DNA of 64,000 nt from Sulfolobales archaeon. Its GTDB lineage: Archaea > Thermoproteota > Thermoprotei_A > Sulfolobales > Desulfurococcaceae. This document shows positions 1 to 64,000 of this stretch, in pieces. A program made the position numbers and the translations under genes. The notes beneath the pieces are model-generated. The model did not search any database, was not told where the DNA came from, and saw only the letters and a list, made by a program, of their open reading frames with translations. The stretch covers positions 1-64,000 of the forward strand of contig JANXDZ010000005.1 of the NCBI GenBank assembly GCA_025059075.1, in the 5' to 3' direction. Every line of letters begins with the position of its first letter. Position 1 is the first letter of the stretch.

Positions 1-239
1 GTGGAGACAGGCCTTGTGTAATCTATGTGCACTAACTTAATGAAGCTGCCGTCGTGGCTGTACTTAAGTTCATAGCTTGTTAGAGATACGTAGCCCTCGA
101 TGAATCCAGTGAAAGCTAGCTGGGGAGCTAGGAGAACTACGATGTAGATCAGTGAAGATATTGTGCAAGCTGCTCCAGCAAATACGGTAAGCAACCTAAG
201 TCTACTTGAGAGCTCTACTTTACTAGTAGCCTCAGCCAA
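1..239 (-). CDS. Truncated membrane/secreted protein of the surface cluster
   Basis: An open frame runs from a TTG at 239 to the left edge with no stop, so only about 79 N-terminal residues are visible. They hold a charged start, one long hydrophobic segment (about residues 17-42) and then a polar stretch. This fits a signal anchor or a cleaved signal peptide followed by an extracytoplasmic domain. The frame overlaps the end of the signal-peptidase gene by 25 nt on the same strand, which suggests co-transcription and a role in the same surface system. I do not recognise the family. The start is the only start-type codon I see that fits the frame before an upstream stop. Confidence 0.55.
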   Translation of the reverse strand, partial: MAEATSKVELSSRLRLLTVFAGAACTISSLIYIVVLLAPQLAFTGFIEGYVSLTSYELKYSHDGSFIKLVHIDYTRPVS

Positions 240-1144
240 TGCTCACTACCCCAAGCTATGTAGTATACATCTACGTAGATGTAGGCTGCACTAGGTGGTT
301 GAATAAGTAGCTTCTCAAATCCCCCTACTACAACTGTTTGATTAAGTGCTCTCCAGCTTTCACCAGGTCTATGTGCGTATAGGAAAGTTATGTTGAATGC
401 TATTGGATAGCAGTTTGGGTTCTCTATTACTAGAGTAGAGTTCTCAACTCTAATGCCTGGCTTATGCCAGCTTACTCTAGCTTCATATTCACCCCTAAGT
501 ACACCAGCGTTGTTTAACTCAGCGAAAACACTTATGCGCAGATGCTCACCCTCTTCAACTGCATGGCTTATGAGTTGAATTGGTGGTTTAGCAACTACGT
601 AGGTCTCATTGAAGTATGCTTCAACGCTAACTTCATTAACGCGTACAGCAGCATTCATTAAGTAAAGCTGGCCAACGTACTTCACGACTACGCTGCACGT
701 AGATGAATCAAAGCTTACGCTAGATAAATGCAGCCTCGGCAGCTCAATGGCTTGCTGCACTGGAGGTGGAGGCACTACTGCATATACAGCGATTAAGTAC
801 AGTAGAGCTGTAGCTAAAGCTACTACATAGGAGTAGCCGATGAACCTAGCTCTAGCAAGATCGTTGAAAGCCACTAGTAGGGCTAGTAGGAGTATGGGGA
901 TCCATAGTTCTCTAGGAGCAGTGAATAAGACTACGCCTCTAACTGCCTTCATAGGTATAGGGTTGTCCTCAAATGGATTTGCATCACCCTTCGTAACTAT
1001 GTAGTCATCGTTATACTCCCAAACCCTTAGAAACCTATGTACAATGCAGTAGTTGGGAGTAGAACACCAGACAACAATATCTCCAATAAAAGGCTCCTTA
1101 TTAAAGTAGAAGACGAGGTCGCCCTGCCTAAGGGAGGGCTCCAT
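215..1144 (-). CDS. Signal peptidase I (Sec11/SipW type) with large C-terminal extracytoplasmic domain
   Basis: From the ATG at 1144 the protein is 309 residues. It begins with MEPSLRQGD, the core of the S26B signal-peptidase motif, followed by an IVHRF histidine (H36) and a TKGDANP aspartate box (D54). Two membrane segments (about residues 78-92 and 100-120) lead into a roughly 190-residue beta-rich, Asn-glycosylatable extracytoplasmic domain not found in ordinary signal peptidases. The catalytic serine of this family is the residue just before M in the S-M-x-P motif. It is encoded immediately upstream of this ATG, where the frame continues open to 1282 and encodes a membrane helix ending in YSSS. 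The true start must therefore lie upstream, but no ATG, GTG or TTG exists there. The gene probably processes the secreted protein encoded just before it. Confidence 0.8.
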   Translation of the reverse strand: MEPSLRQGDLVFYFNKEPFIGDIVVWCSTPNYCIVHRFLRVWEYNDDYIVTKGDANPFEDNPIPMKAVRGVVLFTAPRELWIPILLLALLVAFNDLARARFIGYSYVVALATALLYLIAVYAVVPPPPVQQAIELPRLHLSSVSFDSSTCSVVVKYVGQLYLMNAAVRVNEVSVEAYFNETYVVAKPPIQLISHAVEEGEHLRISVFAELNNAGVLRGEYEARVSWHKPGIRVENSTLVIENPNCYPIAFNITFLYAHRPGESWRALNQTVVVGGFEKLLIQPPSAAYIYVDVYYIAWGSEHWLRLLVK

Positions 1145-1267
1145 ACTACTGGAGTAGACAATAGAAATACCAGTGAATACAAGTAAGTTAAACCTTGAGA
1201 GAGTAGTGAAGGCTAGGAGGACTGTAAAGAAGACTAGAATAGAGCTAGAGAAGAGGGATGGAGCGCG

Positions 1268-1277
1268 TTTAAAAAAA
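1268..1277 (-). promoter_or_regulatory. Candidate TATA box for the signal peptidase gene
   Basis: Read on the minus strand, a T-run followed by AAA forms a TATA-like element. Archaeal transcription would start about 25 nt downstream, near 1240. That falls inside the open frame that encodes the missing N-terminal helix of the signal peptidase, close to an in-frame ATT at 1240. This would be compatible with leaderless translation from a non-standard codon. The position is inferred from base composition only. Confidence 0.35.
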
Positions 1278-1314
1278 GCTTTCTAAGCTTACAGACACCA
1301 TCGCTCAACTACCT

Positions 1315-1920
1315 CTATGGCGGATTCTCTTGAGTTGGCGTATACACTAGGTGCAGATTGAACGTTACCTGTGAGAGAGATTCTCCCTCAGGTATATACA
1401 CATAAATATCGATCTCCCATTTGCTACCTCCACTTATTGGTACATCTACAGGAGTTGGAGCATTAATGTTTAACGTCGTTAAGTTAATCATTTTAAGGTA
1501 TGTTCCACTTTCTGGCTCTGGAGTCATCCAGCCGGATAAGTCTCTTGCAGTGCCACTTTGGTATACGTACAGTACAACTCTTGATAATGATGGTAGAGAG
1601 CCTGTCTTTCCATCTAGTACAATGTAGACGTAATATGCTTTAGTGTCAGTATTACTAATTCTAAGCACGTCTTTGTAGTAAGTTACACGGTATGTTGGGT
1701 GTATAGTTATTGTGGCAAATGCATTGTTTTCTCCGAGGGTGACTGATATACTTCCACTTAGATCAGTTTTGTCAGCGTTGCTTCCTTTTTGGAATGTTAT
1801 TGGTGGCGATACTGGTGATACAGTCACTTGCCATGGGTAGTATACGAAGACATTTGCTACTACTACTGAAAATGCTAATAGCGCTATCACTGAGCCTACT
1901 AGTATTTTATCCATTTTCAT
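1315..1920 (-). CDS. Secreted TasA/archaeal-bundling-pilus-like fibre protein (candidate)
   Basis: A 201-residue protein with a short basic start (MKMDK), a hydrophobic segment (about residues 6-24) ending in a VVA-N cleavage-like site, then an all-beta ectodomain rich in Thr, Val and Tyr with no cysteine. The order of strands, the SISVTLGENNAFATITI and HPTYRVTYYKDVLRI segments, and the adjacent SipW-like signal peptidase resemble the TasA/camelysin-type fibre proteins and the archaeal bundling pili of Pyrobaculum. I infer this from layout and general sequence character, not from an alignment. Alternative: another S-layer-associated secreted protein. The gene has its own strong TATA element and a palindrome upstream. 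ATG at 1920 follows a GGCGG ribosome-binding-like stretch. Confidence 0.5.
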   Translation of the reverse strand: MKMDKILVGSVIALLAFSVVVANVFVYYPWQVTVSPVSPPITFQKGSNADKTDLSGSISVTLGENNAFATITIHPTYRVTYYKDVLRISNTDTKAYYVYIVLDGKTGSLPSLSRVVLYVYQSGTARDLSGWMTPEPESGTYLKMINLTTLNINAPTPVDVPISGGSKWEIDIYVYIPEGESLSQVTFNLHLVYTPTQENPP

Positions 1921-1950
1921 TTAAACCGCCTTGTTTATTCTCCACACATA

Positions 1951-1971
1951 TAGGTAAGCAAAGCTTACCTA
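1951..1971 (-). promoter_or_regulatory. Perfect 9-bp inverted repeat over the predicted transcription start of the fibre-protein gene
   Basis: Arms TAGGTAAGC (1951-1959) and GCTTACCTA (1963-1971) are perfect reverse complements separated by AAA. On the minus strand an extended TATA-like stretch lies at about 1973-1990, so the expected start of transcription, about 25 nt downstream, falls inside the repeat. A protein bound here would be well placed to block RNA polymerase. The binding factor is unknown. Confidence 0.55.
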
Positions 1972-1972
1972 A

Positions 1973-1990
1973 GTTTATATATTTATATAC
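1973..1990 (-). promoter_or_regulatory. TATA element of the fibre-protein gene
   Basis: A run of alternating A and T upstream of the gene on the minus strand, about 55-70 bp before the ATG at 1920, is the strongest TATA-like element in this region. It stands directly upstream of the 21-bp inverted repeat. Confidence 0.45.
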
Positions 1991-2151
1991 TTTTAGTTTA
2001 ATTATTTTCGTAATCGGAGTCCTAAAGCTCTTCACCTTAGGGCAGTGTTTCAGTAGCAGCATCCTATGGGGTGGGGTGAGTTGAATTAGGGTTAGAAGTA
2101 GTTTGAAGCCGTTATTACAATTGAGAGCTCTGCCTCAGGGAGTTGGGGAGA

Positions 2152-4437
2152 TTAAATGGATCTTACGTAGCTTACTCCACCTTCATTTTCTACTAGGAAT
2201 ACTTTATCAGCTATCTCCATGATTTTTTCATCGTGTGTAACGACGATTACTTGCCTTAAGTTATTTGCTACGTTCTTCAGTACTTTGAATAACTTCTCCT
2301 TGTTTTCTTCATCGAGGTACGTTGTCGGCTCATCGAGGATTATTGTAGTGGGCGCTCTCTCCATGAGCATTTCAGCTAAAGCAAGCCTTAGAGCTATTGC
2401 AATGCTTACTTTCTCTCCCCCAGATGCATTCCTTATCGGGAGTTCCTCTCCATTAATTACGTAGCTTAAGTTGAAGTCCCCACCGATCTTTATTGAATTA
2501 ACTCCAAGCCTAAAGTGCCTTAATACATCGTTTGTAAGCTCCTCTAAGACTCTTCTAGCTTCAGTAGTTAGAGCTTTTGCTAACTCACCGTTTTTACCAA
2601 GGTATTTATTGCTGAAGCTCAAAAGTATGCTAACCGCCTTCTCCTTAACCCTCAGTTCATCTAGCTCTCTCCTCAGCTCAGCTAACTCATTACTTAATTC
2701 ACTTATCCTTAATCTAACTCTCTCCAACATTCCCTTAACTTCACCTAACCTAGTGCTTAAATCACTTAGCTTAACGTTGCTATTCCTCAATTCTTCTTCA
2801 ATAGCTCTTAGGGCATTCATTAACTTAGATCTAGTTTCTAAAACCCACTGCTTATTAATTGAAGCTAGAGAATGATCTAGGCTTACTCCTAAGTCCTTTA
2901 CATAGGACGCTAACTTAGCTACAAGTTCATCTAGTGAAGTATGTAGAGGCTCTCTTAACTCAAACTCAGTCTTCAAGCTATCGTACTCAGCTTTAACTCT
3001 AACTAACTTATTCTTCAACTCCTCTAGCATTCCACAGCACTTGCTTAAATCACTTGAATCTAGGTTAAGCCTTCTACAGAGGCTTAATGCCTCCTCCTCC
3101 TCTTTCCTCAACTCCTCTACATACTTACTGAGGATCCTGGAGGCAGCCTCCTCATAGTTTATGAGTGCTCTTAATTCATTTAATGCATTCACTAAGTAAC
3201 TCCTCTTACTTAAGAGTTCTTTCTCCTCAGCCCTCAACTCCCTTAATTCACTACTTAAGGCAGCTATTTCAATAGCTAACTTATCCCTTATGGCCATTGG
3301 ATCATTAATTGATGAGCCACATATTGGGCAGGCCTTCGCCTCACCAACCTTATTTAAGTAGACTTCGTATAGCTCTATGAGTGATTCAACTCTAGCTATA
3401 TTCCTTGCAATGCCCTCTAGGCGTAAAGCAATGGAGTTAGCGACATCATTTAATTCCATTAAGTTAGTAATGCTTATACCTAGGTTAGTTGATGCATTGC
3501 TTAAGTAGTTCTCCACCCTCCTGCGGCATCCATCGATCTCCTCCCCAAGATCCCTTACCTTAACCACAAGATCCTTTAGCTTCAATGGATCCCATTCATT
3601 GAGCTGGCTTAAGTAATTCAATTCATTCTCTAGTTCCTTAAGCCTTCGGTAGGCCAGCGCTTGCTCAATTAAGTCAATTAACTTAAGGGCTTCACTTAAG
3701 CGAGTTCTCTTAAGCTCTAGTTCCCCAATGGCTTTCTTAAGCTCACTTAACTCCCTCTGCTTTACATCATAGTCCCTCTGGAGCTTAAGTACTTCAGCTC
3801 TAAGCCCCTCCTCCTCATCTCTAAGCCTCTGAAGCCTCTGCTCTCTATCCATTCTCTCGCTGGCTAGAACTGCTTGCTTCTTACTGCAAACGCTTTTAAC
3901 GACTTCCAGGGAGTTGACTAAGTAGTCTAGTCCAAAGAGCTTGAGTATTTCCTCACGTCTATCAGATGGATTGAGCTCCAGTATTCGAGTCAACTCATCC
4001 TGTAGGCTTATAATAGTGTTCTTAACTAAATCACCTACAGTCTCAGAGCTACGCACTCCCATAAGCTCTGCTACTTCACTTCTAACACTTTCAAAGCCCG
4101 TGGCCCTAAGCCTCCCCTCTCCATTGATTAACTCATATAGCCTCACTTCATCGCTTAAACCAACGTTTACGTATCTAACAGCCCTAAACATTCTTCCACC
4201 AACTTCAAATACTACGCTCACCTGGCTCCTCCTAGAGCCCCTATGTAGCAACAGCTCCTTTCTACCGCCCCTAATCCCTGTGTGCGTGCTTGGGAATAGA
4301 GTTATGTAGAGAGCTTCAATAATTGAGGACTTGCCGGCTCCATTAGGTCCCACTAAGGCATTAATTCCATCACATAATTCGACCTCGGTGTTTCTATGTG
4401 AGAGGAAGTCAGCTAACTTTATTGACCTTATGATCAT
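2152..4437 (-). CDS. rad50: DNA double-strand break repair ATPase Rad50
   Basis: SMC-like ATPase of the Mre11-Rad50 end-processing complex. The 761 residues hold an N-terminal Walker A (GPNGAGKSS, about residues 30-38), a long heptad-rich coiled coil, a zinc hook (CPICG, about residue 369) in the middle, a second coiled-coil arm, the ABC signature (SGGEKVSIA, about 669) and Walker B with D-loop (IILDEPTTYLD, about 700). The length is shorter than the roughly 850-900 residues usual in archaea, so the coiled-coil arms are shorter. Its ATG overlaps the mre11 stop as ATGA, which indicates translational coupling. It is the last gene of the nurA-herA-mre11-rad50 run. Confidence 0.97.
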   Translation of the reverse strand: MIIRSIKLADFLSHRNTEVELCDGINALVGPNGAGKSSIIEALYITLFPSTHTGIRGGRKELLLHRGSRRSQVSVVFEVGGRMFRAVRYVNVGLSDEVRLYELINGEGRLRATGFESVRSEVAELMGVRSSETVGDLVKNTIISLQDELTRILELNPSDRREEILKLFGLDYLVNSLEVVKSVCSKKQAVLASERMDREQRLQRLRDEEEGLRAEVLKLQRDYDVKQRELSELKKAIGELELKRTRLSEALKLIDLIEQALAYRRLKELENELNYLSQLNEWDPLKLKDLVVKVRDLGEEIDGCRRRVENYLSNASTNLGISITNLMELNDVANSIALRLEGIARNIARVESLIELYEVYLNKVGEAKACPICGSSINDPMAIRDKLAIEIAALSSELRELRAEEKELLSKRSYLVNALNELRALINYEEAASRILSKYVEELRKEEEEALSLCRRLNLDSSDLSKCCGMLEELKNKLVRVKAEYDSLKTEFELREPLHTSLDELVAKLASYVKDLGVSLDHSLASINKQWVLETRSKLMNALRAIEEELRNSNVKLSDLSTRLGEVKGMLERVRLRISELSNELAELRRELDELRVKEKAVSILLSFSNKYLGKNGELAKALTTEARRVLEELTNDVLRHFRLGVNSIKIGGDFNLSYVINGEELPIRNASGGEKVSIAIALRLALAEMLMERAPTTIILDEPTTYLDEENKEKLFKVLKNVANNLRQVIVVTHDEKIMEIADKVFLVENEGGVSYVRSI

Positions 4438-5600
4438 TTTGCTTTCACCAACTTCTCTAATTCACTGAGCAGAGCTCTATCTTGAGTCAGTAGATTCACA
4501 ATGGTTTCTACATCTCCTTCCCTAGATGAGTTAAGCAGCGACTGCACTAGCTGGATTACCCTAGGGTTTTTAAAGAATTCCTCCACAATTCTATTTAAGC
4601 TAAACCCCACTTCTCTATGTTCTTCACGCACTTCAGTAAGCTCCCTCTCCCTTGGAATTATGTTGCAGCTCAATATAGCTCCTCTCTCAATTAGCTTTCT
4701 AACTTCACTCCTAACTCTACTGAGCTCACTGGAGTCCAAGTCCCTCGTTAAATTAATGTATAGCGCCGGCTTCTTAGGGAAACTCACCTTGCTTAACTTA
4801 CTTAGCTCTACTAGTAGTTCACTATACCCAGATACATTGACTTCAATGAACTTCCTCACTCTCTCCAGCTTTATCTTCTGGAATACAGCTGCTTCCTTGC
4901 TTAAGTCAACTAATACAACGTACCTCTCATCCCTATACTCCCTTACGTCAAGGGCCTCTGTAGAACCTGGGTAAACTGCTGGAATACTCGACTTCTCATA
5001 TCTATAGAACAAGTGGTAGTCACCTAAGGCAACGTAGTCATAGCTTTCTACAGGCAGCTGACTTATGGAAACTGAGTAGTTGCTTAAGCCAAGCTCTTGA
5101 ATAAGGGCGTGAGCTACTAGGACTTTCTTCAATGAGTCGGGGGGCTTAATTGCTCCTACTACGCTGCCTGCCTGAGGTTTATCGAAATATGGAATGCCTG
5201 TTACACCTAGATCACAGCTCCTCAACTTAACTAATCCACTCCTTACATCGCCTGGGGCTTCACCGAAGGAGTATATGAGCCCCATTTCACTGAGCACACT
5301 TAGTGGAGAGACTCCCCGTCGCTTCGGCTGATCGTGTTGGCCAGCTACAGCTATGAACTTAACTCCATGCTCAGCCAGCTTCCTAAGAGATCTAGCTGCA
5401 TATATGTATGGCCTAGGAGGAGGCCTAGGGTCATCGAATAAGTCTCCGCTGTGTATTACTGCTTCAACCCTCTCTCCAATAGCTATGTCCACAGCTTCAT
5501 CAAATACATCGTAGTAATCCCTCTCCCTCTCAAGTAGCCCCAGCCTAGTGAAGGGCCTCGATGAACCTAGGTGAGTATCTGAAATGTGGAGCAATAACAT
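4434..5600 (-). CDS. mre11: DNA double-strand break repair nuclease Mre11
   Basis: A 388-residue calcineurin-like phosphoesterase. The metal-binding motifs are visible: SDTH (D8, H10), SGDLFD (D53), a variant GQHD at residues 87-90, VAHAL (near 165) and ALGDYH (near 190). The usual third motif is GNHD, so position 88 carries Gln where Asn normally contacts the metal. The C-terminal part is helical and would hold the Rad50-binding region. The gene lies 27 bp after herA and overlaps rad50 by 4 nt. It works with Rad50, HerA and NurA to resect broken DNA ends to 3' tails for RadA. Confidence 0.95.
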   Translation of the reverse strand: MLLLHISDTHLGSSRPFTRLGLLERERDYYDVFDEAVDIAIGERVEAVIHSGDLFDDPRPPPRPYIYAARSLRKLAEHGVKFIAVAGQHDQPKRRGVSPLSVLSEMGLIYSFGEAPGDVRSGLVKLRSCDLGVTGIPYFDKPQAGSVVGAIKPPDSLKKVLVAHALIQELGLSNYSVSISQLPVESYDYVALGDYHLFYRYEKSSIPAVYPGSTEALDVREYRDERYVVLVDLSKEAAVFQKIKLERVRKFIEVNVSGYSELLVELSKLSKVSFPKKPALYINLTRDLDSSELSRVRSEVRKLIERGAILSCNIIPRERELTEVREEHREVGFSLNRIVEEFFKNPRVIQLVQSLLNSSREGDVETIVNLLTQDRALLSELEKLVKAK

Positions 5601-5627
5601 GCTCTATACCTAGAGGTGTTTTCTCAA

Positions 5628-7253
5628 CTAAAGCTGTATTAAAGATGACTTTTCAAAGGACTTGCGCGCATCCTCAATTGATCTCTCTAGAGCCTCTCTC
5701 CACGCATCAATGACTCTTGGAGAAGCCCCAAGCTTCTTCCCCCCATGCCTATCTATGTGTGCATATACAGTGAATCTCCCAACCCATTCACCAACTAATA
5801 TAGCGTGACCTGGGGGGAATGATGGCATTAAGTCAGCGTACTCCTCGCTTAAGATATCTGAAAACTCTATTACTTTACTCCTATCACTTGACTGAACTAA
5901 CTTAAAAAAGGCGAAGTTCTGCACTTGGGATACTATTGCTGTATCTAGAGTCCTAGGCCTCTGGCTAACTATAGCTAGCATTGCGCCAAACTTACGCCCC
6001 TCCCTAACGAACCTCTGTATAGCCTCCTTAGAGACAGTCGATCTCCATTCATTGAGGAATATGTGTGCTTCCTCTACGACGAGCAGTGTAGGCACAATGT
6101 CTTTACCCTTCTCCTTTAGAGCCCAGAGGATGTCTTCAGCAATAACTTTAAGCATCCAGTCCTGCTCACCGTCGGTGAAGCCGGAGACATCTACATCAAT
6201 TATCCTCCCTGGAGCAATGTGCTCACTTACTCTAGGCGTATCTAAGCTAACCCTATGCCATTCAAAGAAGTCATCTATCTTATCGATAACTGATTCAATA
6301 GCTTTATCATCTCTACTACTCCTCCCCCTCACCGTAGGGCTTGAGGCTCTACTCAGGATTCTTTCCTTAAGGAGCTCTCTATATGCCTTAATGCAATCGA
6401 GTTCATCGACATCCCTGGAGTTGGATTCGTAGAGATCTACAACTGCCTTCGATAGAGGCAGCCCCTTCCTAGATGCTTTCTCCTCTATCTCCTTGTTTAA
6501 ATCCCTCAGCGCATTCCTCAAGATCCTTCTTTGCTTAGTGGCCCCTGGCTCAGGCACTATAAATGATGAGAGGAGACCTATGGGTGTCTTAACTAAGTTT
6601 ATGCTTGCCTCATATGGAATGACTTCAACTCTACTGGGGGCTTCACTCTCAATTCTATACTCTCCGTGAGTATCGAATACAACTACACAGCCCCCGAGGC
6701 CTGCAATTCTATCTGCAAGTACAGCTACAAAGTTGCTTTTACCAGATCCAGTTACTCCAGTCACTAGCAAGTGCTTCACTAAGGCATTTACATTTACCCT
6801 AACTTCAACTTCTCCATGGCCAACTAAAGTGCCTACTTTAATGCTCTCCTCTGGATTCTGGCTATATACGATTCTTAAGTGCTCTGGCAAAGCTAAGTAG
6901 ACTTTAGATTCAGGTGGAGGAGGGTATTCAGGGGGCTTCGGCGCTTCTTCATTAGTTATATCAGCTATCAATATGGCGTTCATTATGGACTCGCGCTTAA
7001 GCTCAAGTAGCTCTGGGTAGTCCTCTATGGGAGTGGGGCGTCCACTAACTACTTGGATAAGTGACTTAAATTGAGTTGCTCCAACTAATCCAACGACTTC
7101 TCTCTCTGAGACTCCGCCAGTAATGGGGTCTCTGACCTCGTACTTTAAGTAGATGTACGTGCCTACTGGCAGTGGGTGCTTAGACTTAATGCTTATCCTA
7201 GTTGGTGAAGACTCTTCGCCTACTAAGCCTACTTCCTTAAGCAATGAGCTCAC
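5628..7253 (-). CDS. herA: HerA bipolar DNA helicase/translocase
   Basis: A 541-residue FtsK/HerA-type ATPase. The N-terminal HAS beta-barrel (about residues 1-130) is followed by Walker A GVTGSGKSNF (about 164-173), a helical insertion, Walker B LLVVEEAH (about 389-396) and a conserved sensor region with QRPRTLD. As a hexamer it pumps DNA and partners NurA nuclease. A GTG start at 7253 overlaps the nurA stop codon (GTGA), so the two are translationally coupled. Confidence 0.95.
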   Translation of the reverse strand: MSSLLKEVGLVGEESSPTRISIKSKHPLPVGTYIYLKYEVRDPITGGVSEREVVGLVGATQFKSLIQVVSGRPTPIEDYPELLELKRESIMNAILIADITNEEAPKPPEYPPPPESKVYLALPEHLRIVYSQNPEESIKVGTLVGHGEVEVRVNVNALVKHLLVTGVTGSGKSNFVAVLADRIAGLGGCVVVFDTHGEYRIESEAPSRVEVIPYEASINLVKTPIGLLSSFIVPEPGATKQRRILRNALRDLNKEIEEKASRKGLPLSKAVVDLYESNSRDVDELDCIKAYRELLKERILSRASSPTVRGRSSRDDKAIESVIDKIDDFFEWHRVSLDTPRVSEHIAPGRIIDVDVSGFTDGEQDWMLKVIAEDILWALKEKGKDIVPTLLVVEEAHIFLNEWRSTVSKEAIQRFVREGRKFGAMLAIVSQRPRTLDTAIVSQVQNFAFFKLVQSSDRSKVIEFSDILSEEYADLMPSFPPGHAILVGEWVGRFTVYAHIDRHGGKKLGASPRVIDAWREALERSIEDARKSFEKSSLIQL

Positions 7254-8266
7254 GTGAATTCACCCAGAGGCTCACGACCTGTTTTAAGTATTGAAAACCC
7301 TACTTTAAGTAGCAGTGCATTTACTTCACTAGCCTTAAGCTTACACAAGTGGTGCGCTATCCTCAAGGGATCTGGGTATCCAGATCTTGAGTATTTCATT
7401 AAGCTCCTTACAACACTATCTACTTCCCCAAGCCCCCTGACTCCTGGAATAGTTACTTGATAGTATGGAGCTCCATGCCCTAAGCTAACGTAAGTTACAG
7501 CCATGGGGATTATTTCATCAAGCTCAAAGCCTGGCTTACCTAAGGGCTCCGGAAGATCTCTTGAATCACTAATTATCACGGGCTCCACGTAGTGAGGCTC
7601 TAGAGGTAGCTTACCAATCCCCCTAGCGTAATTGAGGACAGCTATGTCGTTGAACCTCCTAGCTTCCTCCATATCTCCAAACCACTTCTTGATGTAGTGG
7701 CTTAGCCTAATGGTCTTAGCTACAAATACTGCAGTAGCTCTCTTACTCAACTTCCTAACTCTATCCCTTACCTCAACCCAGAGGCTCCTTAACTCAGGGC
7801 GCTCTTCCTTTACTCCAAAGCTTAAAAACGATATCAGCGATCCATCGAATAGAGCTAGAGATCCTCCATTGCTCTCTAAGGAGTCTTCAGTTAGCTTAAG
7901 CTCAAGTAGCTTCGACAACATCCTAGCCTTTCTTTCAACAACGTGCTCAGGCTCCCTTCCACTGCTTAAATGAATGTTTTTGACGTGTGCCGCACCTGTT
8001 CTAACTATTGGCGAAGCCCTTGTAGGGGAGCCCGGGTACTTTATTGAAATGCCCTGTATTATGTAGAGACTCATGTACTCATAGCCCCTATGTATAGTGC
8101 TTGAGTCTGAGGCTGAGACTTCTCTAAAGACATCGTCCCTAAGTGGAGTTAGCTTAGAGAACTCTACTTCTAAGCCTTCTGCAAAGCCCTTGATCACATC
8201 AAGATCTTTGCTTACGTCGTTGAATGCCTTTAAGAGCTCTCTAATGGTTACATCATATATAGGCAT
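7250..8266 (-). CDS. nurA: NurA 5'-3' nuclease
   Basis: NurA family nuclease, RNase H-like fold. The diagnostic ALFDGSLISFL motif (metal-binding Asp near residue 140) and the C-terminal ISDSRDL and HLCKL regions fit NurA. The frame can be opened from a TTG at 8281, but the ATG at 8266 is preceded by GGTGTTATA at good spacing and is preferred, giving 338 residues. It overlaps herA by 4 nt and acts with HerA, Mre11 and Rad50 in end resection. Confidence 0.92.
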   Translation of the reverse strand: MPIYDVTIRELLKAFNDVSKDLDVIKGFAEGLEVEFSKLTPLRDDVFREVSASDSSTIHRGYEYMSLYIIQGISIKYPGSPTRASPIVRTGAAHVKNIHLSSGREPEHVVERKARMLSKLLELKLTEDSLESNGGSLALFDGSLISFLSFGVKEERPELRSLWVEVRDRVRKLSKRATAVFVAKTIRLSHYIKKWFGDMEEARRFNDIAVLNYARGIGKLPLEPHYVEPVIISDSRDLPEPLGKPGFELDEIIPMAVTYVSLGHGAPYYQVTIPGVRGLGEVDSVVRSLMKYSRSGYPDPLRIAHHLCKLKASEVNALLLKVGFSILKTGREPLGEFT

Positions 8267-8329
8267 TATAACACCAGTCAATTACTAATGCTCTAAGCTA
8301 AGGTTAGGGCTTGAGTACTTAATAATGCT

Positions 8330-8698
8330 TTACTTATACGACTTCAATAGCTTAAGCGTAGAGCTATGTAAGTTCTCTAAATCGCTTTTAGATAAGTGAG
8401 CTTCCTTCCTAAGCATTATTCTTACATCAGTTGCCTCCAATCGATCTCTAGCGCGTACTCCAACGATCTCTATGAATAACGCTTCTCCAGCCAGCTCCCC
8501 ATAGTATTTAGCGATCTCCTCAGCTCTAACTCTATGGTATAGGATGCAGTAGTCTCTATTGCTTAAGCAGGCCTCTGCATCAATGCTCCAGGGGAAGCCA
8601 TCCATATGTACATCTATTGAGACGAGGACTCCGTCCCCGGAGTCTACTGCTATGACTCTATAGTGTTTATTAATCCACAGCTCTGTGTAGTTGCTCAA
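8330..8698 (-). CDS. Small uncharacterised protein in the nurA-herA operon
   Basis: A 122-residue soluble protein with alternating beta strands and helices (VIAVDSGDGVLVSIDVHMDG near the start, a basic C terminus). It has no membrane segment and no metal motif that I recognise, although two conserved-looking cysteines lie near residues 44-52. A TTG start at 8698 follows GAGGATG. It lies 9 bp after the PflX-like radical SAM gene and about 60 bp before nurA, in the same direction, so it may be co-transcribed with the resection genes. Function unknown. Confidence 0.75.
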   Translation of the reverse strand: MSNYTELWINKHYRVIAVDSGDGVLVSIDVHMDGFPWSIDAEACLSNRDYCILYHRVRAEEIAKYYGELAGEALFIEIVGVRARDRLEATDVRIMLRKEAHLSKSDLENLHSSTLKLLKSYK

Positions 8699-8707
8699 TG
8701 GGCATCC

Positions 8708-9859
8708 TCACGGCTTCAGCCATAAGTCATGTGTATGTACTTTAAACCCTACTTCCTCAGCATATCTATATGCCTCACTTATCTCAGAGTACTTAAGCCT
8801 CCTACTGACGTCTGGGTACTTGTCTGGGCTCCTCAAGACTATGTGCTCAGGCCTATACTGATCCATTATGTTGACTACGGCTCTAGGAGTGTTTTCAGAT
8901 ATCCACTTTAGCACTGGCTTAGTGCAGCACTCAATGTGGTTTGGGAGGACTAAGTGCCTTATGATCATTTCGCCTGATTCATATGCAATTAAGTGGTTTC
9001 TTGAAGCAACTTCAAAGTACCTCTGTGCTTTAGAGAGTCTTTCAGCACAAGCATTGCTTCCATACTTGAAGTCGGGGAGCCATATGTCTATTACGTCCTT
9101 AAGTATCTTCATTGACTCTACTGTAAGGTACATGTTGCTATTCCAGAGCTGTGGAGCATTTACATCTAAGTACTTTAAGCTCTCGAGAATGAAGGCTAAG
9201 TGTGGAGTAGGGTCTCCGCCTACGTGATTTATGTTTCTAGCCCCACTCCTCCTTAACTCAGCTTGAATTCTCGCTAAATCCAATGTAGATACTGCTAGCC
9301 CGCTCCTCGCCTTAACTTGGCTTATATCCCAATTCTGGCAGAATACGCACTTAAAGTTGCATCCACCGTAGAATATTGTTCCACTAGGGACTAGAGGAGC
9401 TTCCTCACCTATGTGGTGGAAATAGCTGTGGACTATGCATTCATTAGCCATAAGGCATACTCCAGCCACTCCCTCAAGCCTTCTAGCACTGCATCTTCTT
9501 TCACAAATACTGCACTCCTCCATTAATCTCTTAGCAAGCTCTACTTTTACGTCGAGGAGGCTGTACTTAGGTATATTGAGTTCCCCAAGCCTTAATTCAC
9601 CTCTTCTAATTGAACTAAAGATCTTTAGGAATTCCCCTACAGCATCGTCGTGAAGCCTCCAGAGCTCCTCTGTAGACAGAGACTTATCGTAGGGGTTTGC
9701 ATCTACGCCGACTCTCTTAACTATGAGGAACTTAGCTGGCTTTAAATCCCTCATTACGCTGTAGTACCAATTTAACCTCTCCTTAATTAAATCCACAAAC
9801 CAAACTGATAGAGCGTCAGGCCTATAGAACGCTAAGTAATCGTTGTTTCGCTCCCTCAA
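8708..9859 (-). CDS. Radical SAM protein, PflX/COG1313 type
   Basis: A 383-residue protein resembling pyruvate-formate-lyase-activating enzymes. The radical SAM cluster is GGCNFKCVFCQNWD (C-x3-C-x2-C, near residues 163-176). An additional N-terminal cysteine set, CSICERRC followed by GVC (about residues 116-135), is typical of the COG1313 group and may bind a second cluster. The substrate of this family is not firmly known. TTG start at 9859. It heads the run leading to nurA-herA. No PFL-type glycyl-radical enzyme is in the window. Confidence 0.85.
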   Translation of the reverse strand: MRERNNDYLAFYRPDALSVWFVDLIKERLNWYYSVMRDLKPAKFLIVKRVGVDANPYDKSLSTEELWRLHDDAVGEFLKIFSSIRRGELRLGELNIPKYSLLDVKVELAKRLMEECSICERRCSARRLEGVAGVCLMANECIVHSYFHHIGEEAPLVPSGTIFYGGCNFKCVFCQNWDISQVKARSGLAVSTLDLARIQAELRRSGARNINHVGGDPTPHLAFILESLKYLDVNAPQLWNSNMYLTVESMKILKDVIDIWLPDFKYGSNACAERLSKAQRYFEVASRNHLIAYESGEMIIRHLVLPNHIECCTKPVLKWISENTPRAVVNIMDQYRPEHIVLRSPDKYPDVSRRLKYSEISEAYRYAEEVGFKVHTHDLWLKP

Positions 9860-9977
9860 TGCACTGACCTCTGTAGACCAGTACCTTCAATTAGGGTTAA
9901 TAATGATTTATTGATGAATGAATTTCTTTAGCTAGAAGCTTTAAGGGGATTAATGAAGTTTTAACTGGAGGGTGGCT

Positions 9978-11117
9978 GTGAACTCCTTTATTGAATTACT
10001 TGAATTAAAGAAGAGAATTATTGAAGAACTAGGTGGGGGGCTTAGTGGAGAATCCATAGTTAAAGCAAGTAGGGATCCCCATGCATTCAGGAAGCCTAGG
10101 CAGTGTGGCGTAACTATTCATACAGGCGTAGGCTGTAGCTACATGTGTGCCTACTGCTATGTATACGACATGGGTTTTCCAGCGAAGCCTAAGCCATATC
10201 CATTGAGTCCAGTTGAATTAGCTTACTCACTTGCATTAAATCCCTACGTTGTTCCAATGAGGACTCTAGCTGCATATGGCTCTGTTACAGAGCCCTTCTT
10301 AAAGGAGACTGTGAGTAGAGCAGTTGAATACATTACTAATATATACAAGTACTTTAAGTTGCCCAGCCAGGTATCGACTAAAAGCTCCTTAAGTAGTGAA
10401 GTACTGGAGGCACTTATGCATGGAGATAAGTGCTTAAGCATATTAATTACAGTAGTTACGTTGGAGAAGCATAGAGTTATTGAGAAGGGGGCTCCAAGCC
10501 CTGTCGATAGATTGGAGGGGGCTTTAAGAGCTTTAAAGAGTGGTTTTAGAGCAGCGTTGTTTATAAGGCCAATAGTCCCTGGATTAACTGATCGTGAGTT
10601 TGAGGAAATACTTAGCTTAGCTGAACTCCATGGAGTAAGGGAGATAGTGCTGGGCTCCCTTAGAGCTACATACACTAACGTTGCGAGGATGAAGGCATTA
10701 GGCCTAGATACATCTGAAATAGAGCTTAGGCTTCCGAGAAAGCCGGGGGTGGGGGAGCAAGTAGCTGTATACTCAGTTGACTTAAAGGCTAAGTTGAGGA
10801 AGTTAGCTGTAGAGAGGGGGTTTAAGGTATTTGAATCAGCTTGCGCTGCAAATATCTCAGCCCACAATGAGTACTGCTCTATGTGCAGTAAGGGCCCCTG
10901 CGGGAGCTTGGAGAAAGCTCCAAAGGCTTCAGCCAGTGAAGTAGTAGAGTTTCTACTTACTGAAGGCTTAAGGGTTAGTGGAGTGAGTGTTAGTAAAACT
11001 AAGATTGTAGTAGGGCTTGACAAAGGATCTAGGCTTAAGTCAATGGGGGTTTTAAAGGCTGTATTATCCCAGGCTTCGAGGAGGATGGTGGAGTTCTCGA
11101 GTGCTTCACTGAGTTAA
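9978..11117 (+). CDS. SplB-like radical SAM protein (COG1533)
   Basis: A 379-residue radical SAM protein. The cluster motif CSYMCAYCYVYD (C-x3-C-x2-C) lies near residues 50-61 and is followed by the GSVTEPF segment typical of the SplB/Rv2578c group, most of whose members have no proven substrate. A second cysteine group near residues 290-312 (CAANISAHNEYCSMCSKGPC) suggests an auxiliary site. Two in-frame GTGs exist, at 9972 and 9978. The second has GGAGGGTGG directly in front and is chosen. Its stop codon abuts that of convergent moaE with zero bases between. Confidence 0.85.
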   Translation: MNSFIELLELKKRIIEELGGGLSGESIVKASRDPHAFRKPRQCGVTIHTGVGCSYMCAYCYVYDMGFPAKPKPYPLSPVELAYSLALNPYVVPMRTLAAYGSVTEPFLKETVSRAVEYITNIYKYFKLPSQVSTKSSLSSEVLEALMHGDKCLSILITVVTLEKHRVIEKGAPSPVDRLEGALRALKSGFRAALFIRPIVPGLTDREFEEILSLAELHGVREIVLGSLRATYTNVARMKALGLDTSEIELRLPRKPGVGEQVAVYSVDLKAKLRKLAVERGFKVFESACAANISAHNEYCSMCSKGPCGSLEKAPKASASEVVEFLLTEGLRVSGVSVSKTKIVVGLDKGSRLKSMGVLKAVLSQASRRMVEFSSASLS

Positions 11118-11606
11118 TTACTTAAGATCGCTTAACTTACCCCTAGGTATCCTTAAGCCATCTCCTATAACCCAGTATTCTCCATCGCTCCTCCTCTCAA
11201 GCTTATATATTGGGACTTCCATCTTCACTCTCTCCAAGATCCTTTTAGCTTTCTCAAATGCCTTCTCCCTGCTCCTTGCTGCTACGAATACGTATATAGT
11301 TGGTTCACCTGGCTTTAGTCTACCGACTCTATGCACTACGTAGACTCCAGCCACATCTTCGTCGAGGGACTCTTCTTCAGCTATTTCAAGAATTTTCCTA
11401 GATGCATATGGCTCGTAGGCAGTGTACTCAAGCTCAATTACGCTAGATCCATTGACGAGCCCCTTTACAAAGCCTATGAATGATGCTAGTGCTCCAGCTC
11501 CAGTGCCCGCGGTCTTTGAAATAAGCTCTTCGACGACGTCGTTTAGGCTTACGTCGCTTAAAGTTACTTCAGCTCTAATAACTTTCCTAGACTCCACTTC
11601 AACCAC
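11118..11606 (-). CDS. moaE: Molybdopterin synthase catalytic subunit MoaE
   Basis: A 162-residue protein that transfers sulfur from the MoaD thiocarboxylate to precursor Z to make molybdopterin. Visible features are GAGALASFIGFVKG in the first third, the VHRVGRLKPGE segment, VAARSREKAFEKAK and the conserved VPIYKLE near the C terminus. GTG start overlaps the moaD end by 8 nt. In a hyperthermophile the product pterin may carry tungsten rather than molybdenum. Confidence 0.92.
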   Translation of the reverse strand: MVEVESRKVIRAEVTLSDVSLNDVVEELISKTAGTGAGALASFIGFVKGLVNGSSVIELEYTAYEPYASRKILEIAEEESLDEDVAGVYVVHRVGRLKPGEPTIYVFVAARSREKAFEKAKRILERVKMEVPIYKLERRSDGEYWVIGDGLRIPRGKLSDLK

Positions 11607-11856
11607 CAGCTGATGGAGGTACTAAAGCTACTTCAATACTTCCAGTAATCAATTGATCTTCTGGAGCTCGAACTCCATTAATTAATACAATTGGTTTAAC
11701 TAGTGAAAATGCTTTAGAAAGCACTGGGTATTCTCTAATTAAGGATTGGAGGAGTTCACTAACTCTCCCGCCTAGATCTAGTAATACTTCAACTTCACTT
11801 CTACCCACTGCATCAGCGTAGAGGGAGAACAACTTGACTTTAACCTTCTGCTCCAC
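11599..11856 (-). CDS. moaD: Molybdopterin synthase sulfur carrier subunit MoaD
   Basis: An 85-residue ubiquitin-fold sulfur carrier. It ends in the required Gly-Gly (PPSAGG), which is adenylated and thiocarboxylated. The VLINGVR and VALVPPSAGG strands are typical. Start is GTG at 11856. It is the first gene of a two-gene moaD-moaE operon. Archaeal homologues can also act as ubiquitin-like modifiers (SAMPs), so a second role is possible. Confidence 0.9.
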   Translation of the reverse strand: MEQKVKVKLFSLYADAVGRSEVEVLLDLGGRVSELLQSLIREYPVLSKAFSLVKPIVLINGVRAPEDQLITGSIEVALVPPSAGG

Positions 11857-12017
11857 TCTCCCAGCCCCCTCTATTAATTCCTCTACTAACCACGATCAAG
11901 GCTAATATGCTTAAGCATGCTTTAAGGCATGCTAGTTGTAGTTAATTTGAGCTAACTCTAGTTAGTGGAAGCCTTTACAGAGTTTATAAACATAGCTTTG
12001 ACTTATGTATTTAAGCC

Positions 12018-12088
12018 TTTAAGCTATATACATCCATGATTGTTATTAAAACTTTTTAATTTCCACCTTGACTATCTATAGGAGGTGA
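12018..12088 (+). promoter_or_regulatory. Promoter and ribosome-binding site of the amino-acid transporter operon
   Basis: The 238-bp gap between divergent moaD and livK is AT-rich. A TATA-like element lies at about 12018-12032, and another T/A run at 12049-12062. A near-perfect ribosome-binding site, GGAGGTGA (12081-12088), precedes the GTG at 12095 by 6 nt and fixes that start. Confidence 0.5.
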
Positions 12089-12094
12089 ATGTAA

Positions 12095-13357
12095 GTGGCA
12101 TCTAAATCTATACCTACTCAATTAATTTACTTAATCGCCGGCGTTTTAATAGGCTTAGTAGCAGGCTACGGAGTGTTTTCAATAACAGCTCCACAACCTA
12201 GACCTGGAGAAGTACCCACTGGAGAGGGCAGAGTATTCACTATAGGATTTACTTTACCACTGTCAGGGGAGCTCTCTTCAATAGGGAAGATCTGGGAGAA
12301 GGTAGTTAGGCTAGCTATAGAGGATTTAAATAATGAAGTTAAAGCATTTGGATTAAACATAACGTTCAACTATGAAATACTTGATGACGAAACTAAGGAG
12401 GAGAAGGCTCTACAGAATGTGCAGACATTTGCTCAAAAGGGTATAAAGGTAGTCATAGGGCCTGCTGCAAGTTCTCAAGTAAAGGTCGTTAAAGCATTTG
12501 CTGATGAAAATAAGATAGTCATTATATCTCCATCATCTACAGCACCAACGCTTGCTCTAAAGGGCGACTTCATATTTAGAACAGTCGGATCTGATGCCGG
12601 GCAGGCGAAGGCTCTGGCTACACTAGCTCATCAAGAGGGCTCTAGAAAAGTAATAGTTTTCCATAGAAACGATGAGTATGGAAGGGCCTTCGCGGACTTC
12701 TTCATAAATTACTTCAAAGATCTTGGTGGAACAGCTGTGTCTCAACCATATCAAACTGGTTTAGCTGACTATGCTGCTGAAGTAAGTGCTCTCGCTGGAA
12801 GAGTTCAGAGTGAGGGTTTTGAAGCCGTCGTGTTAGTTGCCTTTGATACCGATGGAGCGAACATATTGTCTCACGCTGCTGAATCAGCTATTCTATCTAG
12901 AGTTAGGTGGTTTATATCTGAGGGACCTCATGGAGCAAGCGAGCTACTCACTCAATCAGTAGGGGAGTTTGCTGCTAAAGTGAAGCTTTATGGAACAAGG
13001 CCTCTATTCATAGCTAACCCACTCTACATAGAGCTTAAGGAGAGATTTAAGGAGATGTTTGGCTTAGAGCTCGCAGTATTCTGTGAAAACTTATATGACG
13101 CAGTTAAGCTAGCTGGATGGGCTATAATTAGAGCTGGATCATATGATGGAGAAGCCATAGCTAAGGCATTAGTAGAAGTAGCTAAGACTTACTATGGACC
13201 CAGCGGCTGGACTGCATTTGATGAAACTGGAGACAAAGCTCAGCAAGACTACGGAGTCTGGGCCATAGTTAAGACAGCTGAAGGAAAGTATGAGTTTAGA
13301 GACGTTGGAGTATATGAAAGAGGCTCCATAGTATTCATAGAGGTGGCTTACAAATAG
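12095..13357 (+). CDS. Branched-chain/hydrophobic amino acid ABC transporter, substrate-binding protein (LivK-like)
   Basis: A 420-residue extracytoplasmic binding protein. An uncleaved-looking hydrophobic anchor (about residues 8-28) and a short Pro/Gly linker precede the two-lobed domain, which begins FTIGFTLPLSGELS, typical of the LivJ/K (type I) family. There is no lipobox cysteine, so a membrane helix probably tethers it. It is the first gene of an operon with two permeases and two ATPases. The substrate is inferred from family only and could be other amino acids or amides. Confidence 0.9.
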   Translation: MASKSIPTQLIYLIAGVLIGLVAGYGVFSITAPQPRPGEVPTGEGRVFTIGFTLPLSGELSSIGKIWEKVVRLAIEDLNNEVKAFGLNITFNYEILDDETKEEKALQNVQTFAQKGIKVVIGPAASSQVKVVKAFADENKIVIISPSSTAPTLALKGDFIFRTVGSDAGQAKALATLAHQEGSRKVIVFHRNDEYGRAFADFFINYFKDLGGTAVSQPYQTGLADYAAEVSALAGRVQSEGFEAVVLVAFDTDGANILSHAAESAILSRVRWFISEGPHGASELLTQSVGEFAAKVKLYGTRPLFIANPLYIELKERFKEMFGLELAVFCENLYDAVKLAGWAIIRAGSYDGEAIAKALVEVAKTYYGPSGWTAFDETGDKAQQDYGVWAIVKTAEGKYEFRDVGVYERGSIVFIEVAYK

Positions 13358-13444
13358 CTTTAATAGATTTTAAGCCAATCCATTTTTTAACACAACTATA
13401 TGCTTCCACAAGTACTTCATAGGGCTTACTTAAGGTGTCCTAAG

Positions 13445-14416
13445 ATGCCCCAAGTGTCGTGGGATGTATTGAGCTCCCTCACAGTTATGGTAGTTCACTA
13501 CTCATTCCTCTACATGATCTTTGCAATGCCGTTAACCCTAAGCTATAGGACTACTAAAGTCATAAACTTCGTGCACTCAAACTTCATAACTTATGGAGCT
13601 TATGTAGCGATACTCCTCAACGGCCTCTACGGCAATAGGAATATGTTGTTAGCCATGGCTTCAGCATTCGCCATTGTTGGAGGAATAGCTGTGCTCAACA
13701 ATATTGCTGTATTCGAGCCGTTGAGTAGGAGGGGCGCTAAGCCCGTTGCACTAATGATATCATCGATGGGGCTGTGGATCTTCTACAAGTACTTGCTCTA
13801 CACAATAATTGATTTAGCGACGCACTTTAGTAGAGTCAACTTCGTGTCATATCCAAAGATAGTCTATGAGTGGATTCCTTCAGTGAGCCTTGATTCAGTG
13901 AGGTTGAGCAGCTCATTTATAGCTACGTCACTGAGCGCTGCAGCAATGATCGTGGGGCTCTACGTACTTCTTGAGAAGACTAACTTGGGGAGGGCGATGA
14001 GGGCTGTATCAGATAACCCAATTCTTTCAGAGATATCAGGTATACCTAAACGCACAGTAATTAACTTAACTTGGCTTATAGCTGGAGGAATAGCTGGAGT
14101 AGGAGGAGTTCTCTGGACTTCGTATGCTGGTGCAATAACTCCCGAGGCCGGGGATTCAATGATACTCCAAGTATTTACAGTTGGATTCATAGGTGGCTTA
14201 ACTTCCTTGACTAGGACCTGTATTGGAGCAGTGCTCATAGCATCAATAGAGAACTATGGAATAACTCTGTTAAACCAATTCTTTAGAGTTGAAACAAGCT
14301 ATAAACCGTTTTTAACTTTCGTTACGCTAATAACTACGCTAATAGTGTCTCCACCGCTAGGTGCTGGAGGAGGACTTCCATATAGATTGTTTAGGAGGGT
14401 TGGGAAGAGTGCCTGA
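13445..14416 (+). CDS. Branched-chain amino acid ABC transporter permease (LivH-like)
   Basis: An integral membrane permease with about eight hydrophobic segments and the LivH-type cytoplasmic loop RAMRAVSDNPILSEISGI followed by GGIAGVGGVLW. The frame opens at 13400, but the ATG at 13445 has GGTG at a suitable distance and removes a non-hydrophobic 15-residue extension. It is therefore preferred, giving 323 residues. The stop overlaps the GTG of livM. It pairs with LivM to form the pore. Confidence 0.9.
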   Translation: MPQVSWDVLSSLTVMVVHYSFLYMIFAMPLTLSYRTTKVINFVHSNFITYGAYVAILLNGLYGNRNMLLAMASAFAIVGGIAVLNNIAVFEPLSRRGAKPVALMISSMGLWIFYKYLLYTIIDLATHFSRVNFVSYPKIVYEWIPSVSLDSVRLSSSFIATSLSAAAMIVGLYVLLEKTNLGRAMRAVSDNPILSEISGIPKRTVINLTWLIAGGIAGVGGVLWTSYAGAITPEAGDSMILQVFTVGFIGGLTSLTRTCIGAVLIASIENYGITLLNQFFRVETSYKPFLTFVTLITTLIVSPPLGAGGGLPYRLFRRVGKSA

Positions 14417-15464
14417 ATTCGATCTAATTGGATTCCTAGTGCAGTGGCTAACGGTCTTCGGGCTCTACTCTATTCTAGCAATAACTTTAAACCTTGAGGC
14501 AGGGTTCGCTGGTTTAACGAACTTTGGGAAAGTGGTTTTCTACGGCATTGGAGCTTACGTAGGCGCTACTCTAACTACATACTTAACGCTCTACTTAAAT
14601 AACGTTGATCCATTTGAGTGCCCTCCATACAGCATTGATGGGATCGTTAAGTTAATAGAGCTGGGGGGTAAGAGCCCTTCGTTAAGCATTGGGCTACTCG
14701 CATTGTCATTATTAGCTGCCTTTATAGCTGCTGGCTCAGTGGGCTTCTTGCTAACTTACCCCATACTGAGGGTGGGGCCTGCATTTGTTGGATTCACTTT
14801 ACTTAGCTTTGGGGAGTTAATGAGGATATTCCTAAGGCACTATGAGCCCGTAGGCGGAAGCAAGGGGTTAGCTGCAATACCGAGGCCCTTTGGCTGGGTT
14901 GGGGATCCTAGGTTAAGCAGCTTCATATTCCTACTCCTAGTATTAGGCCTAGTTGCGCTTACGTACATAGCTATGAATAAGCTCACCAACTCCCCCATGG
15001 GTAGGATGCTTAGAGCCGTTAGGGACGATGAAATAGCTGCACTGTGCCTCGGTAAGCATGTGCCGGGAATAAAGGCTCTCACTCTATTCATAGGTTCAGG
15101 GTTCTCAGGAATGGCTGGAGCATTGATGGCTTATTACTTTACTTCAGTTAACCCAGATATGTTTGTTCCAGCAGTGACGTTTAACGTATGGGCTATGGTG
15201 ATACTGGGCGGCATGGGGAACTTCACTGGCTCAATAATTGGAGTAGCCTTATTTACTCTAATGGATAGGCTGCTGGCATTCATTACTCCAGCGCTTGGAG
15301 TTGCAGTAATATCTCCAGACTACATCAGGTGGATGTTCGTAGGCCTCCTAATAGTCGTAGTCCTACTATTCATGCCGAAGGGGCTTCTCGCCGAGAGACC
15401 TTTGAAGACTCCTGCACTAGATGAAGCGAGGAAGCTGTTGGTGGAGGGAGGAGGGGGTGCCTAA
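14409..15464 (+). CDS. Branched-chain amino acid ABC transporter permease (LivM-like)
   Basis: The second permease subunit, about 351 residues from the GTG at 14409. That start overlaps the livH stop and is preceded by GGAGG within livH. The open frame runs further upstream to 14361, but that part is out of keeping with the family. The LivM signatures are LNLEAGFAGLTNFGKVVFYGIGAY near the start and MLRAVRDDEIAALCLGKHV with GMAGALMAYY in the cytoplasmic loop. The protein ends in a Gly-rich tail that encodes the ribosome-binding site for livG. Confidence 0.9.
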   Translation: MPEFDLIGFLVQWLTVFGLYSILAITLNLEAGFAGLTNFGKVVFYGIGAYVGATLTTYLTLYLNNVDPFECPPYSIDGIVKLIELGGKSPSLSIGLLALSLLAAFIAAGSVGFLLTYPILRVGPAFVGFTLLSFGELMRIFLRHYEPVGGSKGLAAIPRPFGWVGDPRLSSFIFLLLVLGLVALTYIAMNKLTNSPMGRMLRAVRDDEIAALCLGKHVPGIKALTLFIGSGFSGMAGALMAYYFTSVNPDMFVPAVTFNVWAMVILGGMGNFTGSIIGVALFTLMDRLLAFITPALGVAVISPDYIRWMFVGLLIVVVLLFMPKGLLAERPLKTPALDEARKLLVEGGGGA

Positions 15465-16227
15465 CATTCTTGAAGCAAGGGATTTAGCTAAGTACTTTGG
15501 TGGAGTAAGAGCACTTGATGGAGTCACTATATCAGTGCCTGAGAGAAGCATCGTGGGGCTTATAGGCCCAAATGGCTCCGGTAAGACAACTCTCTTCAAT
15601 GTTGTCACTGGCTTCTATGAGCCGACTAGAGGGGAGGTTTTGCTTAAGAACAACAGTGGATCTATGGAGAGAATTGATGGATTAAATCCAAATGAAGTAT
15701 TCCTTAAGGGCGTTGTAAGGACTTTCCAAGTGCCGAGGCTATTTACGTCACTTACAGTACTGGAAAACGTTCTTGTAACTCCCCCTGTTCAAATTGGTGA
15801 AAAAGTACTTGATGCTCCATTTAAGTCTAGGTGGGAGAAGCAGGAGAGAGAGCTTGCAAAGAAGGCTGTTGGGCTTCTTAAGAAGTTTGGGATGGAGAAA
15901 TACGTTTACTCAAGGATTACTGAGCTTTCAGTAGCACACATAAAGCTCCTTGAGACTATAAGGGGGCTCATGACTAGCGCTAAGCTATACCTACTGGATG
16001 AACCAGCTGCAGGAGTAGATTATGGAGTCGCGAGAGAGCTATTTAATTACATTAGGGGACTGCGGGAGGAGGGCTTAACTTTCCTCATAGTTGAGCACAG
16101 GCTCGATGTATTAATGGACTACGTTGACTACGTCTACGTACTTCACAACGGCAAACTCCTATCTGAGGGGAAGCCCAGTGAAGTCGTCAACGATCCTAAA
16201 GTCATTGAAGCATACATAGGTGGTTGA
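15457..16227 (+). CDS. Branched-chain amino acid ABC transporter ATP-binding protein (LivG-like)
   Basis: ABC ATPase of 256 residues from the GTG at 15457, chosen because GGAGGAGG lies just upstream and the GTG overlaps the livM stop. Walker A is GPNGSGKTTLF. Walker B is YLLDEPAAGVD. The signature region reads ELSVAHIKLLE where LSGGQ would normally stand, which is a marked divergence. The switch His is in IVEHRLD. LivG-type ATPases pair with LivF. Confidence 0.9.
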   Translation: MPNILEARDLAKYFGGVRALDGVTISVPERSIVGLIGPNGSGKTTLFNVVTGFYEPTRGEVLLKNNSGSMERIDGLNPNEVFLKGVVRTFQVPRLFTSLTVLENVLVTPPVQIGEKVLDAPFKSRWEKQERELAKKAVGLLKKFGMEKYVYSRITELSVAHIKLLETIRGLMTSAKLYLLDEPAAGVDYGVARELFNYIRGLREEGLTFLIVEHRLDVLMDYVDYVYVLHNGKLLSEGKPSEVVNDPKVIEAYIGG

Positions 16228-16942
16228 AGTGCTTGAAGTCTCTAACTTAAGATCAGGGTATGGGAGGATAGAGATCCTTCACGGAGTAGATCTAAGGGTT
16301 GAGAAGGGGGAGGTAGTGGCTGTACTTGGCCCAAATGGAGCTGGTAAAACAACTTTACTAAATACGTTGTTTGGACTAGCTGACGTCTACAGTGGAAGCA
16401 TAACTTATGAGGGGAGGAGCATCGCTGGATTAAAGCCATATGAATTAGTTAAGCTAGGCTTAAGCTACGCCCCTCAGTTAAGCAATGTATTCTCAGAGCT
16501 AACGGTCGTTGATAACTTAATCATGGGGGCTTACGTAAGGATAAGGGATCCAAGTGTGAAGGGAGATATTGAGGAGGTATTTAAATTATTCCCAGAGCTT
16601 GAGAAGAGGAGGAGTCAGAAGGCGAAGACGCTTAGCGGTGGAGAAAGACAAATGCTTGCTGTAGCGAGAGCACTTATGTCTAAGCCACGGGTCCTACTGC
16701 TTGATGAGCCTACTTCAGGGCTTTCCCCAAAGGCTGGCTCAGCACTAATGAGTAAGATAAGGGATGTGAGGAGCGCTGGAGTCACAATACTCTTAGTTGA
16801 GCAAAACGTTAGGAGAGCTCTTGAAGTAGCTGATAGAGTCTACGTATTGATTGGAGGTAGAATAGTTAGGGAATCACCTGCTTTAGAGCTGAAAATGGAG
16901 GAGGTAGAGAAGCTCTTCTTAAGTACTAGTGCTAAAGCATAG
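16220..16942 (+). CDS. Branched-chain amino acid ABC transporter ATP-binding protein (LivF-like)
   Basis: A 240-residue ABC ATPase. Walker A is GPNGAGKTTLL, the signature is LSGGERQMLAVARAL, Walker B is LLLDEPTSGLSPK, and the H-loop position reads LVEQN as in LivF. The GTG start at 16220 overlaps livG by 8 nt. This canonical subunit could compensate for the degenerate signature motif of its LivG partner, since ABC dimers can work with one consensus site. Confidence 0.92.
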   Translation: MVEVLEVSNLRSGYGRIEILHGVDLRVEKGEVVAVLGPNGAGKTTLLNTLFGLADVYSGSITYEGRSIAGLKPYELVKLGLSYAPQLSNVFSELTVVDNLIMGAYVRIRDPSVKGDIEEVFKLFPELEKRRSQKAKTLSGGERQMLAVARALMSKPRVLLLDEPTSGLSPKAGSALMSKIRDVRSAGVTILLVEQNVRRALEVADRVYVLIGGRIVRESPALELKMEEVEKLFLSTSAKA

Positions 16943-17015
16943 TGTCTCTTAAGTAGACAAGCTTCTTTAACTAGGTACTCCTTAAGTAAAAGAACATAGG
17001 GCTTTGGTGTAGAGC

Positions 17016-18179
17016 TTGGCTAATAAAGCCTTCGTTGCATTAGGCATAGTTCTTGCAATAGCTGGCGTTTCACTAGCTGTACTCCATGTTGTATCAGTTG
17101 GAGCAATAGTCATTGATGAAGAGTGGGTTAGGGAATACATAAGTGAAGTACCAGTAGATTTAACTATATACCACGACTCAATATACGTACTTGCATTAAG
17201 TGATTCAACTGGAGCTAGCTTATACAAGATCTCTTTTAGTGGAGATATTGCTTGGAGGAACTCTTGGAGTATTTTAAATGAATCCCACTTAACTAGACTT
17301 ATTCCCAGGGAAGCTGGGATCTCTGTAGTAATCATAAGTCCTAGTAGGCATGAAGTGAATGTACTTAGCTACAGCTCCTATGGAGGCTTAGTAAGTAATA
17401 AGAGCCTGGTTTTAAGCGAAGTCGTCTGGGCCTTTGATGCATCATCATATGTAGATGGATCGATAGTAATAGTGGGAACGCGGTACAGCGTGGGGAGAGG
17501 CCTTGAGCTGTATGCTTCAAGAATTAACTTAGATGACAACGATACTTACTGGAGCATTACGTGGGGCTCTGAAGGCGATGACGTAGCTCTTAAAGCAGTT
17601 ATTACAAGCAGTGGCTTAATATATGTTGTGGGAGAAAGCTTAGGAGTTGGAGGAATAGTTGCGTGTCTAGATGGATTTGGGGAAGTACTGTGGAGTAGAG
17701 CTATTAACGTAACTGACTTCATATCAGTTAAAGCATTGGGGGATGATGTGTTGATCCTTGCTAGGGGAGTTGATGGAAGCTATGGAGTTATTAAAGCAAG
17801 CCGCCTTGGTGATGTGGGCGTAGTTGATTACATTAAAGTACCTGAAGACTTTACTCCACTAGATCTACATGTAGTAAGTAGCTATACAGCGTTAGCAGGC
17901 TATCAGAGATCCATTGGGGGAAATGCTAGTAGTGCAGCCATAATGCTCTATACGAATAAGGGGCTTAGCAATGTAATTAAACTCAATGTCCCAAGCATTT
18001 TCACTCGCATAGAGGTATTTGACAGCACTATGTATAGCGTAGGAGTTGCTGAATCAAGGCTTATAGCAATAGCTCACTCGATAAAGCATAGTGAGTTAAA
18101 CGTTATTCAATTGATTGCATCAACGGCAGTTGCATCAATAGGGTCTTTCATAGCTTATAGAGAAATGCATAGGAGGTAG
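17016..18179 (+). CDS. Membrane-anchored beta-propeller-like ectodomain protein
   Basis: A 387-residue protein from a TTG start with an N-terminal membrane segment (about 5-27), a long all-beta ectodomain with several N-x-S/T sites, and a C-terminal hydrophobic helix (about 364-381) followed by a basic tail. Repeated blocks of about 45 residues of the form 'DSIYVLALS...G', 'GSIVIVGTR', 'GLIYVVGES', 'DDVLILARG' look like propeller blades of the quinoprotein/SBBP type. It follows the Liv operon by 73 bp in the same direction. No catalytic motif is evident. Function unknown. Confidence 0.7.
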   Translation: MANKAFVALGIVLAIAGVSLAVLHVVSVGAIVIDEEWVREYISEVPVDLTIYHDSIYVLALSDSTGASLYKISFSGDIAWRNSWSILNESHLTRLIPREAGISVVIISPSRHEVNVLSYSSYGGLVSNKSLVLSEVVWAFDASSYVDGSIVIVGTRYSVGRGLELYASRINLDDNDTYWSITWGSEGDDVALKAVITSSGLIYVVGESLGVGGIVACLDGFGEVLWSRAINVTDFISVKALGDDVLILARGVDGSYGVIKASRLGDVGVVDYIKVPEDFTPLDLHVVSSYTALAGYQRSIGGNASSAAIMLYTNKGLSNVIKLNVPSIFTRIEVFDSTMYSVGVAESRLIAIAHSIKHSELNVIQLIASTAVASIGSFIAYREMHRR

Positions 18180-18465
18180 CCTTACTTACTCTCTAAAACT
18201 CTAGCCTTCCAAGGAGCTTACGAAGGGCTATCAACATACTTATCCACCGATCCTAATCAATGATGTAGGCTCTACATATAAATACCTCCATTAAGTGCAA
18301 TAATTAATTAAATGATGTGTTGTGCAGCGTTAATTTACTCAACGTAGTACTTTCTAAATAACGTAGAGTAGCTGTACTAAGGCTTAAAGCCGCCGATTAT
18401 TTATGCTGATCTGCTTCAAGCTCTTTAAATAACCCAGTGCTCATGAATTATTGAAGGGCTTTGCA
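18180..18465 (+). promoter_or_regulatory. Non-coding control region of the copper operon
   Basis: No gene is seen in these 286 bp. A TATA-like CTTTAAATAA lies at 18423-18432. An odd-length palindrome with arms GGCTT and AAGCC stands at 18381-18391, about 40 bp upstream of the TATA element. The heptamer AACGTAG occurs twice nearby (about 18339 and 18359). These could bind an activator, but no regulator can be assigned. Confidence 0.35.
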
Positions 18466-18810
18466 ATGACTGAGGAAGCGCTATTAGTTGTACTGCGTGA
18501 AGCTAGGAAGAGGGATCCCCTTATTCCTTTCCTCTACACTATGATTTATGCTTACAGTGCCTTCAACTACCCTCATTACGGGGGTGGAGATAGATTTATT
18601 AATGCTAGTGACTTTATCAATAACAGAGTGATTGATGTGGCTTCTGAAGTAGACCCTGTTTGTGGAATGCAAGTAGATACAGTGAAAGCTATTTACAAGA
18701 CCCTTTACAAGGGGAGAGTATATTATTTTTGCAGCAGGCGCTGTAAGAATGCATTTGAGAAAGATCCAGAGCGCTACATTAAACATGGCCCAATAGGTAT
18801 GCTTCAGTAG
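18466..18810 (+). CDS. YHS-domain metal-binding protein
   Basis: A protein of about 114 residues (ATG at 18466; a TTG at 18451 is the alternative). The C-terminal half is a YHS domain: DPVCGMQVD, then YYFCSRRCKNAFEKDPERY. The three cysteines are placed as in the metal-binding YHS/TRASH modules that accompany copper ATPases. The N-terminal 60 residues are unlike anything I recognise. It lies 19 bp upstream of a Cu+ P-type ATPase, and a metallochaperone or sensor role for copper is inferred from that context. Confidence 0.82.
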   Translation: MTEEALLVVLREARKRDPLIPFLYTMIYAYSAFNYPHYGGGDRFINASDFINNRVIDVASEVDPVCGMQVDTVKAIYKTLYKGRVYYFCSRRCKNAFEKDPERYIKHGPIGMLQ

Positions 18811-18829
18811 CCTTACATGGGGGTTCTCA

Positions 18830-21241
18830 GTGGTTCTTGTAAAGGAGAGAATTAGAGTTATAGGTTTAGACTGCCCTACATGCGTTTACTCTATCCAGAG
18901 GAATTTAAGGAAGTTAAAGGGCTTCTATAATATTGAAGTAGACTTGTCTTCAGGAGACGCTATTGTAGAATACGATTCTGAGAAATGTAGTTTAAGAGAT
19001 GTCTATAGAGCGATAAGAGATGCTGGATACGACTTAGTTAAAGAAAGAATGCTGCTTGCCCTCTATGAATTGGATGAGAGTGAAGTAAGCGCTGTAGAAT
19101 CCAAGATCTCTGGTATCACTGGAGTTATTGAGTGCCATGCATCACCTGTAACTAGGCTTGTAAGCATAACGTATAACCCTCTCTCCATTAATGGTAGTGA
19201 AGTAGTTAGTAGAGCTAAGAGCCTTGGCATAGGGATAGCTGGCTTCCCACAGGAGGTTTTAGGTAAGGAACGTGGAGAGAGATCTTTATTCTTAAGGAGG
19301 CTGGCGGCTTTCTCAATTGGATTATTCATAGTTCTGTATGCAGCTATAGGTATGTACTATGGATTACTGCCTCACTATGAAGGTGAGCTTCTACTGGCTT
19401 CTCTAGCTATAGTAGCCGTGATCATGGGGTTTGACATAGTTGCTAAAGGTATAGCGGCTTTATTTAGACTCTCACCAACAATGGATTCCCTCATAGCGTT
19501 ATCTGTTTCAACAACTCTAATTACAGGTATTGCAGGCGCCCTAGGCTTCATAGAGTGGCGTGAAGGTCTCCACAGCACCTCCTTCTTTGAAGCATCAGCT
19601 GGTGTAATAGGTTTCGTAGGGCTTGGAAAGTATCTTGAGGAAAGGCTGAGGAGACGGGCCCTTAGATCACTTGAGGGCCTAGCTAAAACCCTCTATGGTA
19701 AAGCTAGAGTCATTGAAGACGGGGGAGTGCGGGAGAAGGATGTCTCCACTATTTCGCCTGGGGAAGTAGTGGAAGTTAAAGCAGGAGAGATCATACCAGT
19801 GGACGGCGTAGTTATTGATGGATGGGGCTATGTAGATGAATCAAGCTTTACAGGTGAGCCAATGCCTAAGTTTAAGAAAGCTGATAGCAGGGATCCTGTG
19901 TTAGCGGGCAGTATTTTAACTAGCGGTTACTTGAAGATACGTGTAACTAGAGCTACTAGAGACACAGTTCTTTACCACATTATTGAGACTGTGAGGGAAG
20001 CTCAATTCTACAAGCCTAAAGTAATGAGAGTTGCAGATAGAGTCGTAGGATTGCTTACCTGGGTCGTTATAGCTATAGCTGTTTTAACGCTCTCCTACTG
20101 GTGGTTCATAGTGAGTGAACCTACTTTAGCACTAATGTTCTCAGCTACAGTGCTAGCTATTGCATGTCCATGTGCGCTTGGAATAGCTATTCCAATGGTA
20201 GTTTCAATAGCTGTTTTAAGGGCAGCTAGAAGCGGCTTACTGATAAGGCGGGGGGATGTATTTGAAAGAGCAGCTGAAGTAAGCATAGTGCTATTCGATA
20301 AGACTGGGACGCTAACCATTGGAAGACACTTCATTAAAGATCTTCACTTAATCGAGGGATCCATTGATGAGGAACAGTTATTCCACTATGCTTGCAGCGT
20401 TGAGTCTAGGAGCGAGCACCCTATTTCAAAAGCTTTAGTCAATTACTGCGTGGAGAAAGGCATAAAGATGGAGAATCTATCTGACTTCATCCACCTACCT
20501 GGAATGGGGGTTGTAGGCTTTATTAAAGGCATTAGAGTTGCTGTCGGCAATTTAGAGCTTATGGAGAGATTGAACATAAGCTATAGTGATGGAGTAATAG
20601 AGTTAGTCAAGGAAATTGGAAGTAGGGGCTCTACAGCAGTTCTCATAGCTGTAGAAAACAGGGTTTTAGGAGTACTTGAGGTAGGTGATACACTTAGGTC
20701 AGATGCTAAAAGCGCTATTGAAGAACTGAAGATGCATGGCTTAAAAACAGGGATCGTGAGTGGTGATACTAATGAGAGTGTGAGCTACTACTCGAAGATC
20801 CTTGACCTAGATCTTGCTTTCCCAGAGCTGAAGCCGGAGGAAAAAGCTGAGTTAGTAAAGAATATGCAGGATAAAGGGGAGAGAGTTATGTTCGTTGGAG
20901 ATGGAGTAAACGATGCACTAGCCATATCATCATCATTCCTTGGAGTAGCCTTCGGCAGCGGCTCCGAGATCTCGAGGGAATCGGGGGACTTAGTATTGAC
21001 TAAAAATAAGTTAGTGGACCTAGTTCTATTCTTTAAGCTTAGTAGAATCGTTAGAAGGAAATCTATTGAAAACCTCGCGTGGGCCTTCATCTATAACGCT
21101 ATACTGATTCCAGTTGCAGCAGGACTTTTCTACACAAGCTACGGTATAATTATTAAGCCTGAGGCAGCTGCTTTAGCAATGGTGCTTAGTGACATAAGCG
21201 TAATTCTAAATGCTATGACGTTATTAGCTAAAAAGATTTAG
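18830..21241 (+). CDS. copA: Cu+ exporting P1B-type ATPase (CopA)
   Basis: An 803-residue heavy-metal pump. An N-terminal HMA domain has GLDCPTC (C15, C18). A second HMA-like domain (about residues 73-140) has lost its CxxC. Eight membrane segments follow, with the ion-selective CPC motif (C446, C448) that marks Cu+/Ag+ transport. The phosphorylation site is DKTGTLT (D490), then SEHP and GDGVNDA. Its GTG start is 20 bp after the YHS gene, so the two form an operon. It converges on the ferritin-like gene with only 10 bp between the stops. Confidence 0.94.
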   Translation: MVLVKERIRVIGLDCPTCVYSIQRNLRKLKGFYNIEVDLSSGDAIVEYDSEKCSLRDVYRAIRDAGYDLVKERMLLALYELDESEVSAVESKISGITGVIECHASPVTRLVSITYNPLSINGSEVVSRAKSLGIGIAGFPQEVLGKERGERSLFLRRLAAFSIGLFIVLYAAIGMYYGLLPHYEGELLLASLAIVAVIMGFDIVAKGIAALFRLSPTMDSLIALSVSTTLITGIAGALGFIEWREGLHSTSFFEASAGVIGFVGLGKYLEERLRRRALRSLEGLAKTLYGKARVIEDGGVREKDVSTISPGEVVEVKAGEIIPVDGVVIDGWGYVDESSFTGEPMPKFKKADSRDPVLAGSILTSGYLKIRVTRATRDTVLYHIIETVREAQFYKPKVMRVADRVVGLLTWVVIAIAVLTLSYWWFIVSEPTLALMFSATVLAIACPCALGIAIPMVVSIAVLRAARSGLLIRRGDVFERAAEVSIVLFDKTGTLTIGRHFIKDLHLIEGSIDEEQLFHYACSVESRSEHPISKALVNYCVEKGIKMENLSDFIHLPGMGVVGFIKGIRVAVGNLELMERLNISYSDGVIELVKEIGSRGSTAVLIAVENRVLGVLEVGDTLRSDAKSAIEELKMHGLKTGIVSGDTNESVSYYSKILDLDLAFPELKPEEKAELVKNMQDKGERVMFVGDGVNDALAISSSFLGVAFGSGSEISRESGDLVLTKNKLVDLVLFFKLSRIVRRKSIENLAWAFIYNAILIPVAAGLFYTSYGIIIKPEAAALAMVLSDISVILNAMTLLAKKI

Positions 21242-21251
21242 ATTGATGAAG

Positions 21252-21722
21252 TCATCCTCCTGGAGCGCCGTGCCACGGACTCTCCTTCCACACTAAATCC
21301 CACAGCATGCTTTCAGTAAATGTTTCTGCTTCCGCTATCCCAGTCTTAATGCTCAATAGCAGCTTGTGGTGCTTACTCTCATCATCTGCTATTGAAGCTG
21401 CTAAGAGCTTTACCCTAGGATCTTCTATCTTAAGCAGGATCCCTCTCGCCCTTTCTAACATAAGTGACTCAAGCTTTATGTGCTTTTCAATTGTTGCCGT
21501 AATTCTCACTAAGTCCTCCTCACTGATGAATGGTTGTACTTCTGAGACTAGAATTGCAATAGCTTTATAGAGTGCGCTGTGTTTCTCAGAGTCCTTTGAA
21601 ATGCTTTCAAATATGGCTCTAAGCACTGGGTGCTTTAGTGATTTAGCGAGTTCTCTAAGTTCTTCAGCGTACTTTTCCTCGAGTTCTGCGAACTCTAGGA
21701 GATCTTTTTTAATGCTGCTCAC
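21252..21722 (-). CDS. Stand-alone ferritin-like/rubrerythrin-type protein, candidate encapsulin cargo or partner
   Basis: A 156-residue four-helix protein. The second helix pair carries a canonical E-x-x-H (E115-S-K-H118) with Glu on the preceding helix. The first pair reads S45-E46-K47-H48, so Ser sits where the first iron-ligand Glu of E-x-x-H is expected. The tail after residue 138 (ending ESPWHGAPGG) leaves the helical bundle and is reminiscent of a short targeting peptide. The gene overlaps the encapsulin gene by 14 nt and is downstream of it. Co-production and packaging, or iron delivery to the shell, is inferred. Confidence 0.75.
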   Translation of the reverse strand: MSSIKKDLLEFAELEEKYAEELRELAKSLKHPVLRAIFESISKDSEKHSALYKAIAILVSEVQPFISEEDLVRITATIEKHIKLESLMLERARGILLKIEDPRVKLLAASIADDESKHHKLLLSIKTGIAEAETFTESMLWDLVWKESPWHGAPGG

Positions 21723-22779
21723 TTGAAGTGCCCTCCAGTATTACAATACCCCTTGGATCTCTAATTCTAACGCCAATCGCGCTCCACACTCTAAATACTT
21801 GGTAGCCGTCCTCTGGGCCTATGTGATCTACTTCAGCATCTCCTCCGTAAACTACATCTAGTACTTCTGGCGTAGATGAAATTACTACAGCTTTATCAAT
21901 GGGTAGAGTAGTTGTAGAGACTACTTCATCTACGAGCATTTTAACTCTCTCTAGATCAGTTACACCAGTTTTTTCACTAACTGAAAGCAATTTAACGTAT
22001 CTAGTGGGGTTAATGAATAGTATTATTGGGCGTCTTACACCAGTTTTCAAAAGCTCATTAACGGCTTTAGCTACGTCTATGACTGATGCACCGGGCTCAT
22101 CCCAGTTGCTGAGTGGTATTTTCAGCGCGTTCTTGCAGCCTATAAGTGATTCTGTAATGCACTTGTCTTCGCTTAAAGCTACTTCAAGAGCTGCCCTATG
22201 GGCATCCGGCATTTCGAGTACTTGCCCTGTTTTCTGAGCATAGTCAATAGCTCTCTGGAGTACTCTAAACTTTGCAGAGGCTTCGCTTAGTGGAAGAACT
22301 CCTCTTTCCACTTTTCCATTAATAATGCTTTCAAATGGTACGGCTTCTACACCTCTGCCTAGTTTAAGCAGTGGTAGTTTCTTGGAGATTAGTCTAGCGT
22401 TTGACAGCGTTTTCCTTACTTCTTTAGAAACTAGTTCCTCAAAGCTCTGTCTAGCATTATTGGAAGCTGAAGCTGTAGAGCTCTCGCCGGCTAATTCCTT
22501 TACTTCCCTCTCCCCCTTCTCAAGTTCTTCTACTTGCTGAGGATCTAGCTCCTTTAGTAGTGCAAGAAACTCCCCTACGTGAGTCTTCTCCTCCCTAGCT
22601 ATGTCTTCAAAAACTTTCTTCACTCTCTCATCATCAATAGATCTAGCTAATTGCAAATATAGGCTTATTGCATCAAGTTCAGCAATTATCGATAACCTAA
22701 GGGCATCTGTCACCTCATTCTTAGTTAACTTTCTTTCAGGAGGTATTTCAAATGGGTGTTTAGATAACATTTGCAACAC
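21709..22779 (-). CDS. Encapsulin shell protein with fused N-terminal ferritin-like domain
   Basis: A 356-residue fusion laid out like the Pyrococcus furiosus encapsulin. Residues 1-100 form a ferritin-like domain with the iron-site segment AELDAISLYLQ (E34) and REEKTHVGEF (E64, H67). After an Ala/Ser/Asn linker (about 98-112) comes an HK97-fold shell domain. It contains LSNWDEPG, the LFINPTRYVKLL strand, VVISSTPEVLDVV, GPEDGYQVFRVWSAIGVRI and the terminal GIVILE strand. The shells of this family store oxidised iron made by the fused domains inside. The second ferritin-like gene follows with a 14-nt overlap. Confidence 0.92.
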   Translation of the reverse strand: MLQMLSKHPFEIPPERKLTKNEVTDALRLSIIAELDAISLYLQLARSIDDERVKKVFEDIAREEKTHVGEFLALLKELDPQQVEELEKGEREVKELAGESSTASASNNARQSFEELVSKEVRKTLSNARLISKKLPLLKLGRGVEAVPFESIINGKVERGVLPLSEASAKFRVLQRAIDYAQKTGQVLEMPDAHRAALEVALSEDKCITESLIGCKNALKIPLSNWDEPGASVIDVAKAVNELLKTGVRRPIILFINPTRYVKLLSVSEKTGVTDLERVKMLVDEVVSTTTLPIDKAVVISSTPEVLDVVYGGDAEVDHIGPEDGYQVFRVWSAIGVRIRDPRGIVILEGTSSEQH

Positions 22780-22917
22780 CTAATCTATCCTAAATACTAT
22801 GTTATGCATTGTAAAATATAAGTTAATAGCTTAACTCACAGCACTTTTGTGAAGCTTTTGTATAAAAGCTAAAAACTCTGCTGGTAAAACTGTTTTTCTT
22901 AGGAAAATGACTAGTGG

Positions 22918-24291
22918 GTGGGGGCTTTGGCGGAAATAAGGGAAATACCTGCTGGTAGGGCTATGTTTAAGAGAATAGGCTCCCATAGCCATATCAGAGG
23001 GCTTGGGTTAGATGAGCGGGGGAGGGCGCTAAAAGTAGCTGAAGGCTTCGTAGGGCAATCTGAAGCTAGAGAAGCTGCAGGGATATTCGTTAAGTTAGCT
23101 AAGGAGGGGAAGATAGCTGGTAGAGGAATACTCCTAGTGGGGCCTCCTGGTACTGGTAAGACTGCTCTAGCAATAGCTATTGCTAGAGAGCTAGGTGAAG
23201 ATACGCCTTTTGTAGCTATGAGTGGCTCAGAGATCTATAGTAGTGAAGTCTCTAAAACTGAGATACTCATGTATGCATTAAGGAGAGCTATTGGAGTAAG
23301 ACTTAGGGAGAGGAGACTCGTATATGAAGGAGTAGTTAAGGAATTAAAGGTCCTTAGGGTAAAGCACCCCTTTAATCCACTAGTCATGGTGCCTCGTGAA
23401 GCTAAAATAACTCTTCAAACAAGAGATGATGAGCTAACTCTAAGCGTTGGAGAAGAAGTGACTGCTCAAATTCTAGAGCTTGGGGTAAAGAGAGGGGACT
23501 ACATATGGATTGATCACGATACAGGGAGAGTGCATAGAGCTGGTAGAGTAAAGGGAGTTGAAAAAGCAAAGTATTACGACGTTGAAGCAGCAAAATACGT
23601 AGAGATGCCGGCAGGCCCTGTAAAGAAGGAGAAGGAGATAGTGCATGTACTAACTCTACATGACTTAGACCTATACTATACAGCTCAGAGGGCTTCAATA
23701 ACTCTATTCTTTAGCTTTGGTGCAGAGAGGGAGATATCGAGTGAAGTCAGGAAGCAAGTTGATGCTACAGTAAAGAAGTGGATTGAGGAAAGAAGAGGGG
23801 AGTTGATACCTGGAGTGCTATTCATAGATGACGCCCACATGCTTGATGTAGAGGCATTCAGCTTCCTATCAAGATCTATGGAGAGTGAGATGGCTCCAAT
23901 AATAATACTGGCGACTAATAGGGGAATGGCGAGGATTAGGGGGACTGACATAGAGTCCCCGCACGGCATTCCACTAGATCTATTGGATAGATTGCTCATA
24001 ATACCTACAAGGCCTTACTCAGAGGATGAAATAAGAGAGATTATAAAGATTAGAGCTGAAGAAGAGGAGATATCGCTAAGCAATGAAGCTCTTAAAGTAC
24101 TTGTAGAAACAGGTAGTTCAACAAGCCTGAGGTATGCAGTTCAACTACTTCAGCCAGCTAGAATAGTGGCTGAATCAGAGGGGCGTAGTGCAATAAGCGT
24201 GGAGGATGTTGAGAGAGCTAAGAAGCTTTTCATCGATGTAAGCCAAAGCGTGCAGTACTTGAAGCACTTTGAAGACAAGTTCCTCAAGTAG
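22918..24291 (+). CDS. TIP49/RuvB-like AAA+ ATPase
   Basis: A 457-residue archaeal relative of eukaryotic RuvBL1/2. The hallmark RIGSHSHIRGLGLDE opens the protein. Walker A is GPPGTGKTALAI (from about residue 75). A beta-rich insertion domain spans about 120-290. Walker B is FIDDAHMLD (about 302), then LATNRG and sensor 2 in STSLRYAVQLL. GTG at 22918 is used, and a TTG at 22927 behind GGTGGGGG is an equally good start. It is divergent from the encapsulin gene. Its archaeal role is not settled, and chromatin- or RNP-assembly functions are inferred from eukaryotes. Confidence 0.93.
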   Translation: MGALAEIREIPAGRAMFKRIGSHSHIRGLGLDERGRALKVAEGFVGQSEAREAAGIFVKLAKEGKIAGRGILLVGPPGTGKTALAIAIARELGEDTPFVAMSGSEIYSSEVSKTEILMYALRRAIGVRLRERRLVYEGVVKELKVLRVKHPFNPLVMVPREAKITLQTRDDELTLSVGEEVTAQILELGVKRGDYIWIDHDTGRVHRAGRVKGVEKAKYYDVEAAKYVEMPAGPVKKEKEIVHVLTLHDLDLYYTAQRASITLFFSFGAEREISSEVRKQVDATVKKWIEERRGELIPGVLFIDDAHMLDVEAFSFLSRSMESEMAPIIILATNRGMARIRGTDIESPHGIPLDLLDRLLIIPTRPYSEDEIREIIKIRAEEEEISLSNEALKVLVETGSSTSLRYAVQLLQPARIVAESEGRSAISVEDVERAKKLFIDVSQSVQYLKHFEDKFLK

Positions 24292-24387
24292 TTACTCAAC
24301 TGTGATTTAATTTTACTCCCAATGGCTCCAGCAACGCTGGAGTGAAAGCTCTAATTAGCTGAGGCGTATTTAGAAGCATAAAGCCAC

Positions 24388-25530
24388 TCACTTACAAGTA
24401 ATTACCTCGGATAAACCTAGTGCTATAAGACATGTGGACACTAGGGATATTATCAATAGCGCTAGTGAGTTGAGTGCAAAGAACTTTAGGCCTCTCTTCA
24501 CCCAAGCATTCATAAAGCATGCTGCTAAAAGCATGAGCATAGGTGAAGTGAGTGCTCCTACAATTGCAGTCCCCGCTACTACTGCTTGAGTAAGGAGCTC
24601 AGAGGTTTCAGCTCTACTTATAAGTGCTGTAATCACTATCATTAATATCGCTAGCCCATTTATAATGGATTTACATTTATAGAACCCCCTTAGGCCAGCT
24701 GTCCTTAATGCTATGGAGGAACAGGCGAGAATTATTGATATGCTTGACAGTAGGACTGTGCTAGCTATGCTAAGTAAGTACGCGTACTTAGCTATATAGC
24801 TAAGGGAGTTGAATGGCTTCACAATGTCTGAGACGTAGAATGCTGTAGCTGGATGTAGAGTCAGTATTGATACGCTAACTACTGTAAGTGAAATGAAGGC
24901 GCCTAGGATGCTGCCTAAGTAAACTCCTTTTTCACATGCTTCACCTTCTTGAATTAATAGGGAGTAGGGGGATGCTGAAGCCCCTAGGAGGGCTAGGAGC
25001 ATTTTAAAATCTATTTCTACGGAGGGCTTACTCCATGCAGTGCCTAACTTTGATGAATTTACTGCAAGAACGAGTAGGTATAGGGATATAGTGATTAGAG
25101 ATAAGTAAGTAGCTTTACTCAAGATCCCGCTTCTATCAGTATTGCCGACAGCCATAATGCATCCAGTCAATAGGAGTGCGTAGTGCAGCCAGCTGCCCCC
25201 GATAACTGATGAAGCTATTGCTGAGAAAGACGCTATGTTTACGAAGAGTATGATTAGGCTTGAGGCTATCACTAGATCTAGGTACAGCCATTGCAGCCAC
25301 TTACTTAAGTCAGCTAATGCACTGGAGGGGGGTTTACCAAAGGTTTTTCCAAATATTGCTATAGCTTGCTGTAGGTAAGTAAATGGAGCGAGAGCTGCTA
25401 GTGATAGTATTAGCCCTATGTAGCCATATAGTGCGCCAAACATAGTTAAGATAACTACGTTTGTAAGCTCTATGCCTGATATAAAGCTAATTAAACCCAT
25501 GGCGTACTTTGGCTTCAGAGCCCCCCTCAT
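24388..25530 (-). CDS. Nramp-related divergent membrane transporter
   Basis: About 380 residues with roughly eleven hydrophobic helices in an arrangement like Nramp/LeuT-fold carriers. In helix 1 the DPGN motif of metal-transporting Nramp is replaced by a GIELTN segment (E21, N24), and in helix 6 the MPHN motif is replaced by ASPYS. TSPMLMLLAACFMN near the C terminus is Nramp-like. Loss of both metal motifs means that a substrate other than Mn/Fe is possible. ATG at 25530 is chosen because GGAGTGA precedes it; GTG 25539 and ATG 25500 also fit. It overlaps the small upstream gene. Confidence 0.6.
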   Translation of the reverse strand: MRGALKPKYAMGLISFISGIELTNVVILTMFGALYGYIGLILSLAALAPFTYLQQAIAIFGKTFGKPPSSALADLSKWLQWLYLDLVIASSLIILFVNIASFSAIASSVIGGSWLHYALLLTGCIMAVGNTDRSGILSKATYLSLITISLYLLVLAVNSSKLGTAWSKPSVEIDFKMLLALLGASASPYSLLIQEGEACEKGVYLGSILGAFISLTVVSVSILTLHPATAFYVSDIVKPFNSLSYIAKYAYLLSIASTVLLSSISIILACSSIALRTAGLRGFYKCKSIINGLAILMIVITALISRAETSELLTQAVVAGTAIVGALTSPMLMLLAACFMNAWVKRGLKFFALNSLALLIISLVSTCLIALGLSEVITCK

Positions 25531-25789
25531 TGCTATCACTCCGCTTTCTTAAAACACTCTCTATAGCTGCTGCAACGTTCTTCAGCTGTTCATCGCTTAA
25601 GTTATTTATGAATACTATTAGACCCCTTGGCAAAGCAGTGTTTAGAGCTGTGCTCTCTCTATACATACTTGAATTCCCAGTGCTTTCATCACTGCCCGCA
25701 ATGCTCCTTGAAGCATAGTGGTTATATAGCACTGGGACTAGTGATAGAGTTAAGTAGACTATTGCTAACATTAAGCTAGAGATGCTCAA
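25487..25789 (-). CDS. Small single-pass membrane protein
   Basis: A 100-residue protein with one N-terminal hydrophobic helix (about residues 3-22), a Ser/Asn-rich polar stretch and a C-terminal helix (DEQLKNVAAAIESVLRKR). It overlaps the Nramp-like gene in the same direction by about 44 nt and may be its accessory subunit. I do not recognise the family. The compact overlap and a sensible membrane topology support it as a real gene. Confidence 0.55.
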   Translation of the reverse strand: MSISSLMLAIVYLTLSLVPVLYNHYASRSIAGSDESTGNSSMYRESTALNTALPRGLIVFINNLSDEQLKNVAAAIESVLRKRSDSNEGGSEAKVRHGFN

Positions 25790-25940
25790 TTAGTGCTCAC
25801 CGTAAAAACAATCTTAAGCTTAAGCATTTTAAAGAAGGCAGTGTAGTAGTTACTTAGTGTTTATTGCTTGAGAAAGCCTGTGAAGTACTATTGGGGTATG
25901 TAAGTCAGTATTACTTTATCTCGACTTTATAGTTGGAAGC

Positions 25941-25963
25941 CCAGCTCCTCGGGGCGCGGGGAG
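25941..25963. other. GC-rich segment after the wHTH regulator gene
   Basis: An isolated GC-rich block in an otherwise AT-rich 174-bp gap, starting immediately after the regulator stop codon. CTCC (25945-25948) can pair with GGAG (25960-25963) on either strand. It could be a terminator-like structure or part of a small RNA. No C/D-box or tRNA consensus was found. Confidence 0.25.
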
Positions 25964-26290
25964 TCAGTGAAGATCGCTGAGTAATATCCTTATCTCCTTA
26001 ATGTTAGTCCAACAAACTTTCTTTACTCCACGTTGCCCCGGCCTATAAGTAGTCTTAACTAATCCTAAGTTAGAGAGGATCTTTACATGCATGCTTACGC
26101 TAGCCTTGCTTTGATTAACTAACTCAGCTAACTTACTTAAGTCCATTTCACCTTTCTGTAGCTCAATTAGTATTCTAACTCTAGCGCTAGATCTAAGGAC
26201 GTCGGCGACTTTCTCTATGTAGTCAGCTCCACGAACTATTAGTGTAGATTCACGTTCTCTCACGCTTCCTCCAGTAACTCCTTCATTCAT
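25964..26290 (-). CDS. ArsR-type winged-helix transcriptional regulator
   Basis: A 108-residue protein. The wHTH covers about residues 28-95: ADVLRSSARVRILIELQ, LSKLAELVNQSKASVSMHVKIL (recognition helix) and LVKTTYRPGQRG (wing). It has no cysteine pair or histidine set of metal-sensing ArsR proteins. It is divergent from the Rio2 gene and upstream of the small membrane protein and Nramp-like transporter, which it might control. Confidence 0.82.
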   Translation of the reverse strand: MNEGVTGGSVRERESTLIVRGADYIEKVADVLRSSARVRILIELQKGEMDLSKLAELVNQSKASVSMHVKILSNLGLVKTTYRPGQRGVKKVCWTNIKEIRILLSDLH

Positions 26291-26352
26291 TAACTTCCCT
26301 CACCACCTAAAGCTATTATTGAGGCTCTGCTTTTAATAACTTAACAGTAGAG

Positions 26353-27243
26353 GTGTGGCGGCTGGTTAAGCTAGGGATAATATATAGGCAGCTTACGCCA
26401 CTGGAGTTCTCGGTACTTAGTGCTATAGAGAAAGGCATGGCTAATCACGAGTACGTCCCCCTAGAGTATGTTGAAAGACTAGTGGATGCACCAGTAACTA
26501 AGGTAGAGCGCTCACTGGAGAAGTTGCGTAGCCTAAAGCTCATTAAGAGGTGGAGTGAGAGCTATAGAGGCTTTAGACTAACGTACCTAGGCTTAGATAT
26601 GCTTGCTTTAAGAACTCTAGTTAAGGAAGGTGTTTTAGAAGCTATTGGAGACAAGCTAGGCGTTGGAAAGGAGAGCGAGCTCTATAGAGCTAGAGCTCCA
26701 GGGGGCTTATTAGTCATAGCAAAGTTCCTTAGGATAGGCTGCAGGAGCTTTAGATCTACTAGGAGAACTAGGTCTTTTGTCGAAGCCCCTCAGTTAAACT
26801 GGTATGCTCAATCAAAAATAGCTGCTGAAAGAGAGTATAAAGCACTGCTGGAGTTATTTAAGGCAGGGGGCTTAGTTCCACGGCCTTATGCATGGAATAG
26901 GCATGCAGTAGTCACAAGCTATATAAATGGAGTTGAGCTATATAGGAGGCCTAAGTTAGATAATCCAGAGAGAACACTAATGGATGTACTTGAAACAATT
27001 AGAAAAGCCTACATAGATGCAAGGATAGTGCATGGAGATCTAAGTGAGTACAACGTCATAGTTAGCGTTGAAAGTGAAAGAGCTTATGTAATTGATTGGC
27101 CGCAGTACGTTGAAAAAGACCATCCAAGCGCCCCTAGTTTATTGAAGCGAGACGTAGAGTATATAGTGAGGTTTTTCAATAAAATCTATGGAGTGAGCTT
27201 AGATGTAGATAGGGCTCTTAATTATGTCACAAGCGGGGGATAG
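26353..27243 (+). CDS. RIO-type serine/threonine kinase Rio2
   Basis: A 296-residue atypical kinase/ATPase used in small ribosomal subunit maturation. An N-terminal winged helix (about residues 1-85, with EYVPLEYVERL) is followed by the RIO domain. KESELYRA is the nucleotide loop, VIAKF carries the ATP-binding Lys, HGDLSEYN the catalytic Asp (D229) and VIDWPQYV the metal-binding Asp (D248). The GTG start at 26353 gives the usual Rio2 N terminus (IIYRQLTPLEF). It overlaps the DUF460 gene by 20 nt. Confidence 0.94.
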   Translation: MWRLVKLGIIYRQLTPLEFSVLSAIEKGMANHEYVPLEYVERLVDAPVTKVERSLEKLRSLKLIKRWSESYRGFRLTYLGLDMLALRTLVKEGVLEAIGDKLGVGKESELYRARAPGGLLVIAKFLRIGCRSFRSTRRTRSFVEAPQLNWYAQSKIAAEREYKALLELFKAGGLVPRPYAWNRHAVVTSYINGVELYRRPKLDNPERTLMDVLETIRKAYIDARIVHGDLSEYNVIVSVESERAYVIDWPQYVEKDHPSAPSLLKRDVEYIVRFFNKIYGVSLDVDRALNYVTSGG

Positions 27244-29278
27244 CTCCAGTAGAGTCGTTGTAGGAGTAGATGTTAGGTATGGAAGTCCAGAGTCCTCTAC
27301 TCCACCTCACTATAGTGTAGTAGTTCTAAGGGGAGAGGAAGTAGTTAGTGAATATGAGGATGTAAGCATAGGTAGATTAATCAGGATCCTGTGGGATACT
27401 CTTCCTAAAATAATAGCAGTAGACAACGTATATGAGCTAGCTCCAAGTAAGTCGAAGTTATTCAACCTCCTCTCACTACTGCCTCCAGATGTAGAGATAG
27501 TGCAAGTGACTGGAGTAGGAGGTGAGAGACTGAATGTAAAGCTATTGGCAAAGAACTTAGACATAGAAGTCTACAATAAGCCTCAGCCACTGCAGACTGC
27601 ATACATAGTGGCTCTAGCGGCTCAGAAGGGCTTTGGATATAGAGTTAGGCTAATTGAGGATAAGTCTAAAGTAATTGTGTCTAGGGGGAGATCATCTTCA
27701 AAGGGGGGCATGAGTCATGATAGGTATGTGAGGAACGCGAGGGCTGGAATACTTAGGGTAACTAAGGAGATAAAGTCTACTCTAGATTCAAACAACATAG
27801 ATTACGATCTATTGATAACTAGGTCGAGCGGTGGGTTAAGTAGAAGCATATTCATAGTCTATGCTCCAAGGAGTAAGGTGTTGAAATTAGTGAAGCCCAT
27901 TAAGATGCATAACATTAAGGTGGATGTAAGGCCTGTGTATAGTTCAAAAATAGTTTTTGAACCCCTCAATGCTTCTGAAAAACCTCAAGTGAGTACAAAG
28001 CCTCTAATAATAGGCCTAGATCCAGGTACTTGGACTGGCTTAGCCGTACTCGACCTCAATGGAGTTCCACTATTAGTTAAGAGCTCTAAGGACCTCGATA
28101 GAGCTGAAATACTGCTATTATTGACTCAGTTTGGGAGGCCCGTAATAGTAGCTACAGACGTTGCTTCACCTCCTGAATCAGTTAAAAAACTTGCAGCTGT
28201 ATTTAAGGCAGTTCTATACAGTCCCTCTAGAGACTTAAGCAATGATGAAAAGGACTTATTGCTGGAGAGCCTTAGGAGCAACTATCCATGGATAAAGATC
28301 TCGGATAGCCATGAAAGGGATGCATTGGCATCAGCTTATAAAGCATTCTTAAGTTATGCAGATAAGTTTGAACAAGTGGATGCTTACGTAAGTAAGTTCA
28401 ACATTCAATTAGATGTAGATAGAGTTAAGGAAGCTGTAATCCATGGGAAAACTATTGCAGAAGCTATGGAGGAGGAACTTGAAAGAGCTATTTCACTAAA
28501 GGACTTAGTTGAAACTGAAGTCAGCGATAGAACCGAGATCCATAACCATAGGAGTAGCGAGAATAAAGCATTGAAGAAGTTACAGTTAAGGTTGAGAGCT
28601 CTTGAAGCTGAGAAAGCTTCTCTTCAAGCAGAGACAAGGGCTCTTACGAGTGAAATTGAGAGATTAGAGGTGGAGCTAAGGAATTTAAGGCAAGTCATTA
28701 ATCCAGTTGATGAATATGAGAGGCAGATAAACTTACTTAGAGAAGAAAATAAGTCGTTGAGGAAGAAGATCTCTCAATTAGAAGAAGCCTTAAACTCCCT
28801 TGAGAAGGATTACGTGCAGCTTCAAAAACTTCTTGAACGAGCCTTAGTAGAGGGCTTTAAAGTCATTCCGAGAGTAAGCAACGTTACTGTAGAATCCATT
28901 AAATCCATAGACTTTAAACCAAGTGGTGTAGTTAAGGCTATATACACTGATTCCTCCATAAATGACAACGTAGTAGAATTAATGAAGTCCAGTAGAATAG
29001 CTATAGTAACTTCTATGCCGGAACTTTATTTAAATGCCCGCATTCCAGTAATAGACTTAAGGAAATATGAGCACTACTGCATTGGTTCACTAGTAATCGT
29101 AGAGCCATTAGTTGAAGCCTTGATCGATAGTGAGTGGAGGAAGATAGTTGAATCTGAGGAGCGTGAGAGGAGGAGCGCTATCCTCAAGATCTTAGAGGAA
29201 TATAGGGCGGAAAGAGCTAAATCCATTGGCTTAAGCGAAGACCTTGAGTCTAAGAGAGCTATAAGAACAAAAATATAG
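27224..29278 (+). CDS. DUF460 (COG2433) protein, RNase H-like fold with coiled coil
   Basis: A 684-residue archaeal protein. The N-terminal half has two RNase H-like regions (GVDVRYGSPE near 9; IIGLDPGTWTGLAVLDL near 265) and a basic segment in between. A YASAY-like DALASAYKAF motif follows. The middle (about 430-560) is a long coiled coil rich in Glu/Leu/Arg. The C terminus returns to an alpha/beta fold. Aspartates in the DPGTWTG block suggest nuclease or resolvase-like metal chemistry, but the family has no proven function. Coupled to rio2 by overlap. Confidence 0.88.
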   Translation: MSQAGDSSSRVVVGVDVRYGSPESSTPPHYSVVVLRGEEVVSEYEDVSIGRLIRILWDTLPKIIAVDNVYELAPSKSKLFNLLSLLPPDVEIVQVTGVGGERLNVKLLAKNLDIEVYNKPQPLQTAYIVALAAQKGFGYRVRLIEDKSKVIVSRGRSSSKGGMSHDRYVRNARAGILRVTKEIKSTLDSNNIDYDLLITRSSGGLSRSIFIVYAPRSKVLKLVKPIKMHNIKVDVRPVYSSKIVFEPLNASEKPQVSTKPLIIGLDPGTWTGLAVLDLNGVPLLVKSSKDLDRAEILLLLTQFGRPVIVATDVASPPESVKKLAAVFKAVLYSPSRDLSNDEKDLLLESLRSNYPWIKISDSHERDALASAYKAFLSYADKFEQVDAYVSKFNIQLDVDRVKEAVIHGKTIAEAMEEELERAISLKDLVETEVSDRTEIHNHRSSENKALKKLQLRLRALEAEKASLQAETRALTSEIERLEVELRNLRQVINPVDEYERQINLLREENKSLRKKISQLEEALNSLEKDYVQLQKLLERALVEGFKVIPRVSNVTVESIKSIDFKPSGVVKAIYTDSSINDNVVELMKSSRIAIVTSMPELYLNARIPVIDLRKYEHYCIGSLVIVEPLVEALIDSEWRKIVESEERERRSAILKILEEYRAERAKSIGLSEDLESKRAIRTKI

Positions 29279-29300
29279 CTGTAATTGCAGTAAGAGTTCT

Positions 29301-30530
29301 TTAAAAGAGTGTGACTTCATTTCTCAAAATCTTATCGGTTATCTTAACTATATTGCTTAACTCCCAGTTAACTATGCTATTTATTTCTGAAACAGTGTTT
29401 GAGGATAATCTATCTCCCTCAGGGAGTACTTTTACATTAGCCATAAATGGTTCATCTATGGGTTTACCTATTTGGCTCAATAACTTGACGTAGACTTCTC
29501 TAACGTCCTTAACTTCATTGTATATTCTATTTGCTATAAGTGTTGCAACTACGTTGTATATCTTTCCAACGTGGTTAACTGGGTTTTTGCCTGCAGTGGC
29601 CTCCATACTCATGGGCCTCATGGGGGTTATGAGTCCATTGGCTCTATTGCCTCGGCCAGTCATTCCATCATCTCCGTGTTCTGCTGAAGTACCTGTCACA
29701 GTTATGTAGATACTTCCGCGTTCAACTATGTCTGCTGTATTTACGTAGGCCTTTATTGAGTACTCTGGGGCTATTTTTGATGCATTATCCAATATTGATT
29801 CAATTACTTCCTCCTTAACGCTAATGTATTCACCTATGTCTAATACATGTCTTGATACTATTGCTGCAGCTACAGTGAGCTCAATTCTCTTATCAAGCCT
29901 TAGCCCCATTACTTTTACGTCTTCGCCTACAGCTGGTAGCTTAGCTTTAAACTCCCTTGAGTTAAGCATCCTCTCTGTAACTAGGACTAGTTGCTCAAGC
30001 TTGCTTAGTGGAGCATAGCCTACTCCTATGCTTGTATCGTTTGCAGCAGGTGCCTTAGCCTTTACGGAGAATAGCTCGCGGAGATCCTTGGAGCCCATGC
30101 CTATCTTGTAGTCAACTACTACGTCTGCCTCTGGATCTAGGTATCTAAAGCAGCCCCTAATCCAGTTTCTTACAGCCTTAATGATCAGTGTGCCGACTGG
30201 CACTGGCTCAATGCCTTTATCTGTTCGAACGCTTGTCGTAGCTCTACCAGATACAATTATGTATATGGGCTCTAGTACTTCACCGCCTCCAAAAACTGGG
30301 TTGGCTTGTCCTCCAACAACTAGTACTTTATCTAAGTTGTGGTGGAGTATTAAGCCATAGTTCTTTAAGTAGTATTCACAGAGCGCTCTACTAGTTGCTT
30401 CAGCAGATGCATCAGCTATGTAGTCCGGATGGCCTAAGCCCTTTCTCTCAACTAACTCCACTCTCATCTCTTCAACAGGCTGAACTCTAACTTCCTCTAC
30501 GACTATCTTCCTCTCGACCAAAGCCTTCAC
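29301..30530 (-). CDS. S-adenosylmethionine synthetase, archaeal type
   Basis: A 409-residue methionine adenosyltransferase of the archaeal family, which is nearly unrelated in sequence to bacterial MetK. Diagnostic segments are [13 protein letters not shown] near the start, [21 protein letters not shown], the [14 protein letters not shown] region and [24 protein letters not shown], which binds substrates. The start is a GTG at 30530. It supplies the methyl donor used by the methyltransferases and radical SAM enzymes in this window. It converges on DUF460 with 22 bp between stops. Confidence 0.96.
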
Positions 30531-30859
30531 CTATATGAAGGGGATTAGTTTTAGTTAAAAAGTTAATAATCTCTTTTAAAACTTTATTTGAACATAAGTT
30601 CTCCAATCAGTGAGTGAAGCAATGCAATAGCTTTAGAGAGCTTATTAAAGCCCCACTCTCCTCCCTATGTAAAAGGGGTATTTAACGAGGCTCCTCTTCT
30701 AATGAACCTCTATACGTTGAATAGAAGCCCTATGGGCGTTGAGTGCGTAGATACAAGTCCAATGTCGTTAGGCTTGAAGTGGACTTAAGTAATTTACATA
30801 GTAAAAGCCTACTACTCCTTAGTAAACTCATTGAACATGAGGTGTGGTTGCTCAATGCG
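30531..30859. other. Intergenic region upstream of SAM synthetase, with a hairpin
   Basis: A 329-bp stretch without a convincing gene. AAGTCCA (30755-30761) and TGGACTT (30780-30786) form a 7-bp stem with an 18-nt loop, and GCCC/GGGC (30727-30737) form a short hairpin next to it. A TATA-like GTATTTAA lies near 30678 on the plus strand. The leader of the SAM synthetase gene (minus) is within this region, but I cannot match it to any known SAM riboswitch. A small RNA is possible. Confidence 0.3.
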
Positions 30860-32842
30860 TCATGGAGATGCTCCCCCAACGATCTTCAAGATCCTTGATG
30901 GACCGGGCAGTCTTTCAGCCACTTCACTTAAGCTCACTCCTACGTCTTCTCTAAGCATTTTGCTGAAAGACTCTGTTAGCTCTTTAGCCACAGTATTGGA
31001 GTCAACGCTGCCTGGAGCTATAACTCCGTATGCTAAGCTTCTTTCTCTAACGACTTCTTCTGGTCCAACTATTACTCGTCGATAAGTTCCGTACAGTGAG
31101 TCATAGACTTCCTCTACTCCTAGAGCTATGTTAAGTGCTACGTGCTTTACGTAGTTCTTCCTACCATAGATCATGAAGGATCCTTTCTCAAGGTATTCTC
31201 CAGATGGAGGAGTTTTAGATACTTGCTCTCCAAGAACCCAGTATACATCTATTTCACTAAAGCCTATGCTCCAAGCCTTAGAGTAGCATGCAGCTATTAC
31301 AGCTGCTTCACGAATGCTTCTCTCAAAGCCCCCTCGTCCACGTACCTTAATTAATGTTACAGGAGCTCCATGAATGTCTGCGTGCATAAATACATCCCTT
31401 GGCTCCATGTACTTTCTCACAATAGCTTCATTTTGATCAGCGTTTCTCCCAGCTATCACTAGGAGGCCTTCGCTAGTCATCATCCAGTGAAACCTTTCAT
31501 ACCAGTACTTAGGCTTAATGGATTTCGCCACAGCCCTGGCCCTAGACTCTATGGATCCTTGGAGAGAGAGGAGCTTTGCTCTAAGTTCTTCAACAGCTTT
31601 CTTAGCTCTCTCAACTTTCCCTAAGTACTCTCCATAGAGTCTATAGTAGTTGTTAACGTTTTCATCAGCGTTTAAGCGAACATCTATTGGTACTTCTACT
31701 CCTCCAGGGGTCTTTATGTTAACTAACCCTGAGTCTTTGTTATAGCTGACGACTCCACTGCACTTCGTTATATAACTCCAGCTTCCTCTAGCTCTCTCTT
31801 CTTCAATGCAGTTGATTACTTCCCTAACTTCATTTATGTTTAAAGCTAGGTTCTCGAAGTAAGCCTTATACATAGATGCTTTACTTAAGTACTCTTCAAT
31901 AAGCTTCTCCTGTTCCTCAATGCTCTTCAATATCTTGGCGACTTCTCCTTCAATAGCCCTCCTCTCCTCCTCTACTGCCTTCTCCCTCTCAAGAGCTGTA
32001 AAGTATGAGTCTAGGGCTGTATTGAAGTCACTGACTCTAACTATGGATAGCTTATGGAGTTCTTCAAATAGCTTCGGGGAGTAGGGTGAGAAGCTTACGA
32101 GTTCTTCATTGCTTTTCACTAAGTACCCCTCACCCCTTAGGGATTCGTTAACGAGTTCCCTAAGTCCTTCAACTATTGACTCAACGATCTTTTCACTAAT
32201 GCTTCCTGAATCCATAGTCTTATAATCTATCAACCCCACTCTATACAGTACTTCTTCAGCTACTTCTCCAGGCAGTTTGAATCCATATATTAAGCCCCTA
32301 ATCAAATCCCTCCCCTTACTTAAGGATTCCCTTAGCTCGCTGAGAGATGCTTCAAGAGGGTTTAACTGCTCTGGAGGCGGTGAGTACTTTACGCCAGGCC
32401 TTATTACTCTATCCTTTAACTCCACTGACTTGCTTGAAGCAATTATAACTTCATTAGTAGTTAGTGCTAAGACTCCTCGGGGTAGGAGTTCTATGTAAAG
32501 CCTATAGCTCCTATCTCCTCTAACTATATCTATGTAGGCTACTCTATCAAAGTCCAGCATGCCGACTGCTTTAATTAATCCTCTTCGCAAGTGTCTTCTA
32601 AGCACTGGAGTAATGCCGCTTACTTCGTGTACAGTGCTTTCAGCAATAGAGAAGTTCACTCTTCTACCAGGCTCTGCTTTAAGCATCTTTCTCCCAGTTG
32701 AGGTAAGTAATTTAAAGATCCAGGAGTCATTCATTGAATATATGTTGACTACTCTTGAGTCTATGGCTTCTCTACCCGATGTATTGACCCACGCTAGGAC
32801 GTCTACAACATTCATTGAAGCCTTCTTTATAGGCATCTTCAT
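30860..32842 (-). CDS. NFACT family protein (archaeal Rqc2/RqcH/NEMF homologue)
   Basis: A 660-residue protein with the NFACT layout: an N-terminal NFACT-N domain (about 1-200), a helix-hairpin-helix and coiled-coil middle (about 280-420), and the C-terminal NFACT-R domain (about 450-570). The last contains GRNADQNEAIVRKYM, DVFMHADIHGAPVTLIK, AAVIAACYSKAW and VYWVLGEQVSKT. Relatives bind 60S/50S subunits with stalled peptidyl-tRNA and recruit Ala-tRNA to extend the nascent chain, and the same role is inferred here. The ATG at 32842 is used. Confidence 0.92.
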   Translation of the reverse strand: MKMPIKKASMNVVDVLAWVNTSGREAIDSRVVNIYSMNDSWIFKLLTSTGRKMLKAEPGRRVNFSIAESTVHEVSGITPVLRRHLRRGLIKAVGMLDFDRVAYIDIVRGDRSYRLYIELLPRGVLALTTNEVIIASSKSVELKDRVIRPGVKYSPPPEQLNPLEASLSELRESLSKGRDLIRGLIYGFKLPGEVAEEVLYRVGLIDYKTMDSGSISEKIVESIVEGLRELVNESLRGEGYLVKSNEELVSFSPYSPKLFEELHKLSIVRVSDFNTALDSYFTALEREKAVEEERRAIEGEVAKILKSIEEQEKLIEEYLSKASMYKAYFENLALNINEVREVINCIEEERARGSWSYITKCSGVVSYNKDSGLVNIKTPGGVEVPIDVRLNADENVNNYYRLYGEYLGKVERAKKAVEELRAKLLSLQGSIESRARAVAKSIKPKYWYERFHWMMTSEGLLVIAGRNADQNEAIVRKYMEPRDVFMHADIHGAPVTLIKVRGRGGFERSIREAAVIAACYSKAWSIGFSEIDVYWVLGEQVSKTPPSGEYLEKGSFMIYGRKNYVKHVALNIALGVEEVYDSLYGTYRRVIVGPEEVVRERSLAYGVIAPGSVDSNTVAKELTESFSKMLREDVGVSLSEVAERLPGPSRILKIVGGASP

Positions 32843-32896
32843 TCACTAATTCAAACTTTTAACTCAGCCACTAAGTATTGGAATTGGTGCCTTTAA

Positions 32897-33226
32897 ATGT
32901 ATAGAGAGTTATTCAGTAAGCTAAGCATTGAGGATAAAGTAGTGCTTATGCGCTTTACACTAGCTGTAGTAATTGGAGTCGCATCATACTTACTCTACTT
33001 GCTAAATCCATCAATAGAGCTCAGCTTAGACAGCGTCAAGTTCTCAATGGATTCAAGCACTATATCGTGGCTTATGAGTGCAGTAGCCTACGTTCTATCA
33101 ATACCGATAGCATTAAGGATTGGCGCTAAAGGGCTTTTTCAAACAATCATAAGGGGCTTATTAACTTACTACACTACTTGGCTCATAATCTTTATAGTCA
33201 TCTACGACTTGTTGAAAATGCTTTAA
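32897..33226 (+). CDS. Small three-helix membrane protein, EMC6-like
   Basis: A 109-residue protein with three hydrophobic helices (about 20-38, 55-78 and 85-106). A conserved-looking IRGLLTYYTTWLIIFIVIYDL block at the end resembles the archaeal EMC6 family, a possible membrane-insertase component. The match is from recall of the family pattern. It is divergent from the NFACT gene, and the ATG lies just behind a CCTTTAAATG stretch, so the mRNA may have almost no leader. Confidence 0.6.
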   Translation: MYRELFSKLSIEDKVVLMRFTLAVVIGVASYLLYLLNPSIELSLDSVKFSMDSSTISWLMSAVAYVLSIPIALRIGAKGLFQTIIRGLLTYYTTWLIIFIVIYDLLKML

Positions 33227-33339
33227 CTCATGGCTTCATCAGATCTCTTGCTGTACGGCCTGCGCTAAGGCATCCACCGTAATGTGAGTGGGGAGCTGCA
33301 TTAAGACTCAATGCATTAATTTAATAAGGCAGTCTTGAA

Positions 33340-34131
33340 ATGTATAATTCGTTGAGCTACATGTATCGCGAGTTCACGGATGTTAATGAAGCGCTTAAAT
33401 TCATTAAGGAGTCCATAGGCTTAAGGCATGTCACTATAATTATTGCTCCATGCACTGTAGAATACTATGGCCGAGGGAGCTCTAGCCTCGGCCTTGGGGA
33501 GAGAGTGATCTTAATTAAGCAGGATGGAGCCATGCTAATACATAGGCCAACGGGCTATCAACCAGTTAACTGGCAGCCGGATATAAGCAGCATTGAAGTC
33601 AAGTCTGAGGGTGGAGTCATTGAGATTGCTGCAGTTAGAAATGACCCTAGGGAAATGCTTGTAGTAAAGCTCTCACTCCCTATAAAAGTGCTTTCATGTA
33701 AGTTAGTTGATTCAGCAGACTTCACTAAGTACTTAGATGAAAGCGGGGTTAGAGACATAATCTTTAAGCACCCTGAGGTATTGGAGGATGGATTAAGGCT
33801 TGTGGAGAAAGAGAAAGTTATTGGAGATCTTTCAGTAGATTTATTCGGCTACGATAAAAACGGCAACCCAGTATTGATTGAAGTAAAGAGAGTGAGAGCT
33901 GATGGAGAAGCTGTCCTACAGCTATTTAAATACGTAGAGGAGTACAGAAAGTCAAGTGGGATAAAGCCTAGGGGGATTCTAGTAGCTCCAGAGAGATCTC
34001 AGGGAGCTCTCGAGCTATTAGAGAAATTAGGGCTGGAGTTTAAGAAAGTAAACTTGAGGAAGCTTTGGAAGCTAAAGGCTGAAGAAGTTGAAGGAGGATC
34101 GAGGAGCATACTTGAGTTTTCAAGAAGGTAA
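33340..34131 (+). CDS. nucS: Mismatch/branched-DNA endonuclease NucS
   Basis: A 263-residue nuclease. The N-terminal dimerisation domain carries GYQPVNWQPD (about 69-78). The C-terminal RecB-like nuclease domain carries the DLFGYD, VLIEVKRVRAD and AVLQLFKYVEEYR motifs (about 170-210) with the metal-binding Asp, Glu and Lys. NucS (EndoMS) cuts at mismatches or flapped DNA and interacts with PCNA. The ATG at 33340 is used, and an ATG at 33361 is a possible alternative. It overlaps the methyltransferase gene by 20 nt. Confidence 0.95.
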   Translation: MYNSLSYMYREFTDVNEALKFIKESIGLRHVTIIIAPCTVEYYGRGSSSLGLGERVILIKQDGAMLIHRPTGYQPVNWQPDISSIEVKSEGGVIEIAAVRNDPREMLVVKLSLPIKVLSCKLVDSADFTKYLDESGVRDIIFKHPEVLEDGLRLVEKEKVIGDLSVDLFGYDKNGNPVLIEVKRVRADGEAVLQLFKYVEEYRKSSGIKPRGILVAPERSQGALELLEKLGLEFKKVNLRKLWKLKAEEVEGGSRSILEFSRR

Positions 34132-34675
34132 AGCTGACTCCATTGAGCTCTATGACGCTACTTCCTCTAGCTACGATGAGCTCTATAGAGAAGAACAGTA
34201 TGGGAAATATGAGTATGTGGAGTCCTCTGGAGTAACTATAGGTGGAACTGTAGTTGACGTTGGATGCGGCACTGGGCTCCTCCTAGAGTATTTACTAAGC
34301 AGAGGGGCTTCATTAGAGAAGTACGTATGCATAGAGCCCAGTAGTGAAATGATTTCAAGAATCTTTGAGAAAGCCATTGACTATAGAGTGCTGGCTATTA
34401 GGGCATTAGCTCAGGTAAACCCCATTAGGGATGGCGTTGCTTCAATAACTACGCTAATAACAGTGTGGGACAACATAGTGAGTAGCGATAGGTGGAGGGC
34501 TTTATTGGAGTCTGTTAGAGTAACGAAGGCTGGTGCTCCAGTGATCATATCATTTATTAAGCATAGACTTGGGGAAACGCTAGCTGAAGTTAAAAGAATG
34601 GCTCAGGACAGTGGGTTGAGAATTGAATTCATTGGATGCGAGTCTCATGACTGCGTAGTGGAATTACATAAGTGA
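34112..34675 (+). CDS. SAM-dependent methyltransferase (class I)
   Basis: About 187 residues. Motif I is VVDVGCGTGLLLEYL, an acidic motif II is in CIEPSSEMI, and motif post-I/III is DGVASITTLITVWDNI. The frame opens at 34088, but the TTG at 34112 is preceded by GAGGAG at correct spacing and is preferred. The substrate cannot be read from the sequence. It is coupled to nucS by overlap. Small size and lack of an added domain suggest a small-molecule or protein N/O-methyltransferase. Confidence 0.8.
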   Translation: MSFQEGKADSIELYDATSSSYDELYREEQYGKYEYVESSGVTIGGTVVDVGCGTGLLLEYLLSRGASLEKYVCIEPSSEMISRIFEKAIDYRVLAIRALAQVNPIRDGVASITTLITVWDNIVSSDRWRALLESVRVTKAGAPVIISFIKHRLGETLAEVKRMAQDSGLRIEFIGCESHDCVVELHK

Positions 34676-34813
34676 TTCCAGTAGAACTAAGGTTAGTTGA
34701 AGTAAGCTCCTTCAGTGCAGGCACTGGCGTGAATGAGGGGAGTAGGAAACCTTATAAGTGTGGTGTAAATTATAGCTCATTAGATAGCTTGATTTAACTA
34801 AAGAGGGGTAAAT

Positions 34814-35098
34814 GTGTCTACTGCTGGAAGAGCTTCAACAAAGGCACCGACTCCACTAAAGTACTTGAAGAGCGCTCAAAGCCAAGTAGTCTTAGTTAAA
34901 TTAAAGGATGGGAATGAGTATGTGGGAGTTCTAGAATTAGTTGATCCAACTATGAACATTGTATTAAGCGATTGCGATGAAATAGATAGCAATGGGAATA
35001 AGACTACGAAGTATGGGAAAGCACTTATTAGGGGTAGTCAAATACTGTTTGTAAGCATAAATTATGGAAGAGTTTCTCCAGAGCTAGCTTTAAGGTAG
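34814..35098 (+). CDS. Sm-like archaeal protein (Lsm/SmAP)
   Basis: A 94-residue RNA-binding ring protein. Sm1 is the VVLVKLKDGNEYVGVLELVDPTMNIVL block and Sm2 is ALIRGSQILFVSI, with the RNA-binding Arg-Gly pair. GTG at 34814 has AGAGGGG 5 nt upstream. A TATA-like element stands near 34750. It forms an operon with the CBS protein 6 bp downstream. Confidence 0.95.
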   Translation: MSTAGRASTKAPTPLKYLKSAQSQVVLVKLKDGNEYVGVLELVDPTMNIVLSDCDEIDSNGNKTTKYGKALIRGSQILFVSINYGRVSPELALR

Positions 35099-35104
35099 AG
35101 GCTA

Positions 35105-35509
35105 ATGCTCAAGGCTAGAGATGTAATGGTGCCTGAGCTAAGAGTTGTAAAAGACAATGAGTTCCTGGAAGTAGCTGCTAGAAGAATGTTATTTGAAGGA
35201 GTAGGTTCACTAGTAGTTGTATCAAGCTCTGAAGAACCTATTGGAATTATTACTAAAAGCGATATCATTAGAGCTGTAGTCATTGAGAAAATGAATCCAG
35301 CAGAAACGCCTGTTAGAGAAGTCATGTCGAAGCCCTTGAAGTTTGTTGATGCTAACGAAGACCTAGACGTAGTAATAAATATGATGATAGAGCAGAACAT
35401 AAGTCACATCTTAGTTAAAGAAGATGGAAAGTTCGTTGGAATAATATCTGGTTTAGACATAATGTATGTAACTAATACATTGATCGATATAATTAGGGAA
35501 AAGCTTTAG
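35105..35509 (+). CDS. CBS-domain pair protein
   Basis: A 134-residue protein made only of two CBS domains (about 5-58 and 68-125), each with the MxxxVxVxxxxxL start and GIITKSDI / GIISGLDI ends. CBS pairs bind adenine nucleotides or SAM and usually regulate partner proteins. None is fused here. It follows the Sm-like gene by 6 bp. Confidence 0.93.
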   Translation: MLKARDVMVPELRVVKDNEFLEVAARRMLFEGVGSLVVVSSSEEPIGIITKSDIIRAVVIEKMNPAETPVREVMSKPLKFVDANEDLDVVINMMIEQNISHILVKEDGKFVGIISGLDIMYVTNTLIDIIREKL

Positions 35510-35845
35510 CAAGAGCCCCACGTTATTTAAATAGACTAAACATGCTGGGTATTACCTCTGTTCGACTGCCTGAAAACCCCCCAGTTATAACTAAAGATCT
35601 CATCTTCCTTAGAATTGAAGTGAAGAACAGTGTTTATAGATCTCCAGCGATTTTTTATTTAACTATGAGGTTGTATAATAGCATTGCGTGAGTCCACGTC
35701 ATTGAGCTCTGCACTCCTTTAGGAGAGGTAACGTGCTTAAGGCTCTGCGTAGAGCTGAATTCAACGTAGGTTAGGGGGAGGGAAAGCTATAGTATGGATA
35801 AATAATTGAGAGTGGGGATTAAGTGAAGCATTGCTGCTAGTAGTA
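35510..35845. other. Intergenic region with a possible small RNA promoter
   Basis: A 336-bp gap with no gene. A good TATA-like TTATTTAAATAG lies at 35523-35534 on plus. Just after it CTGGG (from about 35549) can pair with CCCAG (about 35582), with a 27-nt loop between. There is no open frame of useful length behind it, so a short RNA is possible. No C/D-box, H/ACA or tRNA signature was recognised. The rest is featureless. Confidence 0.3.
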
Positions 35846-36571
35846 TTAGGAGTGCAGCATTTCTAGGTATTGCTGAGTAGTCCTCCATCTATTTCTTGAT
35901 TCACCGCTCTTTACTTGCTGGATGAATGCATTAAACCATTTTAAGTCTCTTTCATAAACGTGGTATGAGTCAGCTATATGCATGTAGTAGCCAATGTTTA
36001 CACCGATCTTTTGAGCTATAAGCTTCTGCAGCTCTGTGAATGCATACATATTCATGTAAGCTGCTTTAAATGCATCATTGCTCCTCATGTGGACGTGTAA
36101 GACGAGGTTGTCTTCAAAGACTCTGAACCACATGCGATTAAGGCATGGCGGGTGCTCGCTCTCTAGATCCTTCCATGGCTGCCAAGTTATTGCCTGCGCT
36201 CTCCTAGTGTATGGAGCATTTCTCAACTTCTCAACGACTTTATCCATTTGATTAATTATAGTGCCGTTCGGGAGCCTGTATGAAAAAAGTCTCTCATGGT
36301 ATGTATAGCCAATTTTCTCTACGAGGTAGTCGTGAATGCCCCTAACGATTTCATCAACGTAATCTAGGAGTCCTCTTAGAGAGCCTGCAACAATGCCCTT
36401 TAAATGAACTCTAGGCTCTGCAAACGGGTTTTCAACAATGATTACAGCTGGAGCATCAATGCTTTTCTCACCATACTCAGTATCTATAACTACACCAACT
36501 TCACTGAGCTTAACAAGGCTCTGCTCCCAAGCCTCTGGTAGGTTTCTGCCGACAACGTGGATTAACTTCAT
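35846..36571 (-). CDS. Thymidylate synthase-like (ThyA-fold) protein, archaeal type
   Basis: About 241 residues. The PPCLNRMWFRV segment carries the nucleophilic Cys, and LHVHMRSNDAFKAAYMNMYAF plus MHIADSYHVYERD match the nucleotide-binding and hydroxyl-recognising regions of thymidylate synthase/dCMP hydroxymethylase proteins of the archaeal branch. The frame continues to 36691, but the ATG at 36571 (MKLIHVVGRNL) has GGTGGTG right in front, and a TATA element lies at 36602-36612 within the longer frame. The shorter start is therefore right. It makes dTMP or a modified pyrimidine nucleotide; archaeal cofactor preference may differ from bacterial ThyA. Confidence 0.85.
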   Translation of the reverse strand: MKLIHVVGRNLPEAWEQSLVKLSEVGVVIDTEYGEKSIDAPAVIIVENPFAEPRVHLKGIVAGSLRGLLDYVDEIVRGIHDYLVEKIGYTYHERLFSYRLPNGTIINQMDKVVEKLRNAPYTRRAQAITWQPWKDLESEHPPCLNRMWFRVFEDNLVLHVHMRSNDAFKAAYMNMYAFTELQKLIAQKIGVNIGYYMHIADSYHVYERDLKWFNAFIQQVKSGESRNRWRTTQQYLEMLHS

Positions 36572-36601
36572 AACACCACCAACTCTACTAGCAAGTCCTA
36601 C

Positions 36602-36612
36602 AGTATATAAAG
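36602..36612 (-). promoter_or_regulatory. TATA element of the thymidylate synthase-like gene
   Basis: CTTTATATACT on the minus strand stands about 22 bp before the ribosome-binding site GGTGGTG (36574-36580) and about 31 bp before the ATG at 36571. It predicts a leader of roughly 12 nt and rules out the longer start at 36691. Confidence 0.6.
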
Positions 36613-36672
36613 TGCTTGACCTTGGGGAATGAGCGGAGGTGTAAATCCAAGTAGACTGCGGAACCCGAGTCC

Positions 36673-36695
36673 TTGAATGAAATACATTCATTCAA
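36673..36695. promoter_or_regulatory. Perfect inverted repeat upstream of the thymidylate synthase-like gene
   Basis: Arms TTGAATGAA (36673-36681) and TTCATTCAA (36687-36695) are exact reverse complements with a 5-bp spacer. The element sits between the stop of the HTH-membrane gene and the TATA element of the thymidylate synthase-like gene, about 60-90 bp upstream of the latter. It could be an operator or a read-through control hairpin. Confidence 0.45.
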
Positions 36696-36708
36696 AGGAG
36701 GGGGTTAG

Positions 36709-37131
36709 CTAAGCCTTAGACTGCCTATTCTTCAATACTTTCCTCAAAATCCTCACACCATTTAGAGTATCAATCCAATATGGTGTAACTAACGCCAACA
36801 TCAATATGACGACGTGTATAGAGGGCTTAGCTAGAGCTGAGTATACTGTGACAACTGTAGTAGAGTATATAGCATATGTAAGGCTTCTCGGTATGATGAA
36901 TCTCTCAAACACTGTATACATCGATAACTCTATGGGGAGTTCTCTAGATGCAGCGTACTCCCCTGTGCTTGTTTTAACTGCAAAGCCAAGTTTCTCTAAC
37001 TTATTGAGAACTCTTTGAGCCTTGCCGGGGCTTGCATACCCCATGAGTCTCTGGAATCCCCTAATTGTAATAGGCTTAGCGTGCCTAAGCAACTTTAAAT
37101 AAGCTTCTAAAGCCTCTTTATCTAAGCCCAT
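36709..37131 (-). CDS. Winged-helix protein with C-terminal membrane helices
   Basis: A 140-residue protein. Residues 1-65 form a wHTH (ITIRGFQRLMGYASPGKAQRVLNKLEKLGFAV). Two hydrophobic helices (about 82-100 and 104-122) and a basic tail follow. Such membrane-bound one-component regulators are common in archaea. It follows the secreted protein gene by 69 bp in the same direction. Target unknown; the inverted repeat just downstream is a candidate site. Confidence 0.75.
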   Translation of the reverse strand: MGLDKEALEAYLKLLRHAKPITIRGFQRLMGYASPGKAQRVLNKLEKLGFAVKTSTGEYAASRELPIELSMYTVFERFIIPRSLTYAIYSTTVVTVYSALAKPSIHVVILMLALVTPYWIDTLNGVRILRKVLKNRQSKA

Positions 37132-37200
37132 AAGTTCTACCTCACTAACACAAAGGGGGTTGAAGTTAGAGGGAAAAAAGCTTGTTACTTACTACACTGC

Positions 37201-38022
37201 CTACTTCATCTTCATGTACAGTGTGTAAAATGCTATGGCTGCAGCAGCTCCCATTGCTATAGATATAGCTACAGCAACTCCGTTGAGCTCCCAGCTGGGC
37301 GTATTTATAGGCGAAGCCTGTGCCCAGGGCCAAGAAGGTTGCTGCATTGCTAATGCCTCCTTCAATTCCTCAGGGAGCTCAAATCTGCATCCTAAAGATC
37401 TTATGAGGGTGCCGCGTATAGCTCCACTAGTTATTAATTCACTATACTGGTGCCAAGCTCCATCATTTATGTAGTAAATGAGCCTCCCATTCCATCCAGC
37501 ACAGCCAATGCAAGCGCTCTCCACTATTCCCCTTAAGTCATCATTTGAAAGCCCTACTAAGACGCCAGCGTCTTTAAGCCTATTTAGCTCAATGAGTAAC
37601 GTTGATTTAAGGAGATCTGTGTAGTACTTTACCATAGATTCATTAACTTGCACTCGATCTGCTTCAAGTCCAACGTCCATGAGTTCAAGCCTTATCCCTG
37701 GGTAGAGTTCCACTGGTTCGCCTTCATTAATGCCTGGCACTAAGGGCGCTCCATTAAAGACTTTCTCTAGGTAAATTATTACAACGATGTTGCTAACGCC
37801 CTTATATACATAGTATTCATCAATCTTAAAGACGCCTGAAGCGCCTTCAATTAACGTTGAGTTGAGGAAGACCCCCGGCTTATTTAACAGTACTTCCATG
37901 GAGTAGGCATCACTGGGGTCAAAGCATGCATTAATGGAGGGAGCATTCATTAGTACTGCAATCAGTATAGAGGCTGCAGCCAGTGTAGCTAACTTACTAA
38001 GGCTCCATTGAAAGCTGCTCAT
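37201..38022 (-). CDS. Secreted, C-terminally anchored protein of unknown function
   Basis: A 273-residue protein with a signal peptide (about 1-32, ending NAC), an ectodomain with N-x-S/T sites and cysteines (CIGCAGW near 178 and single Cys near 33 and 217), a Pro/Trp-rich stalk and a C-terminal membrane helix (about 249-269) with a basic end. Paired cysteines could form disulfides. Neighbour of the HTH-membrane gene. I do not recognise the family. Confidence 0.7.
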   Translation of the reverse strand: MSSFQWSLSKLATLAAASILIAVLMNAPSINACFDPSDAYSMEVLLNKPGVFLNSTLIEGASGVFKIDEYYVYKGVSNIVVIIYLEKVFNGAPLVPGINEGEPVELYPGIRLELMDVGLEADRVQVNESMVKYYTDLLKSTLLIELNRLKDAGVLVGLSNDDLRGIVESACIGCAGWNGRLIYYINDGAWHQYSELITSGAIRGTLIRSLGCRFELPEELKEALAMQQPSWPWAQASPINTPSWELNGVAVAISIAMGAAAAIAFYTLYMKMK

Positions 38023-38059
38023 ATGACTCCGCCACTGAGTGACTTAGGGGAGCCTAGGT

Positions 38060-38092
38060 ATATAGTACGCATTCAACGTGACGGCGGCGTCA
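38060..38092 (-). promoter_or_regulatory. Promoter and hairpin-type operator candidate of the secreted protein gene
   Basis: On the minus strand a TATA-like element (TACTATATA, about 38060-38068) lies about 40 bp before the ATG. Directly upstream of it, arms TGACG (38079-38083) and CGTCA (38088-38092) flank a 4-bp core, and a further imperfect GGGTTCG/CGAAGCCC pair follows. A regulator-binding function is inferred. Confidence 0.35.
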
Positions 38093-38163
38093 TAGGGTTC
38101 GTGACGAAGCCCAGTTCTCTAAAGAGTTAGGAAAGCCCAGTGTTCTTAACGCACTCCACTGCT

Positions 38164-39117
38164 CTAGAGATCTTGGTGTTTCAAGCGCTTCTCTAAGTCG
38201 TACTCTGTGTATACTCCAATTCTATGCAGTGCTTCATTTGCTTCAGTAAGCGTCCTAGAGCCTTCTACAGCCTTTGCAGTTCTCGATAAGCTGTAGACTA
38301 CGCTTATATCCATGAAGAACGAGAGCATTTGCATTACGCCGACTTTAACTCTCCTCGAGCCCTCCCTTATCAGTACTTCTCCAAAGCGCCCTCTATACGC
38401 CATTAATGGAACTCTGCTTGCTTCAGTTATAACTTGCTTAAGGAGTTCTTCATATAGCTCTGCTTCACTCCTACTTACTCCCTTAATCCAAAGCAATCCA
38501 TTGTTTCTCGCAACAACCTCTATTCTCTCCAACACTTCCTCTTGGCTTAGCTCTCCATCAGCTCCTGGACTCACTACAACTAAAATTGAGTTCTTTAACT
38601 TAGAGAATGCTGCAAGACTCATTGAGTCCGCCAGCGGGCTCCATAGATTGCTCTCGCTTCCTTCAGCAACTATGTCTCCACCGACATCAATGGCTATAAA
38701 TGCCTCTACTCCAAGTGCTTCAGCTAGCTCACTTAACCCCTTAGAGTAGCCTACTGCTCCTCTCCAAAGATCTGCTGCATAGAGTTCGCGTCTAATTACG
38801 CTTGATACTTTAGCTAGCTGTGGAGTGAACTCTCTTCCAGCCCTAAAGACCTTGGTTGAAGGCCCAATGCCTATTGAATGATCTCCAATGCTCCTGGAGT
38901 TCGTGAAGCAATTGAATGGCACTGGGCCTGGCTCAGGATCCACTGTATACCTCTCCCAAGGAACTCCGCCTACGTAAGTCTTTACTCCACAAACTTCCTC
39001 AATCCACTTAGCTAGTACAGCTGCAGATACAGCATCTCCACCGCCCCCCGCTCCATAGACTATGAGGCTCCTTGGTTTAAAGCTGAATAAGTCTTCTAAT
39101 ACCCCCCCAGAGTCCAT
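38164..39117 (-). CDS. DUF1152 (COG4034) protein
   Basis: A 317-residue archaeal protein. The start has a glycine-rich VYGAGGGGDAVSA nucleotide-binding-like loop, then FIAIDVGGDIVAEG and a conserved VVVSPGADGELS. This pattern marks DUF1152, of unknown activity and possibly a nucleotide- or phosphate-binding enzyme. The ATG at 39117 has AGGTGG upstream. It is divergent from the GH57 gene. Confidence 0.8.
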   Translation of the reverse strand: MDSGGVLEDLFSFKPRSLIVYGAGGGGDAVSAAVLAKWIEEVCGVKTYVGGVPWERYTVDPEPGPVPFNCFTNSRSIGDHSIGIGPSTKVFRAGREFTPQLAKVSSVIRRELYAADLWRGAVGYSKGLSELAEALGVEAFIAIDVGGDIVAEGSESNLWSPLADSMSLAAFSKLKNSILVVVSPGADGELSQEEVLERIEVVARNNGLLWIKGVSRSEAELYEELLKQVITEASRVPLMAYRGRFGEVLIREGSRRVKVGVMQMLSFFMDISVVYSLSRTAKAVEGSRTLTEANEALHRIGVYTEYDLEKRLKHQDL

Positions 39118-39195
39118 GGAACCACCTGACTCTAGCTAAGTAAAGCCTTAAGCTTTATTTCTTAAGTAGAGTTCTATTAAGTGCGGTGCTTACTT

Positions 39196-41121
39196 ATGGC
39201 TAGAGTGAACTTCATGTTTGTAATACACTTCCATCAGCCAGTGGGGCAGATAAGGAGTGTTTTTGAAAGAGTTTTTGAGAATAGCTATAAACTGCTTTTA
39301 GAGACTCTAAATAGATATAGAGATATTAAGGTATCTATCCACATTAGTGGACCCCTACTGCTTACATTAGCTGAAAAATACCCTGATTGGCTTAGTCAAG
39401 TAGTGAAGCTCGCTAAACACGGCTCAGTAGAGCTACTTGGGGGAAGCTTTGGAGAAGCCATTCTACCCATTATACCGCGTGAAGATATGTATGCACAAGT
39501 TAGGGAATACATGAAGTTGTTTGAAGAACTATTCGGCTTTAGGCCAAGGGGCTTCTGGCTCCCGGAGAGAGTTTGGGAGCCCAGTGTTGTTGAAGCGCTA
39601 GCTGATAACGGCATTGAGTACGTATTGTTAGATGACTCAACGCTTTATAGAAGCGGCCGTGGGAGGAGTGAATCTATGTATGCATGGATTACGGAGGACT
39701 CTGGTAAGAGAATTAAAGTGCTATTCATAGACACTGAGCTAAGGTACCTCCTCCCATGGAGGCACCCCAATGAAGTTATCTCATACATGGCCTCTAGAGG
39801 GGATGAAGTAGGCGATAAGTACTTGCTTTGGGGGAGTGATGCAGAGAAGTTTGGGGAGTGGAGGGACCCGATGTGGGCTAAGTGGTGGCTCAACGAGTTC
39901 TTCAATAAGCTTAGGGAGAAGAGACATGAAGTAGCTTGTATACAGCCCCGCGAGTACTTGGAGAACTATGGCGTTAGAGGGCTAATCTACCTAGCTCCAG
40001 GGAGCTACGATAAAATGCTTGAGTGGAGCAGTGGCTTCTTCAGGAACTTCTTAGTCAAGTACTCTGAGAGCAATAACATGCATAAGAAGATGCTTAGAGT
40101 GAGGGGGAAGCTTTTAAAGGCAGGCGTTGGGCGGGAAGCGTGGCACTACTACTACATGGCTCAATGCAATGACTCGTATTGGCACGGGCTCTTCGGGGGG
40201 ATATACTTAACTCACTTAAGGCAGGCTGTTTACGAAAACTACATTAAGTCTGAGGCAATGGCTGAGGAAGCTATGGATTACTATGGTGAGAGGGGCGTGC
40301 GCATTGAGAGATTAGACTTCGACTATGATGGATTCATGGAGGTAATAGTTGAAAGCAGAGAGCTAAACGTTTACATAAAGCCAAGCGATGGAGGCACAGT
40401 ATTTGAATTAGACTACAAGGAGAGGGGCTTTGAACACAACTACTTAAACACCATGACTAGACGCTATGAGCCGTATCTTGATGGAACAGGCTATAGACCG
40501 GATTGGTATAGGAGGACTTCGTTTAGAGAACACATATGGGCTTTACACACTACTCCAATTGACTGGATTCAAAACACTCCATTCATGGACTTAAGCGATC
40601 TAGCTTTAGGAGAGTATAAAGTTACTTCAGCGACTAGTGAGGGGGTGGTTTTAAGGAGGGTGGGTCACTTCTATCCACCTGGAGGCCGATCCACTGAAGT
40701 ACTTATTGAGAAGAAGTACGTCGTCAATGGATCTTCAGTAGCAGCTACATACAACTTAAAGAACATAGGCAGCGGCGTTATTGAAGGCTTATTGGGCTTA
40801 GAGCTCACTATAGCGCCAAAGCTCCCAGTGGATGTAGATGCCTTAGTTAAGTATAGTGTAGATGGAGTTGAGAGAAGTATCAACGATTGGTATAGTGGTG
40901 AAGCTAGTAAAGTGACTTTAATGAGTCCTGCGGCAAGGGCTTTAGCTATTGAGGTGAGCTCTAGAACAAGTACTTGGATAGCTCCATTAACTATGCCTGC
41001 TAGAACTGAGAAGGGCATTGTAGAGAACTTTGAGGGACTTGGATTAATGCCTATATACAACCTATATTTAAAGCCAGGCGATGAGTTTAGCCAATTGATT
41101 AGACTTGTGATAGAGCATTAA
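39196..41121 (+). CDS. GH57 4-alpha-glucanotransferase / alpha-amylase, cytoplasmic
   Basis: About 641 residues from the ATG at 39196 (a GTG at 39181 is less likely). There is no signal peptide, so it acts in the cytoplasm. GH57 regions are visible: VIHFHQPVGQ at the start, GSVELLGGSFGEA, FWLPERVWEPS with the nucleophile Glu, and WGSDAEKFGEW with the acid/base Asp. A C-terminal beta-sandwich domain follows (about 370-640). The layout matches the Thermococcus litoralis 4-alpha-glucanotransferase group. It is 14 bp upstream of glycogen synthase and probably remodels internal glucan. Confidence 0.9.
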   Translation: MARVNFMFVIHFHQPVGQIRSVFERVFENSYKLLLETLNRYRDIKVSIHISGPLLLTLAEKYPDWLSQVVKLAKHGSVELLGGSFGEAILPIIPREDMYAQVREYMKLFEELFGFRPRGFWLPERVWEPSVVEALADNGIEYVLLDDSTLYRSGRGRSESMYAWITEDSGKRIKVLFIDTELRYLLPWRHPNEVISYMASRGDEVGDKYLLWGSDAEKFGEWRDPMWAKWWLNEFFNKLREKRHEVACIQPREYLENYGVRGLIYLAPGSYDKMLEWSSGFFRNFLVKYSESNNMHKKMLRVRGKLLKAGVGREAWHYYYMAQCNDSYWHGLFGGIYLTHLRQAVYENYIKSEAMAEEAMDYYGERGVRIERLDFDYDGFMEVIVESRELNVYIKPSDGGTVFELDYKERGFEHNYLNTMTRRYEPYLDGTGYRPDWYRRTSFREHIWALHTTPIDWIQNTPFMDLSDLALGEYKVTSATSEGVVLRRVGHFYPPGGRSTEVLIEKKYVVNGSSVAATYNLKNIGSGVIEGLLGLELTIAPKLPVDVDALVKYSVDGVERSINDWYSGEASKVTLMSPAARALAIEVSSRTSTWIAPLTMPARTEKGIVENFEGLGLMPIYNLYLKPGDEFSQLIRLVIEH

Positions 41122-41135
41122 TGAGGTGTTAGAGA

Positions 41136-42869
41136 GTGTGCTTCACTAACGATCTACAGCCAATTACTGGAGTAGAACTGCTTAGTGAATCGCGGGGCTT
41201 CAACAAGCTCATCTGGATTCTGACTTTTGAGTCGAAGTATGTGAGGAAGTATGGTGGATTGGGAGAAGTTCCTCCAAGCATTGCTAGAGAGCTAAATAAA
41301 ATGGGGGCTAGAGCTATTGTAATAACTCCAAGCCATGGGAGAGTGATTGAACTTGAATCAATGGGCTTAGCTAAAGCAATTTCATCAACTAGAGTGAGGG
41401 GGGTTGAAGTAAGGGTTTACAGCTGTGAAGAACTTAATCCACCGCACGTAGTGATATCGGGCGGAGCCCTTGATGAACCAACGATATATACCCAGAACAT
41501 GTGGGATAAAATATATCTATACACCTTTGGAGTAGTGGAGTACGCTAAGCACTCCATTAAGGTTGGGAGAGCGCCAGACGTAGTTCACTGCAATGACTGG
41601 CACAGCATTCCACCTCTCACAGCTTTAAAGCTCCTATTCAACTCCCTAGATCTCTATCCAGCGTTTGTTTACCACATACATCTATTGTCTAAGGAATCTA
41701 TTTCACTAGAGAAGTTAGAGGAGATATTGATACCGCGTGAGAGAGTTTTAAAGATCAATTATATGGGCAATAGGCTTGAAGTAAAGCTAGAGGACTTAGT
41801 GAACTTAAGCCATGGGTATATTGAGAGATTTGCTGCATTAATAGCTGACTACGTAGTATCAGTTAGCAGGAGCTTTGCATTCCACGTAGAGGGAGTTGTT
41901 GGAGTAGATTTATCGTATAAGATAGGGTATGTGTATAATGCTACTGATTGGAATTACGTAGAGCTAGTTAATGAAGTATCTAAGACTTATCCTGAGTTGA
42001 AGCACCAGGTTACCGGTGATCTAATTATTGATAGGGGGGTTTTCAGGGAGTTCCTAGAGCTTAAAGCCCTTGAACTTTTGAGCAGTGATGAACCCATTAT
42101 ACCTGATCCTGAGGTTTCAACAGCTTTAGCTAATTACTCTACATATCCCTTTAAACCAGGGGGTAGGGTGAGTTCATTTAAAGCCACTGGGCCTCTGGCA
42201 TTAATGACTGGGAGGCTTGTTGAACAAAAGGGCTATGACTTAGTTATACGAAGTCTAGAGGATGTAGTTTATCGTGTACCGGAGATAAGGCTGCTTCTAA
42301 TACCAATACCTAGCAGTGGGTGGAGAGGGCTTAAGCCACTTGTTGAAGCATCACTGCTCTTTTCAAATAATCTCAGAGTAATAGCAGGCTATACACGTGC
42401 TCTATATAAGTTAGCGTACTTAGCTAGCGACGTCTTCATTGCTCCAAGTAGGTTTGAGCCATTTGGAATAGTTGCGCTAGAAGCCATGGCTTCTGGAACA
42501 CCTGTAATTGCAAGTAGGACTGGGGGGTTGGCTGAGGTAGTGATGGACATACGGGAACATGGCGTAAGCGGTACAGGAGTACTTATAGCTCCAAACTCTG
42601 TTTCAGAACTAGCGTCTGCTTTAAGCGACATGGCTTTATTCATGGAGAGCTCTCACTATAAACAGCATACTAAGCAGTGGTGGGAGATAGTGGAGAGGAT
42701 AAGTGATGATTCTTTAAGGAACTTGGTTTTAAAGAACCCCAATGCCCCACTTGAAGTTAGAGCTAGTTGCTTAAGGAGGGCGGGTGAATTCACTTGGGAG
42801 AAAACAGCTGCTGCAGTGATTAAAGTATATAGTGAAGCTATTGAGAGAGCGAGGGCCTATAGTGGTTAG
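41136..42869 (+). CDS. glgA: Glycogen synthase-type glycosyltransferase (GT5)
   Basis: A 577-residue GT-B enzyme. The N-terminal domain has the KYGGLGEVPPSIA loop that binds the sugar nucleotide, VHCNDWHS, and YHIHLLSKE. The C-terminal domain has MTGRLVEQKGYDL, PSRFEPFGIVALEAMASGTPVIA with the catalytic Glu, and RTGGLAEVV. It extends alpha-1,4-glucan from UDP- or ADP-glucose. GTG at 41136 behind GAGGTG. Its end overlaps the end of convergent malG by 4 nt. Confidence 0.93.
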   Translation: MCFTNDLQPITGVELLSESRGFNKLIWILTFESKYVRKYGGLGEVPPSIARELNKMGARAIVITPSHGRVIELESMGLAKAISSTRVRGVEVRVYSCEELNPPHVVISGGALDEPTIYTQNMWDKIYLYTFGVVEYAKHSIKVGRAPDVVHCNDWHSIPPLTALKLLFNSLDLYPAFVYHIHLLSKESISLEKLEEILIPRERVLKINYMGNRLEVKLEDLVNLSHGYIERFAALIADYVVSVSRSFAFHVEGVVGVDLSYKIGYVYNATDWNYVELVNEVSKTYPELKHQVTGDLIIDRGVFREFLELKALELLSSDEPIIPDPEVSTALANYSTYPFKPGGRVSSFKATGPLALMTGRLVEQKGYDLVIRSLEDVVYRVPEIRLLLIPIPSSGWRGLKPLVEASLLFSNNLRVIAGYTRALYKLAYLASDVFIAPSRFEPFGIVALEAMASGTPVIASRTGGLAEVVMDIREHGVSGTGVLIAPNSVSELASALSDMALFMESSHYKQHTKQWWEIVERISDDSLRNLVLKNPNAPLEVRASCLRRAGEFTWEKTAAAVIKVYSEAIERARAYSG

Positions 42870-43768
42870 CCCTTAACTGCTCCATACCTCACTGCTTCAC
42901 CAATGTATCTTTGTGCAACAGCGTAGAGGACTATTATGGGTAATGCAAACAATATTGCTTGAGCAGCGAAATCACTCCAATTTATTTGCTGACCGGGGCC
43001 TACGGCTGTCTCATAAATGTACTTGGCTAATGTATTTACCTTAAGGAAGCTCGCTATGAGGAACTCTCCCCATGCAGCCATGAATGCAAACATAGCTATG
43101 ATTATCATTGCTGACTTCGATGCCGGTAGCACTACTTTAAAAACTATTTGACTCCAGCTAGCTCCATCAATGAATGAAGATTCGTCGAGCTCCTTTGGCA
43201 GTGCATCAAAGTAACTCTTTAACAGCCAAGTTTGGAATGGAACTTGGTTAGCGGTGTATATTAGTGGCAGTATAAAGGGGTTTCCAAGAGTTGGAATCCC
43301 CATGCTGTGTAGCCTAGCTAAGAATACGAAGAGAGCTATTATTGCTGCTACTCCAAAGCCTCCGCCAACTTGACTCACAACTAAGTACGCGAATAACATT
43401 GTATCTCTTCCCCAGAACTTAAACCTAGAGAATCCATATGCCGCTGGAGTAATTACTAGCAGCGACGTAGTTATCGTTAATATGGAGATCAATATACTCA
43501 CTTGAAGCGAGCTGTAAAAAGCATGATCAGTGATGGCAGCAATGTAGTGCTCTAAGGATAGCCCGTACTTGTAGATATCCTCAATTCCTCTAGCTATGAC
43601 GTTTCCTCTAAGCATTGAAGTAATTACGACGAATAGTACTGGGTAGAGGAGTGCGAATACTATCAGTACTCCAAGAACTGTTGCAACTATCCTTAATCCA
43701 TACCTTGATGCAAGGAATGAAGCGCTTCCCCTAAATATGGATAGGGATGATTTCAAAGCATTCTTCAC
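42866..43768 (-). CDS. Maltose/maltodextrin-type ABC transporter permease (MalG-like)
   Basis: A 300-residue permease with six hydrophobic helices and the coupling motif ELDESSFIDGASWSQIVFKVVLP (EAA loop). The N terminus is cytoplasmic and basic. GTG start overlaps the MalF stop (GTGA) and is preceded by AGGAGG. It forms the pore with MalF and is energised by the MalK-like ATPase of the same cluster. Confidence 0.9.
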   Translation of the reverse strand: MKNALKSSLSIFRGSASFLASRYGLRIVATVLGVLIVFALLYPVLFVVITSMLRGNVIARGIEDIYKYGLSLEHYIAAITDHAFYSSLQVSILISILTITTSLLVITPAAYGFSRFKFWGRDTMLFAYLVVSQVGGGFGVAAIIALFVFLARLHSMGIPTLGNPFILPLIYTANQVPFQTWLLKSYFDALPKELDESSFIDGASWSQIVFKVVLPASKSAMIIIAMFAFMAAWGEFLIASFLKVNTLAKYIYETAVGPGQQINWSDFAAQAILFALPIIVLYAVAQRYIGEAVRYGAVKG

Positions 43769-45249
43769 CTCCTGCTTTTAGCGAACTTAAGCCACAGCAC
43801 TATGTAGATCATCAATATTAAGATCACTATTATGTAAGCTGCAGCTGCATAACCATAGTCCTTGTCTCTATAGGCTCTATTGTATCCGAAGAGAACCATC
43901 ATTTCATTGACGTTGCCCACCCTACTGCCTACCCATGGTATTGAGATTGTTTGAGTAGGGCCTCCTCCATTTATGAGTAGTGGAACCATGAGTGCCTGTA
44001 GTGAGGCTCCTGTAGTAAGTATTGCTGCAAAAATAACTGGCCCAGCTATCTGCGGGAACACAACCTTCCTTAACCTAAACCAAGCGCCTGCTCCATCGAC
44101 GTAGGAGGCTTCAATTAAGTCCTTAGATACCCCTGCTAGAGCACCCATGGTCACGGCCATAATGAATGGATACGCCAGCCATGCTTCAAAGAAGTTATAT
44201 ATCAAGAATGCATGCCACTCATAGTTATTGTAATCGAACCCCGTCACTGTAGATAAAGGCCCTCTTCCGGGAAGGAACATTATTTTCCACGAGGAGCCTG
44301 CGAGCAATATGGGTATAGCCCACGGTATTAGTAGCATAGTTCTCCAAATCCTCCGCCCATAAATTATTGGTGAGGAATACAGCATGGCTAAAAGAACTCC
44401 GAGGAGGACTTTTAGTGGAACGCTTGTAACAGTGAAGAGAATAGTCTTAACTATAGAGTTTATGAACCTTGGATCATGGAGTAATTCATTGAAGTTTCTT
44501 AACCCAATGAACTTTATTTGAAGTCTATCGAGCTCAGCATTAAACTTCTCTATAGTTCTACCTATGAATTCATCGAAGTCTAGTGCAGCGTACTCTATGG
44601 ATCCTTCAATTCCTTTAACAATTGTTAACGCTTGATCTACGTCAAGTGTTAAAGCGTTAACTTCGGCATAGCTGATCGTTCCTCCAATAATCATTCTGAA
44701 AGCCATTTCCTCTAGTTTGCCAGATATACGTTCCCCAATGAATCCAACTGCTTGAGAAATATTGCCTTCTAAAGCTGGGTCAATTATATACTCCTTAGTT
44801 GGGTATCCAATTGATGTACAGTTGAATGCTTCAACTACGCTTCTCGGCGCAGTCCTTAGGTGAGCTAGTGAAGAGCTTATTTTATCTTTAAGTTCAATTA
44901 ATTCTTGAGGATTCAACTGCTCAAAAGTACTTAAGGAATTCCTTAATTCCACGAGGGATTCTTCAACTGAGTCTAAGTAGGTATATACTTGTCTTAATGA
45001 ACTCAGCGCTAAGCTACGTAAGTCCTCTCTACTGCCTACAATTAATGCGCACTTCCTGGCATTATCTAAATCAGCTACTTTAGATGGATCTGGAGCTATG
45101 TTCAGCTCATTTGCATCTGTAAATGCTATGCCCGTTGAATAAGCTATAGGCCATATGGAGAAGAATAAGTATAGCGCAAGGCTTGGGGCTATGAGTAGTA
45201 GCGCTACTCTCCTTGGGTAAAGAGCTCTACGCTCACTCAAAGCACTCAC
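43765..45249 (-). CDS. Maltose/maltodextrin-type ABC transporter permease (MalF-like) with large external insertion
   Basis: A 494-residue permease. Helix 1 (about 14-40) is followed by a roughly 200-residue helical, charge-rich insertion (about 45-240) before the conserved IGLRNFNELLHDPRF block and the remaining five helices. The EAA loop is KDLIEASYVDGAGAWFRLRKVVFPQ. Most archaeal MalF proteins are near 300 residues. The insertion lies outside the cell and may contact the binding protein, by analogy with the P2 loop of enterobacterial MalF, although it sits between different helices. Confidence 0.88.
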   Translation of the reverse strand: MSALSERRALYPRRVALLLIAPSLALYLFFSIWPIAYSTGIAFTDANELNIAPDPSKVADLDNARKCALIVGSREDLRSLALSSLRQVYTYLDSVEESLVELRNSLSTFEQLNPQELIELKDKISSSLAHLRTAPRSVVEAFNCTSIGYPTKEYIIDPALEGNISQAVGFIGERISGKLEEMAFRMIIGGTISYAEVNALTLDVDQALTIVKGIEGSIEYAALDFDEFIGRTIEKFNAELDRLQIKFIGLRNFNELLHDPRFINSIVKTILFTVTSVPLKVLLGVLLAMLYSSPIIYGRRIWRTMLLIPWAIPILLAGSSWKIMFLPGRGPLSTVTGFDYNNYEWHAFLIYNFFEAWLAYPFIMAVTMGALAGVSKDLIEASYVDGAGAWFRLRKVVFPQIAGPVIFAAILTTGASLQALMVPLLINGGGPTQTISIPWVGSRVGNVNEMMVLFGYNRAYRDKDYGYAAAAYIIVILILMIYIVLWLKFAKSRR

Positions 45250-45305
45250 CGTGGAGTATGTTCAAAAAGATAGATTGATTTAGCTAAAAAGCATCTATAA
45301 TTACT

Positions 45306-46877
45306 TCACCCTCCGTAAGTCCTCCTAATTGTGTCAACTATGATTGAGTAGGCTTCATTTAACTTAGGGCTAATGCTTTCTACAGCAATGCTTACTGCTT
45401 CATCAACGCTCTTTCCTTGCACTCTAGCGTTAGTGTACTCAGTAATGATGGCGCTTAAGTAATCACCTATTTGCCAGACGGCGCTCATCCTCTTATCCTT
45501 TGGCATAGGCACACTGTTAAATACTGCTTGAGCGAATCCGTGGACTATTGGGTAGTTAGTTATCTTAGTTAGCAATGCAGTTTTAACTGGTATGAAGCCT
45601 GCTTGACTCACTAAAGTCATTAATGCTTCATCGCTGAGCGTAAACCAAGTGATGAATAGTAGGTTAGCGTATTTTCTCTCAGGCTGTTCACCAAGTAGTG
45701 AGAGTTGAGTCATCCAAAATAGCTTTATACCTGAGAATGGCTTAGGTACATGTGTATCGTTTAGCTTAGGTATCGGGATTACAGTTATTTTCTCTTCTCC
45801 TAGCGCACTTTTTATCCTAGGGATGTTCCATGGGCCCGTTATTATCATTGGTGCTCTACCGTCTGTGAATATAGTTAATTGATTCTCATGCCCTAGGTCT
45901 CTATAGTCGAGGTATGGCAATATGTTTCTCACAAAGAACTCTATGCCGCTCTTAGTTTCAGTAGTGTTTACACCAACGCTGAAAGTGTAGTCATCAAAGT
46001 AGTAGCCGTTGAATAGTGACACCCATGGGTATACGTGGTATGCATCTATTTGGTAAGCTAAGCCATACTTATCCTCCGATGGGTTGTGGAAGCTGCTCAT
46101 TATAGTGAGCATTTCGCTGAGAGTCCTAGGGGGGTTTGGCACAAGATCTTTATTTATCACTAGGGCTATTGCTTCAGCAGCCCAGGGTAATCCATATATC
46201 TTCAACTTATATGTAGCAGCTGAAACAGCTGAACTCATGTAGTTCCCAGCGATGTCTTCAATGGTTTCTCTTGGGAGAATGTCGTCTAATGCAACTATGT
46301 AACCTTTATCAGCATACATCCCAGTCCAGTCATGCGCCCACGTAAATATGTCTGGCCCTGTGCCAACTCTCCTAACTATGTTTGAAGCATCTACAGCAGC
46401 TTTCAACTGGTCTTGACCTGCGTAGTTAGTGTACTCTACTTTAATGCATGGATACTCCCTGTTGAACTTATTAATGAGGCCCTCAATTATTGATGCTTCA
46501 AAGCTCATCATTGCTGTACCAAGGTATATAGTGACAGTACCTGCTTCCCCAACCCTGCATTTATCAATGAATTCCTTGAGTTCTTCAGGAACTCTTATGT
46601 CTACACCACCAATGTTTGCTAACGCCATCCCAGGGGGGAGTATTGTAGTGGGAGGAGTCGTAGGAGGAGTAGTTATAGGAGTAGTTGTAGGAGGAGTAGT
46701 AGTCCATCCTGGAGTAGTCGTGGGAGTAGTTGTTGTAGGAGGAGTAGTTGGAGTAGTTGTTGTTGGAGTAGCTGTAGGCTTTAGCAATTGGGGTAGGAGA
46801 TATGTCCCCGCTGCTATTGCTATAACTACTATTAAGGCTATTACTATGCCCTGAACCTTAGTTAAAGCTTTATTCAA
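45306..46877 (-). CDS. Maltose/maltodextrin-type ABC transporter substrate-binding protein with Thr/Pro stalk
   Basis: About 523 residues from a TTG at 46877. The frame can be extended to 46895, but those codons contain the ribosome-binding site GGAGGTG, so the extension is not real. A membrane anchor (about 8-28) is followed by a Thr/Pro-only stalk of roughly 50 residues and the two-lobed binding domain with GTVTIYLGT, GPDIFTWAHDWTGMYADKGYI and APMIITGPWNIPRIK. The stalk is probably O-glycosylated and spans the space to the S-layer. Sugar specificity is inferred from neighbouring amylases. Confidence 0.9.
   Translation of the reverse strand: MNKALTKVQGIVIALIVVIAIAAGTYLLPQLLKPTATPTTTTPTTPPTTTTPTTTPGWTTTPPTTTPITTPPTTPPTTILPPGMALANIGGVDIRVPEELKEFIDKCRVGEAGTVTIYLGTAMMSFEASIIEGLINKFNREYPCIKVEYTNYAGQDQLKAAVDASNIVRRVGTGPDIFTWAHDWTGMYADKGYIVALDDILPRETIEDIAGNYMSSAVSAATYKLKIYGLPWAAEAIALVINKDLVPNPPRTLSEMLTIMSSFHNPSEDKYGLAYQIDAYHVYPWVSLFNGYYFDDYTFSVGVNTTETKSGIEFFVRNILPYLDYRDLGHENQLTIFTDGRAPMIITGPWNIPRIKSALGEEKITVIPIPKLNDTHVPKPFSGIKLFWMTQLSLLGEQPERKYANLLFITWFTLSDEALMTLVSQAGFIPVKTALLTKITNYPIVHGFAQAVFNSVPMPKDKRMSAVWQIGDYLSAIITEYTNARVQGKSVDEAVSIAVESISPKLNEAYSIIVDTIRRTYGG
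46638..46796 (-). repeat. Low-complexity Thr/Pro codon repeat in the binding protein stalk
   Basis: About 53 codons made almost wholly of ACT/ACA (Thr) and CCT/CCC (Pro), visible on the plus strand as repeats of GTAGGAGGAGTAGTT-like units. The repetition favours length change by slippage, so related strains may differ in stalk length. Confidence 0.75.
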
Positions 46878-46884
46878 TAATATA

Positions 46885-46950
46885 CACCTCCACATATTAA
46901 TAATTCATATATACAGTATGTAGTAATATAATGATATCTAGCAATATATA
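46885..46950 (-). promoter_or_regulatory. Promoter and ribosome-binding site of the sugar-binding protein gene
   Basis: The gap between the MalK-like gene and the binding protein is almost pure A/T with several TATA-like stretches (about 46920-46950). GGAGGTG (46885-46891, minus) lies 7 nt before the TTG at 46877 and decides that start. The binding protein thus probably has its own strong promoter inside the cluster, which would explain the excess of binding protein over permease usual in such systems. Confidence 0.55.
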
Positions 46951-46975
46951 TTAATATGATTATGCATTGAATTAG

Positions 46976-48151
46976 CTAAGTTATTAATCCTCCATTAATT
47001 GCATTAAATACGAGGGCTTTCCTTAAGTCTATATCTATGTAGACTTCTTCACCCATAGAGTACTTTTCTCCAGGCGGTTGACGTACCTTGATGGCCTCTC
47101 CACCGAGCCTTAAGGTCACAATGCTTTCAGAGCCTAGGGGTTCTACTACTTCTACTACTGCTCTACTTACTCCAATGGATTCAAGAGGTCTGGCTTTAAG
47201 TATGGATATGTGCTCAGATCTTATCCCTAAGTAGAGTTTGTTTTCCACAGATTCCTTCAATATAGCGCTAGCTATCCATGGATCTATGGGTATCCTTAAC
47301 TCAGGGCACTCCATGAAGAACCTTGTCTTTACTCTTCCACTACCAGCTATTCCACCGGACTTATTCTCTGGCACAGTGTATTCCACTGATTCTCCTTCAA
47401 CTATGCTACAGGGGATGAGGTTCATTGGAGGAGCGCCTATGAAAGTAGCTACAAATACATTTGACGGCCTGTAGTATAGTTCGTCTGGAGTCCCTATTTG
47501 CATGACTCTACCGCGCTCCATGACTGCTATTCTATCAGCCATACTCATTGCTTCAACTTGATCGTGAGTAACGTAGATCGTTGTTATGCCGAGAGCTCTC
47601 TGCATCTTCTTTAATTCAACCCTCATTGAAAGCCTTAGCTTAGCGTCGAGGTTACTTAACGGCTCATCCAATAGCCATACCTTAGGCCTCCTAACTAGTG
47701 CTCTAGCTAAGGCAACTCTCTGCTGCTGTCCTCCACTGAGCTGTGATGGATATCTATTAAGCAGCTGCTCTATTCCAAGTAGCCTAGATACTTCTAGAAC
47801 CATGTTTCTTACTTCACTAACAGTGAGCTTTAACTGCTTCCTCCTAGCCATCAGTGGGAAAGCTATATTATCGTAAACAGTCATGTGTGGGTATAGAGCG
47901 TAGTTTTGAAACACCATTGCTACATCTCTATCCCTTGGATGAACGTAGTTAACCAACCTGTCATCAATGTAGATCTCCCCTTCATCAGGGGTCTCTAAGC
48001 CTGCTATAAGCCTTAGAGTAGTAGTCTTCCCAGAGCCTGATGGACCTAGGAAAGCGTAGAACTCTCCATCATTGATCTTTAAGCTCACGTGATCGACTGC
48101 TATAGTTCTCCCAAACCTCTTTACAACATCTATGAGTGTTACTTTAGCCAC
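46976..48151 (-). CDS. Sugar ABC transporter ATP-binding protein (MalK/MsmX-like)
   Basis: A 391-residue ABC ATPase. Walker A is GPSGSGKTTTLRLIAG, the Q-loop is in MVFQNYALYPHMTV, the signature is LSGGQQQRVALARALVRRP, Walker B is WLLDEPLSNLDAKLR, and the switch His is in YVTHDQ. A C-terminal regulatory beta-barrel (MOP/TOBE, about 235-385) is present as in MalK. GTG start behind GGTGGAG, 44 bp after the amylopullulanase gene. Confidence 0.94.
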   Translation of the reverse strand: MAKVTLIDVVKRFGRTIAVDHVSLKINDGEFYAFLGPSGSGKTTTLRLIAGLETPDEGEIYIDDRLVNYVHPRDRDVAMVFQNYALYPHMTVYDNIAFPLMARRKQLKLTVSEVRNMVLEVSRLLGIEQLLNRYPSQLSGGQQQRVALARALVRRPKVWLLDEPLSNLDAKLRLSMRVELKKMQRALGITTIYVTHDQVEAMSMADRIAVMERGRVMQIGTPDELYYRPSNVFVATFIGAPPMNLIPCSIVEGESVEYTVPENKSGGIAGSGRVKTRFFMECPELRIPIDPWIASAILKESVENKLYLGIRSEHISILKARPLESIGVSRAVVEVVEPLGSESIVTLRLGGEAIKVRQPPGEKYSMGEEVYIDIDLRKALVFNAINGGLIT

Positions 48152-48195
48152 AGAGCTCCACCGAGGTCTATGTGTGTTTGTGTAAAAAGAATATT

Positions 48196-51100
48196 TTATC
48201 TTTCAATACCTCTCCTTCTCATAAGTAGGTATGTTGTAGCTGCACCTACTAAGAGCCCAGTGAACACTAGAGCTGTAGATAAAGGTATGTTTAGCTCCTG
48301 GGGAGTGGTCTTAGTTATAGTTTCAGTTGCAGTAGCAGTGATTGATTTATGAACTGTTAGCGTACTAGTGCTTGTAGAGGCTTCAATTAAAGTAGTGGTT
48401 AATGAAACAGTAGTCACTATAGTAGTTACTGTAGGCTGGGGAGCTGCTCTACTAAAGCCTTTAACGACTGCTGGCTTTCCAACAAGTTGTGCATCAATGA
48501 AGGTTACATTAAATGACTTAAGCATGCTGTATTGTTCTTCAGCTGTAGGAGCTAGAAGATCCATTACTCTAGGTATGACGTTAGCCGCTATTGCTAAAGC
48601 ATAGTCTGGAGCTCCAACAATCCATACGTCAGGTGAAGTACTGAAGGACCTTATGCGATTGCTTCCATAACCGTCGTAGCTCGTTAGAACAACTACGTAG
48701 ATCCACTTATCGATATGCTCTACATCGACTAGAACTCTCTTAGATGCTTCAACTACAATTACACCTAAGGCTTGATCAGCGTAAACCCTTAGATCCCCGT
48801 TTTGAGGAAGCACACTTCCATTGCTATAGTATAGAGCCGTTCTTTCACCAATAGGCACAGGATCTGTTCCCCACCCAGGCGCTATCAGTAAAGCCATATG
48901 CCATGTGTGTTCTTCAGCTATGCATATGTTTAAGCCAAAGGTATCGTTACGCCCAGGTTCACTTAACGTAGTGTGTATGTATACATGTATGTACTGCATG
49001 CTCCATCCATTGGGTCCCCCCCATGGATTGCCCCCTAAATCAACTACGGTTGATTCAAAGACTACTCTATCGCCTACATCAATGACTTTAAACGACTTTA
49101 AGTCAAATACGCCTGAGGTGAATACAGCAGCTGTAGGATACTTATAGCCTCCAGCACCATCATCGTCTCCAAGTGGGTCAGTCATTTCGAAAACTACTTT
49201 AGCTTCTGGAGCAATAGCTATAGCTCTAGGTACTTGTAATTGATGCACTAGCCCTACTCTAACTGAAGACTCTGTGGGGAATTCGTTTACGTAGACAGCT
49301 ATTGCTAAGTACGTTACATCCCCTGGTAAAAGACCTATGTAACTCCACGGTACTGCTACTTCAACTACCTCCCCTAATCCTATGGGTACTCTGTATAGTT
49401 GAATCCATCCGCTAACTCCATTAGCTGCACTAATTGTTGCAAAGCCCGTCTCCAAGTCCACTGAGACTTCGAAGAACAGCCCTACTCCAAGGTCCCTTGT
49501 GTAGGCAGGTGGCTTAACGTTATACCCTGGATTGTATGGACTGAGGCTTCTCCTAGGAGTAGTGAAGTACATTCTTATTGATGCATTACTTACTGAGCCA
49601 GCTGCCCAGGGGATTGCTGCGAAGTATGCAGAGTCGCTGTCTAAAGCTACGTATACTGATTTAATTAATCGAGGCCCAATGCTTATGTTTAATGCTGCTC
49701 CACTCTTAACAGCATTAATCCATGAGTCCTCTAGAACTCCATCCACTCTAGGCTTTGATTCAACTGGCTTTGGGACAATAGTGTTTAAGACTCCTCTAGG
49801 CCTACAGTCTGGGTAAAAGCCTGCTTTTAAGTACTCAGGTGGATTAAGGCCTGCTAGCTCATATGCCTTAACTAAGTATGCCTTAAACAATGGATCGAAT
49901 GTCTCAGGGGAGCCTCCGCCATCGTATCCATACCACCAGAACCAATCGCTTGCTTCAGCCCTAAGTAAGTACTCAACTACTTGTGGGTTGCGTATACTTG
50001 CTTCACTTATGCTTGAAGCATTTAATGCACTTAGCACTTCTCCCCTAGCTTTCTTAAGCCACATCCATGCAGCGTTCTCCTGCCTATCGCCTATCCAGAC
50101 TGCGAGCTCTCCACTAGCCCAAGAGCCTTCGGGTACTCTAGCTGAAACAAGCCTCCTTGGGAGGGAGCTATATGCATCTCCATAGCTGTCGTACGGTAGA
50201 TCAGCTATATCAACTCTACTTAAGTCTAAGTAGTAGTGGCTTCCTAAAGGCATTTCCCTAGCTATGTACCTATGAATGTATATGAACTCCCCCGGCGTAA
50301 TAGTCCTTATAACACCCTGGCTTTGAAGCTCACTAAGCCTTTGGTATAGGAGTGAGAGAAACTTTGATCCAAACTCCTCGTAGTGCTCCCATGGATTCTC
50401 TCCATCTAGAGCTATAACCACGATCCTTATGCCACTCGCCCTCTGCCTTATTTGAATAAGTCTATTAACTAAGTCTCTTACAGCTTCTTCACTGCTTAAC
50501 TTGCTGTACTCAAAGCTTATTAAATTGCTTAACTCAGTGCTCCTGTAAAGCATGTAGATCCTCCTTCCACCGATCTCTATGTACCATGGAGTGCCGTAGT
50601 TTTCTATCGACGAGTGATCTACGTCTGCCTTACTTAAGATGCTTTGATCTAGTGCTATCCACAAGATCCCATTGTTAGCCATGACTTCCAGCGCTTCTTC
50701 ATTAATTGCTTGTTCAGCTGGCCACATACCTATTGGAGTGTAATTGAAGATCTCTTGGAATAACTTAATGCTCTTACCAACATGTATGTTTAAGTCATCG
50801 AGCCAACCTAAGTCAGTTATTACTGGAGCTAGTGGGTGGCTGTATGGAACTGGTATTAACTCAACTTGATTCCTCATGCTTAGCTCTCTGTAGAGCGGGA
50901 TTACTTTAGACATGATGTCTAAGTGGGCATTAAGCACTAGCTTCAAGTCATCTCTAGTGAAGCCTGGTAGAGTTGCGTTAGCAGCTCTCTGCATTAATCG
51001 ATGTAATTCTGGGTACTCATGCCTAGCGATCAATGGATCTACCCAGAATAAGTTGAATAAGACTGCTAAATCAACGATCTTGGTAGTGCTGTAGTTTCCT

Positions 51101-51651
51101 CCAGTAAATTGATCTGCAGTACACTTAATGAATTCCTCCTCGCTTAGAGGTAGAGATGAACATATGTTGAAGACGCTTTGAGCTTGATCCCGTAGAGTTC
51201 TATACCTTGGGATTCTCTCAACTACTCTACCCCAGTTTATGTCGAAGAATCCTCCCGGTATCCTGAGGATGCTGTAGATCTCTGTAGCATTCAGGCTTTC
51301 TCCACGCGCTATCTTCCATGAGATTGCCTGCCTTAAATCCATCAATCCTCTATTCACATAGTCAATTAACTGTACTATTAGTGAACCTGAGAAAGTGAAT
51401 GTAGCCTTTACTTCAGGGTACTTACTCAGTATATAGCCCATCTTATAGTAGTTCCCCACGCTGTGTAACCTAACCCAGGGCAATACGAAGTACTCTTCAC
51501 TAGCGCTGTAATACCATGGTTGATGATAGTGCCATATAAATGACACGTATAAGGGCTCCTGCTGCATCAATTGACTGAAGTATGGAGGGAGTGCTGCAGC
51601 AACTATGAGTATTGTTAAACAAGCTACGATTGTTTTAAGCAAGTAACTCAC
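48196..51651 (-). CDS. Secreted, membrane-anchored GH57 amylopullulanase
   Basis: About 1151 residues from a GTG at 51651. The frame opens at 51762, but only this start puts a signal peptide (VSYLLKTIVACLTILIVAAA) at the N terminus. The GH57 catalytic domain has FIWHYHQPWYY, PIGMWPAEQAINEEAL with the nucleophile Glu, and VIALDGENPWEHYEEFG with the acid/base Asp. It is followed by two DOMON/glucodextranase-like beta domains (about 680-1080), a Thr/Ser-rich stalk and a C-terminal membrane helix with RRRGIER. It would cut alpha-1,4 and alpha-1,6 bonds of starch at the cell surface and feed the adjacent importer. Confidence 0.92.
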   Translation of the reverse strand: MSYLLKTIVACLTILIVAAALPPYFSQLMQQEPLYVSFIWHYHQPWYYSASEEYFVLPWVRLHSVGNYYKMGYILSKYPEVKATFTFSGSLIVQLIDYVNRGLMDLRQAISWKIARGESLNATEIYSILRIPGGFFDINWGRVVERIPRYRTLRDQAQSVFNICSSLPLSEEEFIKCTADQFTGGNYSTTKIVDLAVLFNLFWVDPLIARHEYPELHRLMQRAANATLPGFTRDDLKLVLNAHLDIMSKVIPLYRELSMRNQVELIPVPYSHPLAPVITDLGWLDDLNIHVGKSIKLFQEIFNYTPIGMWPAEQAINEEALEVMANNGILWIALDQSILSKADVDHSSIENYGTPWYIEIGGRRIYMLYRSTELSNLISFEYSKLSSEEAVRDLVNRLIQIRQRASGIRIVVIALDGENPWEHYEEFGSKFLSLLYQRLSELQSQGVIRTITPGEFIYIHRYIAREMPLGSHYYLDLSRVDIADLPYDSYGDAYSSLPRRLVSARVPEGSWASGELAVWIGDRQENAAWMWLKKARGEVLSALNASSISEASIRNPQVVEYLLRAEASDWFWWYGYDGGGSPETFDPLFKAYLVKAYELAGLNPPEYLKAGFYPDCRPRGVLNTIVPKPVESKPRVDGVLEDSWINAVKSGAALNISIGPRLIKSVYVALDSDSAYFAAIPWAAGSVSNASIRMYFTTPRRSLSPYNPGYNVKPPAYTRDLGVGLFFEVSVDLETGFATISAANGVSGWIQLYRVPIGLGEVVEVAVPWSYIGLLPGDVTYLAIAVYVNEFPTESSVRVGLVHQLQVPRAIAIAPEAKVVFEMTDPLGDDDGAGGYKYPTAAVFTSGVFDLKSFKVIDVGDRVVFESTVVDLGGNPWGGPNGWSMQYIHVYIHTTLSEPGRNDTFGLNICIAEEHTWHMALLIAPGWGTDPVPIGERTALYYSNGSVLPQNGDLRVYADQALGVIVVEASKRVLVDVEHIDKWIYVVVLTSYDGYGSNRIRSFSTSPDVWIVGAPDYALAIAANVIPRVMDLLAPTAEEQYSMLKSFNVTFIDAQLVGKPAVVKGFSRAAPQPTVTTIVTTVSLTTTLIEASTSTSTLTVHKSITATATETITKTTPQELNIPLSTALVFTGLLVGAATTYLLMRRRGIER

Positions 51652-51776
51652 CGAGGAATCACTGGCTTTAATGGAATAAAAGTTGTTTTGAGCAAACTCA
51701 TTGAGTACATCTCTAGGATGGGCAAGGTTATTTTTGAGGAAAGCTATTGGTAGTCTATGCAAGGGGTAAGATAAGT

Positions 51777-53675
51777 ATGGGTGGATCCCTAGTGGATCAA
51801 AGGCTTATGGAGAGTGTTGAAGCATATGTAATTGCTCTAAAGCCAGTTGTTAGAGTTGGAGGCGAGCAGAAGGCTCAAGTAATAATGAGTAACGGTGGTT
51901 CAGCGAAGAGCTTAGTAATTAGAGTAGTTGTTGAAAAACCCAGTGGCTCTATTAGTGCTATTTGCTCTATTTCAAAAAGCCTAGCTGAAGGAGAGTCAGC
52001 TGTAGTTGATTGCCCAGTTGATGCAGTAGATGAAGTCGGCGTCTATAGGTTGAAGGCGTTAATAAATGATGAGGTAGTTGATGAAGCTGAGTACTTAGTC
52101 ATCAGTAGTGATTTAAGGAAGAGTCCTTACTTCACTATAGTGTGGCATAATCATCAAGCTCCAAACTACATGCCTAACTGGAGGATACATAGTCCGTGGG
52201 CCTACGTATACGTCTGGGGGGGTTACTTAGCTCCATACGGCTATGGCCCATATCACTACCACGCTAAGCTACTTGACTTAAAGAAGTCTTTTAAATCAAC
52301 GTACAACTTGAGTCCAAGCCTCCTAGCTCAATGGCTTATGGCAGTTGAGAGAGGCGTTGAATACTTAAGTGGGGAGCAATACGATCCAGAGAGCTTTAAC
52401 GTAAGAATGGTTTCAGAGACTCTTACACTATATAGAGAAGCCCTTGTGAGGAGTCAGATAGATGTATTGACTAGTGTTTATGCACACACTATAGCTGGCT
52501 ACCTACTTGACTGGCTTAAAGCAAGCGATATAGTTAGTGAAGAACTCTCCTATGGGAAGAGCGTTACAGTGAAGGCATTTGGCCCAGGCTATGTTCCACT
52601 CGGTGCGTGGACTCCTGAGATGTGTTTTTCAATGGGCTTAGTGCCGATATATGCTTCAAGCGGGATTGAGTACACAGTCCTAGATGAGGAATATCACTTC
52701 AATGCTTCAATAGGTGATAAGGGCACATATAGGGAGCCCTACATAGCTTTAAACACTATTACTGGAGATCACTTAGTTGTATTCTTCAGGGACACTGAGC
52801 TGAGCAATACGCTTAGCTTTAAGAATGATTTCTTAACTGAGCTACATGCATGGAGGAATGCTTATCAATTCTCATACATTGTAGCTAGGAGAGCCCTCGA
52901 TCCTTTGACGAAAGTCCTCGTTCTAGCTCTTGATGGAGAGAACTGGATGGTTTTCTCGAGAAATCCACCTCTTACAGCATACTTCCTAGATAAGTTAACT
53001 GATTACTTAGTGACGCTGAATTCTGAAGGTGTTTTAAAGCTAAGTAACTTAAGGGAGATGTTTGAGGAAGTCCCATGTAGGAGGGTGTTGAAGTATATAC
53101 CTACAAACAGCTGGCTTGGTTCATCGAGGAAGTGGAGGGGGGAGAAGGAGGGGCATGAAGGCTACTGGCTTAGAGTAGCGAAAACATATAGAGCGCTGAA
53201 GGTATATGAGGAGGCTATTGGAGCGAGAAGTGATGAAAGCACTAAGGTCAGGTGGGCTCTATGGCATGCCTTGGATAGCGACTACTGGTGGGCGGAGTTC
53301 TGGTCTCCTCCAATAATCGACGTGTGGTTAAGAGAAGCTGAGTCTACAGTAACTAGCCTACTGCATAAGATTTCAATAACTTCAGTAGAAGCGAAGACTC
53401 CATTAACTGAGGGAGCGTTGAGTGAAGTAGAAGTAGTTGTTGGAAATAAGTTGAGCAATGCCGTTAAGCTAAAGCTAAGCCTAGTGGGGCTGGGGGCTGA
53501 AGTAGTTAACCAAGTGAGTTACATTAAAATCGAACCCTACAGCTCTTTATCATTGAGGTACTCAGTGAGGCCAGTGACGTGGGGTAGAGTAGTTTTCATA
53601 GCTATTGCTCAACTAGATGACTTCATAGCTGACGTAAGAGTTGTTGAAGCATGCGTTAATCCTAGGATTACGTAA
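51777..53675 (+). CDS. GH57 alpha-amylase/pullulanase-like enzyme, cytoplasmic
   Basis: About 632 residues from the ATG at 51777. A TTG at 51747 is also in frame, but AGGGGTAAG sits well placed before the ATG. There is no signal peptide. An N-terminal beta-sandwich (about 5-110) precedes the GH57 barrel with IVWHNHQAPNYM, LGAWTPEMCFS (nucleophile Glu) and LVLALDGENWMVF (acid/base Asp). A C-terminal beta domain follows. It is a shorter relative of the divergently encoded secreted enzyme and probably degrades imported oligosaccharides. Confidence 0.88.
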   Translation: MGGSLVDQRLMESVEAYVIALKPVVRVGGEQKAQVIMSNGGSAKSLVIRVVVEKPSGSISAICSISKSLAEGESAVVDCPVDAVDEVGVYRLKALINDEVVDEAEYLVISSDLRKSPYFTIVWHNHQAPNYMPNWRIHSPWAYVYVWGGYLAPYGYGPYHYHAKLLDLKKSFKSTYNLSPSLLAQWLMAVERGVEYLSGEQYDPESFNVRMVSETLTLYREALVRSQIDVLTSVYAHTIAGYLLDWLKASDIVSEELSYGKSVTVKAFGPGYVPLGAWTPEMCFSMGLVPIYASSGIEYTVLDEEYHFNASIGDKGTYREPYIALNTITGDHLVVFFRDTELSNTLSFKNDFLTELHAWRNAYQFSYIVARRALDPLTKVLVLALDGENWMVFSRNPPLTAYFLDKLTDYLVTLNSEGVLKLSNLREMFEEVPCRRVLKYIPTNSWLGSSRKWRGEKEGHEGYWLRVAKTYRALKVYEEAIGARSDESTKVRWALWHALDSDYWWAEFWSPPIIDVWLREAESTVTSLLHKISITSVEAKTPLTEGALSEVEVVVGNKLSNAVKLKLSLVGLGAEVVNQVSYIKIEPYSSLSLRYSVRPVTWGRVVFIAIAQLDDFIADVRVVEACVNPRIT

Positions 53676-53733
53676 GGCCTTTCTCCACCGCTATGCATTC
53701 ACGATGGATTGTTAAATAGTTGGAAAGAGCCGC

Positions 53734-53769
53734 GTGCTCATAGCACTTAATCAACAACGAACTCTCGTT
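53734..53769 (+). other. Two small hairpins after the GH57 gene
   Basis: GTGCT/AGCAC (53734-53746, 3-nt loop) and AACGA/TCGTT (53756-53769, 4-nt loop) follow one another in the 190-bp gap before the DHH gene. They may be part of transcript termination. A TATA-like ATTTTAAATATATAC near 53800-53815 then serves the next gene. Confidence 0.3.
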
Positions 53770-53865
53770 AGCTATGAATTAATTAAGTTGATGAAAGTAT
53801 TTTAAATATATACAAGTAAATACTGTAAATGCAAATAATTGAAATAAGAGCTGTGGCCGGGAGTT

Positions 53866-54837
53866 ATGGTAGCTGATGGATGCAGTAAATATCATTCAGT
53901 TAAAAAAGTGTATGTCATATCCCACTGGGATCTAGATGGATTATCTTCGGCGGCATTGATTTGTAGAGCCTATGGTGAAGATAAGTGTAGAGTGAGGCTC
54001 TCCTCAGTGACTGCTATCTTACTTAACTTAAAGCACTTTATTGCTAAGGAATCCGTTAAGAGGGCTTACACAGATCTATACTTACTTGACTTAAATCCTC
54101 AGCAGGATTCAGCAGACTTAGTGTTAAGAGTTATTCAAGACATTAAGGCACTAGGCATAAGAATCCACTGGTACGACCACCATGAGTGGGGGGATGAATT
54201 TAAGAGGAGGGTGTGTGAACTAGGAGTAGATGTAGTAAATAATACTAGTAGCGTTACAGCTGAAATAGCTATGGAGAAGCTCAACTTATCTGATGAACAC
54301 TCCGTGAAGCTCACTGATCTAGCCATAGATGACGATAGGTTCATCAATAGATATGAGCTGACGACTTATTGGAGAAGGATCCTTAAGTGGTTTAACTGGA
54401 GCGTGAGGTATAGAGCTCTAGAGTCATTTAAAGCAGGCAATCTTTGGCCTAAGTGGGCTCAGGAGCTCTATAGTGAAATGAAGTGTGAGTATGAAAAGCT
54501 TTTAGAGGAAGCGTACTACTTAACGATAGTCGTTAAGGTAAGTGATGAAGTTAGCATAGCTATATCAAATAATGTTGATAAGAGAATTCATGCAGGCGAC
54601 GTACAGGCTTACTTAATTAACAAGGGCGTAGTGGCTGATGCATATGTAGTCATATATCCAAGTAGCATTAGCTTAAGAAGCAATACCATAGATGTTTCAA
54701 TAGTTGCAAAAGAACTAGGTGGAGGTGGACATAGAGGGGCGTCGGGGATACCTATACCGGCTTCACTACAGTCTACTGTAAGTAGAGTTATATCAATTCT
54801 CAGTTGTTGTGCAAGCAATGTTTTAAGAAGCCGTTAA
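53866..54837 (+). CDS. DHH-DHHA1 family phosphoesterase
   Basis: A 323-residue protein. DHH domain motifs are HWDLDGLSSAAL (D-x-D, near 21-25), LLDLNPQ, WYDHHEW (DHH) and AIDDDRF. The C-terminal DHHA1 domain has GGGGHRGASGIP. Members hydrolyse short oligonucleotides, cyclic dinucleotide products or pyrophosphate-like substrates, and archaeal relatives include RecJ-like and Nrn-like enzymes. Substrate not determinable here. ATG at 53866. Confidence 0.88.
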   Translation: MVADGCSKYHSVKKVYVISHWDLDGLSSAALICRAYGEDKCRVRLSSVTAILLNLKHFIAKESVKRAYTDLYLLDLNPQQDSADLVLRVIQDIKALGIRIHWYDHHEWGDEFKRRVCELGVDVVNNTSSVTAEIAMEKLNLSDEHSVKLTDLAIDDDRFINRYELTTYWRRILKWFNWSVRYRALESFKAGNLWPKWAQELYSEMKCEYEKLLEEAYYLTIVVKVSDEVSIAISNNVDKRIHAGDVQAYLINKGVVADAYVVIYPSSISLRSNTIDVSIVAKELGGGGHRGASGIPIPASLQSTVSRVISILSCCASNVLRSR

Positions 54838-54847
54838 TTGGAATAGG

Positions 54848-54902
54848 TTTATATTTAACTATCCATAACTATACTTTAGCTCTAAGTGTGTGCGTAGGGT
54901 GA
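54848..54902 (+). promoter_or_regulatory. Promoter and ribosome-binding site of the protease gene
   Basis: A TATA-like TTTATATTTAAC (54848-54859) lies about 50 bp before the ATG at 54907, and AGGGTGA (54896-54902) lies 4 nt before it. Spacing fits a leadered transcript starting near 54882. Confidence 0.55.
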
Positions 54903-54906
54903 ACAC

Positions 54907-57900
54907 ATGAGTTATTACATGAGATACTTGTCGATATTTGTGTTAATAGCTGTAGTGTGTGCATCCCTAACGCCATTACAGGCCATAGCTGTTAATTCAA
55001 GTAGCTATAGAGCTCCAATAGATCCTCTTGAAAAGATCTCTTTAGAGCTGCTTAATGAATACTACTCAGTGGATGAAGCCAAAGTAATATCAGCTGACTC
55101 AGTGGGGTGGGGGGATTCACTCGCAGTTAATGTAGGCTTCAATGCATGTAAGCCTGTGTTAATAGCAGCCAGCAGTAACGCCATTGGATTAATTAAGTCT
55201 ACAGTTGCTAAGCTTAAATACTACATACCTCTACCTAATGGAGTTACAGTAGCTTACGCCATGGCTTCAAGAGATCAGGTTTTAGAGCTAGCTAAGAATC
55301 CATATGTATACTCTATACTCCCATCCCCGAGAATCGATGAGTTACTTGGATTAAGCAACGATAGACTTAAGGCAATGGCTCTAGGTGAAGAGAGAGCTTT
55401 TGAAGCAAGTCAGTCGGGGAGTGGATTAGGCTTATTCAGTGGGCTTAAGCTCCAGGGAGTAGTTGATGCCTGGAGGGAGTACAATGTATCTGGTAGAGGA
55501 GTTGTTGTAGGAGTAGTAGATACTGGAATAGACTACTCTAATCCAGAGCTAGGGCTTGAATCCCTAGCTAGAGACTTAAATGGACTCCCCATGACTATTG
55601 TCATGGATGAACACTTAGCGCTTACAAAGAATATAGCTGTTAGAAACGCCACTGGATACTTAAATACTAGTGGTGCAGTAGTCGTTTACTTTAGCACTAT
55701 GTACTCAGGATACTATGGAGTCCTTGGATTATATGCGACGAACATAACTATTGACTGGTACGTTGGGAATTTAACGAGCTTAAGTAGAGTATATAAGTTT
55801 GGGTTATTTGAATGGTTCTTCCAAGATGGCCTCACTGGCTATTACGTAAGGGTCTTAGTGCCAACAGTACTAGTTGATACAACTACTCCTGGAGTATATG
55901 ATGCAGTTGTATTCGACTTATCAACAGCCTTTTACCTGCTCTCAACGACTATGAGGAGCCTTGAGATCGGGGTGCTTGGTAGAGCTTACTGGAGGGCCCC
56001 TGATCCATTGTGGCTGGACTACAGCTTCGCTGATGAACCAGTCTTCAAGTTTGGTGGAAGAGAGCTTGTTGGAAGAGACTTCGATGGAGATGGAATCCTC
56101 GACTTCTCCCTTGGAGTAATAAGTGGATATTACTTCGATAGCTATGGATTAGCTAAATCTATCGTACGATACCCATTTGTTTACTTAAGTGAACCAGGAG
56201 TCTACGTAGGCTTAGATCCTCGTGGAGAATACGTAGCTTTATTCACAGACTACCACGGGCATGGGACGAGTGTTGCAACAGTTATTGGAGCACGCGGTAA
56301 CTTAAACTACACTACTCCATACTATGGTGGAACAGTGTATAAGCTGTATGGAGTTGCTCCTAGAGTTAAGATAGCTGGAGGCACTGGATTCTGGTTTGGA
56401 GACCTTATACCGCCGGAGTATTGGTTAGCCGGCTGGAACTGGGTGTATGACCCTGAATTAGAGGCATTATATCCAGTTCCCGCTGGAGTTAGAAGAGCAG
56501 ATGTAGTTAGCAATAGCTGGGCGTACATAAACTTAGCTAAGTGGGCTCACCAAGCACAAGGCATGGACTACATGAGCGCTGTATTTGGCCAAATAGTTGC
56601 AGTAAATATGTTAATAGGCCATAATGCTACACTAGTTTTTGCAGCTGGAAACTATGGCCCAGGCTATACTACTATAAGTGCTCCTGGAGCAGATCTATTG
56701 ATAATTGAAGTAGCTGCATCAACTCTCTTTGAATACTTCCAAGTATATGCACCAAGCTATGTGCCAGGCTACGCTGATGACATAGTGCCTTTTAGCAGTA
56801 GGGGTCCAAACGCCCTTGGGTATCCAAAGCCTGATGTAGCAGCGATAGGAGCTTGGGAGATGGCTGGAGTAAGGACAATTAATGGAAGAGGCTATGGAGT
56901 TAGAGGATACAATGAGGGATTCGGCCCTGGGCTAACTCTCTTTGGAGGAACTAGTGAATCAACTCCATTCACTAGCGGCATGCTGGCGCTTGCTATTGAA
57001 GCATGTTTAAGTAAGTATGGCTACATACCTTCACCAGTAGAGTTAAAGGTGTTAGCTAAGAGTAGTGCTGATGACTTAGGTTACCCTGGGTTACAGCAGG
57101 GCAGCGGTAGAATGAATGCCTACAAGTTAGTTAAGGCAGTGATTGATGGAGGCTTTAAAGCATATGTACTGGAGGGAGTTCAATCAGCATTCATTGAGAA
57201 TTACTTGAACCTATATGGATGGTTTGCTTACTACATTGCTTCAATGCTTGTAGACACTGCTTACTATGCAGTAATACCTCCAGGGGGGAGCAGTGAGTTT
57301 ACTTTAGTAGTAGAGGGTAGGGGAAATGTATCTCTAAGCACTACATCCTATACAGCTGTTAGAGAACTAACTCTATTCAGTGGTGTATATAGGTATGCAA
57401 CAATGTTCTTAAGAGTGCCGAAGTGGTTGATAAGTGATGCAGACTATGTAGAAGTATACGTAGCGTATCAAAATGTATCATATAGTGCTCCATACTATAG
57501 AATGAATCCGCCGAGCAATGAATACATGATTAGGGTGGATGTATTCGACTACTATGGAGACAAGTACTATAGGTTAAACACTGAGGCAAGGACTTCTACT
57601 GTAGCAATGATAACTGTAGGCAGTGTAAGGGATAGGATAAAGGGAGATCTAGTGGTTAGGCTAAGGCCATCGCCTTACATAACTGCTGCTACACCGCCAG
57701 TTTTAGCTAGAGTTGTTGTAAGAACGTATAGGGAGACTCCATCAACAATAATTCAATTCACTCCACGAACTCTCTCAATCAATGGTTCTGCAGTAGTTAG
57801 AGGAGTAGTTAATGTACCCAGAGGCTTTGCGCCTGGAGTATATGAATACAAAGTTAAGGTTGCAACACCCAGTGGAGTCATAGTGCTTCCAGTTACGCTA

Positions 57901-58926
57901 GTGGTTCCAGCTGTAATTGATGGAACGAGCAAGGTATTGCTTGGAGCAACTAGATCGAGGGCTCCATACGATTCCTATACTCCACTTGGCCTCGCAGATC
58001 CAGTTAATAGCCCGAGGACTGAGGCAATTGACTGGAGAATAGTTCCATTTATAGTTACTGAAGGCGATGTATCTGGAGTACTAATGGCTATTACGTGGAG
58101 TAGTGGTGCAGCTACTTCACCAGACGTCCTAGTTGTTCCTCCAGGCGGTGCATTTCTACCTACGGGGCTTGACCAAAGCTTTGCAGCTTATAAGCTTGCT
58201 GCAAGAGTAGGCTTTGTATACAACCCGTCATCAGTTGATCAAATGAGGGGGGTCTTGAGGCTGTATGCGCCAGTAAAGTGGAGCATACCGCTTAGATATA
58301 CTGAAGTACTATACTTCTATACTGCTTCACCAACGCCAACAAGTATGCCTGAAACAGTATATCCAATGCCTGTATTCAAGACTTACGCTCTCCCAGGCCT
58401 CTATAGAGTGATGATTGCTTACAACAGCTACAGTGGACTAAGTCTCTTCGACAGCTATGGACTAAGCCTAGTGCCAATTAAGGCTTCCCAGGAAGTTGTA
58501 GCAAATGGGGATGGTAGCTATAGCATTAAGGCATCCTTTATAGCTCCATCGTATGGACCTCTACTAGGGTCATCTATATACGTATTCTCTGATGGATATA
58601 TAGATGTGCCATCAGGCACTTTTTCAGAAGCAGTCCTTGGAGTATATAGGCTAAGTAGAGGGCCTGTGTTAACACAAGTAAATGTATTGACTTATCCAGG
58701 CTTCTTCCTAAAGATCGGGGTGGGCTATAATAAAGTGGACGTTGCATACAATGTAGTAGTATATGATGCAGCTGAGATAGAGACATCGCTAGTACTGAGG
58801 GAGTATGTTTGGCATGCAAGTGGATACTACTACTACAACTCAACTATAGCTGGCTTAGTCATTAGTGAGTACTTGTATCCAGCAGTTGTTACAGTATCAA
58901 CAGTTTTAGAGCCTCCAACTAGTTAA
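54907..58926 (+). CDS. Secreted pyrolysin-type subtilisin-like protease
   Basis: A 1339-residue S8 protease. A signal peptide (about 1-26) and a propeptide-like region (to about 165) precede the catalytic domain: VVDTGID (Asp205), HGHGTSVATV (His452), FAAGNYGPG (oxyanion Asn) and GGTSESTPFTSG (Ser683). The roughly 250-residue insertion between Asp and His, and the long beta-rich C-terminal extension (about 790-1339), match pyrolysin and tripeptidyl-peptidase II relatives. There is no obvious C-terminal anchor, so it may be released or bound to the S-layer. It supplies peptides for the amino-acid importers. Confidence 0.94.
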   Translation: MSYYMRYLSIFVLIAVVCASLTPLQAIAVNSSSYRAPIDPLEKISLELLNEYYSVDEAKVISADSVGWGDSLAVNVGFNACKPVLIAASSNAIGLIKSTVAKLKYYIPLPNGVTVAYAMASRDQVLELAKNPYVYSILPSPRIDELLGLSNDRLKAMALGEERAFEASQSGSGLGLFSGLKLQGVVDAWREYNVSGRGVVVGVVDTGIDYSNPELGLESLARDLNGLPMTIVMDEHLALTKNIAVRNATGYLNTSGAVVVYFSTMYSGYYGVLGLYATNITIDWYVGNLTSLSRVYKFGLFEWFFQDGLTGYYVRVLVPTVLVDTTTPGVYDAVVFDLSTAFYLLSTTMRSLEIGVLGRAYWRAPDPLWLDYSFADEPVFKFGGRELVGRDFDGDGILDFSLGVISGYYFDSYGLAKSIVRYPFVYLSEPGVYVGLDPRGEYVALFTDYHGHGTSVATVIGARGNLNYTTPYYGGTVYKLYGVAPRVKIAGGTGFWFGDLIPPEYWLAGWNWVYDPELEALYPVPAGVRRADVVSNSWAYINLAKWAHQAQGMDYMSAVFGQIVAVNMLIGHNATLVFAAGNYGPGYTTISAPGADLLIIEVAASTLFEYFQVYAPSYVPGYADDIVPFSSRGPNALGYPKPDVAAIGAWEMAGVRTINGRGYGVRGYNEGFGPGLTLFGGTSESTPFTSGMLALAIEACLSKYGYIPSPVELKVLAKSSADDLGYPGLQQGSGRMNAYKLVKAVIDGGFKAYVLEGVQSAFIENYLNLYGWFAYYIASMLVDTAYYAVIPPGGSSEFTLVVEGRGNVSLSTTSYTAVRELTLFSGVYRYATMFLRVPKWLISDADYVEVYVAYQNVSYSAPYYRMNPPSNEYMIRVDVFDYYGDKYYRLNTEARTSTVAMITVGSVRDRIKGDLVVRLRPSPYITAATPPVLARVVVRTYRETPSTIIQFTPRTLSINGSAVVRGVVNVPRGFAPGVYEYKVKVATPSGVIVLPVTLVVPAVIDGTSKVLLGATRSRAPYDSYTPLGLADPVNSPRTEAIDWRIVPFIVTEGDVSGVLMAITWSSGAATSPDVLVVPPGGAFLPTGLDQSFAAYKLAARVGFVYNPSSVDQMRGVLRLYAPVKWSIPLRYTEVLYFYTASPTPTSMPETVYPMPVFKTYALPGLYRVMIAYNSYSGLSLFDSYGLSLVPIKASQEVVANGDGSYSIKASFIAPSYGPLLGSSIYVFSDGYIDVPSGTFSEAVLGVYRLSRGPVLTQVNVLTYPGFFLKIGVGYNKVDVAYNVVVYDAAEIETSLVLREYVWHASGYYYYNSTIAGLVISEYLYPAVVTVSTVLEPPTS

Positions 58927-58934
58927 TTGCTTAT

Positions 58935-58950
58935 AAAAACACTATTTTTT
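58935..58950. terminator. Bidirectional oligo-T terminator between convergent genes
   Basis: A T6 run (58945-58950) follows the protease stop on plus, and an A5 run (58935-58939) provides a T5 stretch for the aminopeptidase-like gene on minus. Oligo-T without a strong hairpin is the usual archaeal termination signal. The two genes are only 15 bp apart, so the plus terminator lies in the coding end of the other. Confidence 0.5.
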
Positions 58951-60735
58951 AATAAATCCTTCTTCACTAATCCACTTAACTACTTCTCCAATAACTCTCT
59001 CTATGCATTCTATCCCAGTGGCGCCATAGCATTTTGCATCAATTTTAGTTGGATCTAGAACTTCTTCAGCATAGTATTGAAGCACTAGATCCCTAATGCT
59101 TAAGCCTCCCTTTAGGTTAGCCGGTAAGTATACTGTCACTAGAGGCAGTATCTTTAGGGAGTCGATAAGCCTATAGAATCCAACTCCTTTCTCTAAGTAC
59201 ATAGGCCTTAAGTTGACTACAGATCTACCGACGTAAATTGGTTTTTCCTCGCAACAGCTCTTTAAGCTACTTAAGCTCACTTTTCTTCTCTCAATCCACT
59301 CTAGAGCTCTACTAAGGCTTTTGCTTAATAGTGGGGCAACTATACTTACTGTGAAGTCTTCATTTATTCCCTTTCTAGCTGAATCCATAGAGTACCATGA
59401 TGTTAGGTAGCTGTAGTAGCTTCTAACGTAGTTAGGTAATCCACTGACTAAGTTGGGTGCTGATGTAAGTAGCAGTGAGAGAGCTACAGCCTTTCCACAG
59501 AGCTCGAGCTCCTTTAATCCAATTGAGTCGGGGCCATCGAGATCTGTGTGATAGTACTTACTAGGCCATTCATTGAGCATAGGTGATTCAATTTCATTCA
59601 CTAGGAATACATCGTGATCGCTTCCATTGCCGTATGGAACTTCATCAAACTTCACTTTACCCAAGCACTCCCTCCCATGGAATGTTCTACTAGTTAAATA
59701 AGTTGATTCAAGAGATAGCTTAACTACTGGAGTTAGAGAACCACTGTAGTTAAGCATGCTTCTAATTAAGTGGAGAGTTGAGCCAGTCTCACTCTGCCTT
59801 GATGCAACCATGTCTACGTTAAGTGAAGCTACTACGAATTCTCTCTTCACTAAATTCTTTAAGAATAGAGCAGTAGTCCCCGTGTACTCAGGAATCCAGT
59901 AGAAGCATATGCGCGTCGATGGCTTATGCTTCTTAGCTAACTTGTCTAAAGCTATGGCTACGCCAGCCAGTAGAGCTGAGCCACTAGCATTGTCGTGTGC
60001 TCCAGGCTTAGGATGACATATGTGTGCTGTAGAAGCAACTACGTACTCTCCGTCACCTATACATGACTCAAGGATGGGTAGACTGCTTGACGTATACTTA
60101 GCTTCAACTCTCCACTCAACAACATAGCTTTGACCCCTCCTCACTCCCTCAACAATCTTGAGGGCTACTTTATTAGGCATAGTTAGAACGGGTTTCTTCA
60201 CTACTCTATCGCCACTTGATAGAAATAGACCTGTGTAAGGGACTCCATCTCGGTGCTTCTGAAGATCATACCATATCAATGCTTCAACAGAGTCTCCGGA
60301 GAGTACGTAGGACATGTATGGGCTATCGCTAATTAAAACAGCTCCACTTGCTTCACTAATGCCTTCAAGGCTTGCTAGAGATAGTTTTGCTCTCCCTTCG
60401 CCGCTTGAGCTATGGGCTGCTACAAGCGTTGGGTGATTAAGTGTATTGATTTCTAAAATTCTTCTACCATCCTCTTCAATTATTAGCTCTCCATAAGTTA
60501 AATCCCAGCCAAGCGGAGATCTATCTAAATCAAGTTGTTCCCCGCTTCCAATGCTTATGGCTCTAGAGCTAACGCCATGTTCCTCGAGGAATTCCTTAAC
60601 TAAGTTAACTGCATTCCACAGGCCTTTAGAGCCCTGGACTCTGTGTTGAAGAACTATCTTAGTCAGTAAGCTATATGCCTCTAGAGTTGGGTAAACTCTT
60701 TTAATTTCCTCCAGTAAGTCTGAGATACTGGGCAT
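58942..60735 (-). CDS. M28-type aminopeptidase-like protein (DUF4910/PA domain)
   Basis: About 597 residues from the ATG at 60735 (MPSISDLLEEIK); a longer frame to 60837 would collide with the divergent gene. Metal-ligand motifs of the M28 zinc aminopeptidases are visible: STAHICHPKPGAHDNASGSALL (His and Asp), WIPEYTGT (Glu), NVDMVAS (Asp) and YHTDLDGPDSI (His). A PA-like insert (about 90-220) and a C-terminal helical domain are present. There is no signal peptide, so it probably trims imported peptides in the cytoplasm. Confidence 0.82.
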   Translation of the reverse strand: MPSISDLLEEIKRVYPTLEAYSLLTKIVLQHRVQGSKGLWNAVNLVKEFLEEHGVSSRAISIGSGEQLDLDRSPLGWDLTYGELIIEEDGRRILEINTLNHPTLVAAHSSSGEGRAKLSLASLEGISEASGAVLISDSPYMSYVLSGDSVEALIWYDLQKHRDGVPYTGLFLSSGDRVVKKPVLTMPNKVALKIVEGVRRGQSYVVEWRVEAKYTSSSLPILESCIGDGEYVVASTAHICHPKPGAHDNASGSALLAGVAIALDKLAKKHKPSTRICFYWIPEYTGTTALFLKNLVKREFVVASLNVDMVASRQSETGSTLHLIRSMLNYSGSLTPVVKLSLESTYLTSRTFHGRECLGKVKFDEVPYGNGSDHDVFLVNEIESPMLNEWPSKYYHTDLDGPDSIGLKELELCGKAVALSLLLTSAPNLVSGLPNYVRSYYSYLTSWYSMDSARKGINEDFTVSIVAPLLSKSLSRALEWIERRKVSLSSLKSCCEEKPIYVGRSVVNLRPMYLEKGVGFYRLIDSLKILPLVTVYLPANLKGGLSIRDLVLQYYAEEVLDPTKIDAKCYGATGIECIERVIGEVVKWISEEGFIKK

Positions 60736-60761
60736 TAGGCATCGCCTACAGGGGTGTTTAA

Positions 60762-61238
60762 GTGAACTTAGTAGTGTTAATAATATTAACTTTGCTAGCT
60801 TTAACGCCTGGACTTGAAGTAAGGGCATCTGTGCCATATGGCATTGTTAATGGTGTAAATGACTTAGTTAACGTAGCTTTATCATACGTTGCTTCAACTT
60901 CCATAGCTCCCATAGTGATATATGGATTCAACTTCGTTGAGAAAGAGCTTGTCTATGGAGTCAAGTTACTTGAGAAAGCCTACGTAATGGTTGTAAATAG
61001 AGTGAGGAAGAGAGCTGAGGGAATTAAGGCTAGTAAATGGGTTTACGCTTCCCTAAGCTTATATGTAGCAGTACCACTGCCTTTAACAGGTGTGTGGACT
61101 GGTAGTTTAATAGCGTACCTACTTGACTTAAGGAAAGCTAAATCAATTATAGCTATAGCTATAGGTAATGCTGCAGCAACACTGATCCTCTACTTATCAG
61201 CTAAAGGTGTAATAACTCTCTTTACGTCAATTACTTAA
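60762..61238 (+). CDS. Membrane protein of the small multidrug export (COG2426) family
   Basis: A 158-residue protein with an N-terminal hydrophobic segment and three further helices. The YVAVPLPLTGVWTGSLIAYLL block followed by IIAIAIGNAAATLI is the family hallmark. Despite the family name, transport has not been demonstrated for most members. GTG start at 60762, divergent from the aminopeptidase-like gene by 26 bp. Confidence 0.8.
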   Translation: MNLVVLIILTLLALTPGLEVRASVPYGIVNGVNDLVNVALSYVASTSIAPIVIYGFNFVEKELVYGVKLLEKAYVMVVNRVRKRAEGIKASKWVYASLSLYVAVPLPLTGVWTGSLIAYLLDLRKAKSIIAIAIGNAAATLILYLSAKGVITLFTSIT

Positions 61239-61324
61239 CGTAGGAGCTCTAATTACTTCAATACTTTTCACAAGCCCTTGTTTCTTTAAATCTACCTCCA
61301 TTAAGTCATATATTGGTGTCTTAA

Positions 61325-61870
61325 ATGTCTACTGATGCATCTCCTTTAAAGACGATCGCTGGCATTGCAGGGCTTAACCGCAGGGACTTTCTAGAGGCAT
61401 TAACAGATCTGTTGTCAATAATAATAGTTCACAATGAATTAGTGAGGGGTAAAGCTGGGGAGGAGGAAGGGAGGGTAATGATAATGAAGCTTGTGAATGC
61501 GTGGATTGAGCACTTGCCCCCGGTACAATATGTGCCGGGATTAATTAACGACATCTACTGCGTTGTGAGGAGAAAGCTTTGGGAAACTGAAGGAGGGCTT
61601 AGCGAAGAACTCTTGAGGAGAGCTTTGATTGAGGCTCCGTTGCTAGTAGAGCAAGTTATGGCATTTAAAGACGATGAAGTGAAATCCACTTGCACCTCAC
61701 TTTCATTAACGCTGCGTGAACTGCTTAAAGTACTTCATGGAGATGAAGTAGATTACTTAAAGTACAGAGTGCTTAACGATGTGTTGTCCGACGAGCCCTC
61801 GGTCTTTAAGGCATCTGCGCTATTTACAGCCATATTCTTGTCAATAGTTATTGCATCAAACGCTAACTAA
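61325..61870 (+). CDS. Helical protein with C-terminal membrane tail, unknown function
   Basis: A 181-residue mostly helical protein. It has two cysteines in the middle of the chain (near 80 and 125), a large charged central part and a hydrophobic tail (FTAIFLSIVIAS) at the extreme C terminus, like a tail-anchored protein. ATG at 61325 after a T-rich promoter-like stretch. It is 66 bp before the next membrane protein in the same direction. Family not recognised. Confidence 0.6.
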   Translation: MSTDASPLKTIAGIAGLNRRDFLEALTDLLSIIIVHNELVRGKAGEEEGRVMIMKLVNAWIEHLPPVQYVPGLINDIYCVVRRKLWETEGGLSEELLRRALIEAPLLVEQVMAFKDDEVKSTCTSLSLTLRELLKVLHGDEVDYLKYRVLNDVLSDEPSVFKASALFTAIFLSIVIASNAN

Positions 61871-61936
61871 GCAATAAGCCTCGATCCTTAGATAACTTTA
61901 TTAAATTTAAGGATTATAGTCAACTGAAGGGAGTCT

Positions 61937-62887
61937 ATGAACTTAGGGAAAAGCCGTCTCTCAATAACTTCACTGCTGATAGTGGTGATAGTGGCAGCTT
62001 CCACAGCTGCTTTAATATACGTAAATTACCTAAGTCTAATAGCTGACTACCGCAGCGTCATACCATTAAATAACGTGAGAAGGGTTTATCCACCGTTAAA
62101 GTATGAGACGATAGTCGGAGTATATGGATTTAGCGAGGGAAGCCTTTCATTAAGGAACTTATTCATCAATAAGGGCTTCATACACGAGCTAGTGCTCGAC
62201 TATTCCCCGGAGTCCTATGCTGAAGTATTGTCCAGGGGAGTAGATCTAGCTGTAGTTCTTGCAAGCTTAGTCATATTGATTAGTGAAGTGATTTCAATAA
62301 AGATCTTGGGTAGAGTGAAGTGGAGAGTGGCGAAATTCATTGGATTAACGCTATTGCTTATAGCCATAGCTGTATCAATAGCATCTCTAAGCAGTGCAAC
62401 TAACTATTCAGCCATGGAGCTCTATGAGTACAGCTGCTTTACAAAAAACGCTACTTTAAGTGATTTGCCTAGCGTTGAACTCAGCGAGGGAGTGTCAATA
62501 GCTATTCTTGGTGAAGTCAGTGAAGTGAGCTTAATTAACGTTGAAAGCAGTGATGCACTCTTTGGATTAGTGGCAGTTAATGTTCAAACGAATGAAGTCG
62601 TCCCCATATCTAATGTCACAAACTCATTCACTGGCTACGTCGCATTAATGAGTGGGGGAGCTCACTTAGCAGTAATATACTCAAATTACTTCAGTAATGC
62701 TACAGTAACTTACAGCATAGTCTCATTCACGTGGATTGGAAGCGGGCTGACTTACATACTCTCGATAGCTATATCAAATATTACTGCTACTACAGCTGTA
62801 GCATTGTCTCTTTCAGCAGCGAGAATTGAAACATATAGATCTAAATCATCTCCCTCGGAATGCTGCTTGGGTAAACAAGCCTCTTAG
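61937..62887 (+). CDS. Multipass membrane protein with extracytoplasmic loops, unknown
   Basis: A 316-residue protein with hydrophobic helices at about 10-32, 95-115, 128-150 and 268-293, and two polar external loops with several N-x-S/T sites. The second loop is beta-rich (VSIAILGEVSEVSLINVESS, then FTGYVALMSGGAHLAVIYS). ATG at 61937 has GAAGGGAG just upstream. Its 3' end overlaps the end of the convergent radical SAM gene by 47 bp, an unusually deep overlap. Family not recognised. Confidence 0.65.
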   Translation: MNLGKSRLSITSLLIVVIVAASTAALIYVNYLSLIADYRSVIPLNNVRRVYPPLKYETIVGVYGFSEGSLSLRNLFINKGFIHELVLDYSPESYAEVLSRGVDLAVVLASLVILISEVISIKILGRVKWRVAKFIGLTLLLIAIAVSIASLSSATNYSAMELYEYSCFTKNATLSDLPSVELSEGVSIAILGEVSEVSLINVESSDALFGLVAVNVQTNEVVPISNVTNSFTGYVALMSGGAHLAVIYSNYFSNATVTYSIVSFTWIGSGLTYILSIAISNITATTAVALSLSAARIETYRSKSSPSECCLGKQAS

Positions 62888-63629
62888 GCTTAGGGAGGCC
62901 AGTCATATTAATGTACTTAGCCACGTGGTTGTACATTATGACGTATTCCCAATCCACATCAACTAGATCTGGGTGTATGTTGTATAGCTGTTGTTTAAAC
63001 TTCTCGATATCGCTATCTAAGCTCCAGCCAATCATTGCAGCTGCATAGAAGTTCTCAATAGGCTTCAGCCCGTTCTTCAATAAATTCCTTAATGCATTTA
63101 GCTGTAGGTACCAGGAGGACTCATTGGCTCCAGTTAAAAATGAGAACTCCTGTGGAGTGACTCCTTTGAATGAAACTCTTACCAATATTCTACCTCTATA
63201 CTTAGATAGTTCTTCAGCCAACTTCTCGTAGGCTCCAATGAGTATTCCATTTGTTTCAACTATGAATCTATAACCCCTTGAGGTAACGTAATCTATTAAC
63301 TTAGTTAAGTGACTCCAAGCAATAGTTGGTTCACCGCCAGTTAGCCTAACGTATTCATAGCCTCCTCTACTAGCTATTGAAACAAGTTTTTCACCAGCCT
63401 CAACGTGGTTATGCCACGAACCCCTTCTAACATCGTCCCTAAAGTACCATGCCCAGCAGAACTTGCAAGACAAGTTACAGCCTATTACATCAGCTGAGGC
63501 TATTCCTCCATACCATCTTCCGCCGCGGAATCTGTAGTAGAGCCTCTCCTCTAATCCGCCTTTAGTTCTCGCTACAACTCTAAGTACTTCTTCAGCTCTC
63601 TTCAGTGGATCGTAGGGCATTAGGCTCAC
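62841..63629 (-). CDS. Radical SAM protein paired with a VWA protein
   Basis: A 262-residue minimal radical SAM protein. The cluster motif is GCNLSCKFCWAWYF (C-x3-C-x2-C, near residues 50-63), followed by the GGEPT SAM-binding motif and VETNG. There is no extra cysteine domain, so it is not a SPASM maturase. The GTG start overlaps the VWA stop (GTGA), so the two are translationally coupled. The substrate cannot be inferred. Its tail overlaps a convergent gene. Confidence 0.85.
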   Translation of the reverse strand: MSLMPYDPLKRAEEVLRVVARTKGGLEERLYYRFRGGRWYGGIASADVIGCNLSCKFCWAWYFRDDVRRGSWHNHVEAGEKLVSIASRGGYEYVRLTGGEPTIAWSHLTKLIDYVTSRGYRFIVETNGILIGAYEKLAEELSKYRGRILVRVSFKGVTPQEFSFLTGANESSWYLQLNALRNLLKNGLKPIENFYAAAMIGWSLDSDIEKFKQQLYNIHPDLVDVDWEYVIMYNHVAKYINMTGLPKPKRLVYPSSIPREMI

Positions 63630-64000
63630 TTTAATTCAACGACTCTCAGTGCCTCCTCCTTACTGAGCTTTACTACAGTGAAGTAGTTGCTTGACACTTT
63701 CTTTAAGCTAGCGTTGTCTCCTAAGATCATTACTGCCAAGAGCCTTGCATTAGCGGCCTTAAGCCCTCTGTGAATTCTCAGTTCATCGACTCTATCGACT
63801 CCATCAGTTATTAACACAACTTCACTTAATCCCTTGTGCGTAGTCCTCCTCAGATCACTTAAAGCTATGAGAATGGCCTTAGTTATGTCAGTTCCACCAC
63901 TGCTCCTGACTCTAGATAAGTAGTCTAGTATTTTTATTGCTTCACTTGCCTTTCCACTGCTGGCCTTCATTAATTGATGTACTTCGCTATCGAAGAACCT
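63626..64000 (-). CDS. von Willebrand A-domain protein, C-terminal part (runs off the window)
   Basis: The frame is open to the right edge, and about 124 C-terminal residues are visible. FFDSEVHQL and then SSGGTDITKAI supply the distal metal-site Thr of a VWA/CoxE-like domain, and EVVLITDGVDRVDE supplies the following acidic motif. The proximal DxSxS lies outside the window. An internal ATG at 63970 is not the start, because the domain continues upstream. VWA proteins of this kind often partner MoxR-type ATPases. Here it is coupled to a radical SAM gene. Confidence 0.8.
   Translation of the reverse strand, partial: RFFDSEVHQLMKASSGKASEAIKILDYLSRVRSSGGTDITKAILIALSDLRRTTHKGLSEVVLITDGVDRVDELRIHRGLKAANARLLAVMILGDNASLKKVSSNYFTVVKLSKEEALRVVELK

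Follow-up and report, generated by a model that had tools for sequence, protein, structure and literature searches.

How does a signal peptidase (SPase) come to be translated when its reading frame holds no start codon ahead of the catalytic serine? The question arises at one end of the window (the whole 64,000-nucleotide stretch of Sulfolobales DNA that was analyzed), where a minus-strand SPase frame of 355 codons is open from position 1282 to 218 and ends in a stop codon at 217-215. Upstream, the frame is closed by a TAG at 1285-1283 and, further on, by a TAA at 1291-1289. The 46 codons between 1282 and 1145 encode KAFFKRAPSLFSSSILVFFTVLLAFTTLSRFNLLVFTGISIVYSSS and include no ATG, GTG or TTG, and the ATG at 1144 encodes the methionine of the S-M-E-P box (YSSS-M-E-P) that carries the S26 serine. 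The initial annotation had described both this 46-codon open frame without a start and the position of ATG 1144 at the methionine of S-M-x-P, downstream of the serine and an N-terminal helix; re-reading of the DNA, the family match and alignment of relatives described below bear out both, and structure prediction agrees.

The encoded protein matches the archaeal signal peptidase I family TIGR02228 with 60.7 bits (curated cut-off 51.85) over residues 15-122 of the SPase frame. Across seven SPase orthologues S46-M-E-P, H82, D100 and D106 are invariant, so that the serine and the His/Asp residues of a SEC11-type enzyme lie in one frame, and a profile built from the seven orthologues matches SEC11C/SEC11A. 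A canonical in-frame start ahead of the catalytic serine, which is an expectation for any intact TIGR02228 member rather than a family-defining trait, is absent between TAG 1285 and position 1144. The 46-codon upstream segment is read as coding because of the TIGR02228 match and because the SPases of relatives align over the segment upstream of 1144; judged from these comparisons, the upstream codons form part of the SPase, and a working enzyme could not start at ATG 1144. Gene callers that choose this ATG would annotate a peptidase without its catalytic serine. In an AlphaFold model of the open frame (mean pLDDT 79.7), a first helix at residues 2-30 precedes the catalytic domain, helices at residues 124-144 and 150-168, and a β-rich C-terminal domain at residues 184-355. 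The codon score of the 46 upstream codons is approximately zero per codon and hence uninformative, which is probably due to the membrane helix. The frameshift rate of the assembly was judged from ~84 kb, in which, of the 72 genes scored, only one other has its first start preceded by at least 20 open codons, and these carry no coding signal. The same genome also encodes a second SPase that has its own start (L002). As a separate observation, the β-rich domain (residues 184-355; window 218-733) is confidently predicted (pLDDT mostly ~90), follows two extra helices and lies outside the S26 match.

The SPase gene is the second in an operon with the order filament subunit, SPase, membrane protein. 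Directly upstream and in the same unit, a minus-strand gene at 1315-1920 encodes a 201-residue protein with a signal peptide and a β-sandwich, and downstream the membrane protein gene (1-239, minus strand; TTG 239 as listed start) continues beyond the end of the contig. The initial annotation missed an ATG in another frame, at 1301-1299 on the minus strand, that is preceded by a Shine-Dalgarno (SD) sequence. This ATG lies 13 nt past the stop of the filament gene and one base out of the SPase frame. The SD, GAGGT at 1315-1311, stands 9 nt ahead of it and overlaps the TAG (1317-1315) of the filament gene; its duplex energy of -7.2 is within the range of operon-internal genes in the window, and 5% of random 16-mers reach -7.0. 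ATG 1301 is likely to be the SPase start, an assignment favored because nearly all relatives place their SD-linked start at +12 to +14 relative to the end of the filament gene. From ATG 1301 the sequence reads ATG GTG TCT GTA AGC TTA GAA AGC TTT TTT TAA, a 10-codon leader frame (MVSVSLESFF; 1301-1269, minus strand) whose TAA at 1271-1269 falls inside a T run, and over the same bases the SPase frame reads AAA GCT TTT TTT AAA CGC. The start frame must accordingly enter the SPase frame within 1286-1269 (minus strand), after TAG 1285-1283 and before the end of TAA 1271-1269. The T run itself, T7 at 1277-1271 on the minus strand (U7 in the mRNA), lies 37 nt past the filament gene stop. Since the lysine of the K-x-FF motif (KAFF) is already in the SPase frame ahead of the T run, the break could lie at AAAGC instead of T7. 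Two other origins were considered, namely that TAG 1285 is a mutated TTG start, and that translation starts at TTG 1308 and slips by -1 at U UUU UUA, for which the SD of TTG 1308 is too close.

To place the T tract in context we compared 13 loci (the window, L032-L035, L037-L040 and L097-L100). Alignment had yielded seven good loci, and wider searches at the order, class and phylum levels and around L097/L100 brought in L032-L040 and L097-L100, after which no further loci emerged; a single-protein scan of genome contigs for close relatives gave no match, and a search of viral contigs gave none. The relatives include, by name, Desulfurococcales and Ignisphaera MAGs. A T5-T9 run is located 22-52 nt after the filament stop in all 13 loci, and in 12 of them it comprises at least six T; of 400 control genes, drawn from 11 of the genomes in this set, four have a run of at least six T within their first 75 nt. 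The window itself has no second T7 in its 60 kb of called coding sequence, and T5-T6 runs are also present in the gap between filament and SPase genes in three loci of other clades (L026, L027 and L015). The run mostly encodes Phe-Phe, and every Phe-Phe pair at the locus begins with TTT, as compared to 40 of 171 in control genes; the product over nine genomes, 9e-6, is too small because the loci share ancestry, and we do not take it at face value. The relatives' SPases are just 35-40% identical to that of the window, so that these synonymous codon choices are not simply inherited. This pattern suggests that the U-tract is under selection as RNA. No conserved RNA structure was detected flanking the tract when the loci were compared at this position (z between -1.8 and 1.7). 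The T tract is thus kept at one place across 13 loci, whose sources range from Desulfurococcales to MAGs of Bathyarchaeota and Nezhaarchaeota, and it is at this place that the frame breaks repeatedly.

The SD-linked start is in frame with the SPase in L034 (with a weak SD), L037, L038, L039, L040, L098 and L099, and L033 has in-frame starts slightly farther downstream, giving eight loci with in-frame starts. It is out of frame in five: the window (+1), L064/L100 (+1), L032 and L035 (both -1) and L097 (-1). In a FastTree phylogeny, these fall at four separate places (the window, L032 with L035, L064/L100, and L097). Every in-frame canonical start is absent in the window and L064 only, which reduces to one locus when the window, chosen as anomalous, is left out; L097 retains an in-frame GTG at +2, and in L032 and L035 the in-frame starts fall within the filament gene and lack an SD (energies 0.8 and -1.9). 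The tract is T7 in the window and in L032/L035, and T6 in L064 and L097. Two pairs of relatives are informative. L097 and L098 encode identical SPases and are separated by a T-run indel (T6C versus T9) that shifts the frame, so tract length does differ between close relatives, as phase variation predicts. L032 and L035 share the same out-of-frame layout, and their SPases, which are 5.5% apart, differ by no indels in 359 codons with a dN/dS of 0.37 (Fisher p=2e-4). The filament gene is intact in L035, a sequence identical to L062 that stems from a contig with a coverage of 125. We also observed that a 1-nt change relative to L035 breaks the frame of the filament gene of L032 (genome G079), leaving just 83 codons open to the stop.

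Four explanations for the missing start were weighed. The initial annotation had proposed a non-standard start at ATT 1240 on a leaderless mRNA, transcribed from a TATA-like element at 1268-1277. T7AAA does resemble a TATA box, with roughly the spacing from ATT 1240 that this model needs; these bases are, in fact, the T7 run (1277-1271) followed by AAA, which encode Phe-Phe-Lys. A protein initiated at ATT 1240 would also lack the basic FF segment shared by most orthologues, and the ATT itself occupies a transmembrane column that is I/V/F/L in relatives (ATT, GTT, TTT, TTA, ATC and GTG). With an SD-linked start upstream, at the position used by relatives, and the gene in second place in the filament operon, a leaderless transcript is unnecessary. 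A start at ATT or another near-cognate codon of a leaderless transcript is therefore very improbable, and ATT 1240 was rejected on account of its non-conserved column. The same annotation had also allowed for a frameshift upstream, and this option gains support from the T run in 13 of 13 loci and from the frame breaks in four clades. Its third option, a sequencing error, belongs with the reading as a plain indel, which would be either an error in the MAG consensus or a loss of function that arose recently by mutation of a dispensable SPase. The assembly is a MAG of 19 contigs and 92% completeness, homopolymers are prone to indels, the second SPase could make this one dispensable, and the broken filament gene in the L032 assembly indicates that errors or decay occur in such data. 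We nonetheless regard a plain indel as rather unlikely, though a serious rival, as frame breaks recur in four clades, the out-of-frame L035 is on a well-covered contig and has an intact filament gene, none of ten suspicious neighboring ORFs checked in the window proved to be frame-broken, and the conserved T tract is left unexplained.

Alternatively, the T tract or its edge may gain and lose bases at replication, switching the SPase, and with it filament maturation, ON and OFF at the DNA level, such that the assembly captured an OFF lineage. The indel between L097 and L098 (the latter with T9) beside identical SPases, the scatter of out-of-frame states over the tree and the location of the gene in a surface-filament operon, a classic target, are all consistent with phase variation. 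The 5' ends of prokaryotic genes are enriched in poly(A)/poly(T) tracts (PMC2831843), and Bifidobacterium pili switch through replication slippage in a G-tract (PMC9187656). However, T6-T7 is short for a hypermutable tract, and a fast switch is not expected to leave L032 and L035 in the same out-of-frame state despite 5.5% divergence of their SPases, which makes a DNA-level switch improbable in our judgment, though it too is a serious rival. The remaining explanation, which we tentatively consider the best, is that a U-tract selected at the RNA level lies within the start of the ORF, and that slippage of the polymerase or the ribosome joins the two frames. It is ranked first because L032 and L035 have kept the out-of-frame state while the SPase stayed under constraint, which is not expected of a dead or fast-switching gene. 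The eight loci with in-frame starts and the limitation of a strict absence to the window and L064 argue against slippage of either kind. Ribosomal slippage is further opposed by a direction of shift that is not conserved and by the lack of a stimulatory structure: programmed frameshifting would call for one direction, whereas the shift is +1 in the window and L064 and -1 in L032, L035 and L097, with the other relatives in frame, and no conserved fold was found downstream of the tract.

Slippage at the U-tract could operate as follows. The tract, as a functional RNA element 22-52 nt past the filament stop, would resemble a leaky archaeal U-tract terminator, so that filament mRNA is abundant and SPase mRNA scarce. 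A minority of transcripts would carry a one-U slip made by RNA polymerase pausing on the U-tract, and this would join ATG 1301 to the SPase frame. As a second choice, the ribosome may slip on UUU UUU, where tRNA-Phe could regain pairing with UUU after a shift forwards or backwards. Little SPase would then be made, in an amount that depends only weakly on the precise length of the tract in the genome; this would account for a frame relation that drifts between relatives next to an intact SPase body. We know of no instance of an archaeal RNA polymerase slipping on T7. In archaea, U-tracts do serve as terminator signals (PMC8716108), and E. coli RNA polymerase slips on T7/T8 at ~5-10% of an in-frame control and needs T7 or more (PMC6260861); with this requirement, polymerase slippage is compatible with the T7 loci, whereas the T6 loci (L064 and L097) fall short. 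The broader proposition that, in several archaeal lineages, a U-tract at the start of a dedicated SPase gene acts as both leaky terminator and slip site, with SPase made solely from slipped transcripts or in ON-phase cells, is doubtful. If true, the locus would represent the second documented frame-recoded cellular gene of archaea or the first known archaeal homopolymer switch of a surface filament, and it may offer cells a means of adjusting the amount of the abundant filament protein relative to its maturing peptidase.

Related systems have been described. According to a 2021 review, fucA1 of Saccharolobus solfataricus, which was proven by translation, is the single instance of programmed -1 frameshifting reported from archaea (PMC8211752). 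Like the window, fucA1 is an archaeal gene whose start and body are in different frames that meet at a homopolymer-rich slippery site (A-AAA-AAT); it differs in using a -1 shift, a 40-nt overlap, a stem-loop and rare codons, whereas the window would need +1 (or -2), has no detected structure and is described from its sequence. Transcriptional slippage on A/T runs is established in Thermus dnaX and in Buchnera/Blochmannia (PMC5009743), as well as in the E. coli reporters cited above, and a T7-T9 run can similarly give mRNAs that have gained or lost one base and thereby regain the frame. The established bacterial cases mostly involve ~9 A/T, while the tract here is T5-T9 in an archaeon and slippage is putative. 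Bacterial surface-filament genes that are frame-interrupted at homopolymers are known (PMC9187656, PMC3711429), and the ON/OFF switch of the Bifidobacterium breve sortase-pilus locus likewise combines a surface filament with a one-frame homopolymer interruption whose length varies between relatives; there the tract is of G and lies in a bacterial pilus locus, whereas here it is of T, is located in the operon's SPase gene, and is known to vary between relatives only. No archaeal surface structure with a proven homopolymer switch was encountered in a literature search. With its conserved T tract and repeated frame breaks, this archaeal SPase would extend both the known bacterial switches and the fucA1 frameshift, and the locus is a concrete target for work on archaeal frameshifting and homopolymer switching.

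The filament subunit was characterized by structure prediction (pLDDT 85.6) followed by Foldseek comparison. The best matches of the model are the Sulfolobus thread protein Saci_0406 (7pnb; E 1.9e-7, TM 0.56/0.61) and the Pyrobaculum bundling pilus AbpA (7ueg; E 3.3e-5, TM 0.47/0.51), and from this fold match we assign the product of gene 1315-1920, with moderate confidence, as a putative donor-strand filament subunit of the thread/AbpA/TasA type, although it shares only 17-18% sequence identity with 7pnb and 7ueg. The subunit gene adjoins the SPase gene in L003-L008, the wider relative set, L098, L100, and the Nezhaarchaeota and Bathyarchaeota MAGs. Bacillus TasA is cut by a dedicated SipW peptidase (PMC10269814), and a filament protein with a peptidase of its own therefore has precedent. 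The operon thus has in common with 7pnb and 7ueg the fold of the upstream protein, and with TasA-SipW an SPase beside the filament gene; unlike in TasA-SipW-type systems, the SPase here has the two extra helices and the β-rich C-terminal domain. The second genome of this genus (G001; L020/L048) has as its best match only a distant SPase paralogue with 32% identity, so that the operon looks patchy even within the genus. The third gene (L062:4056-6194; L098:497-1519, minus strand; window 3-239) encodes a membrane protein and, after it, another N-terminus resembling that of a filament subunit (ASxxFAYxPxxLS...P), and from this sequence it is possibly a fused minor subunit or anchor. The structure search with the filament subunit also returned CanA of the Pyrodictium cannulae (9hdi) at rank 31 (E 7.9e-3), a match between predicted and known folds that hints at a broader family of archaeal surface polymers.
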